Assembly (NCBI GenBank): GCA_021740045.1
Contig: JAIPAP010000014.1
Location: forward strand, 1-46,743
DNA: 46,743 nucleotides
Reading direction: 5' to 3'
Source of the DNA: Bacteroidales bacterium
GTDB taxonomy: Bacteria; Bacteroidota; Bacteroidia; Bacteroidales; JAIPAP01
Under the pieces are notes generated by a model. It saw only the letters and a list, made by a program, of their open reading frames with translations, searched no databases and was not told where the DNA came from. Position numbers and translations under genes: made by a program. This document shows, in pieces, positions 1-46,743 of this stretch (position 1 is the first letter of the stretch; the number at the start of each line of letters is the position of its first letter).

Positions 1-208
1 TCCAGGTTCTCAACCTGCGAGGGGGTTAGAGGAGAACATAGTTTTTGAGTTTCAAGTTTTAAGTTCAGCCTGCCAAAGAATTTTATGTAATACTTAGGTA
101 ATGACCTATTTATTTATTAAAGGCTACTATGTTTGCTATTTGGATAACTTTAAACTTTAAACTTACAACTTTCAACTTAGAACCTGGAACTTTCAACTTA
201 GAACTTCT
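1..208. repeat. Inverted pair of degenerate heptamer arrays
   Basis: Positions 146-208 are nine consecutive heptamers of the form AACTTNN (aacttta, aacttta, aacttac, aactttc, aacttag, aacctgg, aactttc, aacttag, aacttct). Positions 41-68 hold four heptamers of the opposite orientation (AGTTTNA type). The first ten bases, tccaggttct, are the exact reverse complement of 179-188, so the two arrays form a loose inverted repeat that probably extends beyond the left edge of the window. No gene is visible in this stretch. Confidence 0.8.
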
Positions 209-219
209 GAGTAAGTAAA

Positions 220-254
220 AATAGGATAACGGCAGCAACTGCCATTATCCTATT
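220..254 (-). terminator. Rho-independent terminator after the first mini-CTERM gene
   Basis: A 16-bp inverted repeat with one mismatch (aataggataacggcag / ctgccattatcctatt) surrounds a 3-nt loop. Read on the minus strand the stem is followed by TTTTTAC. It lies about 30 nt beyond the stop codon at 285 and closes the four-gene minus-strand cluster that starts at 6437. Confidence 0.85.
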
Positions 255-284
255 CAATTGTTAATCAGGTATAATCATATTGGA

Positions 285-530
285 CTATTCCATTAATTTC
301 TTTTTGCGGGCGTTGTATACCTTGCGGGCGCCGTAGCCGGCACCAAGGGTAATAATGAGCGCTATTCCGCTACCGATAGGCGCTGCTCCGCCCAAAGGAT
401 CGCCATTACCCGTACCTCCTCCAATTCCTTCATTATCAGGATGTGGAGGAACCTGTGCCAGGCTGACCGGTGAAAAAGCGAGCAAACCTACTATCGATAA
501 TATGGCTGTAATCTTCTTAATCCGTTTCAT
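285..530 (-). CDS. Mini exported protein with PID-CTERM-like sorting signal (copy 1)
   Basis: An 81-aa protein with three visible parts. First comes a signal peptide (KRIKK, hydrophobic core, likely cleavage after SLA near residue 25). Then follows a short Pro/Gly/Asn-rich linker. The C-terminus is a tripartite tail: the motif APIGSG, a hydrophobic helix (IALIITLGAGYGA) and a basic end (RKVYNARKKK). This architecture matches the PID-CTERM class of Bacteroidota C-terminal sorting signals, thought to be processed by exosortase-family enzymes; here the Asp of PID is Gly. The mature part is so short that the sorting signal is most of the protein. It starts 14 nt after the stop of the large T9SS protein upstream and is presumably co-transcribed with it. 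It is clearly paralogous to 2946-3188. Function unknown; a structural peptide or membrane anchor is speculation. Confidence 0.8.
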   Translation of the reverse strand: MKRIKKITAILSIVGLLAFSPVSLAQVPPHPDNEGIGGGTGNGDPLGGAAPIGSGIALIITLGAGYGARKVYNARKKKLME

Positions 531-544
531 ATCTATATCATTTT

Positions 545-2860
545 TTATTTAACAACTACTTTGGCGGTATGTACCTTGGATCCCTGGGTAACTCTTACCA
601 GGAAGAAACCTGTTTGATCATTAAGCTTTATCCGCTCCGTATGCTGACCGGACAATTCCTGCTTGTATACCTTTTGTCCCGAAAGCATGAAGACCTCTAC
701 TAGCCCTTCTTTCGCGCTTTTAACTACAATTTCATGATCATCAGCAAAAATGCTTACGGGTGACTTGCTGCTTTCATCCATGCCGGTGGCATTTTTAAAA
801 TAAATGGTAAATCGTTCGGAAAGGTCATTCACATTGTAATTAAAGGTATAGCTGGAGTTTTCCCTTAAATCAACCATAACATCTGTTTTGGTGTCATACA
901 GGTAAATGGGCTGATCGGGGGCAAAGCTTTCCATGCCTTCGAAGTTCAGGGTGTAATCCCCGTTATTACCGGTTTTGAATCCAAGGGTAACCGAAGGATG
1001 GTCTTCGATGCTGGGGAGTGCGTTACTGATCAGTTTATCACCATTGTTGGTGGTGAAGAGTTCCTGGTTATGATCGTATCCACTAAAGAGTTTAGTGGCA
1101 TCATAAAGCTTGTCAAAACCAGCAGTGGCTTCAGGAACAAAGCGAACAGTGGCTTGATCATTTTCGGATTGAATGAATAGCACGTTTTCCAACTCCTCGC
1201 TATTTTTATAGAATCCCGGTGTGTCGTGCGCTTTTACCGTATTATCAAGGCTAAGGGTGCCTGCCGAGGAAGCGTCAACAAAGAATCCCTGCATGGCCGG
1301 AATGTATTGAGTGGCTGAGCTTCCGGGGTCTCCGTTCAGATAATAATTATAGCTGTCGGTTGCATCATCCCAAACATAAAAAGCATTGGTTAGAAATTCA
1401 GCAGGTTTGCTTACCTGATCCCAATCGATTGCACAAGGATACGGATTTCCCAGCAAGTTCCAGGTGCTGTTATCGGCTGTAAACCCGATACTTTGATTAC
1501 CGGTATTTAATAGGCCTGTAAATTCCAGTGTTTTGGATGTTGGTGCGCCGGGATTGTATGAATACATCATGGAGTAGCCTTTCATGGCGGTTGATAAGTC
1601 GGTATTGCCAACATTAGCATAAGTATTATTGGCTTCCTGCCACTCTTTTAAATAGCAATTCAGGAAAACTTCCATGGAATTGATCTCATTGACCGGTTGC
1701 GCTACCAAGTGCCATTTGTCGTTATTGCCCACTTCGGCGCCTTCCACATATTGTTGGGCGGTGGCAGCTACACCATCACTTTCAATCAGTGATCCGGTGC
1801 CCGTAGCATCGGATTGAATGACCAGTGAGGTTTGGTCGCCGTTGTTGGTGAGGGTTCCATCTACCGTAAGGTTTATTCCTTGGTTGATATTAAGCGATGC
1901 TCCATTGTTGATAGTCAGATCGTCGGCGTAACGATCAATATCCTGGGTAATGGCATTGGCAATGGTTACACTGCCACCGTTCGGTGGTACATTACCTGAG
2001 GCCCATGTGGCACCGGTATTCCAGCTTCCATCAGCTACTGTTGAGTATGTTACATCACCATGATAGGGTGAACCACCAAGCGCGTTGAAGTTGGCGTCAA
2101 AACCAGGACTCCCGCCGGTAACATTACCCGGTACAGTAACATCCGAGAAATATGCCGTGCTACTCACTACAACTGCAAAGGCTTTCATCTCGCCTGAATG
2201 GGTAACACCCAATTCTCCATAGGGAATGCTTATTTCAAATCCCTGGTCATCCCCGCCACCATTGTTAAAGGCAATAGAGACTGTGCCGCCTGAAAATATG
2301 GGGCCATCATTGTTCGATAAAGTAGTACCGCTTTGATCGCTGTTACCAAGATATTGTGTTAAGCGGTTACCCGGTTCACTTCTCACAAGGTCATAATAAA
2401 CATTATCAGCGCTTGAACCTGGGTTCATGGCAAACATATAATCCACTTCAAAATCGGCTTTAAAATCAGGGTTAGTGCCTCCATTTCCACCCATATAGTG
2501 GCCGCCACCTGTGCCAAGGCTTGTACCTGCCGATTCTCCGGTTAGTTCATTAAAATCAAGCCATAAACCTATTCCGTTGCTAGAACCGACATCCAGCTTT
2601 CCTTCAATACCGACATACAACATCGAATTGGCATCATCGGGATAATAATAGATGGTATTTACATCTATGTTTGGTCCGAATCCAGCATTACTGTTCTGTT
2701 TAGTGGCCAGTGTAATATAATTGCCATCCGATACATCACCATCAATGGTTGGTTGTGCCTTTAAACTGGAAAAGCTTAAGGTAAATGCCAACAGCATGAT
2801 AAATGTCAATCTTTTAAAGCCTGCAAAAGCAGGGTCTGTGCGTAAAGCTTTTTCTTTCAT
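545..2860 (-). CDS. T9SS-secreted surface protein with CBM9/DOMON-like N-terminus and beta-helix region
   Basis: A 771-aa exported protein. It has a signal peptide ending around SLKAQ. Residues about 35-250 resemble a CBM9/DOMON-like beta-sandwich (TIDGDVSDGNY, then IGLWLDFNE). A short 'SWNTGATWASGNVPPNGGSVTI' type segment typical of Bacteroidota beta-helix repeats follows, with TINNGASLNI and LTVDGTLTN strands. A middle module carries WHLVAQPV ... WNLLGNPYP, and a type A T9SS sorting domain ends in KVVVK. It should cross the outer membrane by the T9SS and be attached to the cell surface. The WHLV...WNLLGNP module and sorting domain are shared with the 1068-aa protein at 3231-6437. It sits between two mini-CTERM genes and may be read through from the upstream copy. 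The ligand is unknown; a sugar-binding role is only suggested by the N-terminal fold. Confidence 0.85.
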   Translation of the reverse strand: MKEKALRTDPAFAGFKRLTFIMLLAFTLSFSSLKAQPTIDGDVSDGNYITLATKQNSNAGFGPNIDVNTIYYYPDDANSMLYVGIEGKLDVGSSNGIGLWLDFNELTGESAGTSLGTGGGHYMGGNGGTNPDFKADFEVDYMFAMNPGSSADNVYYDLVRSEPGNRLTQYLGNSDQSGTTLSNNDGPIFSGGTVSIAFNNGGGDDQGFEISIPYGELGVTHSGEMKAFAVVVSSTAYFSDVTVPGNVTGGSPGFDANFNALGGSPYHGDVTYSTVADGSWNTGATWASGNVPPNGGSVTIANAITQDIDRYADDLTINNGASLNINQGINLTVDGTLTNNGDQTSLVIQSDATGTGSLIESDGVAATAQQYVEGAEVGNNDKWHLVAQPVNEINSMEVFLNCYLKEWQEANNTYANVGNTDLSTAMKGYSMMYSYNPGAPTSKTLEFTGLLNTGNQSIGFTADNSTWNLLGNPYPCAIDWDQVSKPAEFLTNAFYVWDDATDSYNYYLNGDPGSSATQYIPAMQGFFVDASSAGTLSLDNTVKAHDTPGFYKNSEELENVLFIQSENDQATVRFVPEATAGFDKLYDATKLFSGYDHNQELFTTNNGDKLISNALPSIEDHPSVTLGFKTGNNGDYTLNFEGMESFAPDQPIYLYDTKTDVMVDLRENSSYTFNYNVNDLSERFTIYFKNATGMDESSKSPVSIFADDHEIVVKSAKEGLVEVFMLSGQKVYKQELSGQHTERIKLNDQTGFFLVRVTQGSKVHTAKVVVK

Positions 2861-2895
2861 ATCGACTGTTTTTGGTTAATAATTCCATTTAACAA

Positions 2896-2933
2896 TAAAG
2901 CCTTACCCAACCAAAAATGTTGAATAAGGCTTT
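2896..2933 (-). terminator. Terminator hairpin inside the T9SS/CTERM cluster
   Basis: An inverted repeat aaagcctta...taaggcttt with inner aac/gtt pairing lies between the mini-CTERM gene at 2946 and the 771-aa gene starting at 2860. On the minus strand it is followed by ATTGTT rather than a long T-run, so it may attenuate rather than stop transcription into the next cassette. Confidence 0.65.
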
Positions 2934-2945
2934 ACATTTTTTATT

Positions 2946-3188
2946 CTATTTCTCTTCAGCAGCTTTTTTCTTCTTCACATCATAAATTTTCTTGGCTCCG
3001 TATCCGGCGCCCAATCCCAACAGGATGAACAAGCCGCCGCCAATGGGAGCTGTTGCACCTGATGTATTACCGGTAGTGCCGTGATCGGGTGGGGGCGGGG
3101 CCGGGCCGTCGGCTTGAGCCGTGGGGGTTAAAAAGGGTGTGAAAAACAATAAGCCGGCTGTTAATGTGATTATCGCTAATTTCTTCAT
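2946..3188 (-). CDS. Mini exported protein with PID-CTERM-like sorting signal (copy 2)
   Basis: An 80-aa protein with the same plan as 285-530. The signal peptide has probable cleavage after TAQA near residue 26. A linker rich in Pro and Gly (GPAPPPPDHG) is followed by TAPIGGG, the hydrophobic stretch LFILLGLGAGYGA and a basic tail KKIYDVKKKK. The core LGAGYGAxKxY is identical in type to copy 1 and fits the PID-CTERM consensus (PI-x-GG, hydrophobic, GxGYGxKK). It begins 42 nt after the stop of the 1068-aa T9SS protein, mirroring the arrangement of copy 1 behind the 771-aa protein. The mature region before the sorting signal is only about 25 residues. No enzyme or binding domain is present; the partner enzyme (an XrtF-like exosortase) is not in this window. 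Confidence 0.8.
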   Translation of the reverse strand: MKKLAIITLTAGLLFFTPFLTPTAQADGPAPPPPDHGTTGNTSGATAPIGGGLFILLGLGAGYGAKKIYDVKKKKAAEEK

Positions 3189-3230
3189 AATTATATGTTT
3201 TTCAATGTTTTAGTTTCGGTTTAATGATAC

Positions 3231-6200
3231 TTATTGAATGATCACCTTTTGGGTTTTTACTTCACTTCCTGTATGAACCCTTATCACGTAGGCTCCCGCT
3301 TCATCAATCTCAAAACGGTTGATCTTCGCCGGATCGAGCGATTGTTCAGCTACAACTTGCCCCATGGTATTGAAAACGGTGACGGTTCCTTCTTTGGCTT
3401 CTTCAGCATTGATGTAGATGCTGTTTTGGTAGGCGTAGATGCTGAGTGTTTCCTCTGTGGGCTTATCACCATCAATCCCTACGGCGGATTTAAAGTGGAG
3501 GAAGAAGCGGTTGTTATAGGTACCCGGTTCAGCAATATTAAAGGTGTATTCCGGTGTTTCGCTCAGGTTAACCTGTTCACCTGTTTTTCGGTCTTCGAGG
3601 GTGATGGGGGTGGAGGGATCGAAGCTCTCCAGTTTTTCAGTACTGAATGTGAATTCACCAATGTTTGCGGCTTCAATTCCAATGTTGACAATAACTGGTT
3701 TTTCCAGCGGTGGTAAGGCCTGAATATCAAATCGGTTTGAATTGGGCTCTACCAACATGGAATAAATTCCCAAATAATCATTGCCTTGAAACTTACCGCC
3801 GTCATAAGCAGGATCTAGTCCGTTAGTCATTCCTTCAATGAAAACTATTTCAGTGTCGTCATGATTTTCCTTAGAATCTGTTACTTTTAAGATTAGTCTT
3901 TTATTTTCTTGTTGCTGACTCTCACTCTTATAAAAGGTGGCAGATCCATGCTTTCTGTCAGCAGTATTAAAGCTTAATGTATTACCGTCGGTTGCAGTTT
4001 TTACCATAAAGGCCTGGCTATTATCAATATATGTAGCCCCCGAACCATTGGTAACGGTTTGATAATTTCCCGCCGATTCATCATATAAATAGACGCCTGT
4101 ATATCCAGCATCAAGTACACTTGAGTTGGTCGAGATAAAGTTATTTGTTGCGTCGGCATCATCATTTGCAGCCATGGTAGCGGGGAATGGATTACCAACC
4201 AGGTTCCATCCTTCACCCGTACTCTCCGCGGTTCTGGTCATGGTGATGCTTTGATTTGAATTATAGGGAGTACCAGTTAGGGAGTACGTATTCGATTTTG
4301 GTGCGGTGTAGTAAGAGAGTGCATATCCTTCACCGGCACCGAAAGTATTCCCGGTCCATGTTGGATCATCACCCCTTATATCAATCCACCAGCCTGTGGT
4401 GCCCTGTTCAGCGAAATCCTCGTCCCAACTGAAAAACTCCGTAGGATCATTCTCACCAAAGGCAGCATCGAAATTGGTGCCTGAGAGATCTACTGGAGAG
4501 GAGATGTAATGCCATTCCTGCTCATTGGCGAGGTAGCGTTGAACAGTTACGTCTCCGCTTACCGTTCCATTTGTGATTAATGAAACTGTACCATCAGCAT
4601 CGGAGGGTATTATTAATGAACCGTTAGTAACAGTTAAAGCGCCTTCAATTGTCAAGTCATTACCTAATGTGACACTTCCACTTGATGTTCTGTTAACGGT
4701 AAAATTATTAAGTGACCTTGTAGCCGAAGTGGATTGATCGAAAAATACCGATCCAAAAGCACCCGTTCCAAGTATCTCCAGGCTGGAGGTTGTTGATCCT
4801 TTTATGACGCTCCCATCTACCATGGTAATGGATGATCCAACGCCACCCTTACCTATTGTAAGCTTGAATCCATTAAGGTTTAGTACACTTGCTGCTGAAT
4901 TGAGTTGCAAGGGATCAGCGGTTTCATCAGCAAGCAGGTTTTGATCCATTATCACTTCCCCACCTGATTTGTTGATACGCATTACGTCAATCTCCAAAGG
5001 ATCGCTTGTGGAATTGATATTTTGATTACTGCCTCCCTGGAAAAAGACCGCTCTGCCATTGGCAGTAAAGGTGCCGTTATCATCGAAATCGCCTTCGAGC
5101 TTTAAATCACCTCCCCCCGATCCGGAAAGGGTTATGGTTCCATTATTTACAACATTACCCTTTACAGTAAGAGCCGCAGTCATGGCGTCAATATTAAGGC
5201 TTAATCCTGAACCACTGTTAATCGTCAAATTTCCTGCGCATTGACGAGCTGTATTGGTCCCTCCACTACCTAAATTTAAGGTAGTATTATTACTTATTGT
5301 AACATTATTTGGGTATCCGGCGCCGGTTGTAGCGCTCCATTCGGTGGATCGGCCGTATGTTGTACCTGAGTTATAAATTAGTGTTGAACTTGACCCATAA
5401 GTGGGGGCAATAGTCGTGTAACCACCTGAGTTAATTTGTAAACTTCCGTTTACAGTTAGGGTTCCATCTCCAGTGATTCCTCCACCAGTTTGAAGTGTTT
5501 GCCCGGAATTAATGGTAAATGCTATTCCATTATTAATGGTTAAACTCGATACAGTGGCATTTTGATCAAGTGCCAAATTATCTTCAATCGTTACGGGTTG
5601 CCCGGAAGCAGGAACCTCTCCGGCATCCCAGCTGGCAGGATCATCCCAGGTTCCATCTCCTGAACCTGAGGTAGTCCATGAACTTTCAACTGTATAAGAA
5701 TAGTTACTTTCACCATTATTGGCTATATCCAATGTAATAAGGTCATGATTTGATGAGTTCGTGGCTGCTACTGTAGTTGAATAAGCATAATAAGTAACAG
5801 TTGTTCCTGCAGTATTTGTTCCTGCAGGTATTGTTGCTGAAGCGGTACTCCATGTATCGCCTGTATTTGTAGCCTCAGTTATTGCTGAAGTACTAAAGCC
5901 ATCATCAGAATATCGAACAAAGACTTTTTCTTGTGCTGATTTGTTTCCAGCTAGGGTTACATTAATTGTAGCAGATTTTCCAGGATATACAGCGCTCGGT
6001 GTACTTACTGCTGTTGACGCTGTTGCATGAAATGATTGAGGAGCATTATCTGTCTCCATAAATACAGCATCCCTATCAGAATAAGCGAGTCCATCAATTT
6101 GAATTGTATAATAATTACCGACAGTAGGGTTTGTATTTAGTTGTGACGTGTTATTCAATCCAGCTTGCCCTTCAAAAGTCAATGTAAATTCTTCATCATA

Positions 6201-6437
6201 ATTAATTGAGCTATTGTACCATTCGTTATATTCACTATCCCATTCTATATAAAACGTGTTATCAGTGCTAGTAGCTTGGAAAGTGCGATTTTCAATTCCG
6301 CTTATTGGATCATCAATATTAAAAGTACCATCAGGCCCAAAATCTGGATTCATATAGTAGTTTGATGGTTGCCCGTATCCGGAATTTAAAAAAGCAAAAA
6401 TAATAGGAACTAATAGCGTAATTATCCTTTTTTTCAT
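3231..6437 (-). CDS. Large T9SS-secreted beta-helix-like surface protein
   Basis: A 1068-aa exported protein. It has a signal peptide (ending near NSGYGQ), an N-terminal region of about 240 residues with an Ig-like segment (SATINVTLAGNKSAQEKVFVRYSDDG), then 'GTWDDPASWDAGEVPASGQPVTI'. After this come many short Thr/Gly/Asn-rich strands (SSLTINNG, GTLTVNGSLQINSGG, NVTISNNTTLNLGSGG) typical of a right-handed beta-helix. A WHYISSP ... WNLVGNPFP module and a type A T9SS sorting domain ending VKTQKVIIQ complete it. It is expected on the cell surface as an adhesin or matrix-like protein. It is the first gene of the minus-strand cluster and is followed at 42 nt by a mini-CTERM gene. The shared C-terminal modules with the 771-aa protein point to duplication of the whole cassette. 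The exact role is unknown. Confidence 0.85.
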   Translation of the reverse strand: MKKRIITLLVPIIFAFLNSGYGQPSNYYMNPDFGPDGTFNIDDPISGIENRTFQATSTDNTFYIEWDSEYNEWYNSSINYDEEFTLTFEGQAGLNNTSQLNTNPTVGNYYTIQIDGLAYSDRDAVFMETDNAPQSFHATASTAVSTPSAVYPGKSATINVTLAGNKSAQEKVFVRYSDDGFSTSAITEATNTGDTWSTASATIPAGTNTAGTTVTYYAYSTTVAATNSSNHDLITLDIANNGESNYSYTVESSWTTSGSGDGTWDDPASWDAGEVPASGQPVTIEDNLALDQNATVSSLTINNGIAFTINSGQTLQTGGGITGDGTLTVNGSLQINSGGYTTIAPTYGSSSTLIYNSGTTYGRSTEWSATTGAGYPNNVTISNNTTLNLGSGGTNTARQCAGNLTINSGSGLSLNIDAMTAALTVKGNVVNNGTITLSGSGGGDLKLEGDFDDNGTFTANGRAVFFQGGSNQNINSTSDPLEIDVMRINKSGGEVIMDQNLLADETADPLQLNSAASVLNLNGFKLTIGKGGVGSSITMVDGSVIKGSTTSSLEILGTGAFGSVFFDQSTSATRSLNNFTVNRTSSGSVTLGNDLTIEGALTVTNGSLIIPSDADGTVSLITNGTVSGDVTVQRYLANEQEWHYISSPVDLSGTNFDAAFGENDPTEFFSWDEDFAEQGTTGWWIDIRGDDPTWTGNTFGAGEGYALSYYTAPKSNTYSLTGTPYNSNQSITMTRTAESTGEGWNLVGNPFPATMAANDDADATNNFISTNSSVLDAGYTGVYLYDESAGNYQTVTNGSGATYIDNSQAFMVKTATDGNTLSFNTADRKHGSATFYKSESQQQENKRLILKVTDSKENHDDTEIVFIEGMTNGLDPAYDGGKFQGNDYLGIYSMLVEPNSNRFDIQALPPLEKPVIVNIGIEAANIGEFTFSTEKLESFDPSTPITLEDRKTGEQVNLSETPEYTFNIAEPGTYNNRFFLHFKSAVGIDGDKPTEETLSIYAYQNSIYINAEEAKEGTVTVFNTMGQVVAEQSLDPAKINRFEIDEAGAYVIRVHTGSEVKTQKVIIQ

Positions 6438-6680
6438 ACCCCTAAATTTTATAATTAATAATTCAGTTTGATTTCAAGCTTACTAAAATAAATAAATTCT
6501 TACTTGTATACAACACTAAAAACACCTGTTGGCAGTATATGTTTACCTTTTGTATACCCCAATATGTATTACTTTTGGTTTTTCGGGATGGGTTTACGTG
6601 GATGGAGGGTGTTGAAAGGGAGCATATAGCCCAATAAGCATTTCACCGCCTTTGTTATCATCAGCTTGCGTGAATTATTT
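6438..6680. other. Divergent intergenic region
   Basis: About 240 bp between the divergent starts of the T9SS cluster (minus) and the lipoprotein gene (plus). It is AT-rich and I see no ORF or hairpin of note. The plus-strand promoter box lies at its right end (6681); I found no TAnnTTTG box for the minus-strand cluster. Confidence 0.5.
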
Positions 6681-6688
6681 TATCTTTG
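6681..6688 (+). promoter_or_regulatory. Bacteroidota -7 box TATCTTTG
   Basis: It matches TAnnTTTG exactly and lies 20 nt before the GTG at 6709 and 26 nt before the ATG at 6715. A TTTG at 6651-6654 is somewhat too far upstream (26 nt) to be a classical -33 partner. Confidence 0.6.
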
Positions 6689-6708
6689 CAATCAACAGTT
6701 AAACATAC

Positions 6709-7758
6709 GTGAAAATGAAAAATCAACTCATCGGACTGCTCGCAATACTACTAACATTGCTCTTTGTTTTCCCGGCCTGCGAAACCGATTTTGACGTTAC
6801 CGCCGACTGGGAAGATGTTACCGTGGTGTACGGATTGCTCAACCAGAACGATACCACGCACTACATTAGGATATCAAAAGGCTTCCTGGGCGAAGGCAAT
6901 GCCCTGCACATGGCTAAGGAAATGGATTCCCTGTATTATGAGGAAGGGGCGCTCGATGCCACCATTGAAGAATGGGATGCTAATGAATCGGGCATCGTCA
7001 ACACCTATGAGCTCGATCGGATCATAACTCAGAATAAGGAGCCCGGAACTTTTGCCTACCCTGAACAGGTATTGTATACCTTTGATGCGGCGCTAAACCA
7101 GGATCATATCTACAAACTGGTTATTAATAACAAAGAGCGTAATAAACAAGTTACTGCCAGGTCGCCCCTGGTGCGTGATTTTACTATTGAAAAACCGGCC
7201 CTTAACCATCCCACCGAGCCAACGCTTTATTTTCCCGACAACGATTACACCAAGGAAGTGGAGTGGCGCACCGGCCGGAATGGAAAGCGCTATGAAGTGG
7301 TGATCAACTTCCATTACCGCGAGCAACTGAGCGGAGAGCCGGTTCGCGATACCTTTATCACCTGGGCCGGATTCCCCACCAAAAAGGCCGATATTGTTAC
7401 GGGTGATAATTGGACAAGTGAACCCATGAAATTCACCATTGTGAATAAAAGCTTTTATGCGTTTCTGGAAGAGCGTATCCCTTATGATGACCCCGGGAAA
7501 GAAAGCCAGGTGAGGGGAAGGTATGCCGATAGCATTGAGTTTGTTTTTTCGGTGGCCGCCGATGAGTTCAACACTTACCTGGAACTCAACAATGCTGCAA
7601 GCCTGGTGGAAGAGCGCCCCGAATATACAAACATCAATAATGGAACAGGATTGTTTTCGGCACGGTTCCAAAAAAGCCGGACATTTATCCTTCACCCATC
7701 TACCGAAGCGCTGCTCACAGGGGAAAAGTATGGCTATCTGCAGTTTATTGATGAATGA
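6709..7758 (+). CDS. Exported lipoprotein of the Bacteroidota 'DUF4249-like' type
   Basis: A 349-aa protein with a hydrophobic leader and a lipobox-like Cys (VFPACE) near residue 25. After the Cys comes TDFDVTADWEDVTVVYGLLNQNDTTHYIRISKGFLGEG, a pattern I recall from conserved Bacteroidota lipoproteins with an N-terminal Ig-like domain. I cannot place the rest confidently, and the DUF4249 comparison is only by resemblance. The ORF-track start is GTG (6709); ATG at 6715 two codons later is equally good and leaves the signal peptide intact. It stands alone, with its own promoter upstream and a repeat array downstream. Likely an outer-membrane lipoprotein of unknown function. Confidence 0.7.
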   Translation: MKMKNQLIGLLAILLTLLFVFPACETDFDVTADWEDVTVVYGLLNQNDTTHYIRISKGFLGEGNALHMAKEMDSLYYEEGALDATIEEWDANESGIVNTYELDRIITQNKEPGTFAYPEQVLYTFDAALNQDHIYKLVINNKERNKQVTARSPLVRDFTIEKPALNHPTEPTLYFPDNDYTKEVEWRTGRNGKRYEVVINFHYREQLSGEPVRDTFITWAGFPTKKADIVTGDNWTSEPMKFTIVNKSFYAFLEERIPYDDPGKESQVRGRYADSIEFVFSVAADEFNTYLELNNAASLVEERPEYTNINNGTGLFSARFQKSRTFILHPSTEALLTGEKYGYLQFIDE

Positions 7759-7832
7759 TGAAGCGGGTGTATTAGTGTATTAAATAGTAGAATTGGAGAG
7801 GGGGTTGGAGGTCCTATTGCCATATCGCTTCA

Positions 7833-8020
7833 TGAATGATTGAATGAATGATTGAATGGATGACTGAATGATTGAATGATTGATTGAATGATTGACTGAC
7901 TGATTGATTGTTTGAATGATTGAATGGATGACTGAATGAATGATTGATTGAATGGATGACTGAATGAATGATTGATTGAATGATTGGTTGATTGAGTGAT
8001 TGAGTGATTGAATGGATGAA
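7833..8020. repeat. Tetranucleotide array, 47 units of TGAN/TGNN
   Basis: 188 bp of uninterrupted tetramers, nearly all TGAA, TGAT or TGAC with occasional TGGA, TGAG, TGTT and TGGT. Larger blocks recur, for example tgaatggatgactgaatgaatgattgat twice. Period 4 is never broken by an indel. On the minus strand the array contains no stop codons, which produces the two spurious overlapping ORFs in the track (IQSFIQSF-like translations). Confidence 0.95.
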
Positions 8021-8399
8021 GCGTTAAAGGCGGAGTGCCCGTAATCAATTGACCAGATTGACGCATAGGCCATTGATGAACTGCTACTACCTTCGGCTAT
8101 ACTCCCACAACTCCGGGCTATTTGCATTGTGTTCCAGGCTACAATTTCATCCTGCCTTTTTGTCACAATGATTGACAGCCGGTTTTATGACCTGAAACAG
8201 CCTTTCTCACACGATTTCTGACAGGATTACTATTGCAGGAAAACATTGCATGGCAAGGGTTTTGTCGTGCATCCGCAAGCCGTTCGCGGAAAAAGCCCGA
8301 TTAATTCTGAACATCATTTCATCTTGGCATAATGATTGAAAAACCCTGACCGGCCATTAAGCATGAATAAAAATTATTGATCATAAAAATATTAGGACA
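8021..8399. other. Intergenic region before dnaK
   Basis: About 380 bp with no convincing ORF. I looked for a CIRCE element (TTAGCACTC-N9-GAGTGCTAA) and for TAnnTTTG and found neither. The RBS-like TAGGA lies 3 nt before the dnaK ATG. Confidence 0.5.
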
Positions 8400-10340
8400 A
8401 TGGGAAAAATAATAGGAATCGACCTTGGAACAACAAATTCATGTGTTGCTGTAATGGAAGGTAACGAACCTACTGTTATACCAAACAGTGAGGGAAAACG
8501 TACTACGCCTTCTATTGTAGCTTTCACAGATAATAATGAACGTAAGGTTGGCGATCCGGCAAAACGTCAGGCCATTACCAACTCGAACCGAACCATATAT
8601 TCAATCAAACGATTTATGGGTGAGCCCTGGGACCGGGTTTCCAAAGAAGTTAACCGCGTATCATACAACGTGGTGAAAGGCGATAACGGAACATCGCGGG
8701 TAAAGGTGGACGACCGCCTTTATTCCCCGCAGGAGATTTCGGCTATGGTGCTTCAGAAAATGAAGAAAACAGCCGAAGATTATGTAGGACAAGAAATTAA
8801 AGATGCCGTAGTTACGGTACCCGCCTACTTTAGCGACTCGCAGCGCCAAGCTACCAAGGAAGCCGGTGAAATTGCAGGCTTGAATGTTAAGCGCATTATC
8901 AATGAGCCTACCGCCGCTTCACTGGCATACGGCCTCGATAAGAAAAGCCAGGATATAAAAATTGCCGTTTTCGACCTTGGTGGCGGTACGTTCGATATTT
9001 CCATACTGGAACTCGGCGATGGCGTTTTCGAGGTAAAATCGACCAACGGTAATGTTCACCTTGGTGGTGACGACTTCGATGAGCGGGTGATTAACTGGCT
9101 GGCCGATGAATTTAAAAACGAGCAGGGTGTTGACCTTCGTCAGGACCCCATGGCTATGCAGCGTTTGAAAGAAGCTGCCGAAAAGGCAAAGGTTGAGTTG
9201 TCAAGTTCAACTTCAACAGAGATCAACCTGCCTTACATTATGCCGGTTGACGGTATCCCGAAGCACTTGGTACGTACGCTTACAAGAGCTAAATTCGAGC
9301 AATTGGTGGATGATTTGATCCAACAAACTGTCGGCCCGTGTAAGAAGGCATTGAACGATGCAGGTTATCAATCATCCGATATCGATGAGGTAATCCTCGT
9401 GGGTGGCTCAACACGTATACCGGCCATCCAAAAGGTAGTTGAAGATTTCTTTGGCAAGAAGCCCTCCAAAGGGGTTAACCCCGATGAGGTTGTTGCCATA
9501 GGTGCAGCTATTCAGGGTGGCGTATTGACAGGTGAAGTTAAGGATGTGCTTCTGCTCGACGTTACGCCGTTGTCGCTCGGTATTGAAACCCTTGGTGGCG
9601 TGATGACCAAATTGATCGAAGCCAATACCACCATCCCCACCAAGAAGACCGAGGTATTCTCCACCGCCGCCGATAATCAGAGCTCGGTAGAGATACACGT
9701 GTTGCAGGGCGAACGTCCCATGGCTAAGGATAACAAGAGTATCGGCCGCTTCCACCTCGATGGAATTCCACCGGCACCGCGTGGCGTACCACAAATCGAA
9801 GTCACCTTCGACATCGACTCCGACGGTATCCTTCACGTGTCGGCTAAGGATAAAGGAACGGGCAAATCGCAGAAGATCAGGATTGAAGCATCTTCAGGAT
9901 TGACCGAGGACGAAATAGAAAAAATGAAGAAAGAAGCCGAACAACATGCTGAAGATGACCAGAAGGCCAAAGAGCGTATCGATAAGCTGAACAGCGCCGA
10001 TGCCTTGATATTCCAGACTGAAAAGCAGTTGAAGGAATACGGCGACAAACTGCCGGCCGACAAGAAACAATCCATCGAAGGCGCCCTCAATAATCTGAAG
10101 GAAGCCCATAAGAATCAGGACCTGGAGGCCATTGATAAAGCCATGAACGAGTTGAACTCACAATGGCAGGCCGCCAGCCAGGATATGTACAACGCTACAC
10201 AGGATCAGCAGCAAGGCGCCGAAGGCGGTGAGCAACAACAAGGTCAGGAGTCACAGCAAGGATCAAGCGACGATGAAGTGACCGACGTTGACTTTGAAGA
10301 AGTAAAAGATGATAAGAAGAACGAAGACGAGAATAAATAA
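8400..10340 (+). CDS. dnaK: Molecular chaperone DnaK (Hsp70)
   Basis: A 646-aa cytoplasmic ATP-dependent chaperone that binds exposed hydrophobic segments of client proteins in a cycle with DnaJ and GrpE. The N-terminal nucleotide-binding domain shows all Hsp70 signatures: [14 protein letters not shown] (residues 4-17), [15 protein letters not shown] (about 188-202) and [16 protein letters not shown] (about 332-347). The linker [19 protein letters not shown] leads into the substrate-binding domain, followed by the helical lid and a Gln/Gly-rich tail ending in [21 protein letters not shown]. Length is normal for the family. The start is fixed by the conserved [13 protein letters not shown]. 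It is monocistronic: dnaJ and grpE are absent here, and a strong terminator follows. No CIRCE operator is visible, so its heat-shock control is not evident from the sequence. Confidence 0.98.
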
Positions 10341-10366
10341 TCCTCGCTCAAACGTTCTGATCTAAC

Positions 10367-10419
10367 AAAAAGCTCCTCCATAATCAATAATAAAGTAGAG
10401 ATTTGGAGGAGCTTTTTTT
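10367..10419 (+). terminator. Terminator of dnaK
   Basis: Stem aaaaagctcctcca / tggaggagcttttttt separated by about 25 nt, ending in a run of seven Ts. Its right edge is about 12 bp before the -7 box of the next gene. Confidence 0.9.
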
Positions 10420-10431
10420 GCCTAATAACAT

Positions 10432-10439
10432 TATATTTG
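10432..10439 (+). promoter_or_regulatory. Bacteroidota -7 box TATATTTG
   Basis: An exact TAnnTTTG match 18 nt before the ATG at 10458. It overlaps the TTG used as start in the ORF track, which argues that translation begins at 10458 instead. Confidence 0.65.
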
Positions 10440-10457
10440 AGGAAAAAATCCGTAATC

Positions 10458-12116
10458 ATGGAAAAAATTTACAAATTGATCAATCAGGGCTTCATTTTTA
10501 TACTGGTGGCCAGCATTTCGCTTTTTTTCAGCATACCCCTTGGAGCCCAAACACTTCCCGAGCATTGGGTTGATGATACCGACATTGATGTCTATAAGGA
10601 GTCGAGCCAGGTTCAGGAAGGAGAGTATAGCGCAAAAGTTGTTGTTAACTCGGGCGATCAAAGCGAATGTGATTTTGAGAATGAAGTTGAGATCCCTGTT
10701 ACTGCCGGCGAAACCTATAAGATAAGCTTTTGGGCCAACACAAGCGAGCATGTTCGCATTACAAGTGTATTGGCCTGGAGTGACGGCAATAACACTTACC
10801 CCGGCGTTTATGTTGGACCGGCAACAAATGGATGGGAAGAATTTACGTATGAAGGTGAAGTGCCCGGGGGCGTTGATGGAGTTATCCTTCGCTTGCGCTT
10901 TTATGATGTAAATGGATTCGAACCGGGTGAAACCAATTATGTTGATAATCTTACACTTGAATCTCCTGTGGGCAATAGCCTGGAAGTGTCCAATGGTGAC
11001 TTTGAAGATTGGCCCGGTACTGCACCCGAGCCAACCAATTACCCGGGTGAATTCACGGCGCAAGCCAATGGATTAAACGTTGATCTTACCTGGAACGATG
11101 CACAAGGTGAACAACCCCCGCATGCCTATCTTATCCTGGCAGGAACCGATGACAATTTTCAAGCTCCTGTCGACGGTGAACCGGTTGAAAATGATACTGA
11201 CCTGAGTGATGGAGCCGCGGCTGTTAATATTATGCAAGGCGCGGAAGCATACGCCTTTACATCGCTCGAGGGCTCAACAACCTATTTTTTCATTATTTAT
11301 CCCTATACCAATACCGGCGCGGAAATCAATTACAAAACCGATGGCAATCCCCCGGAGGCTTCTGCCGAAACCGGTGAAATTGTGATCATTCATGAAGAAA
11401 ATTTTGATGATGGTTTAGGAAGCTGGTGGGAGTATAGCGTTGTTGGGGAACAGGTGTGGATACAATCGGAATATGGCGGTGAAACCTTTGCCCAAATAAC
11501 TGGATACGATGGTAGTAGCCATGAAAACGATGATTGGCTTATCTCTCCTGCCCTCGATCTGGATGCTTTTCAGGATGAAGTGCTCAGCTTTGTAACAGCC
11601 ATGAACTACACCGGCCCGGCGCTTCAGCTAAAAATCTCAACCAATTATTCCGGATCGGGTGATCCGTATAATGCTGAGTGGGAAACACTCGAAGCAAACT
11701 GGTCACCGGGTAGCTGGGAATGGACGCACTCAGGAAGCATAGATATCTCTTCCTACAATGGTTCACAAGTCTATCTTGCCTTTCAATACACCTCCACCGA
11801 TGAAGAATCGGCAACCTGGGAAGTTGATAATATCGAGGTAATGGGTGAGGAGATTGTAGGTTTAACGGAGTTCTCCGATGAACTGAAAGAAGTTTCACTC
11901 TACCCTAATCCCGCAAATGAGCATATTCATATTGATACCCCGGTTAAAGCTGAAGTAAAGATATTTAACGTGTTGGGTAATGAAATTAAATCAGCAAATA
12001 TAAGCACGGGTGTTAGCAAGCTCGATGTAAAAACCCTGAAAGAAGGAGTTTATATGATAAGGATTTCATCCGAAGAAAATAATGCATTAAAGACGATAAA
12101 GCTGATTGTGAGATAA
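10458..12116 (+). CDS. T9SS-secreted protein with choice-of-anchor J / cleaved-adhesin-type domain
   Basis: 552 aa from the ATG at 10458; the track's TTG start (10437) lies inside the promoter box. It has a signal peptide ending near PLGAQ. A carbohydrate-binding-like beta-sandwich follows at about 25-180 (TLPEHWVDDTDIDVYKES ... NYVDNLTLESP). Next is a fibronectin-like part (PTNYPGEFTAQANGLNVDLTWND). A choice-of-anchor J domain (ENFDDGLGSWWEYS ... WLISPALDLD ... VYLAFQYTSTDEESATWEVDNIEV) covers about 320-470. A T9SS type A sorting domain (VSLYPNPANEHIHI ... LKTIKLIVR) ends it. It is probably a cell-surface or released protein. The anchor J domain has a close relative inside the lipoprotein at 27632-29560. 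It is monocistronic, with a terminator after it. Function unknown; no catalytic motif is seen. Confidence 0.85.
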   Translation: MEKIYKLINQGFIFILVASISLFFSIPLGAQTLPEHWVDDTDIDVYKESSQVQEGEYSAKVVVNSGDQSECDFENEVEIPVTAGETYKISFWANTSEHVRITSVLAWSDGNNTYPGVYVGPATNGWEEFTYEGEVPGGVDGVILRLRFYDVNGFEPGETNYVDNLTLESPVGNSLEVSNGDFEDWPGTAPEPTNYPGEFTAQANGLNVDLTWNDAQGEQPPHAYLILAGTDDNFQAPVDGEPVENDTDLSDGAAAVNIMQGAEAYAFTSLEGSTTYFFIIYPYTNTGAEINYKTDGNPPEASAETGEIVIIHEENFDDGLGSWWEYSVVGEQVWIQSEYGGETFAQITGYDGSSHENDDWLISPALDLDAFQDEVLSFVTAMNYTGPALQLKISTNYSGSGDPYNAEWETLEANWSPGSWEWTHSGSIDISSYNGSQVYLAFQYTSTDEESATWEVDNIEVMGEEIVGLTEFSDELKEVSLYPNPANEHIHIDTPVKAEVKIFNVLGNEIKSANISTGVSKLDVKTLKEGVYMIRISSEENNALKTIKLIVR

Positions 12117-12143
12117 GAAGCATCATTAAAAATGAAATACAAG

Positions 12144-12178
12144 AAAACAGCCTTTGTATACGCAGGGGCTGTTTTTTT
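12144..12178 (+). terminator. Terminator after the anchor-J protein
   Basis: Stem aaaacagcc / ggctgtttt with a 14-nt loop and a T-run (seven Ts), starting 27 nt after the stop codon. Confidence 0.85.
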
Positions 12179-12184
12179 AGTTTC

Positions 12185-12192
12185 TATATTTG
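12185..12192 (+). promoter_or_regulatory. Bacteroidota -7 box TATATTTG
   Basis: An exact TAnnTTTG match 17 nt before the ATG at 12210, immediately after the preceding terminator. Confidence 0.6.
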
Positions 12193-12209
12193 TATAAATC
12201 CCCGGGACT

Positions 12210-13742
12210 ATGAAATATTATTGCTGGTTGTTTGCAGGCATTTTTATGGCCTTGTTATCCTTTAAAAGTCAGGGCCAGCCGGGCCATGAACCGGTGAGGA
12301 TGGAAGTGCCACTGGATAAAAACGTTAAACCCTTCCGGGTTTTTCCGCTCGAAAACAGGGGAGTGGTTTTATCATCAATTGAAAAAAGTGATGATGACAA
12401 TTTTGACAACCTGGTTGTTCGCCTTGCCGGTACCGATTTGAGCAGCAAATGGATCAAGCAGATGCCGGTTAATGAAGAACTGCGCTATGGAGCTCATGTG
12501 TATGGGAAAAAATATCTTTTTATCCTTTTTTTAAAAACCGGCCGGGAAAAAGATAACAACATACAACTTTTTCGCATCGAAATAGACAGCGGATCATGGG
12601 AAACACTTGGCAGTTCGCTGGATAAGATCAAGTCATTTGAAGATATGGAAATCATGGAAAATGACGTGTTGATTGCTGTTCATACCGAAAACAGGGCTTA
12701 TCCGGCTTTGATCAAAAGTGATTTCCAAACTCAAAGCATCACCCAAATATGGCAGAGTGATGATAAGGATGAGGAATTACTGGACCTGGACATCTATGTT
12801 GACAAACTGACATTGCTTACTAAGAAAGACAAGGGTAAAGAGAGCATGCTTAAGCTCCGGAGATTTATCCTTGATCACAACAGCATAGAACTAACGCAGG
12901 CACGAATATCGGATTTTTATTATAACATTACTTCTGCCAGGTTTATACGAAGCCCGAAAAATGAAGGCTTTATCATGGGAACATACTACCCGGGGCGCAT
13001 TAGCAATAGCGAACATGTAAATTCACAGGCGGTTACTGCCACCGGGGTTTTTGTGAGTAAAATGCATAACGATAGTATTTATACCACGTTTAATAGTTTT
13101 TCGGATTTTAAGGATTTCTATCGCTATTTTGAGACCACCAAAGCCCTGAAGATCAAGAAAAAAATGCAACGTAATGATGATAAGGAATTTGAAGTTGGGT
13201 TTCAGTTATTGCTCAATGAACCTCGCTTTCATAATGGGGAGTTGATTTTTTCAGGGGTATCTTTCAGTGAGCAATATAGAACTATATCAACTGTGGGATA
13301 TGATTATTATGGCCGCCCGATAAATATATACCGCGAGGTGTTCGATGGTTATTTATACACATCGGCAATTATTGCTGCTTTTGGTACCCAGGGGGAATTG
13401 GTGTGGAATAATGGCCTGGAAATCCGTGATGTTAAAATGATGCAACTTCAAAACCTACCTTGTTTTTATCATTTGAAGGACGAAACCATCATTGCCTATT
13501 ACTACAAGGGTCAGATCCATTCATGCATCATTAATGGTCCGGAAACCGTGGATAACTTTACCCAGATCCCTATTGCCCTGAGTAGCTCGATGGACCGTTT
13601 AACCGGCGAGGAACAAGCTTCAATACGATTGTGGTATGGTAATAACTTCCTGGTGTATGGTTATCAGCGAATTAATAATTCTCATAGAGCTGATCGCAAC
13701 AGGAAAAATGTGTTTTTTATGAATAAGGTGGCCTTCGAATAA
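12210..13742 (+). CDS. Exported protein of unknown function (510 aa)
   Basis: I do not recognise the family. It starts with a signal peptide (MKYYCWLFAGIFMALLSFKSQGQ) and has no further membrane segment, no T9SS sorting domain and no lipobox. Repeated short beta-strand motifs alternate with polar loops (NLVVRLAGTDLSSKWIKQMP, LFRIEIDSGSWETLGSS, ILAAFGTQGELVWNNGLEIRDVK-like). This suggests a beta-propeller of the kind that reads like a translated log or trace of WD/Kelch-like blades, but no blade signature is strong. A periplasmic location is expected. It has its own promoter box and shares a bidirectional terminator with the convergent OmpA gene. Confidence 0.7.
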   Translation: MKYYCWLFAGIFMALLSFKSQGQPGHEPVRMEVPLDKNVKPFRVFPLENRGVVLSSIEKSDDDNFDNLVVRLAGTDLSSKWIKQMPVNEELRYGAHVYGKKYLFILFLKTGREKDNNIQLFRIEIDSGSWETLGSSLDKIKSFEDMEIMENDVLIAVHTENRAYPALIKSDFQTQSITQIWQSDDKDEELLDLDIYVDKLTLLTKKDKGKESMLKLRRFILDHNSIELTQARISDFYYNITSARFIRSPKNEGFIMGTYYPGRISNSEHVNSQAVTATGVFVSKMHNDSIYTTFNSFSDFKDFYRYFETTKALKIKKKMQRNDDKEFEVGFQLLLNEPRFHNGELIFSGVSFSEQYRTISTVGYDYYGRPINIYREVFDGYLYTSAIIAAFGTQGELVWNNGLEIRDVKMMQLQNLPCFYHLKDETIIAYYYKGQIHSCIINGPETVDNFTQIPIALSSSMDRLTGEEQASIRLWYGNNFLVYGYQRINNSHRADRNRKNVFFMNKVAFE

Positions 13743-13766
13743 CCTGACCCCAAATTTTATGATCAA

Positions 13767-13798
13767 AAAAAACCGCCCCAAAAACAGGGACGGTTTTC
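13767..13798. terminator. Bidirectional terminator between convergent genes
   Basis: Stem aaaaccgcccc / gggacggtttt around aaaaaca, flanked by an A-run on the left and TTTT on the right, between the stop codons at 13742 (plus) and 13822 (minus). It can serve both strands. Confidence 0.85.
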
Positions 13799-13821
13799 AA
13801 TGCTATGAAAAATACCAGAAT

Positions 13822-16323
13822 TTATTCCACGATTCCTTTGAAATCAGGTTTATCATGATATTCAAGGAATACGCGATCCTTTTCCAGTTCCGACTTGAGT
13901 GATGGATCAGCTTGAACAGCCTTAACCAGGTAATCATACATCATATCGGTGTCATCCATGCTTTCGGCAATAACTGCCATCAGGTAGAATGACTTGGCAT
14001 GATCGGGGGCACATTTCAGTGTATTCGAAGCGCGCTCGGCATTACCTGCCAGGTATTGTGCCAGGGCAACGTTGTGGTTGCAGTCCTTGCCACCGAACAG
14101 GCTCAGTGCATCTTCATATTTACCTTCATCAATCATGATGATGCCGTGGTTATAATCGATGTCAGCACCGTGCTTTTCGGCTGTGAGGTAGATCACCTTG
14201 GCTTGTTTATAATTTTCTTTCTTCGATTCTACAACTCCAAGGTTGTTCAAAATGATCGGATTATTATTACTTAGCTCTTTGGCCTCTTCAAGATATTCTT
14301 CGGCCTGATCTATTTGATCTTTGCTTAACAGGATATAGGCTGCGTTATTATAACCTTTCCAATCATCCGGGTACATTTCGATCATTTTTTCATACACCTC
14401 CAATTGTTCCGATGGTGTTTGCTGTAAGCTGCCGGCATAGAGCAGTTCTTTTTGCTTTAGGCTACCCGGGTCTTCCATTGCCATGTTTTCAAGTTCTTCA
14501 TCGGTGTGCTTGGGTTCATAAGCAGCTACCGTAAGTTCGGCCCTCCTGAGTGGAGGCAGAATTTCTTCGGCAATTTCCTTGAACACAACGGTCATATTCC
14601 TGATTTCCTGTTCGCGCTTCTTTGGATCGGTTTGCTGATTAACCACATTCAGGATGATCGCCTTGTCCTCAATATCGGAAGCCTTAATTGCACGCATAAA
14701 GCCTTCCCAGTCCTCGCCATGAGCTTTAGACGAAAATAGCTTTTTAGCTTCACTGGGTTTGGTAACGGTTAATTCTTTTTTCTTGGCAATTTGGGCAAAT
14801 ACCCTGTCAAGATATTTTGTAGCGGTTTCTACACGCCATTCCGAGAGGTTTTCGTTGAATGAGATCTCACCATCCGGTGAAGCCCAGCCGTGCACTTCAA
14901 TATTCTTGATTTTCCAACCTTTACGTATAAAATCTTTCAGGTATTCAACCTTTTCTTTGGCTTTCTCCCTGTCGTTAAGGTAGAAATTCCAGTTCAGGTT
15001 GGCCCTGTTGATCTTGAAATAAATGGTAGCGGTTTTGCTTACGATGGTTTCTTTTTCATAATACTCTTCGGTGTCCATGCCCAGCTTTTTGGCTGTCTCC
15101 TTGTTGGCCATATAAAGATGTTCATCATGCATAACACGTTCCTGGGTGTAAATAACACCATCGCCTATTTTTACGATGGGGCCTTTAACATATTTCATCT
15201 TGAGCATGATGTTTTCCTGGCTCATTTCTTCACTAACGCCTTCTTGTGGCTTATAGAAAAGCGGGTTTATTTCAAGTTCCGATACATTCATTGAGGGATC
15301 ATACGGGATTTGATCCTGATAGGAGAATGTGCCGCCTTCCTTATGGTTAATGGTTACACCTTTGCCTTCGACTTTTTCGCCTATTAGTGTGATGGGTTTC
15401 AGCTTGGTTGAGTCATTTCCATATTTAAGAACAGGCGTCATCTGTACGGCAGCGGTTTTGCCAAAGTATTTTTCAGGTACGGTACCCTCAACTTCCACAT
15501 TGATGGTATTACCATGTTCTTCCAGCGGGTCAGGGGTTACTTCGAATTGCACCGTTTCAAACTCCTTGGCCATAGTTTCCAGATCGGCGCCCATACCAAG
15601 CTTATATTTTACGCCGGCGCCAAAGAAGTTGAAAGCGTCGTTGTTTTCATTGGCTGCGCCTGCCTGATCACCGTCCATCATATCGCCGCCGCCGTCATCG
15701 TCAATTCCCAATACATAATACAAACGGCTCTCGAGATTTAACGACCAGCTCTCATTCAATTTATAATCCACTCCTGCGCCTACCGGGATGGTAACTTCCG
15801 AAGTCCAGTCTTCTGTAACACCATTACCGCCAATCCGGGTGTTTTTATCTTCACTCTGGAATTGCTCTGCTTCCCAATTAGACATTCCGATGCCGGTAAG
15901 TGCATAAATGTTGAATTTCCTTTCCTTTTTCTTAATAATATTGCTAATGCTAATAGTGGGCTCAAGGTGAGCCGACCACAACTCGGTTTCAAAATAGCGG
16001 TTGGGCCTTTCTCCTTTCAATCCGCCATAAAACAGGTCGCCACGCACTCCCCAAATGGGATGGAATTGCCAGCCTAAGATCAATGATCCCCCGGCTCTTG
16101 ATTCCGTGAAATGCTTTACAACAGCATTATCATCATTGGTAATATCACCATAAAAAGTATTTAAGCCTAGCTGTCCTTGCAGATACCAATGTTTAGTAAA
16201 GATGAACTCGTCAGCTTCTTTTTCCTTCTTCATTTCGGCCTCCTGGGCCTGGGAAATGCCGGTTATCAACAAAATTGATAAGAGCAAGAATCCCCCAAGA
16301 AATTGTTTAATTCTGATTTTCAT
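13822..16323 (-). CDS. OmpA-family outer-membrane protein with C-terminal TPR region
   Basis: An 833-aa protein. A signal peptide ends near GISQAQ. Residues about 40-245 look like an eight-stranded OMP beta-barrel (KHWYLQGQLGLNTFYGDITND, WGVRGDLFYGGLKGER, YKLNESWSLNLESRLYYVLG). An extended middle region follows with possible Ig-like folds (FEVTPDPLEEHGNTINVEVEG). An OmpA-like peptidoglycan-binding domain covers about 425-520 (TIYFKINRANLNWNFYLNDREKAKEKVEYLKDFI, IEVHGWASPDGEISFNENLSEWRV). Several tetratricopeptide repeats lie in the last 220 residues (AAYILLSKDQIDQAEEYLEEAKELSNNNPIILNNLGV). It probably links the outer membrane to peptidoglycan and uses the TPRs to hold partner proteins. It is monocistronic, with a canonical promoter about 100 nt upstream. 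Confidence 0.88.
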   Translation of the reverse strand: MKIRIKQFLGGFLLLSILLITGISQAQEAEMKKEKEADEFIFTKHWYLQGQLGLNTFYGDITNDDNAVVKHFTESRAGGSLILGWQFHPIWGVRGDLFYGGLKGERPNRYFETELWSAHLEPTISISNIIKKKERKFNIYALTGIGMSNWEAEQFQSEDKNTRIGGNGVTEDWTSEVTIPVGAGVDYKLNESWSLNLESRLYYVLGIDDDGGGDMMDGDQAGAANENNDAFNFFGAGVKYKLGMGADLETMAKEFETVQFEVTPDPLEEHGNTINVEVEGTVPEKYFGKTAAVQMTPVLKYGNDSTKLKPITLIGEKVEGKGVTINHKEGGTFSYQDQIPYDPSMNVSELEINPLFYKPQEGVSEEMSQENIMLKMKYVKGPIVKIGDGVIYTQERVMHDEHLYMANKETAKKLGMDTEEYYEKETIVSKTATIYFKINRANLNWNFYLNDREKAKEKVEYLKDFIRKGWKIKNIEVHGWASPDGEISFNENLSEWRVETATKYLDRVFAQIAKKKELTVTKPSEAKKLFSSKAHGEDWEGFMRAIKASDIEDKAIILNVVNQQTDPKKREQEIRNMTVVFKEIAEEILPPLRRAELTVAAYEPKHTDEELENMAMEDPGSLKQKELLYAGSLQQTPSEQLEVYEKMIEMYPDDWKGYNNAAYILLSKDQIDQAEEYLEEAKELSNNNPIILNNLGVVESKKENYKQAKVIYLTAEKHGADIDYNHGIIMIDEGKYEDALSLFGGKDCNHNVALAQYLAGNAERASNTLKCAPDHAKSFYLMAVIAESMDDTDMMYDYLVKAVQADPSLKSELEKDRVFLEYHDKPDFKGIVE

Positions 16324-16429
16324 AGCAAAAAGTTTTTATCGTTTCTTAATATAAATATTTCTCCAATCATAGTTTTACCTAGCCACAAGCATTAAGGTTG
16401 AGTTAAAAACAACCAAATCGCATGCCTCG

Positions 16430-16461
16430 CAAATATAAATAAATTTGAAACGTATAACAAA
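16430..16461 (-). promoter_or_regulatory. Canonical Bacteroidota promoter TTTG-N20-TATATTTG
   Basis: On the minus strand a TTTG (plus 16458-16461) lies 20 nt upstream of TATATTTG (plus 16430-16437), the ideal -33/-7 spacing. Transcription would start near 16423 and give the OmpA gene a leader of about 100 nt. Confidence 0.75.
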
Positions 16462-16949
16462 TCCCTTTAAGTTTTAATTCAAGTTTATTTCTTTTATGCT
16501 ACACATTTTCTTTATTCATACGCTACATATGGCCTGCAAACTTATTTAAATCATTGCAAACACCCTGTTTTTAGCAAATCGATTTTTTATACGTTTCCTC
16601 GCATCATCCTTTCGGTTTACACATTATTCATACATACATAATCTTATGCCACGGTTGCCATGTTTCTGACAAGCTTTATATACTTTATCAATGTGTTTCC
16701 AAGGATAATTGTTTACTTACCAAGCTGATAATTTATACATTTAGAATGAGTATATAGGTTTATGTTTAATTATGATGCTGCCAAATGAACGACTTGAGCC
16801 TTTAATAATGGATTATGACAAGAGGTAATTCTAAGCTTTCATTAAGCCATTAAACTTATAAAAGCCTGTTAAAAAATGTTAAAACACTAATAGCCACCTT
16901 TATTTGCTTAGCCAATTTTTTTTTATTTGTCTGAAAAATTTGGGTTACC
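16462..16949. other. AT-rich divergent intergenic region
   Basis: Nearly 490 bp between the OmpA promoter and gldA, with no ORF that resembles a protein, no tandem array and no clear hairpin. I could not find a TAnnTTTG box near the gldA start. Confidence 0.5.
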
Positions 16950-17879
16950 ATGGATATACAAATTGAGAATCTAACGAAAGTTTATGGTGCTCAGAAGGCA
17001 GTCGATGATATTTCCTTCAATGTAAAGACCGGCGAGGTGCTTGGTTTCCTCGGGCCAAACGGAGCCGGGAAAACAACCACCATGAAGGCTATTACCTCCT
17101 TTCTGGCACCCAATAATGGCATTATCAGGATAGGCAATGTGTCGGTATTCGATGATCCTGATACCACAAAAAGTTACATTGGCTACCTGCCGGAAAATAA
17201 TCCGCTTTATCCGGAGATGCCCGTGATCGATTATTTAAGATTTGTGGCCCAATTGCAGGGCATACCAAAAGACGGGATCAGGGATCGTATACTGGATATG
17301 GTGAAAGTGTGCGGCTTGGAAGGTGAAAAGCACAAAAAGATCGGGGAGCTTTCCAAGGGCTATCAGCAAAGGGTAGGGCTGGCACAGGCGCTCATTCACG
17401 ATCCCGAGGTATTGATCCTCGATGAACCGACTTCCGGGCTTGACCCCAACCAGATAGTGGAGATCCGCGAATTGATCAAGAAGATCGGCCGGGAAAAAAC
17501 AGTTATCCTGAGCTCGCACATTCTTGCCGAAGTAGAAGCAACTTGCGACCGTATTATGATCATTAATAACGGAAAAATCGTTGCCGACGGTACCTCGGAG
17601 GAGCTACGCCGCCGCTCACAAGGCCGCGAGATGCTCAAGGTAACCATTGAAGATGGTGAAAGAAACGAGGTATATCAGGCACTGCAATCGCTTGCAAGTG
17701 TTGAGATGGTTGATTTTGCATCGGATACTAAAGCAGCTTTTGAAGTTCAGAGTAAACCGGAGCAGTCGTCCCGCAGGGCCATCTTTAAGCTTTGCATTGA
17801 AAATGACTGGTACCTTACTGAACTTACCCCGGTTGAAACAAAATTGGAAGACGTCTTTAGGCAACTGACAATGAATTAA
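16950..17879 (+). CDS. gldA: ABC transporter ATPase, GldA-like
   Basis: A 309-aa cytoplasmic ATPase subunit. Walker A is FLGPNGAGKTTTMK (about 33-46), the Q-loop region is GYLPENNPLYPEMPV, the ABC signature is LSKGYQQRVGLAQAL, Walker B is VLILDEPTSGLDPNQ, and the H-loop is ILSSHIL. After the ATPase core there is a roughly 80-residue C-terminal extension (EMLKVTIEDGERNEVYQALQSLASVEMVDF) typical of GldA and related ABC-2 ATPases. The next gene is the ABC-2 permease 27 nt downstream, then GldG-like and DUF4340 genes, so this is the first gene of a gldA-gldF-gldG-type operon. In Flavobacterium johnsoniae the Gld ABC proteins are needed for gliding, but the same operon occurs widely in non-gliding bacteria, so motility cannot be inferred. 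The ORF start ATG 16950 gives the conserved MDIQIENLTKVYG. Confidence 0.93.
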   Translation: MDIQIENLTKVYGAQKAVDDISFNVKTGEVLGFLGPNGAGKTTTMKAITSFLAPNNGIIRIGNVSVFDDPDTTKSYIGYLPENNPLYPEMPVIDYLRFVAQLQGIPKDGIRDRILDMVKVCGLEGEKHKKIGELSKGYQQRVGLAQALIHDPEVLILDEPTSGLDPNQIVEIRELIKKIGREKTVILSSHILAEVEATCDRIMIINNGKIVADGTSEELRRRSQGREMLKVTIEDGERNEVYQALQSLASVEMVDFASDTKAAFEVQSKPEQSSRRAIFKLCIENDWYLTELTPVETKLEDVFRQLTMN

Positions 17880-17906
17880 TTTGAAAATGATAAAAAGCTA
17901 TACAAT

Positions 17907-18632
17907 ATGAAAAAAGTATGGATAATAGCCCGGCGTGAGTTAAGCGCTTTTTTCGATTCACTGATGGCGTATATCATGTTGGTTTTGTTTCTGGGTTTCA
18001 GTGGATTTTTTACCTGGTTATACGGCTCCGATATATTCTTTGTTGGACAGGCCAGCTTGCAGGCTTTTTTCAGCATTGCCTACTGGACCTTGTTTTTCTT
18101 TATCCCGGCCTTAACCATGCGACTTTTGGCCGAGGAAAAACGCTCGGGAACCATTGAGCTATTACTTACCAAACCGGTTAACGATTGGCAGGTGGTGGTG
18201 GGTAAGTTCTTCTCAACCTTGATATTGATTGCCATCGCACTGGCATTAACCTTACCCTATTACATCACAGTAGCCAATATAGGGAATATAGACCATGGTG
18301 CTGTTTGGACCGGTTACCTGGGCTTGTTGCTAATGAGCGCTTCATATATCAGCATAGGTTTGTTTTCCAGCAGCATCTCCAATAACCAGATCGTTGGCTT
18401 CTTGCTGGCCTTATTTATCGGGATATTCTTTCACATCATTTTCGGTGTGTTGGCCGGAAATTTCACAGGCGTGGCCGGGCAGATTTTCAACTACCTCGAC
18501 TTGTCAACACATTTCGAATCCATTTCACGAGGTGTGATCGATACTGCCGATTTGGTGTATTTCCTGTCGATCGTCTTTATCGGATTAATATTGTCCGAAT
18601 CCGTTTTAACAAAAAGAAACGTGGTTGATTGA
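17907..18632 (+). CDS. gldF: ABC-2 permease, GldF-like
   Basis: A 241-aa inner-membrane permease with about six hydrophobic segments (MAYIMLVLFLGFSGFFTWLYG, AFFSIAYWTLFFFIPALTMRLLAEE, LILIAIALALTLPYYIT, LGLLLMSASYISIGLFSSSIS, IVGFLLALFIGIFFHIIFGVLAG, LVYFLSIVFIGLILSESVL). The hallmark MRLLAEEKRSGTIELLLTKPVNDWQVVVGKF motif of the ABC-2/GldF family is present at about 70-100. It forms the membrane channel that pairs with the upstream GldA-like ATPase, 27 nt away. The next gene begins 40 nt downstream. Length is normal for GldF. Confidence 0.93.
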   Translation: MKKVWIIARRELSAFFDSLMAYIMLVLFLGFSGFFTWLYGSDIFFVGQASLQAFFSIAYWTLFFFIPALTMRLLAEEKRSGTIELLLTKPVNDWQVVVGKFFSTLILIAIALALTLPYYITVANIGNIDHGAVWTGYLGLLLMSASYISIGLFSSSISNNQIVGFLLALFIGIFFHIIFGVLAGNFTGVAGQIFNYLDLSTHFESISRGVIDTADLVYFLSIVFIGLILSESVLTKRNVVD

Positions 18633-18671
18633 TCATAAAAACCGATTACGAATCAGAAAAAATGATAAATA

Positions 18672-20192
18672 ATGAAGCGTAAAAAAGCCATAACTTCACA
18701 ACTGATATTAATAATCGGGGTCGTTATTCTGGTGAACATCCTCTCGGAGCAATTTTTTACCAGGGTCGACCTGACGGAAGACCAGCGCTATTCGCTGAGC
18801 AATGCCACTGAAAACATTTTAAATGACCTGGAAGAGCCGGTTACCATCACGGCTTATTTTACCGAGGATCTTCCGCCGCAGTATGCCAAGGTCAGGCGTC
18901 AGTTCAAAGACCTTTTGATCGAATACGATAATCGTTCCAGGGGCATGGTGGTTTATGAATTCATTAATCCCAATAAAGAAGAGGATGCCGAAATGAAAGC
19001 CCGGCAAGCAGGAATACAGCCGGTACTCATCAATGTGCGCGAAAAGGACCAAATGAAACAGCAGCGGGCATACATGGGTGCAGTTGTGCAAAAGGGGGAT
19101 GATAAAGAGATCATCCCATTTATACAGGAAGGCACATCAATGGAATATAACCTCTCCACTTCCATTAAAAAGCTATCGGTAAAGAATAAGCCTAAAGTAG
19201 GATTATTGCAGGGGCATGGCGAAGCTCCCCTGAGTGATATGCAACAGGTAAACCAGGAATTGTCGGTGCTTTATGATGTGGAAGAGGTTACCATGAATGA
19301 TACGGCGCAACCCGATTTTACCAAATACAAAGCAGTTGCGATCATAGCCCCAACCGACACTTTTCCGCAAAGCCATTTACAAATGCTCGATAATTACCTG
19401 GCACAAGGTGGCCGGCTGATGTTGGCCGTTAACCGGGTTTCGGGCGATTTTCAAACCCAGCAAGGCCAATCCCAATATACAGGATTAACGGATTGGCTTT
19501 CGCAAAAAGGGATCACTATCGAAAATAACTTTGTGATCGATGCTAATGCCGCAGCTATTGGTGTGAGGCAGAATATGGGCGGTATGAACGTCACCCGCCG
19601 GGTGCAGTTCCCCTATATCCCTATTATCAACAATTTTGAAGAACATGCGATAACAAAAGGGCTGGAACAAGTTCTCTTCCAGTTCACCAGTTCCATATCC
19701 TTTACCGGTGATACTTCTCTTACCTATAAGCCTTTGGTAAAGTCTTCGGAGAATTCAGGGACCAAAACACCGCCTTTTAGGTTTAATGTACAAAAGCAAT
19801 GGACCAAGGCCGATTTTCCACTTTCCCACCTCACCGTTGGCGCTATCCTTAAGGGTAACCTTGTGGGTAACGCACAATCAAGCATGGTGGTGTTTTCCGA
19901 TGGCGATTTTCCGGTCGGTGGTCAGGGCCGTGAAGCCCGGCAGGTGAACAAGGATAACGTGAGCTTGCTGGTTAACTCTATTGATTGGCTGGCCGATGAT
20001 ACCGGCCTGATAGAGTTGAGAACAAAGGGTGTTACCGCACGACCATTAGAGCAAGTTGAGGATAACACCAAACTGATCCTGAAGGTTACAAATTTCTTGT
20101 TGCCGATAATTCTTATTATTGCCTACGGAATTATCCGTAGTGTTCGTAATCGTAATCGCAGAGTTAAAAGAATGGAGGTAGGCCATGTTTAA
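18672..20192 (+). CDS. gldG: GldG-like ABC transporter auxiliary protein
   Basis: A 506-aa membrane-anchored protein. An N-terminal membrane helix (QLILIIGVVILVNILSEQFF) is followed by the GldG motif RVDLTEDQRYSLSNATENILNDLEEPVTITAYFTEDLPPQY. A large extracytoplasmic domain of the GldG/ABC-type uncharacterised family continues with KPKVGLLQGHGEAPLSDMQQVNQELSVLYDVEEV and LDNYLAQGGRLMLAVN. A C-terminal membrane helix (FLLPIILIIAYGIIRSVRNRNRR) ends it. It belongs to the same complex as GldA/GldF. The 3' end overlaps the DUF4340 gene by 8 bp, a sign of translational coupling. Confidence 0.9.
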   Translation: MKRKKAITSQLILIIGVVILVNILSEQFFTRVDLTEDQRYSLSNATENILNDLEEPVTITAYFTEDLPPQYAKVRRQFKDLLIEYDNRSRGMVVYEFINPNKEEDAEMKARQAGIQPVLINVREKDQMKQQRAYMGAVVQKGDDKEIIPFIQEGTSMEYNLSTSIKKLSVKNKPKVGLLQGHGEAPLSDMQQVNQELSVLYDVEEVTMNDTAQPDFTKYKAVAIIAPTDTFPQSHLQMLDNYLAQGGRLMLAVNRVSGDFQTQQGQSQYTGLTDWLSQKGITIENNFVIDANAAAIGVRQNMGGMNVTRRVQFPYIPIINNFEEHAITKGLEQVLFQFTSSISFTGDTSLTYKPLVKSSENSGTKTPPFRFNVQKQWTKADFPLSHLTVGAILKGNLVGNAQSSMVVFSDGDFPVGGQGREARQVNKDNVSLLVNSIDWLADDTGLIELRTKGVTARPLEQVEDNTKLILKVTNFLLPIILIIAYGIIRSVRNRNRRVKRMEVGHV

Positions 20193-21174
20193 GAAAAAGA
20201 ATTTCCGAATCCTGATCATCGTTTTTGTCGTATTGCTCGTTGCTGTAATCATTCAGCAGCAGTATCAGGCAAAAAAAGGCGATCGTTCATTCAGGCAGGA
20301 GCTGGTTAGCGTCGATACAGCAAATGTAACCGCTGTAAAGATATTTCCGCCTGAAGCCAAGAATCCCGATTTTGAGATTTACCGGAAAAACAGGGATTGG
20401 CGCGTTCGTAGTGAAAAAATCGATTCCAAAGCAGATCCTAAGGCTGTGGATGCCATCTTAAAGCAATTAACGGAAATGAAACCCGAACGGCTAGCAGCAC
20501 GCAGTAAAGAACAATGGGAAAAATACGAAGTGACGGATACAGCAAGCTTGCGTGTGGTAATTGAGGAAGATGGAAAAAATGCAGGGGAACTGATCGTGGG
20601 TAAATTTTCGTTCAATCCGCGTAAACAATCCCAAAATCAGCAGGGAATGAGTGCGTATCAACCACGCGGAAAAATGACCTCGTTTGTGCGTATGGCCGGC
20701 GAACAGGAAGTTTATGCCCTCGACGGTTATTTGAAAACTGTTTTCAGGCCGCAACTTAAATCATTCCGCAACAAAAACCTGGTGGCAGTGAACAAAAAGA
20801 ATCTGAAAAAGGTGGAATTCAGCTATCCGGCCCAATCATTTACCCTTCAGAAAAAAAACAATCAATGGACGGTTAATGGTATGACTGTGGATTCAGCCCA
20901 AACAGCCAGCTATATTCAACAACTGGCCAACAGGAGAAGCAATAGCTATGTTGATGACTGGCCGGAATCCAAACTGAACGATCCCCAATATACCATTACA
21001 GCTCATGGAGATAATTTCAGCCCCATTACTCTGAAAGCCTATAAGGCTGATTCAACCCATCAGTTCATTGTTACATCAACGGAAAACGATGCTATGTTCA
21101 GTGGCCGGAAAGGGAATCTGTTTAAAAACACGTTTAAGAAGATGGATTATTTTTTGGGTACAGGAAAGAAATAA
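20185..21174 (+). CDS. DUF4340-domain membrane-anchored protein
   Basis: A 329-aa protein with a single N-terminal membrane anchor (FRILIIVFVVLLVAVIIQQQYQ). The repetitive DUF4340 pattern follows: VTAVKIFPPEAKNPDFEIYRKNRDWRV, a helix-forming VDAILKQLTEMKPERLAARSKEQWEKYEVTD, then a second similar unit KKVEFSYPAQSFTLQKKNNQWTV. It overlaps the stop of gldG by 8 bp and is the last gene of the operon, before a terminator at 21201. DUF4340 proteins habitually accompany GldG-like ABC systems and presumably act with GldG outside the inner membrane; their biochemical role is not established to my knowledge. Confidence 0.85.
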   Translation: MFKKKNFRILIIVFVVLLVAVIIQQQYQAKKGDRSFRQELVSVDTANVTAVKIFPPEAKNPDFEIYRKNRDWRVRSEKIDSKADPKAVDAILKQLTEMKPERLAARSKEQWEKYEVTDTASLRVVIEEDGKNAGELIVGKFSFNPRKQSQNQQGMSAYQPRGKMTSFVRMAGEQEVYALDGYLKTVFRPQLKSFRNKNLVAVNKKNLKKVEFSYPAQSFTLQKKNNQWTVNGMTVDSAQTASYIQQLANRRSNSYVDDWPESKLNDPQYTITAHGDNFSPITLKAYKADSTHQFIVTSTENDAMFSGRKGNLFKNTFKKMDYFLGTGKK

Positions 21175-21200
21175 TGAATAGTACCGGGGGGAGGAAATGT

Positions 21201-21233
21201 AAGCCGCCTGCACGATGTGGGGCGGCTTTTTTT
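21201..21233 (+). terminator. Terminator of the gldAFG operon
   Basis: Stem aagccgcc / ggcggctt with a 12-nt loop and seven Ts, 27 nt after the DUF4340 stop codon. Confidence 0.9.
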
Positions 21234-21251
21234 GTGCAAAATGTTAATTTA

Positions 21252-21284
21252 TTGTGAAAGACAACTTTATGTTGGATATTTTTG
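21252..21284 (+). promoter_or_regulatory. Promoter of the subtilase: TTG-N22-TATTTTTG
   Basis: TATTTTTG at 21277-21284 matches TAnnTTTG and has a TTG at 21252-21254, 22 nt upstream. Transcription would begin near 21291, about 18 nt before the ATG. Confidence 0.6.
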
Positions 21285-21308
21285 CGTTTTTAGTGTTAAA
21301 TTTATCGT

Positions 21309-23312
21309 ATGAAAACACAAATCACATATTTTATCATAACCGTATTTATTCTTGTGAGCACTAAAATGTATGCTCAGCAAGATCGTATTCCCGGAGAATT
21401 AATGATACAGCTAAAGCCTGATGTTTCCGGGCATCAGGCCATATCCTCACTCGAAAATGATTTTGAATCTTTTGAGCTTCAGGCAAAACGGTTGCTCTCT
21501 CAGCGGATGAATGTTTGGCTCTTTACACATGATAAGCAGGTAAATGCCTCGGAGTTACTTTCCATTGTTCGCAATCACGAGGCTGTAAGTCTTGCCCAGT
21601 TTAATCATTATGTTGAATTGAGGAAAAATCCGCTGTTGGATTCCATCCCCGATGATCCTGCTTTTGATGATTTATGGGGGCTTCATAACACCGGGCAGTT
21701 TGGGGGACTGGAAGATGCCGACATCGATGCTCCTGAGGCCTGGTCGAAAAACACGGGTGGGTATTCGGCACTGGGCGATACCATTGTTATGGCCATAGTA
21801 GATAATGGTACATCGATGACCCACGAAGATATCAGGCAAAATATCTGGATTAACCATCATGAAATACCCGGAAATGATATCGATGATGATGGAAATGGTT
21901 ACGTGGACGATGTCAACGGCTGGAATGCATACAATCATTCAGGTGATATACCCTCTGGTTATCATGGTACACATGTGGCCGGAATAACGTCAGCAAGAGG
22001 TAATAATGGAATAGGGGTTGCCGGTGTTAATTGGCATGCCCGGATCATGCCCATTGCAGCATCTTCACAAGCTGAGAGCGTGGTGGTTGAAGGCTATGGC
22101 TATGTGCTGGAAATGCGGACCTTGTATAATGAAACGGGAGGAGAACAAGGAGCGTTTGTGGTTGGTACCAATGCTTCTTTTGGGGTTGATTTTGGTGATC
22201 CCGAAGATTATCCCATCTGGGGAGCCATGTATGATTCATTGGGCATGCAGGGTGTTCTCAATGCCGCGGCCACTGCTAATGGTGGCTGGAATGTGGATGA
22301 GGTGGGTGATGTGCCCACGGCATTTGATTCGCCTTACCTGATTTCGGTCACCAATACCACAAACTGGGACCAGAAAAGTCAGAATGCAGCCTATGGCCGG
22401 ACAAGCATCGACCTGGGAGCGCCTGGAACCTACATAAAATCCACGGTGCCCGGGAATGATTATGATTTCCTTTCAGGCACTTCTATGGCTACACCCCACG
22501 TAACAGGGGCTTTTGGATTGCTTTTCTCTGCCGCCGATTCGGCCTTGATAGAGGCTTATCATCAATATCCCGACTCCATTGCGCTTATGATGAGGCATTA
22601 TCTTCTTTATAATATTGATCCGAATCCCACACTGGAAGGCATTACGACAAGCGGTGGACGATTGAACGTTAATAATGCCATAATGGCAATGGACTCACTT
22701 CCTGCCCACCCTCTCTTAACCACTCTTACTGACACTATAGCCGATACCCTCGCCCTTGCCGCAACCGATACCGTGAATTTGACGGTTAAAAATAGTGGTG
22801 GTGGAACCCTCAACTATAATGTTGCTATACCGGACACCATCTCCTGGCTTACAACTAATTTTGAACTGGGTACCATGTATGCAGGAGAAACGGATACCAT
22901 TTCCCTTGTCCTCTCTTCCCCAGACTTGCTTGAAGATCATTACCGGGGTATGGTTCATATTATTCATGAAGAAGATACCCTCACCGTCCCGGTTTATCTT
23001 ACCATTAACCGGTTTATTACCGGTGTTGAAGATGAAAGAGCATCAGGACAGGCTATTTCTCTGAAACCAAATCCTTTTAAATCTTCAATTCAGATTTCGA
23101 TTGAGTCAAATTCAATCAAGGCGACCAAAGTTGAAGTTTTTAATCAGATAGGGCAGAAGATCAAATTGATCCATAATGGAGTTATCAATGAATCAACCAA
23201 GCTTCGCTGGGATGGCAGGAATGATGGCGGTATCAGACAAAATCCGGGGGTTTATTTTCTTCAAATATCAACAGACCGGGATGTTCACACGCGGAAAGTG
23301 ATTATGCAGTAA
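21309..23312 (+). CDS. T9SS-exported S8 subtilisin-like serine protease
   Basis: A 667-aa exported endopeptidase. It has a signal peptide ending near TKMYAQ and a propeptide-like region at about 25-100 (PGELMIQLKPDVSGHQAISSLENDF). The peptidase S8 domain runs from about 115 to 455, with all three catalytic residues visible: Asp165 in AIVDNG, His219 in YHGTHVAG and Ser392 in SGTSMATPH. About 100 residues with an Ig-like beta-sandwich follow (TVNLTVKNSGGGTLNYNVAIPD ... DTISLVLSSPDL). A T9SS sorting domain with a FlgD-Ig-like core (LKPNPFKSSIQISIE ... TKLRWDGRNDGGIRQNPGVYFLQ) ends in RKVIMQ. It is predicted to be secreted and surface-attached, and to degrade environmental proteins or mature other exoproteins. 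It is monocistronic with its own promoter. Confidence 0.93.
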   Translation: MKTQITYFIITVFILVSTKMYAQQDRIPGELMIQLKPDVSGHQAISSLENDFESFELQAKRLLSQRMNVWLFTHDKQVNASELLSIVRNHEAVSLAQFNHYVELRKNPLLDSIPDDPAFDDLWGLHNTGQFGGLEDADIDAPEAWSKNTGGYSALGDTIVMAIVDNGTSMTHEDIRQNIWINHHEIPGNDIDDDGNGYVDDVNGWNAYNHSGDIPSGYHGTHVAGITSARGNNGIGVAGVNWHARIMPIAASSQAESVVVEGYGYVLEMRTLYNETGGEQGAFVVGTNASFGVDFGDPEDYPIWGAMYDSLGMQGVLNAAATANGGWNVDEVGDVPTAFDSPYLISVTNTTNWDQKSQNAAYGRTSIDLGAPGTYIKSTVPGNDYDFLSGTSMATPHVTGAFGLLFSAADSALIEAYHQYPDSIALMMRHYLLYNIDPNPTLEGITTSGGRLNVNNAIMAMDSLPAHPLLTTLTDTIADTLALAATDTVNLTVKNSGGGTLNYNVAIPDTISWLTTNFELGTMYAGETDTISLVLSSPDLLEDHYRGMVHIIHEEDTLTVPVYLTINRFITGVEDERASGQAISLKPNPFKSSIQISIESNSIKATKVEVFNQIGQKIKLIHNGVINESTKLRWDGRNDGGIRQNPGVYFLQISTDRDVHTRKVIMQ

Positions 23313-23423
23313 CCGGAAGCTGGAAGCAGCATGGGAACTTAACCCATAAACAAATAAATATCATGCATATATAGGCCTGTCTCCCTATTTTCTTTATAAC
23401 CTATATGTTATTCTTCTTCTCTT

Positions 23424-23431
23424 TACCTTTG
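23424..23431 (+). promoter_or_regulatory. Bacteroidota -7 box TACCTTTG
   Basis: An exact TAnnTTTG match 66 nt before the ATG at 23498 of the MFS gene. A -33 element at the ideal distance is not visible. Confidence 0.45.
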
Positions 23432-23497
23432 CCGGCCCGAATGGCACTTGATTAAATTCCGGGAAACATTGTTAACTGATAATTGTTTGTTGCAACT

Positions 23498-24679
23498 ATG
23501 GCAGAGGAAGAAAAGCAGAACAGGGTTAGTTTTTGGAAAGATCGTAATTTGCACATCATTTTCAGCATTACCTTGATGGCGGTGATGGGAGTATCGTCCA
23601 TTACTCCTGTTTTCCCTGATGTGAAAGATGCTTTCGGTATTTCGGAACAGCAGGTGGGATTGCTGATCACAGTATTTACTCTTCCCGGTATTGTTTTAAC
23701 TCCCCTGCTGGGAGTTTTGGCCGACCGTTACGGGCGCAAAACCATACTGGTACCATCGCTGTTGCTTTTTGGGGTAGCCGGAACAGCCTGTTTTTTCACT
23801 ACCGATTATACATGGTTGTTGTTCTTTCGCTTTTTGCAAGGCTCCGGGGCTGCTTCATTAGGTTCCCTCAATGGTACGCTCATTGGCGATATTTATCCCG
23901 ATGAACAACGGGCAACGGTGATGGGGTATAACGGGAGTGTATTAAGTATGGGAACCGCTTCTTATCCGGCAATAGGTGGCTTGCTTGCTCTTCTTGGATG
24001 GCATTTTCCTTTTGCCCTTCCGGTACTGGCTTTGCCCATTGCCTTTGTGGTGTTGTATAAACTCGATAACCCCGAGCCCCGCAACGGGCAGAATTTCATA
24101 GAATACCTTAAAAATGCCCTTAGTTATATCAACAACAAAACAGTGATCATTCTCTTTTTAAATTCTCTGATCACATTCATTATTCTTTTTGGTTCCTACC
24201 TTACTTATTTTCCATTTTTAATGGGGAATGATTTCCAGGCTGAATCCTGGGTTATTGGTGTGTTGATGTCGGTAACTTCGGTATCTACAGCCATTACATC
24301 ATCACAGCTTGGGCGTTTGACCGGTCACTTTGGTGAACGAAAACTGATCATCATAGGATTTCTGCTTTATACCATTTCTTTAATATTGATCCCACTGACG
24401 CCAAGCATCTGGCTGATGCCGATCCCCGTTTTGATCTTCGGGTTTGCCCAGGGAATCAACTTTCCCAGTGTAATTACTTTGCTGATGCGGATTTCGCCCA
24501 TGAATTACCGGGGCATCTTTATGTCGTTGAATGGAATGGTGCTGCGGATCGGTCAAACACTGGGGCCGCTACTGATGGGATTAACATTTGCCATATGGGG
24601 CATACAGGGCGCCTTCTGGGCCGGGGCTGCTTTAACGCTGATGATGTTCCTGTTTTTGGTCTTCCTGATCAGAAGATAA
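23498..24679 (+). CDS. Major facilitator superfamily transporter
   Basis: 393 aa from ATG 23498; the track start is a TTG (23483) five codons upstream that adds MFVAT. Twelve hydrophobic segments can be counted. The MFS signature after helix 2 is GVLADRYGRKTILVPSLLLFG, and there is a weaker copy in the second half (LGRLTGHFGERKLIIIGFLLY). FRFLQGSGAASLGSLNGTLIGDIYP resembles the helix 4-5 motif of drug:H+ antiporters (DHA1). It is an inner-membrane secondary transporter; the substrate is not readable from the sequence. The stop lies only 3 bp from the stop of the convergent PhoD-like gene. Confidence 0.85.
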   Translation: MAEEEKQNRVSFWKDRNLHIIFSITLMAVMGVSSITPVFPDVKDAFGISEQQVGLLITVFTLPGIVLTPLLGVLADRYGRKTILVPSLLLFGVAGTACFFTTDYTWLLFFRFLQGSGAASLGSLNGTLIGDIYPDEQRATVMGYNGSVLSMGTASYPAIGGLLALLGWHFPFALPVLALPIAFVVLYKLDNPEPRNGQNFIEYLKNALSYINNKTVIILFLNSLITFIILFGSYLTYFPFLMGNDFQAESWVIGVLMSVTSVSTAITSSQLGRLTGHFGERKLIIIGFLLYTISLILIPLTPSIWLMPIPVLIFGFAQGINFPSVITLLMRISPMNYRGIFMSLNGMVLRIGQTLGPLLMGLTFAIWGIQGAFWAGAALTLMMFLFLVFLIRR

Positions 24680-24682
24680 AAA

Positions 24683-26011
24683 TTACCGTTCAATGGTCCT
24701 TGTCCACAATTCCTCTCCCTGTGTATCAAAAACAGTAATAATCAGCTTACGATCCTTACGCGGGCCTTTAACATCCACCATGCCGAAGTTACGCTCCATT
24801 ACCAAAGTTCCATCTACTTGCAAAGTGTTGGTTTCTTCATCGGCGGTGGTATGAGGCCCTGCTGTTAAGGATGAGAGGGTCAGATCCCAGATAGTGGGTT
24901 TGTTTTCCTTTTTCAAAATGCTTAATTCAGAATGATGACGGTCCCCGGTAAGGAAAACTACCCCTTGTATACCCTGTTCATAAATGAAGTCGATAATACG
25001 TTGCCGTTCTTTTTCAAACCCATAATTGCTATAGGTCTCTCCTTGTCCGGAAGTGTTAAGGAATTGACCACCCATCACCACAAATTTATAGGGGGAGCGG
25101 GAATAGGTTAAAGCGTCGAACAGCCATTGGAGTTGCTCTTCGCCAAGGATGGTTTTACCCGGTTCATTGCGGTAGTTGGGGGTTCGGTAAGTTCGGTTAT
25201 CCAACAGGAAGAAATCCATATCATTCCATTCAAAAAAAGTGATGGCACCTTCCATATCATCAATACCATAAGAAGGGTTAGCCCAAAAAAGCTTAAAGGC
25301 CTCGTAAGTATCCTCCTTGTTCCACCAGGAGCGGTTGCTGTTATTGGGTCCGTAGTCATGGTCGTCCCATATGGCATAGTGATGAACCGATGCCAATAAA
25401 GGTTGCAACTGTGGCGTAGCCCGGTCGTGGGTATAGCGGTGAAGGATGCCGGTCCGGGTGTTCCAGTCGGCTTCGCGCAAGTAAACATTATCACCCATCC
25501 AAAGCATAAAGTTGGGGTCTTTGCGAAGGATGCTCATAAAGATATCGTATCCGTTACCATAAGGCTCGCCGGGACGGTCGTATTCCTTTTCATTGAAGTA
25601 GGCACAGCTTCCGGCAGCAAAACGGAAATCAGGTGGATCGGTACGCCATTGCCAAAGGGTTTGGGTTTGGAATTCGGTTTTATACATGAATTCCATTTTC
25701 CGGTTGTTGATGTACAATTCATACCCATATTGATTACCGGGTTCTACCGAATCGGCAACCAGATGAGCCGTAAAAGCTTCTTTTCTGGAAGTGATCACCC
25801 GGTCGGTGGAATATTTCCGGTTAGGATTCTCCTGATCCCAATATACAATACGGGCTACTGCGGGAACTTTGGTCTGCACCCAAAGCATCACTTCCTGCAT
25901 TTCGGAATAGCCCACCATGGGGCCGGCATTCAGCAGCTCCTGCTGCGACAGCGGTTGCGATGATGCAGAAAGCATCATTGCCGTAAAGAGAATGATCAGT
26001 ATTGTTTTCAT
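24683..26011 (-). CDS. PhoD-like alkaline phosphatase / metallophosphoesterase
   Basis: A 442-aa exported phosphoesterase. A signal peptide (MKTILIILFTAMMLSASSQP) is followed by an N-terminal beta-sandwich at about 20-110 (GPMVGYSEMQEVMLWVQTKVPAVARIVYWDQE). The PhoD catalytic domain follows: FRFAAGSCAYFNE, DPNFMLWMGDNVYLREADW, YAIWDDHDYGPNNSN, FVVMGGQFLN, VFLTGDRHHSELS. The GDN, WDDHD and GDRHHSE metal-ligand motifs are all intact. It should hydrolyse phosphoesters in the periplasm or at the cell surface using metal ions. It lies next to another exported phosphoesterase (26280-27509), separated by a heptamer array, which suggests a shared role in phosphorus scavenging. No Pho box was identified. 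Confidence 0.9.
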   Translation of the reverse strand: MKTILIILFTAMMLSASSQPLSQQELLNAGPMVGYSEMQEVMLWVQTKVPAVARIVYWDQENPNRKYSTDRVITSRKEAFTAHLVADSVEPGNQYGYELYINNRKMEFMYKTEFQTQTLWQWRTDPPDFRFAAGSCAYFNEKEYDRPGEPYGNGYDIFMSILRKDPNFMLWMGDNVYLREADWNTRTGILHRYTHDRATPQLQPLLASVHHYAIWDDHDYGPNNSNRSWWNKEDTYEAFKLFWANPSYGIDDMEGAITFFEWNDMDFFLLDNRTYRTPNYRNEPGKTILGEEQLQWLFDALTYSRSPYKFVVMGGQFLNTSGQGETYSNYGFEKERQRIIDFIYEQGIQGVVFLTGDRHHSELSILKKENKPTIWDLTLSSLTAGPHTTADEETNTLQVDGTLVMERNFGMVDVKGPRKDRKLIITVFDTQGEELWTRTIER

Positions 26012-26101
26012 TGCTTTTATGTTTTTATATCAGGATAACCTCTGCAGCTTCCCGTCATTGGACATAAGTCCTTTTATTATTTTATTTTTTTCTCCATACA
26101 C

Positions 26102-26262
26102 CATGCACCATGCACCATGCTCCATGCTCCATGCTCCATGCTCCACGCTCCACGCTCCATGCACCATGCACCATGCTTCGTTCGCTATGCTCCATGCTCT
26201 ATGCTCCATGCTCTATGCTCCATGCTCTATGCTCCATGCTCTATGCTCCATGCCCTATGCTT
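26102..26262. repeat. Heptanucleotide array, 23 units of CATGCTC type
   Basis: 161 bp of strictly phased 7-mers: CATGCAC, CATGCTC, CACGCTC, TATGCTC. The second half alternates CATGCTC and TATGCTC regularly. The only disrupted unit is cgttcgc. It is the reverse complement family of the array at 41746-41850 (CATGGAG). It lies between two minus-strand phosphoesterase genes. The overlapping ORFs called through it (MLHAPCSMLHA...) are artefacts of the low complexity. Confidence 0.95.
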
Positions 26263-26279
26263 TCATGTTGATGTATGGT

Positions 26280-27509
26280 TTAATCATCATTCACCAGCAT
26301 CCCCTCAACCCTTTCCAGCTTACCATCCACCTGGGCGGGCTTTAAATCAAGCAAATGAGTGATCAACGGATAAAGGTCAACGTTTTCAAAAGTGGGGTGT
26401 ATGTGTTTTTTCCTGAAATCAGGGCCATAGGCATAAAAGATGGCGTGCATGTCTTTGTTGGTATTTTCATAGCCATGGGTGCCGCCGGTGTAATCATACG
26501 CTTCGCCAAAATTCACACTCCAGGCACTATCGGCCACTACTATCAAATCGAGTGTGCGCCGGTGGGTGCCGTAATTCAAATGATCAGGAACTTCGCCATG
26601 TTTCCAAACCTTGATGTGATCTACCTTTTTAAGCTCCAGGTAAACCGAATCCGTATATCCCTCTTTTGCTTCGAGCAGATACATCGGATTTCCACCCTGA
26701 ATTTCATCGAGCCAATCTTTGTTAACATGATTTTGCAGCTTGACCAGCCGTTGCGGTGAAATCGCCCCCATGCCATGATCGGAGGTAATAATTACATCCA
26801 CTTTATCCGATTTGGGCAGTTGATCCAGCTTATGCATAAAAACCCCGATCAGGCTGTCGAGGTGGGTGACCATATCGAGCGTTGCGTTTCCTGCAGGCCC
26901 ATGCCGGTGACCAATGGCATCGGGTTCATGCATGTACCAGGTGATCAGATGCGGACGCTTTTCAGCCGGTTTTTGCAGCCAGGCGATAACCGAATCGATA
27001 CGTTGCGCAAAGGGAAAATCATGTTGGTATCGTTTCCAGTAAGTAGGACGAATACTGTCGATCAAGACTTCGGAGCCTACCCAAAAATACGAGGCTGAGG
27101 TTATGCCTTGTTTTTCTGCTGTTACCCAAATGGGTTCGCCTTCATAAAAGGCTGGGTTATCACGGGCATCTGCCATACGGATGGCGTAATATTTATCCAT
27201 GGCCGGATCGTAAAAGCTGTTGTTTACAATCCCATGATGATCGGGGTGCAGGCCGGTGGCCATGGAATAATGGTTCGGAAACGTTTTAGTAGGAAATGAG
27301 GGCTTGAGTGATTGAGCTTTCACCCCCTGTTTTGCGATCTTATCCAGGTTGGGTGTTTGGGTCATTTCCGGGTAATCCCACCTGAAACCGTCAACCGAAA
27401 GCATAACCACGTATCGTTCCTGTTCTGCGTTTTGGTTATTGGAACCACAGGAACATGCAATTAGTACAATAAATATGGCCAGCGAAATGTGTATTACTTT
27501 ATCTTTCAT
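26280..27509 (-). CDS. Nucleotide pyrophosphatase/phosphodiesterase-family lipoprotein
   Basis: A 409-aa lipoprotein (lipobox LIAC, Cys19) of the alkaline-phosphatase superfamily, NPP type. Motifs: metal ligand Asp40 in MLSVDGFRWDY; nucleophile Thr76 in SFPTKTFPNHYSMATGLHPDHHGIVNN, nearly identical to eukaryotic ENPPs; HEPDAIGHRHGP (metal Asp/His); IITSDHGMGAIS (Asp-His pair); and GTHGYEN (last His). All expected metal ligands are present. It should cleave phosphodiester or pyrophosphate bonds of nucleotides or related esters on the outer surface or in the periplasm. It is followed by the heptamer array and then the PhoD-like gene on the same strand. Confidence 0.92.
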   Translation of the reverse strand: MKDKVIHISLAIFIVLIACSCGSNNQNAEQERYVVMLSVDGFRWDYPEMTQTPNLDKIAKQGVKAQSLKPSFPTKTFPNHYSMATGLHPDHHGIVNNSFYDPAMDKYYAIRMADARDNPAFYEGEPIWVTAEKQGITSASYFWVGSEVLIDSIRPTYWKRYQHDFPFAQRIDSVIAWLQKPAEKRPHLITWYMHEPDAIGHRHGPAGNATLDMVTHLDSLIGVFMHKLDQLPKSDKVDVIITSDHGMGAISPQRLVKLQNHVNKDWLDEIQGGNPMYLLEAKEGYTDSVYLELKKVDHIKVWKHGEVPDHLNYGTHRRTLDLIVVADSAWSVNFGEAYDYTGGTHGYENTNKDMHAIFYAYGPDFRKKHIHPTFENVDLYPLITHLLDLKPAQVDGKLERVEGMLVNDD

Positions 27510-27577
27510 CGTTTATAAAATTTCAGCACTTCAAAGTAAAGCAATTACTGTTAATTATGCATTGCTTCGTTCAAATG

Positions 27578-27606
27578 AAAAAGGCTGCCATGAAAGGCAG
27601 CCTTTT
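27578..27606 (-). terminator. Terminator of the TonB receptor/lipoprotein operon
   Basis: Stem aaaggctgcc / ggcagcctttt with a 6-nt loop; minus-strand reading ends in TTTTTCATTT. It lies 25 nt after the lipoprotein stop at 27632. Confidence 0.9.
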
Positions 27607-27631
27607 GTATAAGTGGCAAATTGATTAATTT

Positions 27632-29560
27632 TTACTCTACAGGTGAAACAGGTACCGGCTCACCATCGCGGAAAAAGGTGTTATCTACCAGTTCGAACTG
27701 CGGAGGTGTACCTCCTTCGGCAGCTGCAACACAACGCATATTGGCCAACCAGGTGCTTCTGCTGTAATCGTTATTGAATGTTTCGAAGGTTACTTTGTAA
27801 TTTACCGTGATGCCGCTAACTTCAGGAACCGCCTCGGGGTATTTATTTTGAAGTAACAATTGCATAGCTTCAACCAATCGCCTGTGAATGATCTCCATAG
27901 CTTCGTCCTCACTGAGTCCTTCAAAGGTTTCAGGGTCATATTCAAGGCGTTCGCTTATCCGTATATCGAAGTTGCTGTAGTATGAATTGGCGCCTGAGTA
28001 AAACTCCCCGGTTCCGTAGCTGTCGATATATTTGGAGCCGTGCTTTTCTTTAACAGCATCAACAATGATTTGATAATCGGAGCTCGCCATAATAAAGGTT
28101 ACATCGGGGTTAAAAACCCAGTTTCCGCGACTTTCAGCCACCACAAATTGTTGGGTTACGGGTTGGATGTAATCATAGGCTGATGTCCATGTGCCGTCAT
28201 CCTGCTTAGTGTATTCCGAAGCAAGGGTAACACTACCTTCACCATTGTAATAATCATAAACAATAATTTTGCTTACGCCTTTCCCGGCCAGCGGGTACTT
28301 ATGGTTGAGCAGGAGGGGGATGTAATCGGCCGGTTTTTCATCCTCGGAGAAGTTATCATGCTCACCGGGGATTCCCATTTGGTCATAGTCGGACGGATTG
28401 AGGTAATAAGCATTCTCATCCTGTTCCCATTCGGAGCCATTGTAATAATAAAGCCTCTTTTTCGTGCTTAGGTCGCCAACCGAAACCGATGTGTGCCCGG
28501 GATCGCCAATGCTTACTTCACCTATTTCCCAGGTACTGGCGATAGAATCATTGGATGTATATTTGAAACACAGGCGAACAACATCACCACTGTAACTGCT
28601 TATGTCGATTTCACCGGAGTTAATAAAATTCCAATCGTTGCCCTCGGGCCATGTAAAGCCAAGATATTGAAGGCTTTGCCATTGTGTGTTGAGGGTGTCG
28701 TCTTCCCTGAAGTCTGTAGAGATCATTACATCCAACATATCAGAAGGTTCCGCCTCGTCAATATAGTTTACGGCATGACGGAAATGCAAGGTAACGTCTG
28801 ATTCTCCGGATAGGTCGATGGGCTCGGAGATAAGCCAATTTTCATTTTCAACCTGTCCATCGTCATAGCCCGACATGGTTACGCACCCATTGTCAAACTC
28901 TTCCCATTGCCAGTTTTGCGGTCCGGTTACACTAAAGTTATTAAACTGGCCGAGCCCCTCAGCCTGGTTCGAAAAACCTTCATAGAGAACAGTAGGGGGT
29001 GGGTTCGAATTACTTTCATCGTAAGTTACTACAACAAGGTCATCCTCTTCTTCATCATAAAATGTAGAATCGAGGATTGTGGGCAGATACAATGCTGCCG
29101 GATAATCCGGGAAGAAATATTTAGCGTCACCCACCTCGGCATTCACCAATGCATAATCCTCATCCGATAATTCATAGGGCACGGGATGGGCATAATAACC
29201 AAGTTCCTCGGGCATGTCCCCGTGATAATTAAAGGTGATATCAGCCTTTGATCCCGGGGCTGACGAAGGATAATTGATGTTCATGAAAAAGGGCACATAG
29301 TCAGCTGCCGATATGGAATCGGTAAAGAATTCATTGGCTGAAATGAATGCCGTATTTACCGAGTCATCTGGGTTTTTGTCAAAGGCTATATTGGAAATTG
29401 TGCTATAGTCATCGCTTGTTAAGGTGTGTTCTATAGTCTTCTTGTTTCCAATCTCAGCCTTATCGTAGTCTTTATAGATCTCTTCGTTGGGTTCACAGCC
29501 TGACAAAACCAATAAACCGGCAACGAAAAGCAGTGCGAATATTTTTTTATACTGTATCAT
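27632..29560 (-). CDS. Surface lipoprotein with choice-of-anchor J domain, partner of the TonB receptor
   Basis: A 642-aa lipoprotein with lipobox VLSGC (Cys about residue 22). The N-terminal part (about 25-190) has two short duplicated units (SDDYSTISNIAFDKNPDD ... and LSDEDYALVNAEVGDAKYFFPDYP). A choice-of-anchor J domain of roughly 170 residues follows (VLYEGFSNQAEGLGQFNNFSV ... NWLISEPIDLSGESDVTLHFRHAVN ... VRLCFKYTSNDSIASTWEIGEVSIGD). A C-terminal region repeats the first unit (YYLNPSDYDQMGIPGEHDNF, FIMASSDYQIIVDAV). It is encoded 20 nt after the TonB receptor in the same operon. By analogy with SusD-type partners it probably sits over the receptor and captures the ligand. The ligand is not known; it lacks SusD helices. 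The anchor J domain resembles that of the T9SS protein at 10458. Confidence 0.85.
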   Translation of the reverse strand: MIQYKKIFALLFVAGLLVLSGCEPNEEIYKDYDKAEIGNKKTIEHTLTSDDYSTISNIAFDKNPDDSVNTAFISANEFFTDSISAADYVPFFMNINYPSSAPGSKADITFNYHGDMPEELGYYAHPVPYELSDEDYALVNAEVGDAKYFFPDYPAALYLPTILDSTFYDEEEDDLVVVTYDESNSNPPPTVLYEGFSNQAEGLGQFNNFSVTGPQNWQWEEFDNGCVTMSGYDDGQVENENWLISEPIDLSGESDVTLHFRHAVNYIDEAEPSDMLDVMISTDFREDDTLNTQWQSLQYLGFTWPEGNDWNFINSGEIDISSYSGDVVRLCFKYTSNDSIASTWEIGEVSIGDPGHTSVSVGDLSTKKRLYYYNGSEWEQDENAYYLNPSDYDQMGIPGEHDNFSEDEKPADYIPLLLNHKYPLAGKGVSKIIVYDYYNGEGSVTLASEYTKQDDGTWTSAYDYIQPVTQQFVVAESRGNWVFNPDVTFIMASSDYQIIVDAVKEKHGSKYIDSYGTGEFYSGANSYYSNFDIRISERLEYDPETFEGLSEDEAMEIIHRRLVEAMQLLLQNKYPEAVPEVSGITVNYKVTFETFNNDYSRSTWLANMRCVAAAEGGTPPQFELVDNTFFRDGEPVPVSPVE

Positions 29561-29580
29561 GATGCTGTTGATTTTTAAGA

Positions 29581-32217
29581 TTAAAAGTTAACTTTAAGGC
29601 TTATTCTCCATGTTCGGCCAAATCCATAAAATACCGGTGATGTAAAGGCATTATGCTGATCACCGTCGAGGGCGTCGGAGATGTATTCGGTATCGAGGAG
29701 ATTATCCACATTACCGATAATGGAGGCATCGAAACCGGCCAGGTCAAAGTTGTAACGGGCAAATATATCCACCAACTGGTAATCGGGCATATTCCAGGCA
29801 TCGACACCTTCCAGGTCTTCGGAGGTTCTGTTTTCAATGTCGAAATCGGCAAATAAGCGGTCGGCATGATAAAATGTTCCGCCCAGTTTAAAATCGTTAA
29901 ACACTTGCCAGTCGGCGCTTAATGATGCTGTTGTTTGGGCTGCATTACCCACGTGGATATCTTCGGCGTATATGGAAATGGTTTCCAGATAGTTTTGCTG
30001 ATCATCATATACATCGGCAATGAGGTTATCGGACCAGCGCCAGTCGCCAACTGATACCATTCCTTCTAAGGTAAGGTTCCTGGAGGGTTGATAGGTTGCT
30101 TCCAATTCAATACCCTGATGTATGGCATCGAGGCCGGTGAGGTTGGCTGTGTAATCGCCCAGTGAACGGGTAAGGGTTTTGTTGAGCCATTCGGTATGAT
30201 ACAGGGTAAGATCAACATCAATGTTTTGTTTAGTTAAGCCGTAACCCAGCTCAAATGAGAAGATGTTCTCATGCTTGGCGCCTTCGTTGATCTCGTTGGT
30301 ATAATTAAGAAATACATACCGGAAGAAGGGTGCACGGGTAAAATAACCGATGTTGACAAAAGCGTTGTGAAATTCGTTGATATTGTAATTGGCTCCTCCT
30401 TTAACGCTGTAATCAAGAAAGTTAGCCCAATTGGAGCTTTGCATGGGATCAGTATCTTTATAGGTAAAGTAATCCACACGACGATAACTTGTATTTACCC
30501 CCGAGAGGCTGAGAAATGCCGAATAGTTGCCTTCAACCAATTCAGCCTGTGCAAATAATCCTCCCCAGAGAACTTCACCGGTGTTGTAATAATTGATCTT
30601 ATCGCCTTCCTGAAGGGGTTTACCCGGTTCCCTGTTCACATTATTGGGAACAATTGAATCGCTAATAATTTCTTCATCCAGGTATTCATCGCCACCCATC
30701 AGGTCGGTTATTTCGGTGTAGTGATAACCCTTGTAATAGCGACCGTCAACACCGGCCGTAATGTTAATATTGTTGACCTTGGTATTTAAGCTCGACAGTA
30801 TCCCATACCAGTCGTGCCTGTTTACGGCCATACTCATAATTGCCTGCGAGCCATTATCCGATGCAGCATTGGCAGCAAATACGGCATCATAATCGAGTAA
30901 TCCGTCAGGCGTTAATTTGGTATTACCATAAGGTTCACCTGAAGGATACTCAAACTCGAGCCAGTGGTCCTGGGCTCCATCCACCCTGCGGCCACCACCA
31001 CTTGAAAATGATGAGTAAACAGCAGTCGATAAGCGTGTTTCATCATCAATGCTCCAATAGTGGTTTAAGGAGATTTGCGGTTTATGATATTCATTATAAG
31101 CATAACCCGTGTTGTATATTTCACCTTCGCGCATGCCATAATGTGAGCTATACTTGATGCCTTCTTCCTGATCACGGTAATCGTTTTGGAATTCCATCAG
31201 GTCGCCATCATCATTGATATAATCACCGATCATATGCATGGACCCGCGCTGGTTATGCCATTGCGGTGCCCCAAAAGCCGTGAGTGACAGGTGGTGGTTT
31301 TCATTGATCTTTTTGGAAACATTGGCAAAATAGGAATAAGCCCTGAAATTGGTGGCTTGCATGTAACCATCGCCATTTTCCATTGATCCGCTCAGGGTAA
31401 TGGCCCAGTCATTGTCCATCAGGCCCGTTGAAACGGTAAAACCGCGCTTGGTATATGCATCATTACCGGCGGCTACGTATACCGAACCACCCTTTGTAGC
31501 ATCGGTTGAATTGGTGATAATGTTAATGGTACCTCCCACAGATGAAATTGCCAGTTTGGAAGCTCCAAGACCACGTTGTACCTGTATGGTCCGGGTAACA
31601 TTGGAAAGACCGGCCCAGTTCGACCAGTATACCTGACCACTCTCCATGTCGTTAATCGGCACCCCGTTGATCAATACCCCTATGTTATCGGAATCGAAAC
31701 CACGGAGGTTAATACGGCTGTCGCCATATCCTCCGCCTTGTTTGGTAGCATAAACACTGGGGGTGGTTTTCATTAACTCAGGAAATTCCTTGGTGCTCAT
31801 CCTTTCTTCGATTTCCTGGGGCTTAATGGTAGAGATCGAAACAGGGGTTTGGCGGTCTTTTACATAGGATGAAACCACCTTAATTTCCTGAAGTCCAATA
31901 GCATTGGGGTCCAGTTTAACAGTACCGAGGATATTATTTCCTTCTTCAACTGTAATGTTCATTTCCTTTTTGATGTATCCCACATAGGAAAAAACCAATG
32001 TTTGATCACCTAAAGGTGCTTTAAAGGAAAACGTTCCATCCAAAGAAGCAGCCGCTCCCTTGGAAGTTCCTGCAACCTTTACGGTAGCACCAATAAGGGT
32101 CTCACCATTCTCGGCATCGACGATCTTGCCTTTGACGGTTTGAGCCATTGTGCTGTAACTCATTAATAATGATGCAACCAGCACAACTACAGCCATGATT
32201 CTGTTTGTTTTGATCAT
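29581..32217 (-). CDS. TonB-dependent outer-membrane receptor with carboxypeptidase-regulatory-like domain
   Basis: An 878-aa outer-membrane transporter. After the signal peptide (ending YSTMAQ) come a CarboxypepD_reg-like beta-sandwich (TVKGKIVDAENGETLIGATVKVAGTSKGAAASLDGTFSF), the plug domain (GLQEIKVVSSYVKDRQTPVSIS ... INLRGFDSDNIGVLINGVPINDMESGQVYWSNWAGL) and the TonB barrel. The barrel ends in the usual terminal aromatic (GFGRTWRISLKVNF). The short plug connector and the length of 878 are smaller than typical SusC (about 1000), and the partner downstream is not SusD. It takes up an unidentified large ligand driven by TonB-ExbBD. The leader transcript holds a possible 42-codon ORF (32223-32351) and a long-range stem. 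Confidence 0.92.
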   Translation of the reverse strand: MIKTNRIMAVVVLVASLLMSYSTMAQTVKGKIVDAENGETLIGATVKVAGTSKGAAASLDGTFSFKAPLGDQTLVFSYVGYIKKEMNITVEEGNNILGTVKLDPNAIGLQEIKVVSSYVKDRQTPVSISTIKPQEIEERMSTKEFPELMKTTPSVYATKQGGGYGDSRINLRGFDSDNIGVLINGVPINDMESGQVYWSNWAGLSNVTRTIQVQRGLGASKLAISSVGGTINIITNSTDATKGGSVYVAAGNDAYTKRGFTVSTGLMDNDWAITLSGSMENGDGYMQATNFRAYSYFANVSKKINENHHLSLTAFGAPQWHNQRGSMHMIGDYINDDGDLMEFQNDYRDQEEGIKYSSHYGMREGEIYNTGYAYNEYHKPQISLNHYWSIDDETRLSTAVYSSFSSGGGRRVDGAQDHWLEFEYPSGEPYGNTKLTPDGLLDYDAVFAANAASDNGSQAIMSMAVNRHDWYGILSSLNTKVNNINITAGVDGRYYKGYHYTEITDLMGGDEYLDEEIISDSIVPNNVNREPGKPLQEGDKINYYNTGEVLWGGLFAQAELVEGNYSAFLSLSGVNTSYRRVDYFTYKDTDPMQSSNWANFLDYSVKGGANYNINEFHNAFVNIGYFTRAPFFRYVFLNYTNEINEGAKHENIFSFELGYGLTKQNIDVDLTLYHTEWLNKTLTRSLGDYTANLTGLDAIHQGIELEATYQPSRNLTLEGMVSVGDWRWSDNLIADVYDDQQNYLETISIYAEDIHVGNAAQTTASLSADWQVFNDFKLGGTFYHADRLFADFDIENRTSEDLEGVDAWNMPDYQLVDIFARYNFDLAGFDASIIGNVDNLLDTEYISDALDGDQHNAFTSPVFYGFGRTWRISLKVNF

Positions 32218-32222
32218 AGATT

Positions 32223-32351
32223 CTAAAGATTTGTTTTAAGGATCTGGTTTTTAGGATTATTTATTTTAACTCGCTCTTTTAATGTGATAAATCGCCTTAG
32301 GAAGGTGGATAAAATGTCGGTACACCCTGGGATTTTTCGTCCGTTCTGCAT
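32223..32351 (-). CDS. Possible 42-aa leader ORF upstream of the TonB receptor
   Basis: An ATG at 32351 (minus) opens 42 codons ending in TAG 5 nt before the receptor ATG; the peptide begins MQNGRKIPGCTDILSTFLRRF. The same stretch holds a possible long-range stem, CTTAGGA (minus strand near 32370) with TCCTAAG (near 32295). It is too short to have been in the ORF track. Translation coupling to the receptor is possible. The peptide has no hydrophobic signal and resembles nothing I can name; it could be chance within a structured leader. The -7 box at 32420 places it inside the same transcript. Confidence 0.4.
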   Translation of the reverse strand: MQNGRKIPGCTDILSTFLRRFITLKERVKINNPKNQILKTNL

Positions 32352-32419
32352 TTTTGGTCGCACTCCTAAGTAGTTGATTTAAATAGTTTTAGATGCTTTT
32401 TACATCCATTTATTCAATG

Positions 32420-32427
32420 CAAAATTA
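32420..32427 (-). promoter_or_regulatory. Bacteroidota -7 box TAATTTTG for the TonB operon
   Basis: On the minus strand TAATTTTG matches TAnnTTTG. Transcription would start near 32413, giving a leader of almost 200 nt before the receptor ATG, unusually long compared with the 10-60 nt leaders elsewhere in this window. Confidence 0.5.
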
Positions 32428-32438
32428 AAAGAAAAATT

Positions 32439-32472
32439 GAAAGAGGCTATATTTTACAGTGCAGCCTCTTTC
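32439..32472 (-). terminator. Terminator of the NlpC/P60 gene
   Basis: Perfect 10-bp stem gaaagaggct / agcctctttc with a 14-nt loop, 30 nt after the stop at 32503. On the minus strand the downstream sequence is TCAATTTTTC. Confidence 0.8.
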
Positions 32473-32502
32473 TCAGCAAGAAAGATAGTTGTTAAACGTA
32501 AA

Positions 32503-33282
32503 TTAAACTATCCGTTTTATCACCCTTAAATTATGGGTGTATTTTTTCAATTGCCGGTTATAAATACCCTGATGATCGATAAAGTCGATACGAACCTTGC
32601 CCGAGGCATGGATGATCTTATTATGACCGATATGCATACCGATATGAACGATCTTGCCCTCAGGGTTGTCGAAAAACAGCAGATCGCCTGCCCGGGCTTC
32701 TTCCACCAGGTTGATGGCTTCGCCCTGTTTCACCTGTTCTGATGCGTCGCGTTTAAGCATAATACCGGCCGTTTTGAAAAGTGCTTGCATATAACCCGAG
32801 CAGTCCATACCAAAAACTGTTTTGCCCCCCCATAAATAGCCGGCATTTAAAAAACCGAATGAGCGTTCAACCACTTCTTCGGTCTTGGCTTTCGATTTTA
32901 GGGGTTTGATTGCTCCTGTGCAGGTTAGCTTTTCATCGGGGAATTCAAAGGAATGATCCGTTGTGTTGCGGAGGATGCTCCCGGCAGGAAGATAGGTGTA
33001 ATAGCGGTTGTAGGCGTTCAGCACGGTGCTCACCGGGTCGATGGTGATCATGGCCGGTAGATGTTTAAGTTCATCAAATTGTGCCGGGGATATTATGGTG
33101 GCTTGTTTGCGATCGATCCATCCGGTATAGCTGTCATCCTGCATTTTGATCTCAAGCCAGTCCCTGAATTCCGAAATAACCTCAGCCAGCTCTCCAAAGA
33201 GCCACTGCGACGACATTTCAGCTTTTTCCGAAGGATCGGATCGAACAGGTACAATATTGAGTGAACATACCGCGTATTTCAT
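32503..33282 (-). CDS. NlpC/P60-family cell-wall peptidase (C40) with SH3 domain
   Basis: A 259-aa cysteine peptidase of the YkfC / gamma-D-glutamyl-L-diamino-acid endopeptidase type. The N-terminal 70 residues form an SH3-like domain (VPVRSDPSEKAEMSSQWLFGELAEVISEFRDWLEIKMQDDSYTGWID). The NlpC/P60 domain occupies about 130-250 with catalytic Cys161 (FGMDCSGY), His213 (IVHIGMHIG) and the third polar residue His225 (IIHASG). It lacks an obvious signal peptide, which suggests a cytoplasmic role in recycling imported muropeptides, as in YkfC. It is monocistronic, with a terminator. Confidence 0.92.
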   Translation of the reverse strand: MKYAVCSLNIVPVRSDPSEKAEMSSQWLFGELAEVISEFRDWLEIKMQDDSYTGWIDRKQATIISPAQFDELKHLPAMITIDPVSTVLNAYNRYYTYLPAGSILRNTTDHSFEFPDEKLTCTGAIKPLKSKAKTEEVVERSFGFLNAGYLWGGKTVFGMDCSGYMQALFKTAGIMLKRDASEQVKQGEAINLVEEARAGDLLFFDNPEGKIVHIGMHIGHNKIIHASGKVRIDFIDHQGIYNRQLKKYTHNLRVIKRIV

Positions 33283-33413
33283 GGTTAGCTTTCTGCTGTT
33301 ATTTATTTTCCTTGGCTTTCAGTTGTTTAAAATCGACCGGATTAGCATGGTTTTTGACTATCCGGTCGGTTGATTGTTTTTCCAAAGATGCATTTTATAG
33401 CGCATGTAAAAGG

Positions 33414-33421
33414 TATCTTTG
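33414..33421 (+). promoter_or_regulatory. Bacteroidota -7 box TATCTTTG
   Basis: An exact TAnnTTTG match 94 nt before the ATG of the 7TM-HD gene. It is plausible but distant, and no -33 partner is visible. Confidence 0.4.
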
Positions 33422-33515
33422 GTTTATACGTGCAAGTTTAATTAAATATTTTGAAATTCAGATAAATCAGCATTCAAAGAATTGTTTCTATTTTAGCGAC
33501 ATCAATAAATAGCGG

Positions 33516-35585
33516 ATGAATAAACTTATTGTTTACATACGGAATAATTATTCCGAAATCTATAAGGGGTTTCTTTTCGTATTGATTACGGCACTACTGG
33601 TAACCATGTTTCCACGTGAGGGGAAATTTAAATACGAATTCCAAAAGGGTAAGCCATGGATGCATGAGGACCTTATAGCTCCTTTTAACTTTGCCATTCA
33701 AAAATCGAAAAAGGAACTAAAGGAAGAAATGGCTGCAGCGCTGGAGGATTTTAAACCCTACTTCACCTATCGCGATCAGATTTACCAGGAGCACTACAGT
33801 GATTTGATCAACGATTTTGAAGATAGTTGGCAAAATGCCTATGGTAAAGCCGATACCCTGCCAGAGTTTAAGCATTATAACCGCAAGGTGGCGGTTTCTA
33901 TTTTTGATACCCTGTTTTCAAGGGGAATCATCGAATTAAGCCCGGTAATCGAAAATAAACCCGATGATTACGAGGTGATGCAGATCCAGAATAAGGTGGC
34001 CGAAGAAAGGGAATTGGGCAGCTTTTTTACTATTTCGGAAGCCGACCGCTATATTCGGAATCGCTTGCAACAGGATTCGGTAAATTCATTGGTGTTGCTG
34101 CCCGTGCTGAAAAATTCACTGGAGCAAAATGTGATCTTCGATGCGGAAAAAACGCAGCGGGAAAAGGAAGCCGTTCTTGAAAAAATTTCACCCGTTAGAG
34201 GAATGGTTCAAAAGGGAGAACGGATCATTTCACGTGGTGAGCTGGTTACCCAGGAGAGATACCAAATTCTGCAATCGCTTCAAGAAGAATATAAGGAACA
34301 GGTGGGATCGCTTACCAATTATAATCTGATATTGCTGGGACAAATCATGCTGGTGGCATTTTCCATTATTGTGCTGGCCTTGTTCCTGTACTATTTTAAG
34401 CCTGATATTTATGAAGAAAACAAGAAGATCGTAATGATACTGATCACTATCTTCTTGTTGGTTTTTATTACCAGTTTGACCATGCGGTATAACGTAGACT
34501 TGATATACCTGGTGCCCATGTGTTTGGTGCCCATCATTATCAGGGTGTTTTTCGATACCCGGACGGCTTTGCTTGTACACCTGGTCACCATCATTATCAC
34601 CGGTTTCCTGGTGCCCAATAGCTTTGAGTTTGTTTTCCTGCAACTGATAGCAGGGATCATAACTATTATAAGCGTGGTTAAGATGCAAAAACGGGCCCAG
34701 TTCTTTCTCACTTCCGTATTGATCTTCATCACGTATTCGGCAATCCATATTGGTCTTTCACTCATACAGGGGGGAGGCCTTCAGGATTTGGATCCTATGA
34801 ATTTTGCCTTGTTTGGCGGAAGTGCCATCCTAACCTTGTTTTCCTATCCGCTCATCTTCATTTTCGAAAAAAGCTTTGGCTTTGTAACCGATGTAACCCT
34901 GATGGAGCTTTCCGATACCAACAGTAACCTGCTTCGCGAATTGGCCATGAAGGCGCCGGGTACCTTCCAGCACTCCATACAGGTGGCCAATATTGCCGAG
35001 GAGGCCATATACGAAATTGGCGGTAATGCCTTGCTTGTGCGTACAGGTGCGCTCTATCATGATATTGGTAAGATGGATCAGCCCATGTATTTTATCGAAA
35101 ATCAAAGTACAGGTGTAAATCCGCACGACGAGCTGACCTACGAAGAAAGTGCGCAAATAATAATCAGTCACGTAATTAAAGGGGTTGAAAAGGCTAAAAA
35201 GCGTAACCTGCCCGAGCAGCTGATTGATTTTATCAGAACGCATCACGGTACCACCAAGGCTTTTTATTTTTACAACAAACAACTTTCGGATTATCCGGAG
35301 GAGGAAGTTGATGTGAGAACCTTTACATATCACGGTCCCATCCCCTTTTCACGGGAAACAGCTGTGCTGATGATGGCCGATTCGGTCGAGGCTGCCTCCA
35401 GGAGCCTGAAAAGTCCTAACGAAGAAAACATCAGCAACCTGGTTGAAAATGTGATCAAGCGATTGGTCGATCTTGGCCAGTTCCAGAATTCCGATATCAC
35501 CATGCGCGACATCACCCGCGTGAAGAAAATTGTGAAGCATAAATTGATGAATATCTATCATCTTAGAATTGAGTATCCGGAGTAG
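33516..35585 (+). CDS. 7TM-HD family phosphohydrolase (PgpH/YqfF-like)
   Basis: A 689-aa integral membrane protein. An N-terminal membrane helix (IYKGFLFVLITALLVTMFP) is followed by an extracytoplasmic 7TMR-HDED-type domain of about 240 residues. Seven closely spaced membrane helices cover about 265-460 (YNLILLGQIMLVAFSIIVLALFLYYF onwards). A cytoplasmic HD domain has His486 in GTFQHSIQVANIAEEA and the HD pair His515-Asp516 in GALYHDIGKMDQP. This is the architecture of PgpH, a membrane phosphodiesterase that hydrolyses c-di-AMP in Firmicutes; the same substrate is likely but not proven here. Length and motifs are complete. Confidence 0.92.
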   Translation: MNKLIVYIRNNYSEIYKGFLFVLITALLVTMFPREGKFKYEFQKGKPWMHEDLIAPFNFAIQKSKKELKEEMAAALEDFKPYFTYRDQIYQEHYSDLINDFEDSWQNAYGKADTLPEFKHYNRKVAVSIFDTLFSRGIIELSPVIENKPDDYEVMQIQNKVAEERELGSFFTISEADRYIRNRLQQDSVNSLVLLPVLKNSLEQNVIFDAEKTQREKEAVLEKISPVRGMVQKGERIISRGELVTQERYQILQSLQEEYKEQVGSLTNYNLILLGQIMLVAFSIIVLALFLYYFKPDIYEENKKIVMILITIFLLVFITSLTMRYNVDLIYLVPMCLVPIIIRVFFDTRTALLVHLVTIIITGFLVPNSFEFVFLQLIAGIITIISVVKMQKRAQFFLTSVLIFITYSAIHIGLSLIQGGGLQDLDPMNFALFGGSAILTLFSYPLIFIFEKSFGFVTDVTLMELSDTNSNLLRELAMKAPGTFQHSIQVANIAEEAIYEIGGNALLVRTGALYHDIGKMDQPMYFIENQSTGVNPHDELTYEESAQIIISHVIKGVEKAKKRNLPEQLIDFIRTHHGTTKAFYFYNKQLSDYPEEEVDVRTFTYHGPIPFSRETAVLMMADSVEAASRSLKSPNEENISNLVENVIKRLVDLGQFQNSDITMRDITRVKKIVKHKLMNIYHLRIEYPE

Positions 35586-35641
35586 GGAGAGACGTTGTGA
35601 CTGAGAGACTAAGAGAGCAGAGATAGAAGAGAAGGAGTGAT
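35586..35641. repeat. Degenerate octamer array (GAGAGAC orientation)
   Basis: Seven phased 8-mers directly after the 7TM-HD stop: ggagagac, gttgtgac, tgagagac, taagagag, cagagata, gaagagaa, ggagtgat. They are the reverse-complement orientation of the octamers at 36269 and 39466 (gtccctca). Together with 36269-36316 they bracket the four-helix-bundle gene as inverted arrays. Confidence 0.65.
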
Positions 35642-35735
35642 GGGCAATGAGGTTTGAGGAGGGATTGGAGAATTTTTGGAGTGAAGTTTAAACATAGTTA
35701 TCGGGTCTGTTGGGTTTGTTCCGGGTTTGTTGAGA

Positions 35736-35775
35736 CTGTTCAAAAAACTGTGGGGGATTGTTCAAAAAACTGTGG
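35736..35775. repeat. Short direct repeat gttcaaaaaactgtgg
   Basis: The 16-mer occurs twice about 22 nt apart just upstream of the four-helix-bundle gene, in a G/T-rich stretch that also repeats gggtttgtt. No function can be assigned. Confidence 0.7.
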
Positions 35776-35809
35776 ATTTTTTATCTGGGATTGTTTAAAA
35801 ACCGATTTT

Positions 35810-36181
35810 ATGAAAATTCGTTCCCACAAAGAACTGGATAGCTATAAGTTAGCTTTTAATACTTCAATGGAAATCTTTCACCTAACAAAAGCGTTCCCAA
35901 AGGAAGAAATGTATTCATTAACAGATCAGATAAGGCGTTCATCCCGTTCAGTTTGTTCAAATTTAGCTGAAGCCTTTCGTAAAAGAAAGTATCCAAAGCA
36001 TTTTATTTCTAAATTATCTGACTCCGAAGGAGAAGCTGCTGAAACTCAAGTGTGGTTGGATTATGTTTTAGAATGTGAGTATATTCAAAAAGAAATACAT
36101 GCTGACTTATATCAGAAGTATGAATATATATTAGGGAAACTGGTCAATATGGCTCTACAACCTGAAAAATGGAGCTATTAA
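35810..36181 (+). CDS. Four-helix-bundle protein (23S rRNA intervening-sequence protein family)
   Basis: 123 aa from the ATG at 35810 (MKIRSHKELDSYKLAFNTSMEIFHLTKAFPKEEMYSL). The track's longer start at 35654 adds a Cys-rich segment that does not belong to the family. Typical residues are visible: the TDQIRRSSRSVCSNLAEAFRK motif in the middle and EAAETQVWLDYVLECEYI near the end, followed by the YEYILGKLVNMAL helix. Proteins of this family were first found inside intervening sequences of 23S rRNA genes but are common as free-standing genes in Bacteroidota. Length is typical. The gene lies between two octamer arrays of opposite orientation and is AT-richer than its neighbours. Its molecular role is not known. 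Confidence 0.9.
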   Translation: MKIRSHKELDSYKLAFNTSMEIFHLTKAFPKEEMYSLTDQIRRSSRSVCSNLAEAFRKRKYPKHFISKLSDSEGEAAETQVWLDYVLECEYIQKEIHADLYQKYEYILGKLVNMALQPEKWSY

Positions 36182-36268
36182 TTATGTGACTCGACTAATC
36201 AGGCTATCAATCTCTTAGTCTATAATCCTGCTTTTTGTTTGCTTTTGTGTAAACTTATTTCAGGACAA

Positions 36269-36316
36269 GACACTCCGTCACTCAGTCCCTCCGTCCCTCA
36301 GTCTCTTCTTCACTTC
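36269..36316. repeat. Octamer array GTCCCTCA
   Basis: Six phased 8-mers: gacactcc, gtcactca, gtccctcc, gtccctca, gtctcttc, ttcacttc. They end 3 bp before the WbqC stop codon. Same family as 39466-39513. Confidence 0.8.
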
Positions 36317-36318
36317 GT

Positions 36319-36966
36319 CTAAAAAGGCTGACACTTTTTCAGGTAAGCTACCGCCTCCGGGCCGAGGTTGAACAGCAGATCGAGAATGCTGAGGTTGGAA
36401 AGAAAGCCGTGAGTGGGCTCGAAGACCTGGGTGTAATGCGGAAAGCGGATGTTTATCTTTTTCTGAGCCGTATTTAATTTTGGAGATATTTCTGCTCGCA
36501 GATCGAGCATATTTTCAGGTACTTTTTCAAAATGTTCTGTAAACTGAGGCTTGACATCAATTTCCAATGCTTCGAGTAGTGTGAATAGTATGTCGGTATT
36601 CAACTTTAAAAGATTTTCATAAGGCATTTCGAAAAACCTCATGATCTCATCCCGGTAAAACAATAAAAAGGGCGAAGCATTATAAGCCGATTCAATAGCC
36701 CGCAGGTGGTTTTTCTGCCAGTCTTCATCCTGGTAAACAATCTCAATGTCTTTGGTTTTGGTACGGTTGCCATAAACCTTGCGAACCGGAACCGTTAAAG
36801 GTAAAGCACCATTGCTTCCATAAATGTAGCAACGGTTGCGGTAGGTTTGCTTGGTATAGGTTTCTTCTTGTTCAATAAAGATGGCGGGGGCATGTATGAT
36901 ATGCACGAAATATTCGACAGGGGGAAAATAGGCTGTTGGTAGCAAGATCGGTTTGTTGTGGTTCAT
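36319..36966 (-). CDS. WbqC-like family protein
   Basis: A 215-aa cytoplasmic protein with the WbqC pattern: PTAYFPPVEYFVHIIHAPAIFIEQEETYTKQTYRNRCYIYGSNGALPLTVPV near the N-terminus, then the conserved WQKNHLRAIESAYNASPFLLFYRDEIMRFFE. In other bacteria the WbqC family lies in O-antigen and polysaccharide loci. In Bacteroidota it is often free-standing and its activity is uncertain. Length is normal. It follows its own -7 box with an apparently very short leader. Confidence 0.88.
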   Translation of the reverse strand: MNHNKPILLPTAYFPPVEYFVHIIHAPAIFIEQEETYTKQTYRNRCYIYGSNGALPLTVPVRKVYGNRTKTKDIEIVYQDEDWQKNHLRAIESAYNASPFLLFYRDEIMRFFEMPYENLLKLNTDILFTLLEALEIDVKPQFTEHFEKVPENMLDLRAEISPKLNTAQKKINIRFPHYTQVFEPTHGFLSNLSILDLLFNLGPEAVAYLKKCQPF

Positions 36967-36980
36967 CCCGTTTTTTGCTA

Positions 36981-36988
36981 CAAAGATA
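36981..36988 (-). promoter_or_regulatory. Bacteroidota -7 box TATCTTTG for WbqC
   Basis: On the minus strand this TAnnTTTG match is 14 nt before the WbqC ATG (36966), so the leader would be only a few nucleotides. Confidence 0.55.
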
Positions 36989-37003
36989 AGAAGGCTTAAA
37001 CAA

Positions 37004-37029
37004 AAACACCCCGGACGGATGCCCGGGGC
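37004..37029 (-). terminator. Terminator of the thioredoxin pair
   Basis: GC stem ccccgg / ccgggg with an 8-nt loop; on the minus strand it ends in GTGTTTTTG. It lies about 40 nt after the stop at 37071. Confidence 0.85.
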
Positions 37030-37070
37030 GCTTGCTATATATTTGTGGTATTACTTTCGGTTAAACCATT

Positions 37071-37442
37071 TTATTGATCAGCTTCCTGCTTTTTACCCAG
37101 AAGAACCTCGTCAATGGCTTTCTTCATGGTGTCTTTTGGTAAGGCACCGGTAGCCATTTGTGGCTGGCCTTCTTTGGGGCAGAACAGCATCGATGGAATA
37201 CTACGGATACCAAAGGCTGCAGCCAGTTCCTGCTGGTCTTCGGTGTCGATCTTATAAATATTGATCTTGCCTTCATATTCTTTTTCCAACTCTTCCAAAA
37301 TGGGTGCTATCATCTTACAAGGCTGGCACCAGTCAGCATAAAAATCGATGATACAAGGCAGGTCACCTTCAAATTTCCAATCTTTATTTTGTTCGTAGTT
37401 AAATACTTTTTCTAAAAATGTCTCTTTGGTTAAATGTTCCAT
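37071..37442 (-). CDS. Cytoplasmic thioredoxin-family protein (WCQPC)
   Basis: A 123-aa thioredoxin fold. The redox motif is FYADWCQPCKM with Cys39 and Cys42; Gln replaces the Gly of the classical WCGPC. Later features are normal: the cis-Pro loop is GIRSIPSMLF, followed by a C-terminal helix. No signal peptide is visible, so it should act as a cytoplasmic disulphide reductase. It is a tandem paralogue of the gene at 37484 (VFNYEQNKDW... / VFNYEKNPKEW...), separated by 41 nt, and both probably sit in one transcript ending at 37004. Confidence 0.92.
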   Translation of the reverse strand: MEHLTKETFLEKVFNYEQNKDWKFEGDLPCIIDFYADWCQPCKMIAPILEELEKEYEGKINIYKIDTEDQQELAAAFGIRSIPSMLFCPKEGQPQMATGALPKDTMKKAIDEVLLGKKQEADQ

Positions 37443-37483
37443 TTCAATCTGCTTTTATTTAATTAAATTCAACTTAATTCCAA

Positions 37484-38011
37484 TTATTTTTCTTCGGATT
37501 TCTTACCCAACAAGAATTCATTCACAACTTTCTCAAATGTTTCCTTGGGCAGCGCTCCCTGGGTCATTTGGGGCTTACCTTCCATGGGTACGAACAATAC
37601 CGAAGGTATGCTTCTGATCCCGAATACCTGTGCGAGCTCCTGCTGCTTTTCGGTATCCACTTTATACACATTGATCTGGCCTTCGTACTCCTTGGCCAGG
37701 TCTTTCATAATTGGGGCTACCAAACGGCAAGGCTTACACCAGTCGGCATAAAAATCAACAATGCATGGCTTTTCACCTTCATAAACCCATTCTTTGGGAT
37801 TCTTTTCATAGTTAAACACCTTTTGCTTAAAGGTTTCAACGGTCAGGTGTACAGGTTTCGCGGAAGTTTCCGTTCCGTCGTCCGATGGGCTGCTAACAGC
37901 AACCGATTCCTTTTGATTGCCGTCATTATCGCTGTTGCCTTCGGCATTACCGCAGCCGATGAACACAACTAATGAAGCAAGTAATAATGTCAGTTTTTTC
38001 AAATTTTTCAT
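37484..38011 (-). CDS. Lipoprotein thioredoxin (WCKPC)
   Basis: 175 aa from the ATG at 38011; the track start (38038) adds nine residues before the signal sequence. The lipobox VFIGC puts the lipid on Cys20. A low-complexity linker of about 35 residues (Ser/Asp/Asn-rich) follows, and the thioredoxin domain has Cys92 and Cys95 in FYADWCKPCRLVAP and the cis-Pro loop GIRSIPSVLF. It is predicted to be membrane-attached and to keep exported proteins reduced or to isomerise their disulphides. It is highly similar to its downstream neighbour over the whole domain, so one arose from the other by duplication with gain or loss of the export signal. Confidence 0.92.
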   Translation of the reverse strand: MKNLKKLTLLLASLVVFIGCGNAEGNSDNDGNQKESVAVSSPSDDGTETSAKPVHLTVETFKQKVFNYEKNPKEWVYEGEKPCIVDFYADWCKPCRLVAPIMKDLAKEYEGQINVYKVDTEKQQELAQVFGIRSIPSVLFVPMEGKPQMTQGALPKETFEKVVNEFLLGKKSEEK

Positions 38012-38057
38012 CTCGGGTACAGTGTGTTGTTTAAGCATTTCAATTAATTATCGCATG

Positions 38058-38065
38058 CAAATATA
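38058..38065 (-). promoter_or_regulatory. Bacteroidota -7 box TATATTTG for the thioredoxins
   Basis: A minus-strand TAnnTTTG match 46 nt before the ATG at 38011. Confidence 0.55.
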
Positions 38066-38108
38066 TACTTATTGTAACATATAGCGTTTAAATATCACTT
38101 TTATTTTC

Positions 38109-38116
38109 TACTTTTG
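38109..38116 (+). promoter_or_regulatory. Bacteroidota -7 box TACTTTTG
   Basis: A plus-strand TAnnTTTG match 79 nt before the zinc-ribbon gene at 38196; the minus-strand thioredoxin promoter lies back-to-back with it. Confidence 0.45.
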
Positions 38117-38195
38117 CAAAAACAATGCCTGAAATATAACAACGGATAAATTGCAATGTTCAAGATATTGATAATCATGAAAAACAGCATTATGC

Positions 38196-38627
38196 ATGTT
38201 AAAGATATTTGACAGCATCGACATAAAGCAACTGGATCAGCCCTTCGACACCGAGGAGCAGTGCCTTGAGTTTTTGGCAGCTCAAAAGTGGACCGATGGC
38301 TTTGTGTGCCGAAACTGTGGACATACCAATTATTGCAAAGGAAAAACTCCTTATTCGCGGCGCTGCACCCGGTGTAAACATGAGGAATCGGCTACAGCCC
38401 ATACCATTTTCCATCGCTGCCGTATACCATTGACCAAGGCCTTTGAGCTGGCCTTTATGGTATGCGAGCAACCTGGCATTTCCTCCTATGAGATTTCACG
38501 CCGTATTGACATCCGCCAAATGACCTGCTGGAAATTCAAGCGCAAGATCATGGAGTGCCTGGAGCATCGCACCGACCTATCTTCTGCTGAGAAAAACCGG
38601 ATCAGTTCGCAGTTGGGGGAGGAGTAA
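38196..38627 (+). CDS. Orphan IS1595-type transposase zinc-ribbon protein
   Basis: 143 aa. Residues 18-70 form the zinc ribbon of IS1595-family transposases (FDTEEQCLEFLAAQKWTDGFVCRNCGH ... RRCTRCKHEESATAHTIFH) with ligands Cys38, Cys41, Cys57 and Cys60. A helical part follows (PLTKAFELAFMVCEQPGISSYEISRRIDIRQMTCWKFKRKIMECL). A full IS1595 transposase would continue into a DDE/DDN catalytic domain of about 200 residues. Here the frame stops after 143 residues and no catalytic part follows; instead the 249-bp repeat begins 2 bp after the stop. It is either a truncated transposase or a domesticated DNA-binding protein. Similar free-standing versions occur in Bacteroidota as I recall. Confidence 0.8.
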   Translation: MLKIFDSIDIKQLDQPFDTEEQCLEFLAAQKWTDGFVCRNCGHTNYCKGKTPYSRRCTRCKHEESATAHTIFHRCRIPLTKAFELAFMVCEQPGISSYEISRRIDIRQMTCWKFKRKIMECLEHRTDLSSAEKNRISSQLGEE

Positions 38628-38628
38628 G

Positions 38629-38877
38629 CTCTGTCACCGCTACGCGGTTTTTGTCCCGCCTTACTGTATTATTCTACCATACTGCCATCGCTACGCGATT
38701 GGTTGTTGGATTTCAGTGGATTAAGGTGGCTTGAAAATTCAAAATTCTAAACTCCTCATTCTTAATTCAAAATTCAATCAGACCTGTCAACAAGGCTGAG
38801 AAGATTGAGGACGATTGGGCGAGATTGATAAAGATTGCCCGCCAATCATTCTCCTCCCAATGGCTATCAGGACTCCA
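38629..38877 (+). repeat. 249-bp direct repeat, copy 1
   Basis: It begins ctctgtcaccgctacgcggt and ends gctatcaggactcca. It is about 90% identical by eye to 39078-39326 with no net length difference. It contains two small hairpins with the same loop (accgctacgcggt and atcgctacgcgat) and an internal period-7 run (38734-38775: aaaattc, aaaattc, taaactc, ctcattc, ttaattc, aaaattc). No ORF of note. It starts 2 bp after the zinc-ribbon stop codon. Confidence 0.9.
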
Positions 38878-38892
38878 TGCTGCAATCTGCAA

Positions 38893-39029
38893 TCAATGTC
38901 GTTTAGTTAAGTGAATTTTGTCATCTATATAAGTTTAACGTTGTCAGGAGCTTTGCACGCTGACAAGTCTGCCATACTGCTAACCTGTCAACGTCTATAG
39001 ACTTGACAGCGTTAACTAAACGACATTGA
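38893..39029. mobile_element. MITE-like element, copy 1 (137 bp)
   Basis: Perfect 18-bp terminal inverted repeats, tcaatgtcgtttagttaa and ttaactaaacgacattga. Inside are two strong hairpins: ttgtcag...ctgacaa and ctgtcaacgtctatagacttgacag. A second copy lies at 45905-46042. There is no ORF, so it is non-autonomous. It sits in the spacer between the two 249-bp repeats. A target-site duplication is unclear; aatc flanks the left end and gaatc overlaps the right end. Confidence 0.85.
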
Positions 39030-39037
39030 ATCTGAAA

Positions 39038-39065
39038 TCTCCTCCCGAAGGCTATCGGGACTCCA
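39038..39065 (+). repeat. Partial third copy of the 249-bp repeat tail
   Basis: tctcctcccgaaggctatcgggactcca repeats the last 28 bp of both 249-bp copies (tctcctcccaatggctatc(a/g)ggactcca) directly after the MITE. Confidence 0.8.
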
Positions 39066-39077
39066 ATCCAACCATGT

Positions 39078-39326
39078 CTCTGTCACCGCTACGCGGTTTT
39101 TGTCCCGCCTTGCTGTATTATTCTACCATACTGTCATCGCTACGCGATTGGTTGTTGGATTTCAGTGGATTAAGGTGGCTTGAAAATTCAAAATTCTAAA
39201 CTCCTCATTCTTAATTCTGAATTCAACAAGGTCTGTCAACAAGGCTACTAAGATTGAGGAAGATATGAATAGATTGATAAAGATTGCCCGCCAATCATTC
39301 TCCTCCCAATGGCTATCGGGACTCCA
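39078..39326 (+). repeat. 249-bp direct repeat, copy 2
   Basis: Same length as copy 1, with differences concentrated around the middle (ttctgaattcaacaaggtctg versus ttcaaaattcaatcagacctg, and the agattgagga segment). It keeps both gctacgc hairpins and the period-7 run. Confidence 0.9.
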
Positions 39327-39363
39327 ATCTCCACTCTCCACTCTCAAATCTCCATTCTCCAAT
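39322..39363. repeat. Heptamer array CTCCANT, six units
   Basis: ctccaat, ctccact, ctccact, ctcaaat, ctccatt, ctccaat in strict phase, overlapping the end of the second 249-bp copy. A shorter run (ctccatg, ctgcaat, ctgcaat) occupies the equivalent place after copy 1 (38873-38893). Confidence 0.8.
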
Positions 39364-39465
39364 CAAATTATCTCTTAGTTGGCCGGCCACCTTTCATACG
39401 GCGGGTAAATAGTCAGTAGCTCTGCAATGCTCTACACCCATATAAATCATCCAGGTTGCACGTAC

Positions 39466-39513
39466 GTCTCTCCGTCCCTCAGTCCCTCAGTCCTTCAGTC
39501 TCTATGTCCCAAG
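39466..39513. repeat. Octamer array GTCCCTCA, six units
   Basis: gtctctcc, gtccctca, gtccctca, gtccttca, gtctctat, gtcccaag, ending 4 bp before the stop codon of the C10 protease gene. At 36269 the same family also ends just before a stop codon of a minus-strand gene. Confidence 0.85.
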
Positions 39514-39517
39514 AGCC

Positions 39518-41653
39518 TCACTCAATCACCACCTTCCTCCTGACCACAGTCTTGTCATTCTTCACCTGCAACAGGTAAACGCCTGCTTTCCATTGCCCGG
39601 TATTCAGTTTGTTTTGATTCCAGCCTGGGGTTGTTTGCCATTTCCGGTTTAGGATGATCCGGCCATCCAGGGATGTCATGATCAAGTTAAATGTTTCATC
39701 ACCGGGAACTTGCATTCCAATGATGCAATGCTCCTCAGCCGGATTGGGGAATATGCTGACGGGGTATGCAGGTTTTTTTTCTTCCAGTGAATAGGGATGT
39801 TCCCAATAGCGGATCTCCCAGCCGTTGGCGGTGGTATTGTTATTGGTGTGGAAGATCATAAAGGCCTTTCCGCTCTGGATGATAAATTCGCCCGGGTCTT
39901 CTGTGCCCGAAAAGGTACCCAGTTCCTCCTGGGTTTCCCCGTTGAAAAGCATTAATTTATCGTATTCTTCTTCGGTTTCGAAATAATTAAAACCCACCAC
40001 CAAAGGCATGTAGGAGTGTGGGGTTATATCGATGCTGTATTGGCAAAGGGTTCCGTTTACATAGTTTTTATCGCCACTGCCATCATCAAAAATCCCGAAA
40101 GCGGAATCATTATACATGGTGTGTCCGCTGCAGTATTCCGGCAAGATGGATTCAAAGCTGACAAAAAAGCCATCGCCGGTACCTGTTTCGTCACACTGGA
40201 AGCTTATAAAAACCTCCTCGCTGGTCGATTCCAGCTCATCCGGCAACTCGTAACCGGAGAATTGCCCCAGCACTGGTGCCTGCGGATCAGGTCCGTTAAA
40301 GATGGTGACCGTATCGCCGGCTTCCATATCCATGCGGTCAAACACCAGTTCGATGCCCGATATGGAGTCATAATCCTCATGCTGTGGCTTGATGAGCCAT
40401 GAGCAGTCGGTATTATCAAGATAGTCTTTCGGGCCGCTGCCGTCTTCCAATGTGCCACGTATGCCGTTCAGTTCATTGCCGGTTTCGCAATAAAGCGGAT
40501 ATTCATACTGATTAGTGTCGGGGTACATATCGGGGATCACTTCCTGCACGTAGTTGAAGTTGGAGCCGCCGGGGTTGAGGTTGTCCGTATAAAAATAGCC
40601 ATCGAAGGAGCCGCTCCAGCCCCAGTTGAAATGGAAATAATCGTCGGTCTGGTAGCCGTCGCATACAAAAGCATGTCCCGATATATACTGGTAATCCGAC
40701 CAGCCGGCATAATACATGGGCTTTTTCACATCCAGGTTGACTACCAGTATGCTGTCCCAATCCAGGTTGGTGCTGTCGCGGAAAATGTATTGGGTTTCGG
40801 GGCCGTATTTGAAATAGGTGCGGAAGGAATAACCCGCTTTATGGTTCCACATGCCTGAGCCATTGGGGCCATAATCCATATCTACCGACACGCCGAGGTG
40901 GAAAAGCAATTCGGCAATGGCATCATTGGGCTCATTGATGGAATTGCGCATTTTGTTCCATTTGTAGGTGGTGTTGCCGAAATCGGCAGAAATTTCACCA
41001 TATTCCGGATGATTGTAGCTGTAATATCCTGTTCCGGTAATGGGCCAACGGTAGTAATACATGAGTTGTCCCATGGCTGTGGCCACGCAACCGGCATAGG
41101 CATGACCTCCCGGTCCTTGTGGGTCCTCCGGGCACCAACCGTTGTAATAATTACCCTGATCCCATTGGGAGATCAGTAAAGGCTCCACTGCACGGGCGTT
41201 TTTTAGCGGTTCTAATGTAAAAGGTTCGCTGGTTTGAAGGTGTTTCCATTCAGCGGCAATTTCTTTTCCCGCTTTCAACCCACTTTCTTTGGCAAAGGCA
41301 ATGTCCGCATAATGATGCTCCATCCAGCCGGAAAAATTGGCAGGTTGTTCCCTTTCACGGTAATGACCCTTAAAGGAATAGCCCAGGACCGGTTTCACGG
41401 CATCATCTCCTGCCACGATCACAAAACCGGCGGGTGAAAGGTTGAAAATATGGGCTGCCACCTGCTGCTGATAGGTTTGGGTGAAATGTTCCTGAACTTG
41501 GATTTCATGATAATCCAGGGATTTAAATTGATTGATCCTTTCAAAATAAAAATTACGGGCCACCTGCCGGGCGGTTTTTGTGGTTACTTCGGCTGCCTGA
41601 ACAGACAGGGCAAGCCCCAGCAGGATTGCAAACAGGAAAGCTTGTTTTCTCAT
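39518..41653 (-). CDS. T9SS-exported C10-family (streptopain-like) cysteine protease
   Basis: A 711-aa exported protease. The signal peptide (ending VQAAE) is followed by a Spi/C10 propeptide at about 22-130 (TTKTARQVARNFYFERINQ ... IFNLSPAGFVIVAGDDAVKPVLGYSFKG). The peptidase C10 domain covers about 155-385, with catalytic Cys189 in AYAGCVATAMGQLMYYYRWP and His327 in YISGHAFVCDGY, plus FHFNWGWSGSFDGYF. Two CUB-like beta-sandwich domains follow: YCETGNELNGIRGTLEDGSGPKDYLDNTDCSWLIKP and YCSGHTMYNDSAFGIFDDGSGDKNYVNGTLCQYSI. A type A T9SS sorting domain ends it (VSIFPNPAEEHCIIG ... VRRKVVIE). It is likely a surface-bound endopeptidase that matures by propeptide removal. It is monocistronic. Confidence 0.93.
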   Translation of the reverse strand: MRKQAFLFAILLGLALSVQAAEVTTKTARQVARNFYFERINQFKSLDYHEIQVQEHFTQTYQQQVAAHIFNLSPAGFVIVAGDDAVKPVLGYSFKGHYREREQPANFSGWMEHHYADIAFAKESGLKAGKEIAAEWKHLQTSEPFTLEPLKNARAVEPLLISQWDQGNYYNGWCPEDPQGPGGHAYAGCVATAMGQLMYYYRWPITGTGYYSYNHPEYGEISADFGNTTYKWNKMRNSINEPNDAIAELLFHLGVSVDMDYGPNGSGMWNHKAGYSFRTYFKYGPETQYIFRDSTNLDWDSILVVNLDVKKPMYYAGWSDYQYISGHAFVCDGYQTDDYFHFNWGWSGSFDGYFYTDNLNPGGSNFNYVQEVIPDMYPDTNQYEYPLYCETGNELNGIRGTLEDGSGPKDYLDNTDCSWLIKPQHEDYDSISGIELVFDRMDMEAGDTVTIFNGPDPQAPVLGQFSGYELPDELESTSEEVFISFQCDETGTGDGFFVSFESILPEYCSGHTMYNDSAFGIFDDGSGDKNYVNGTLCQYSIDITPHSYMPLVVGFNYFETEEEYDKLMLFNGETQEELGTFSGTEDPGEFIIQSGKAFMIFHTNNNTTANGWEIRYWEHPYSLEEKKPAYPVSIFPNPAEEHCIIGMQVPGDETFNLIMTSLDGRIILNRKWQTTPGWNQNKLNTGQWKAGVYLLQVKNDKTVVRRKVVIE

Positions 41654-41675
41654 GGTTCTCTGGTTTGGTTATTTA

Positions 41676-41683
41676 CAAAGTTA
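41676..41683 (-). promoter_or_regulatory. Bacteroidota -7 box TAACTTTG for the C10 protease
   Basis: A minus-strand TAnnTTTG match 22 nt before the ATG at 41653; the heptamer arrays begin about 15 bp upstream of it. Confidence 0.55.
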
Positions 41684-41698
41684 ATGGTTTTGGGGAAA

Positions 41699-41850
41699 TA
41701 GAAGGTAGAAAGTAGAAGGTAGAAAGTAGATTGGGCTGCGTATGGCACGGAGCATGGAACACGGAGCATGGGGCAAGGAGCAAGGAGCATGGAGCATAGA
41801 GCATGGAGCATAGAGCATGGAGCATGGAGCATGGAGCAAGGGGCATGGAG
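41699..41850. repeat. Two adjoining heptamer arrays (TAGAAGG and CATGGAG)
   Basis: 41699-41733: five 7-mers (tagaagg, tagaaag, tagaagg, tagaaag, tagattg). 41746-41850: fifteen 7-mers (cacggag, catggaa, catgggg, caaggag, catggag, catagag and others). The second is the reverse complement family of 26102-26262, including the same alternation of catggag and catagag. They lie just upstream of the protease promoter. Confidence 0.95.
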
Positions 41851-42120
41851 AACTAGTGCTGCTATATTTCCCGGTATACCTACTTTAGAGAGACACCTTA
41901 TTAGTAAATTTCAACAATTATGAAGTTGGCAAAACTCGTATAAGAGGTTTATAATTATAAATTTCGAGCTTGAAATCAAAGTCTTATAAAAATATTTATA
42001 TTAAATTTGTCGTATATAATGAGCAAGACACTGGAATTTTAGATACGAATCCCGGTATGACTATTTCTGAATGCATATAAGGTAGAATAAGTATAAACGG
42101 GTTAAATAATAATCGTGAAA
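41851..42120. other. AT-rich intergenic region
   Basis: 270 bp without a visible gene. It contains TAAATTTG at 42002-42009, an exact -7 box that may have driven the decayed antitoxin gene starting at 42121. Confidence 0.5.
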
Positions 42121-42321
42121 ATGAAGCAGCTTACGTTACATATAAGTGACAATAAATTCCATACATTCCTGGAGTTTATTAAAACACTGGATTATGTGGA
42201 AGTTCCGGAAGTAGAGGAAAAAGCTCTAAACGAGTTGCAAAACAGTCTCACCCAAGTGTAACAGATGCAGGAAGGTAAGCTTGAAAAACAATCGGCTGAA
42301 GATTTCTTAGATGAATTATAA
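42121..42321 (+). pseudogene. Broken antitoxin gene (RelE/ParE-type module)
   Basis: Reads MKQLTLHISDNKFHTFLEFIKTLDYVEVPEVEEKALNELQNSLTQV, then a TAA at codon 47, then QMQEGKLEKQSAEDFLDEL and the normal stop. The pattern (amphipathic strand, FLEFIKTLDYVEV, acidic end) is that of small Bacteroidota antitoxins paired with RelE/ParE toxins. One base change from a Lys codon explains the internal TAA. The toxin start overlaps its 3' end, as in intact modules. GTG at 42115 is an alternative start. Confidence 0.65.
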
Positions 42322-42353
42322 CGTATACCCAACGCCGGAATTTAAACGAAAAC
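42311..42353 (+). pseudogene. 5' remnant of a RelE/ParE-type toxin
   Basis: The ATG at 42311 overlaps the antitoxin tail and encodes MNYNVYPTPEFKRK, the usual start of Bacteroidota RelE/ParE-type toxins (strand, then PTPEFKRK). After 14 codons the homology ends at the exact point where the direct repeat at 42354 begins; the frame then reads RTG-stop. Only the first strand of the toxin remains. Confidence 0.6.
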
Positions 42354-42516
42354 GTACCGGTTGAATTGGATGCAAATGGGAATATTGTGAATATGACCAT
42401 TGAACACGCCCGGCAGAACTCAGGTTGCCGATTTTTCTTTTAAGCAGGTAGGGGATGTGGATGGCACTTAATGCGAAGTGTATTGTTATTTGAGCCTCCT
42501 TAATTATAGTTTACCA
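42354..42516 (+). repeat. Direct repeat copy 1 with frameshifted DUF2283-like gene end
   Basis: Nearly identical to 43441-43605. It encodes VPVELDANGNIVNMTIEHARQ and then loses frame because of a 2-nt deletion compared with copy 2 (cagaactcagg versus cagcaaacccagg). The peptide resembles the C-terminal end of DUF2283-family proteins. It is fused to the broken toxin at its left edge. Confidence 0.75.
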
Positions 42517-42542
42517 CAGACCAGGCCACTCATGTGAAATAT

Positions 42543-42550
42543 TATATTTG
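42543..42550 (+). promoter_or_regulatory. Bacteroidota -7 box TATATTTG
   Basis: An exact TAnnTTTG match 134 nt before the VapB ATG, between the direct repeat and the operon. It is a candidate promoter for VapBC. Confidence 0.4.
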
Positions 42551-42684
42551 TACCAAAATGACATTAGATTAATAGAATAGTACAATCTTTAAAAATTTAA
42601 AGTGTATTAGCCCTGAATTAAGCTAAAATAGTAATTATCAATAAAATTTTACGTTTATTAAAGTGAATATAAAAGATTGAAATT

Positions 42685-42897
42685 ATGGAAATTGTAACAA
42701 TTCAACTTACCACACCCAAAACGATGAAGTTACTTAGGGAGTTGGAGGAGCTTAATCTTTTAAAGGTAATAAAGCCTGAAAAGAATGCCATTGCAGAGCT
42801 ATCTGATAAGTATGCCGGCAAATTGGCCCTGGATATAGCCAATGATTTACAAGACCATATTGCAAAAAGCCGTGAAGAATGGGAGAACAATATTTGA
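42685..42897 (+). CDS. VapB-like antitoxin
   Basis: A 70-aa protein. MEIVTIQLTTPKTMKLLRELEELNLLKVIKPEK suggests a short N-terminal strand followed by helices that would form a dimeric DNA-binding unit. The C-terminal half (ALDIANDLQDHIAKSREEWENNI) is a charged helix of the kind that wraps the toxin; EEWENN is a common ending in Bacteroidota antitoxins. Its stop overlaps the toxin gene by 19 bp. It should neutralise the downstream PIN toxin and repress the operon. Confidence 0.8.
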   Translation: MEIVTIQLTTPKTMKLLRELEELNLLKVIKPEKNAIAELSDKYAGKLALDIANDLQDHIAKSREEWENNI

Positions 42898-43268
42898 TAG
42901 ACAGTAATTCGGTGATTGACTATCTATCCGGAAAACTTCCTGAGGAAGGAATGAAATTCATGAACAAGGTAATAGATGGTATACCAAACATCTCAGTAAT
43001 CACTAAAATTGAGATTTTAGGTTATAGGACCACTCAAGAAGCTCAAATGATACTTGAGGGATTTGTTAGTGATTCGGTCATATTTCCTTTAATCGAAGAT
43101 ATTGTAAATCAAACAATAATCATTAGAAAAGACCACAAGGTTAAAACGCCCGACGCTATAATTGCAGCAACCGCATTAGTCCAGGACTATACGCTTATTA
43201 CGCGTAATACAAGAGATTTTATACAAATCAAGGACCTCAAGTTGTTAAACCCATATAAGGTGAATTAA
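42879..43268 (+). CDS. vapC: VapC-like PIN-domain toxin
   Basis: A 129-aa PIN-domain ribonuclease. The four acidic active-site residues are in place: Asp8 (YLIDSNSVIDYLSG), Glu45 (ITKIEILGY), Asp92 (KTPDAIIAATAL) and Asp113 (RNTRDF). VapC toxins cut specific RNAs (often initiator tRNA or the sarcin-ricin loop) with Mg2+. It overlaps the antitoxin gene by 19 bp, a tight co-translation arrangement. The module is intact while similar modules on both sides have decayed, and it lies between two direct repeats. It is AT-richer than the core genes of the window and probably acquired. Confidence 0.92.
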   Translation: MGEQYLIDSNSVIDYLSGKLPEEGMKFMNKVIDGIPNISVITKIEILGYRTTQEAQMILEGFVSDSVIFPLIEDIVNQTIIIRKDHKVKTPDAIIAATALVQDYTLITRNTRDFIQIKDLKLLNPYKVN

Positions 43269-43440
43269 GATAATGTAGAACTGGGCTAAACTAAAAGCCA
43301 CGATTATAGTGAATACAATTTATGTTAAATTGACAGGTATCTTGAGATTACGAAGGCTATACAAACCTAGGTGATATCCAAGCATGAATAACTTACCCTA
43401 AATATACCACTACTACAGTTATAAACTTTAGCGCCTTGAT

Positions 43441-43605
43441 GTACCGGTTGAATTGGATGCAAATGGGAATATTGTGAGTATGACCATTGAACACGCCCGG
43501 CAGCAAACCCAGGTTGCCGATTTTTCTTTTAAGCAGGTAGGGGATGTGGATGGCACTTAATGCGAAGTGTATTGTTATTTGAGCCTCCTTAATCATTATT
43601 TACCG
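43441..43605 (+). repeat. Direct repeat copy 2 with DUF2283-like gene end
   Basis: It carries the frame VPVELDANGNIVSMTIEHARQQTQVADFSFKQVGDVDGT-stop, the better-preserved copy of the fragment at 42354. Upstream the frame meets a TAG, so the N-terminal half of the gene is missing. DUF2283 is my best guess from the PVELDxxGNIV pattern. Confidence 0.75.
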
Positions 43606-43755
43606 CGGTATCCTACTCAAGTATTTAGCTTACAGGAATGTTCATTGCTGAAAGAAAAGGGTGAAAAGCTCACCGCAGGTCTTCCTTGCTGATGCATTAT
43701 TGCAAAGAAAAATGACTATTTTTACAGAATGAAACCAAATGGCCCGGTTTAGTGG

Positions 43756-44081
43756 GTGCTAGACCAACAATAGCAAGTAACTGCAGAACTTAATATAGGT
43801 ACTACCAACTATAATAAATTGGAGAATTGCAACCATGAATAATAGATTAAAGAACTGCAGCAACTGGCTGCGCATATTGATTTAACATTTGACCAGGTGT
43901 TTAACTTTGAAGGGAGCTGCCCAATGAAGTTTCATTAGAAGACAAAACGGAGATGGAGCAATTTAAGCTTATGCAGCAGCTTGATGACGAGGACAAGCAA
44001 ACAGTAATGAAAATCATTAATACCAGGCTCACAAAATCCAAATTCAAAGACTTCTTTAATAAAAATATTGCTGCTTTATAA
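43756..44081 (+). pseudogene. Decayed XRE-family HTH regulator
   Basis: In three successive frames one can read: a stop-broken VLDQQ-stop-QVTAELNIGTTNYNKLEN (helix-turn-helix end), KELQQLAAHIDLTFDQVFNFEG, and NEVSLEDKTEMEQFKLMQQLDDEDKQTVMKIINTRLTKSKFKDFFNKNIAAL-stop. Together they match the usual C-terminal two thirds of Bacteroidota XRE regulators. At least two frameshifts and one nonsense codon are visible and the N-terminus is lost. The minus-strand ORF 43901-44155 is its shadow. Confidence 0.75.
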
Positions 44082-44087
44082 AAGCAA

Positions 44088-44112
44088 AAAAGCCCGGACT
44101 TACCGGGCTCTC
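44088..44112. terminator. Terminator, mainly for the minus-strand RHS/immunity genes
   Basis: GC stem agcccgg / ccgggct with a 5-nt loop; on the minus strand it is followed by TTTTTTGCTTTT. The A/T tracts on both sides would also allow plus-strand termination. It lies about 20 nt after the stop at 44133. Confidence 0.85.
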
Positions 44113-44132
44113 TCATTATTTGATTAAATACA

Positions 44133-44645
44133 TTAGTCATATAAGAACTTAACAAATTTGGTTTTATCCCAATAGTAAGCTTTACTTCTGCTTTCCTTCA
44201 AGTCATTAACCATTATCCCATCAAAAGGTACTTTGATTGTTTCGTCAATAGCTTCCCATTTTCCTTTAGGTTCAACAGCAACATTAAGCTCAGTTATTTC
44301 CCCCTCCCAAATTCCAAAACAATCAATTAGAGAATGTTTAACATTATTATTTGCTGTGCTAAAGAAAAAAAGGCAAACCTTACTATTCTTGTCTCTCAAA
44401 AGCAATGCATAATCATCAACATTATCCCCGTCAAAATCAGACACACAACCTAATGACTGTTCTTTGTATTCTTGCATAAAAAGTGATTTGCTTCCGTTAT
44501 CAGATTCTATAATAAAATTATAATTGGGCAAAGAATCTTTAACATACTGGTAAACCATTGATGTGTGATTTTCAATCACACTACTTTTAGGTGTTTGTCC
44601 TTGGCATTGCTGAAAAGCAATTAATAAAATGAAAATTAGTCGCAT
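44133..44645 (-). CDS. Exported protein, candidate immunity protein of the RHS toxin
   Basis: A 170-aa protein with a signal peptide ending near FQQCQGQ. The middle has LGCVSDFDGDNVDDYALLLRDKN, an FG-GAP/EF-hand-like calcium-loop motif, followed by a strand-rich domain (KVCLFFFSTANNN ... GIWEGEITELN). There is no lipobox with a good motif. It begins 4 nt after the stop of the RHS-core gene and shares its transcript and terminator. Polymorphic toxins normally have the immunity gene directly downstream, and an exported protein fits a cell-wall-targeting toxin. No immunity family is recognised, so this call rests on position. Confidence 0.6.
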   Translation of the reverse strand: MRLIFILLIAFQQCQGQTPKSSVIENHTSMVYQYVKDSLPNYNFIIESDNGSKSLFMQEYKEQSLGCVSDFDGDNVDDYALLLRDKNSKVCLFFFSTANNNVKHSLIDCFGIWEGEITELNVAVEPKGKWEAIDETIKVPFDGIMVNDLKESRSKAYYWDKTKFVKFLYD

Positions 44646-44649
44646 AGAA

Positions 44650-45822
44650 TTAATCTTTTATGAAAGTTAAATGACCATGGTGTCCATGTCCCCCAATTTT
44701 CTTTCCATTTACAGTCATCGGATAAAATGTAGTTTTAATATTTCCTGTAGTACCAGTTCGCATATTAAAACCCCATACCTTACTTTGATTTGATATGTAA
44801 TTCTTTGTAAAGCCCCATTCACCTGTCTTTTTAAGGAAGTAACCATTATTCCATGCATTAAATTTCTTATTATTTGCATAGCCTTGGAAACTTTTACCAT
44901 CTTTATCTAAATACCTGTAATCAACACAAACACCAGAATAACCTTTAGGGCCGCCATGTGTTTTATGGTCTCCTCCTGGGGCGGTTCCGTCTGCTGCAGA
45001 CATATCCCCTAAATCCACATTAAAGCCGTCTATTTCTTTAGTCATTTCAGTGGTCAGACCAAATAATGCTGCTGCTGCATCAGGTTTTAAATAATGGTCC
45101 CCTCCTTCATCTTCTGTTCCATAACGCCCAAATCCTTCGCCACTTGCAGGAAATTTCACTAAGCCATCATCGTTAATATCCAATGTTGTAGTTGTTGTTT
45201 CATCTCCATTTACAACAATAAATGTATGACTTTCGCTATCCTTAACATTAATCCTGTCTATAGACTGGTTCTCAATATTTATATTGAAAGTATCTAGCCC
45301 CATATAATCCATGAATAAAATAGGATTATTAGCAGCATAAGCAAACCCAGATTGAACATGATTTTTTTCAGCAAGGGGGTCAATGGTTGTAAATCTTGCT
45401 ATTGCAGGGTCGTAGTAGCGGAACCCGTAATCATACCAATCCAGTTCAAAGTCATCCTGGAGTTCCTTGCTACCCCGAAAAATAGAAAATTTTGAATTTT
45501 CGTAATTTTTCGCGGGTCCTCGTAAAATCACGAAATGAAACATTTCTGATTTTACGGGATTGTATAAAAGTTTGTTTTCCGGTGACAAACCGGCTGTATA
45601 ATACAAGCCGGAGAGTTTCATGCCAAAGGGATAATAGCTGTTCTCCTGTAATATCTCACCCTCCTCGTCAAATACTACCCGGGTATTGCCGAGATGGTCG
45701 GTAAGAAAATACTGGTACTCAAATCCGCCGCCGGTTTTGGGGACTACACGGCCGGTTTCGGTAAGGATATAGGCCAGATCATTATCTACCAGGCTTATTT
45801 GTTTATTCAGGTTCGTAACCAT
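44650..45822 (-). CDS. Truncated RHS-core gene with candidate metallopeptidase toxin tip
   Basis: 390 aa. Residues 35-175 carry the RHS-associated core: YQYFLTDHLGNTRVVFDEEGEI, ENSYYPFGMKLSGLYYTAG, GSKELQDD, WYDYGFRYYDPAIARFTTIDPLAEKNHVQSGFAYAANNPILFMDYMGLD. A 28-residue segment (89-116) interrupts the usual YN-GKELQDD motif. After the core the variable tip has GDMSAADGTAPGGDHKTHGGPKGYSGVCVDYRYLDKDGKSFQ and ends GGHGHHGHLTFIKD. The VDxRYL and HHGHLTF motifs resemble LAS (M15/M74) murein endopeptidases, with candidate ligands His286/His289, Asp301 and His382/His384. The large N-terminal RHS cage is missing. The frame is open for about 80 nt upstream of the ATG and closes at 45901-45903 next to the MITE, so this is a 3' remnant or an orphan tip cassette. 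Confidence 0.8.
   Translation of the reverse strand: MVTNLNKQISLVDNDLAYILTETGRVVPKTGGGFEYQYFLTDHLGNTRVVFDEEGEILQENSYYPFGMKLSGLYYTAGLSPENKLLYNPVKSEMFHFVILRGPAKNYENSKFSIFRGSKELQDDFELDWYDYGFRYYDPAIARFTTIDPLAEKNHVQSGFAYAANNPILFMDYMGLDTFNINIENQSIDRINVKDSESHTFIVVNGDETTTTTLDINDDGLVKFPASGEGFGRYGTEDEGGDHYLKPDAAAALFGLTTEMTKEIDGFNVDLGDMSAADGTAPGGDHKTHGGPKGYSGVCVDYRYLDKDGKSFQGYANNKKFNAWNNGYFLKKTGEWGFTKNYISNQSKVWGFNMRTGTTGNIKTTFYPMTVNGKKIGGHGHHGHLTFIKD
45475..45558 (-). repeat. 84-bp palindromic element inserted in frame in the RHS core
   Basis: It consists almost entirely of two adjacent hairpins: cccgaaaaatagaaaatt / aattttcgtaatttttcgcggg (45474-45516) and cgtaaaatcacgaaatg / catttctgattttacg (45521-45556). 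It encodes 28 residues (PVKSEMFHFVILRGPAKNYENSKFSIFR) without a stop and splits the conserved RHS motif YNGKELQDD into YN ... GSKELQDD. Confidence 0.8.
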
Positions 45823-45904
45823 ATTGCCATTGTTATTGTAAAGATACTCATTTTGTTGGAATGAACCGATTAAGTACTGATAAAAAAATATGGAGATATC
45901 TTAT

Positions 45905-46042
45905 TCAATGTCGTTTATTTAAGTAAATATTATCATCTTTATTTGTTTGACGTTGTCAGGAGCTTTGCAAGCTGACAAGTCTGCTATACTACTAAGCTGT
46001 CAATGTCTAAAAGACTTGAGAGCGTTAACTAAACGACATAGA
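45905..46042. mobile_element. MITE-like element, copy 2 (138 bp)
   Basis: Same orientation and structure as 38893-39029: tcaatgtcgtttatttaa at the left, ttaactaaacgacat(a) at the right, and the inner core cgttgtcaggagctttgca(a)gctgacaagtctgc shared. By eye it is about 80% identical overall with one single-base indel. It lies 4 bp past the stop of the gene at 46047 and abuts the broken 5' end of the RHS-core gene. Confidence 0.85.
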
Positions 46043-46046
46043 TACT

Positions 46047-46643
46047 TTATTGCTCATCCACAAACAAACCCAATTCACGGTAGATCCCTATGCGGTAAAA
46101 AATAAGATTTATTGGATTTTTGAAAATGTCCCGCAGTCCAAAATGCGAATAATGGTATTCCAGGTTCGGGATGGTATAGTCGCCAATTTCCCCGAAAATC
46201 CGCAGTTGTGGGCTGATTCTTACATCAAGTCCTGCACTCAGTTTGTGTCCCAATTCAATCGTCTTATCAGGTGCTTCCGGATTAAAACGGATGAAAGGAA
46301 GAAGCCCTGCCGATAACCGCAGTTTAACTTTGTTTCCCGGTTTAATGGTAGCCGAAACAGGGATCATCATGGCATCAAAATGGCTGAAAAAGGTCGGTTC
46401 TGCTGTAAGTGAAAACTGGGCTTTGGAGGGTTGATAGGCAGCTAAAAGTCCAAAGGCATAGTTTGGATCCATGGGCTTTTCAAAAAGCTTAGCTTCCGAC
46501 ATCATTCCGGTGGATAGACCCAGATTGAGGTTTTGACCATATATGGATGGCAGGCTTAAAGAAATGATAAAGATGGGAATAATAAAAACGCATCTTACTA
46601 ATTTCGCAGCATCAAGGTGTGTATTGGTTTCATTATACTTCAT
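46047..46643 (-). CDS. Small outer-membrane beta-barrel-like protein
   Basis: 198 aa from the ATG at 46643 (MKYNETNTHLD); the track start (46739) adds 32 residues unlike a signal region. A hydrophobic segment CVFIIPIFIISLSLPSIYGQ looks like a signal peptide preceded by an unusually long n-region. The rest alternates short amphipathic strands (LGLSTGMMSEAKLF, FGLLAAYQPSKAQFSLTAEP, MIPVSATIKPGNKVKLRLSAGLLPFIRF, LSAGLDVRISPQLRIFGEIGDY) as in small OMP barrels. No family signature is recognised. The gene is complete within the window but its promoter is outside or at the very edge. Its neighbour on the 3' side is the MITE. Confidence 0.65.
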   Translation of the reverse strand: MKYNETNTHLDAAKLVRCVFIIPIFIISLSLPSIYGQNLNLGLSTGMMSEAKLFEKPMDPNYAFGLLAAYQPSKAQFSLTAEPTFFSHFDAMMIPVSATIKPGNKVKLRLSAGLLPFIRFNPEAPDKTIELGHKLSAGLDVRISPQLRIFGEIGDYTIPNLEYHYSHFGLRDIFKNPINLIFYRIGIYRELGLFVDEQ

Positions 46644-46743
46644 GGTCTTGATTGGAAAAAGCTTATTCTCCCCCCCAAAAATAACTTTTTTCCATGAATA
46701 TCGAAAAGAAAGATCATCTAATAAAAAAGGCCGCCACAATCAC

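Follow-up and report, generated by a model that had tools for sequence, protein, structure and literature searches.

Exosortases act on substrates that have been inserted in the inner membrane: they cut near the sorting motif, and the new C-terminus is then joined to a carrier in the membrane or to a polysaccharide. It is usually larger proteins that bear PEP-CTERM tags. PID-CTERM and the exosortase XrtX are already present in the NCBI catalogue, and the mini protein described here is a variant of that kind. Flavobacterium johnsoniae mutants without xrtF or the gene next to it form no zorbs and far less biofilm, as do mutants with deleted T9SS genes, and the substrates of XrtF were stated to be still unknown (PMC10936215). 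The T9SS has partner genes of its own, type B substrates being encoded with dedicated partners (PMC10202324, PMC12618676). Neither a mention of PID-CTERM nor a link of exosortases to Rem-type T9SS proteins was found in the literature searched, which leaves out most subscription journals and is thus weak evidence of absence.

Two cassettes of a large T9SS protein and a mini protein

The window is the whole stretch of DNA analysed, the 46,743 nucleotides of contig C157 in a 161-contig, 3.9 Mb assembly. Its minus strand codes, in this order, for a 1068 aa T9SS protein, a mini protein (mini) of 80 aa, a 771 aa T9SS protein and a mini of 81 aa. The features of the two cassettes are the following.

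3231..6437, minus strand: large T9SS surface protein 1, 1068 aa (TIGR04183, 36.6 bits)
3477..4550, minus strand: Rem-type module preceding the CTD, protein 1 (E 8.9e-97 with module profile A4, E 1.1e-64 with a profile whose training left out the window rows)
3234..3422, minus strand: T9SS CTD of protein 1, without the PxP (YPNP) motif (TIGR04183 profile positions 10-72)
2946..3188, minus strand: mini 1, 80 aa, with signal peptide, Pro/Gly-rich segment DGPAPPPPDHGTTGN, APIGGG, one TM helix and a Lys-rich tail (NF046080, 24.0 bits; 26.4 in the genome scan)
2895..2935, minus strand: 17-bp terminator-like hairpin, 11 nt past mini 1 (-23.4 kcal/mol for the stretch, z -5.0; weak T run only)
545..2860, minus strand: large T9SS surface protein 2, 771 aa (TIGR04183, 25.7 bits)
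782..1765, minus strand: Rem-type module preceding the CTD, protein 2 (E 1.8e-105 with module profile A4, E 2.7e-71 with a profile whose training left out the window rows)
548..733, minus strand: T9SS CTD of protein 2, without the PxP motif (TIGR04183)
285..530, minus strand: mini 2, 81 aa, with signal peptide, Pro/Gly-rich segment, APIGSG, one TM helix and a KKK tail (NF046080, 20.1 bits, E 4e-4)
219..255, minus strand: 17-bp hairpin followed by a T run, 30 nt past mini 2 (-31.3 kcal/mol for the stretch, z -6.1)

An earlier note on this DNA had described four ORFs on one strand spaced by 42, 85 and 14 nt, and all of them lie where it had placed them. Its claim that the large proteins share a C-terminal module and a sorting domain also holds: they align as homologues along 550 C-terminal columns (31% identity, E 2e-50) and both pass the cutoff (23) of TIGR04183 for the type A T9SS CTD. 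The PF18962 model of the same CTD type gives 20.4 and 15.6 bits, below its gathering cutoff of 27 for both proteins. The type C model (NF033708, cutoff 40) gives only 17.4 bits for protein 2 and is passed by no CTD of the genome. Large protein 1 has, over its length, 41% identity to the product of L046:3898-7014, which itself has a mini behind.

Three more T9SS proteins are encoded in the window (10437-12116, 21309-23312 and 39518-41653); they have no mini, which fits their absence of a Rem module. Intergenic repeats are found at 7832-8019 (an array of 8/28-nt repeats of the TGAATGAT type) and at 26092-26261, 41745-41850 and 39322-39364 (7-nt repeat arrays of the CCATGCT, GCATGGA and CTCCAAT types). 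The region 44650-45822 codes for a 390-aa protein that, by eye, resembles an RHS-repeat core with its own C-terminal part.

The earlier note had considered the minis to be PID-CTERM-like, and the search with the NCBI model agrees: NF046080 matches both window minis, at E 2.6e-5 (24.0 bits) and 4e-4 (20.1 bits), though the curated cutoff is 26. Mini 1 reaches 26.4 bits in the genome scan, where the adjoining residues of its frame are read with it, and the cutoff is passed by three further minis of this genome; all 15 aligned minis match at E <= 0.01. The literal Pro-Ile-Asp motif is absent from both window minis, which have PIG instead, while PID is found in relatives of other families. As both carry PIG, they are named PID-CTERM-like and not filed as members; by sequence they represent a 'PIG' variant whose scores reach the NCBI cutoff or fall slightly short of it. 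Signal peptide, motif, TM helix and basic tail, as read from the sequence and from alignment A1, are all present in the minis, and each of the mini matches listed lies in an open frame of no more than 182 aa. Most minis (87 of 98) have a Gln just behind a small residue, at a median of 13 residues ahead of the motif. The predicted mature segment is very short (median ~13 residues) and of low complexity. Following the Bacteroidetes Q-rule, such an N-terminal Gln is expected to become pyroglutamate. No relative of the mini was found in the PDB.

Pairing of mini and T9SS genes

Whole-genome searches identify nine minis in the source genome, eight of which follow a T9SS gene at a distance of 8-76 nt. 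The ninth (C23:590-781, locus L036) is an orphan with VLIGGG replacing APIGGG, located behind a truncated efflux-transporter-like gene at a contig end. T9SS CTD matches number at least 150 in the 3.9 Mb. A module of ~340 aa ahead of the CTD, searched with a profile trained on other genomes only, is present in 8/8 partnered and in 0/71 unpartnered T9SS genes examined, and a wider module profile, which takes in both window copies, finds exactly the same eight genes in a search of the whole genome. These counts use profiles, the strict WNLxGNP regular expression under-counting the module. The PxP motif is absent in all eight partnered CTDs versus about 7 of 85 others (Fisher 6e-8), and a CTD model built from other genomes, with PxP in 0/24 of its training CTDs, predicts mini presence in the source genome with an AUC of 0.996. 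The PxP-less CTD was also considered as a mark of partnered T9SS proteins; it holds in Bacteroidales and fails across the phylum, where 59 of 73 partners have PxP. The general marker of partnered T9SS proteins is the module. The T9SS gene at C22:3925-4116, whose CTD is very like the partnered class and which has neither Rem module nor mini, fits this marker.

The mini profile A1 was searched in 393 Bacteroidota genomes, 79 of which are positive. The 96 loci analysed were fetched by their mini and not by its neighbours, and their counts include the minis of the source genome outside the window. A T9SS gene of the same strand lies directly ahead of 74 of the 101 minis in these loci, with gaps nearly all of 120 nt or less. 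The module is found in 67/67 T9SS partners from other genomes. It is found as well in 12 of the 23 unpartnered CTD genes of those loci, so the module can occur without a mini. A second set, of 18 loci in named Bacteroidales and related MAGs, was likewise retrieved through the minis, here using a pattern (4-row alignment) built on those of the source genome; 18 of its 21 minis follow a T9SS gene. True mini-partner pairing beats all of 2000 within-genome re-pairings (P 0.0005; P 0.036 in the source genome). It is well supported that the pair is a conserved unit whose two genes are inherited together. The linkage is not obligatory, since 27 of the 101 minis have no adjoining T9SS gene; these orphans are found beside exosortase, riboflavin synthase, metK or fumarase genes. 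Stand-alone minis (L199, L200, L229, L235, L237-L239, L241, L245) are themselves conserved, with a single mini convergent with riboflavin synthase in one family and metK or fumarase neighbours in others.

The expectation of the earlier note that mini homologues adjoin T9SS genes elsewhere is thus confirmed in both sets. Its view that the mini partners are T9SS proteins stands as far as the pairing is real and needs correction in that T9SS export as such does not distinguish them, whereas the RemA/RemZ-type module does. Small genes will often adjoin T9SS genes in a genome where these are as common as here, and the pairing could in principle reflect such chance neighbourhood. This explanation is extremely improbable: 74 of 101 against an assumed background of 6% gives P ~1e-67 (the loci not being independent), the pattern is replicated in the named-organism set and recurs in unrelated genera, and the pairing is specific to genes with the module. 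The earlier note had also implied one four-gene operon; the minis would in this case be membrane plugs or fillers. The single strand and the short gaps favour such an operon, yet a stable hairpin lies past each mini (z -5.0 and -6.1) and folding shows none between T9SS gene 1 and mini 1, while the gap of the second pair is just 14 nt; moreover, the other six pairs of the genome sit elsewhere, mostly singly. The four-gene operon is accordingly very improbable, and two bicistronic units are the likelier organization. This reading is drawn from folding only, since a consensus terminator scan did not flag the window hairpins behind the minis. Among 76 pairs, hairpins of at least -10 kcal/mol strength are found behind 56 minis and between T9SS gene and mini in 30 cases (paired length-matched Wilcoxon 0.0014).

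Exosortase and the Rem-type C-terminal region

The genome codes for an exosortase (C11:5248-5832) that scores over the cutoffs of PF09721 and TIGR04178 (56.0 bits for the latter, cutoff 23) and whose Cys103, Arg144 and His163 are invariant among four homologues. Its cluster also holds VanZ and a polyprenyl glycosylphosphotransferase-like (undecaprenyl-phosphate sugar-transferase-like) protein. Among the specific models the best match is XrtX (NF046081, 84.7 bits, below the cutoff of 170), while XrtF (TIGR04128) gives 58.4 bits, below its cutoff of 90. The XrtF-like exosortase sought by the earlier note is therefore present as an exosortase, its nearest model being XrtX instead of XrtF. The proposal that two sorting systems are used in one unit is upheld at the genomic level: they meet in one small unit, with PID-CTERM-like minis and an exosortase in the genome. 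The roles of membrane plug, anchor or assembly partner that the earlier note suggested for the minis are conjectural.

An exosortase is found in 79/79 mini-positive genomes versus 145 of the 393 overall (hypergeometric 7e-43) and, by genus, the 38 mini-positive genera all fall within the 53 of 180 that have one (4e-27); these P values overstate independence because the genomes are related. Minis are present in 77 of 103 genomes with exosortase and module, in 2 of 42 with exosortase only, in 0 of 39 with module only and in 0 of 209 with neither. It is well supported that the mini is confined to genomes with an exosortase and nearly confined to those with Rem-module T9SS proteins. In 26 genomes that have exosortase and module no mini is found, perhaps because it is too divergent for the model.

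The profile of module and CTD (A3) matches RemA (8gl6, E 1.4e-44) and RemZ (8gl8, E 2.4e-44) over ~400 aligned residues. By this profile similarity, the partnered proteins share a RemA/RemZ-type C-terminal region. In 8gl6 and 8gl8 the CTD alone is well resolved. The predicted structure of module and CTD is weak (pLDDT 65.7, pTM 0.46), the predicted CTD alone matching well the solved CTDs of RemZ, RemA and RgpB; no fold is claimed for the module because the prediction is weak outside the CTD. No mini is described beside remA or remZ in the literature examined.

Possible role of the mini and comparison with known systems

The pairing across the phylum suggests that T9SS and exosortase act jointly on a single class of surface proteins. 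The reading that we favour, and to which we give an even chance, is that the mini is processed by the exosortase and devoted to its Rem-type T9SS partner, for which the processed peptide acts as docking or tether point. Besides the pairing and co-occurrence, the similar phenotypes of xrtF and T9SS deletions in F. johnsoniae and the precedent of the type B substrates speak for it. The first gene of each pair would code for a surface protein of RemA/RemZ type whose CTD directs it through the T9SS, and the second for a tiny exosortase substrate in which a Sec signal peptide is followed by a very short mature segment rich in Pro and Gly, the PIG/PID motif, a TM helix and a basic tail. After insertion in the inner membrane the mini would be cleaved close to this motif; the short peptide that remains would be conjugated to a membrane or polysaccharide carrier. 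This peptide probably has a tether or docking role, and it would serve as the dedicated point of attachment for the Rem-type module. The T9SS sortase would remove the CTD, leaving the end described for this reaction (PMC10202324), which would place the Rem module next to the C-terminus of the mature partner. The adhesin class may thereby have a second anchor, which keeps it at the cell surface or within the exopolysaccharide. In its full form, as dual-sortase anchoring, in which the Rem-type adhesin, exported and processed by the T9SS, uses its module to dock specifically to a peptide that the exosortase has conjugated and that comes from the mini gene right behind, and the minis are the missing substrates of Bacteroidota exosortases, the model is tentative. 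A role of the mini N-terminus as amine acceptor of the T9SS sortase was considered and set aside, since most minis (the 87 of 98 with Gln) should start with pyroglutamate.

The mini might instead escape cleavage. As a single-pass protein of the inner membrane it would then hold or pilot the Rem module on the periplasmic side until its export by the T9SS, in the manner of a dedicated secretion chaperone. One-to-one pairing and joint inheritance are compatible with such a role, the linked position would favour co-production, and a periplasmic Skp homologue is used by the T9SS (PMC10994853). Left uncut, the mini would stay in the inner membrane and have no contact with a partner exposed at the surface, which speaks against the tether. 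However, the strict dependence on exosortase (79/79 mini genomes; 0/39 module-only genomes) points to cleavage of the mini, and its mature segment is short and of low complexity, so that a chaperone is unlikely. It is also doubtful that the mini is an independent exosortase product (e.g. a small matrix peptide-polysaccharide conjugate), co-regulated with the adhesins and making no physical contact with them. The orphan minis and the location of the genome's own exosortase in an exopolysaccharide-type cluster would be accounted for, but the restriction to module genes (8/8 versus 0/71 others) and the pair-specific inheritance are left unexplained.

The pairing of minis and Rem-type proteins gives concrete candidate exosortase substrates, with their partners, in Bacteroidota, and it links exosortases to RemA-type surface adhesins. 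If the preferred reading, the mini as dedicated docking or tether point, is true, a second kind of dedicated partner gene would exist in T9SS biology, beside PorP/SprF for type B substrates.

The minis resemble PID-CTERM (NF046080), catalogued beside exosortase X (NF046081), in their short C-terminal motif, TM helix and basic tail, and differ from it in that those of the window are a PIG variant scoring at or below the cutoff. With the PEP-CTERM/exosortase system they share the three-part sorting signal, the exosortase and the exopolysaccharide gene neighbourhood; unlike the larger proteins that usually bear PEP-CTERM tags, the mini matches listed are confined to their small open frames. The large proteins resemble the F. 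johnsoniae adhesins RemA and RemZ (PDB 8gl6, 8gl8) in module and CTD, a likeness that concerns the C-terminal region, whereas the CTD here has no PxP. The organization of the pair, in which the substrate gene adjoins a dedicated partner gene, is that of type B T9SS substrates and PorP/SprF; the PorP/SprF partner is an outer-membrane beta-barrel shuttle, whereas the partner here is a tiny exosortase-type substrate and the CTD is of type A by TIGR04183.
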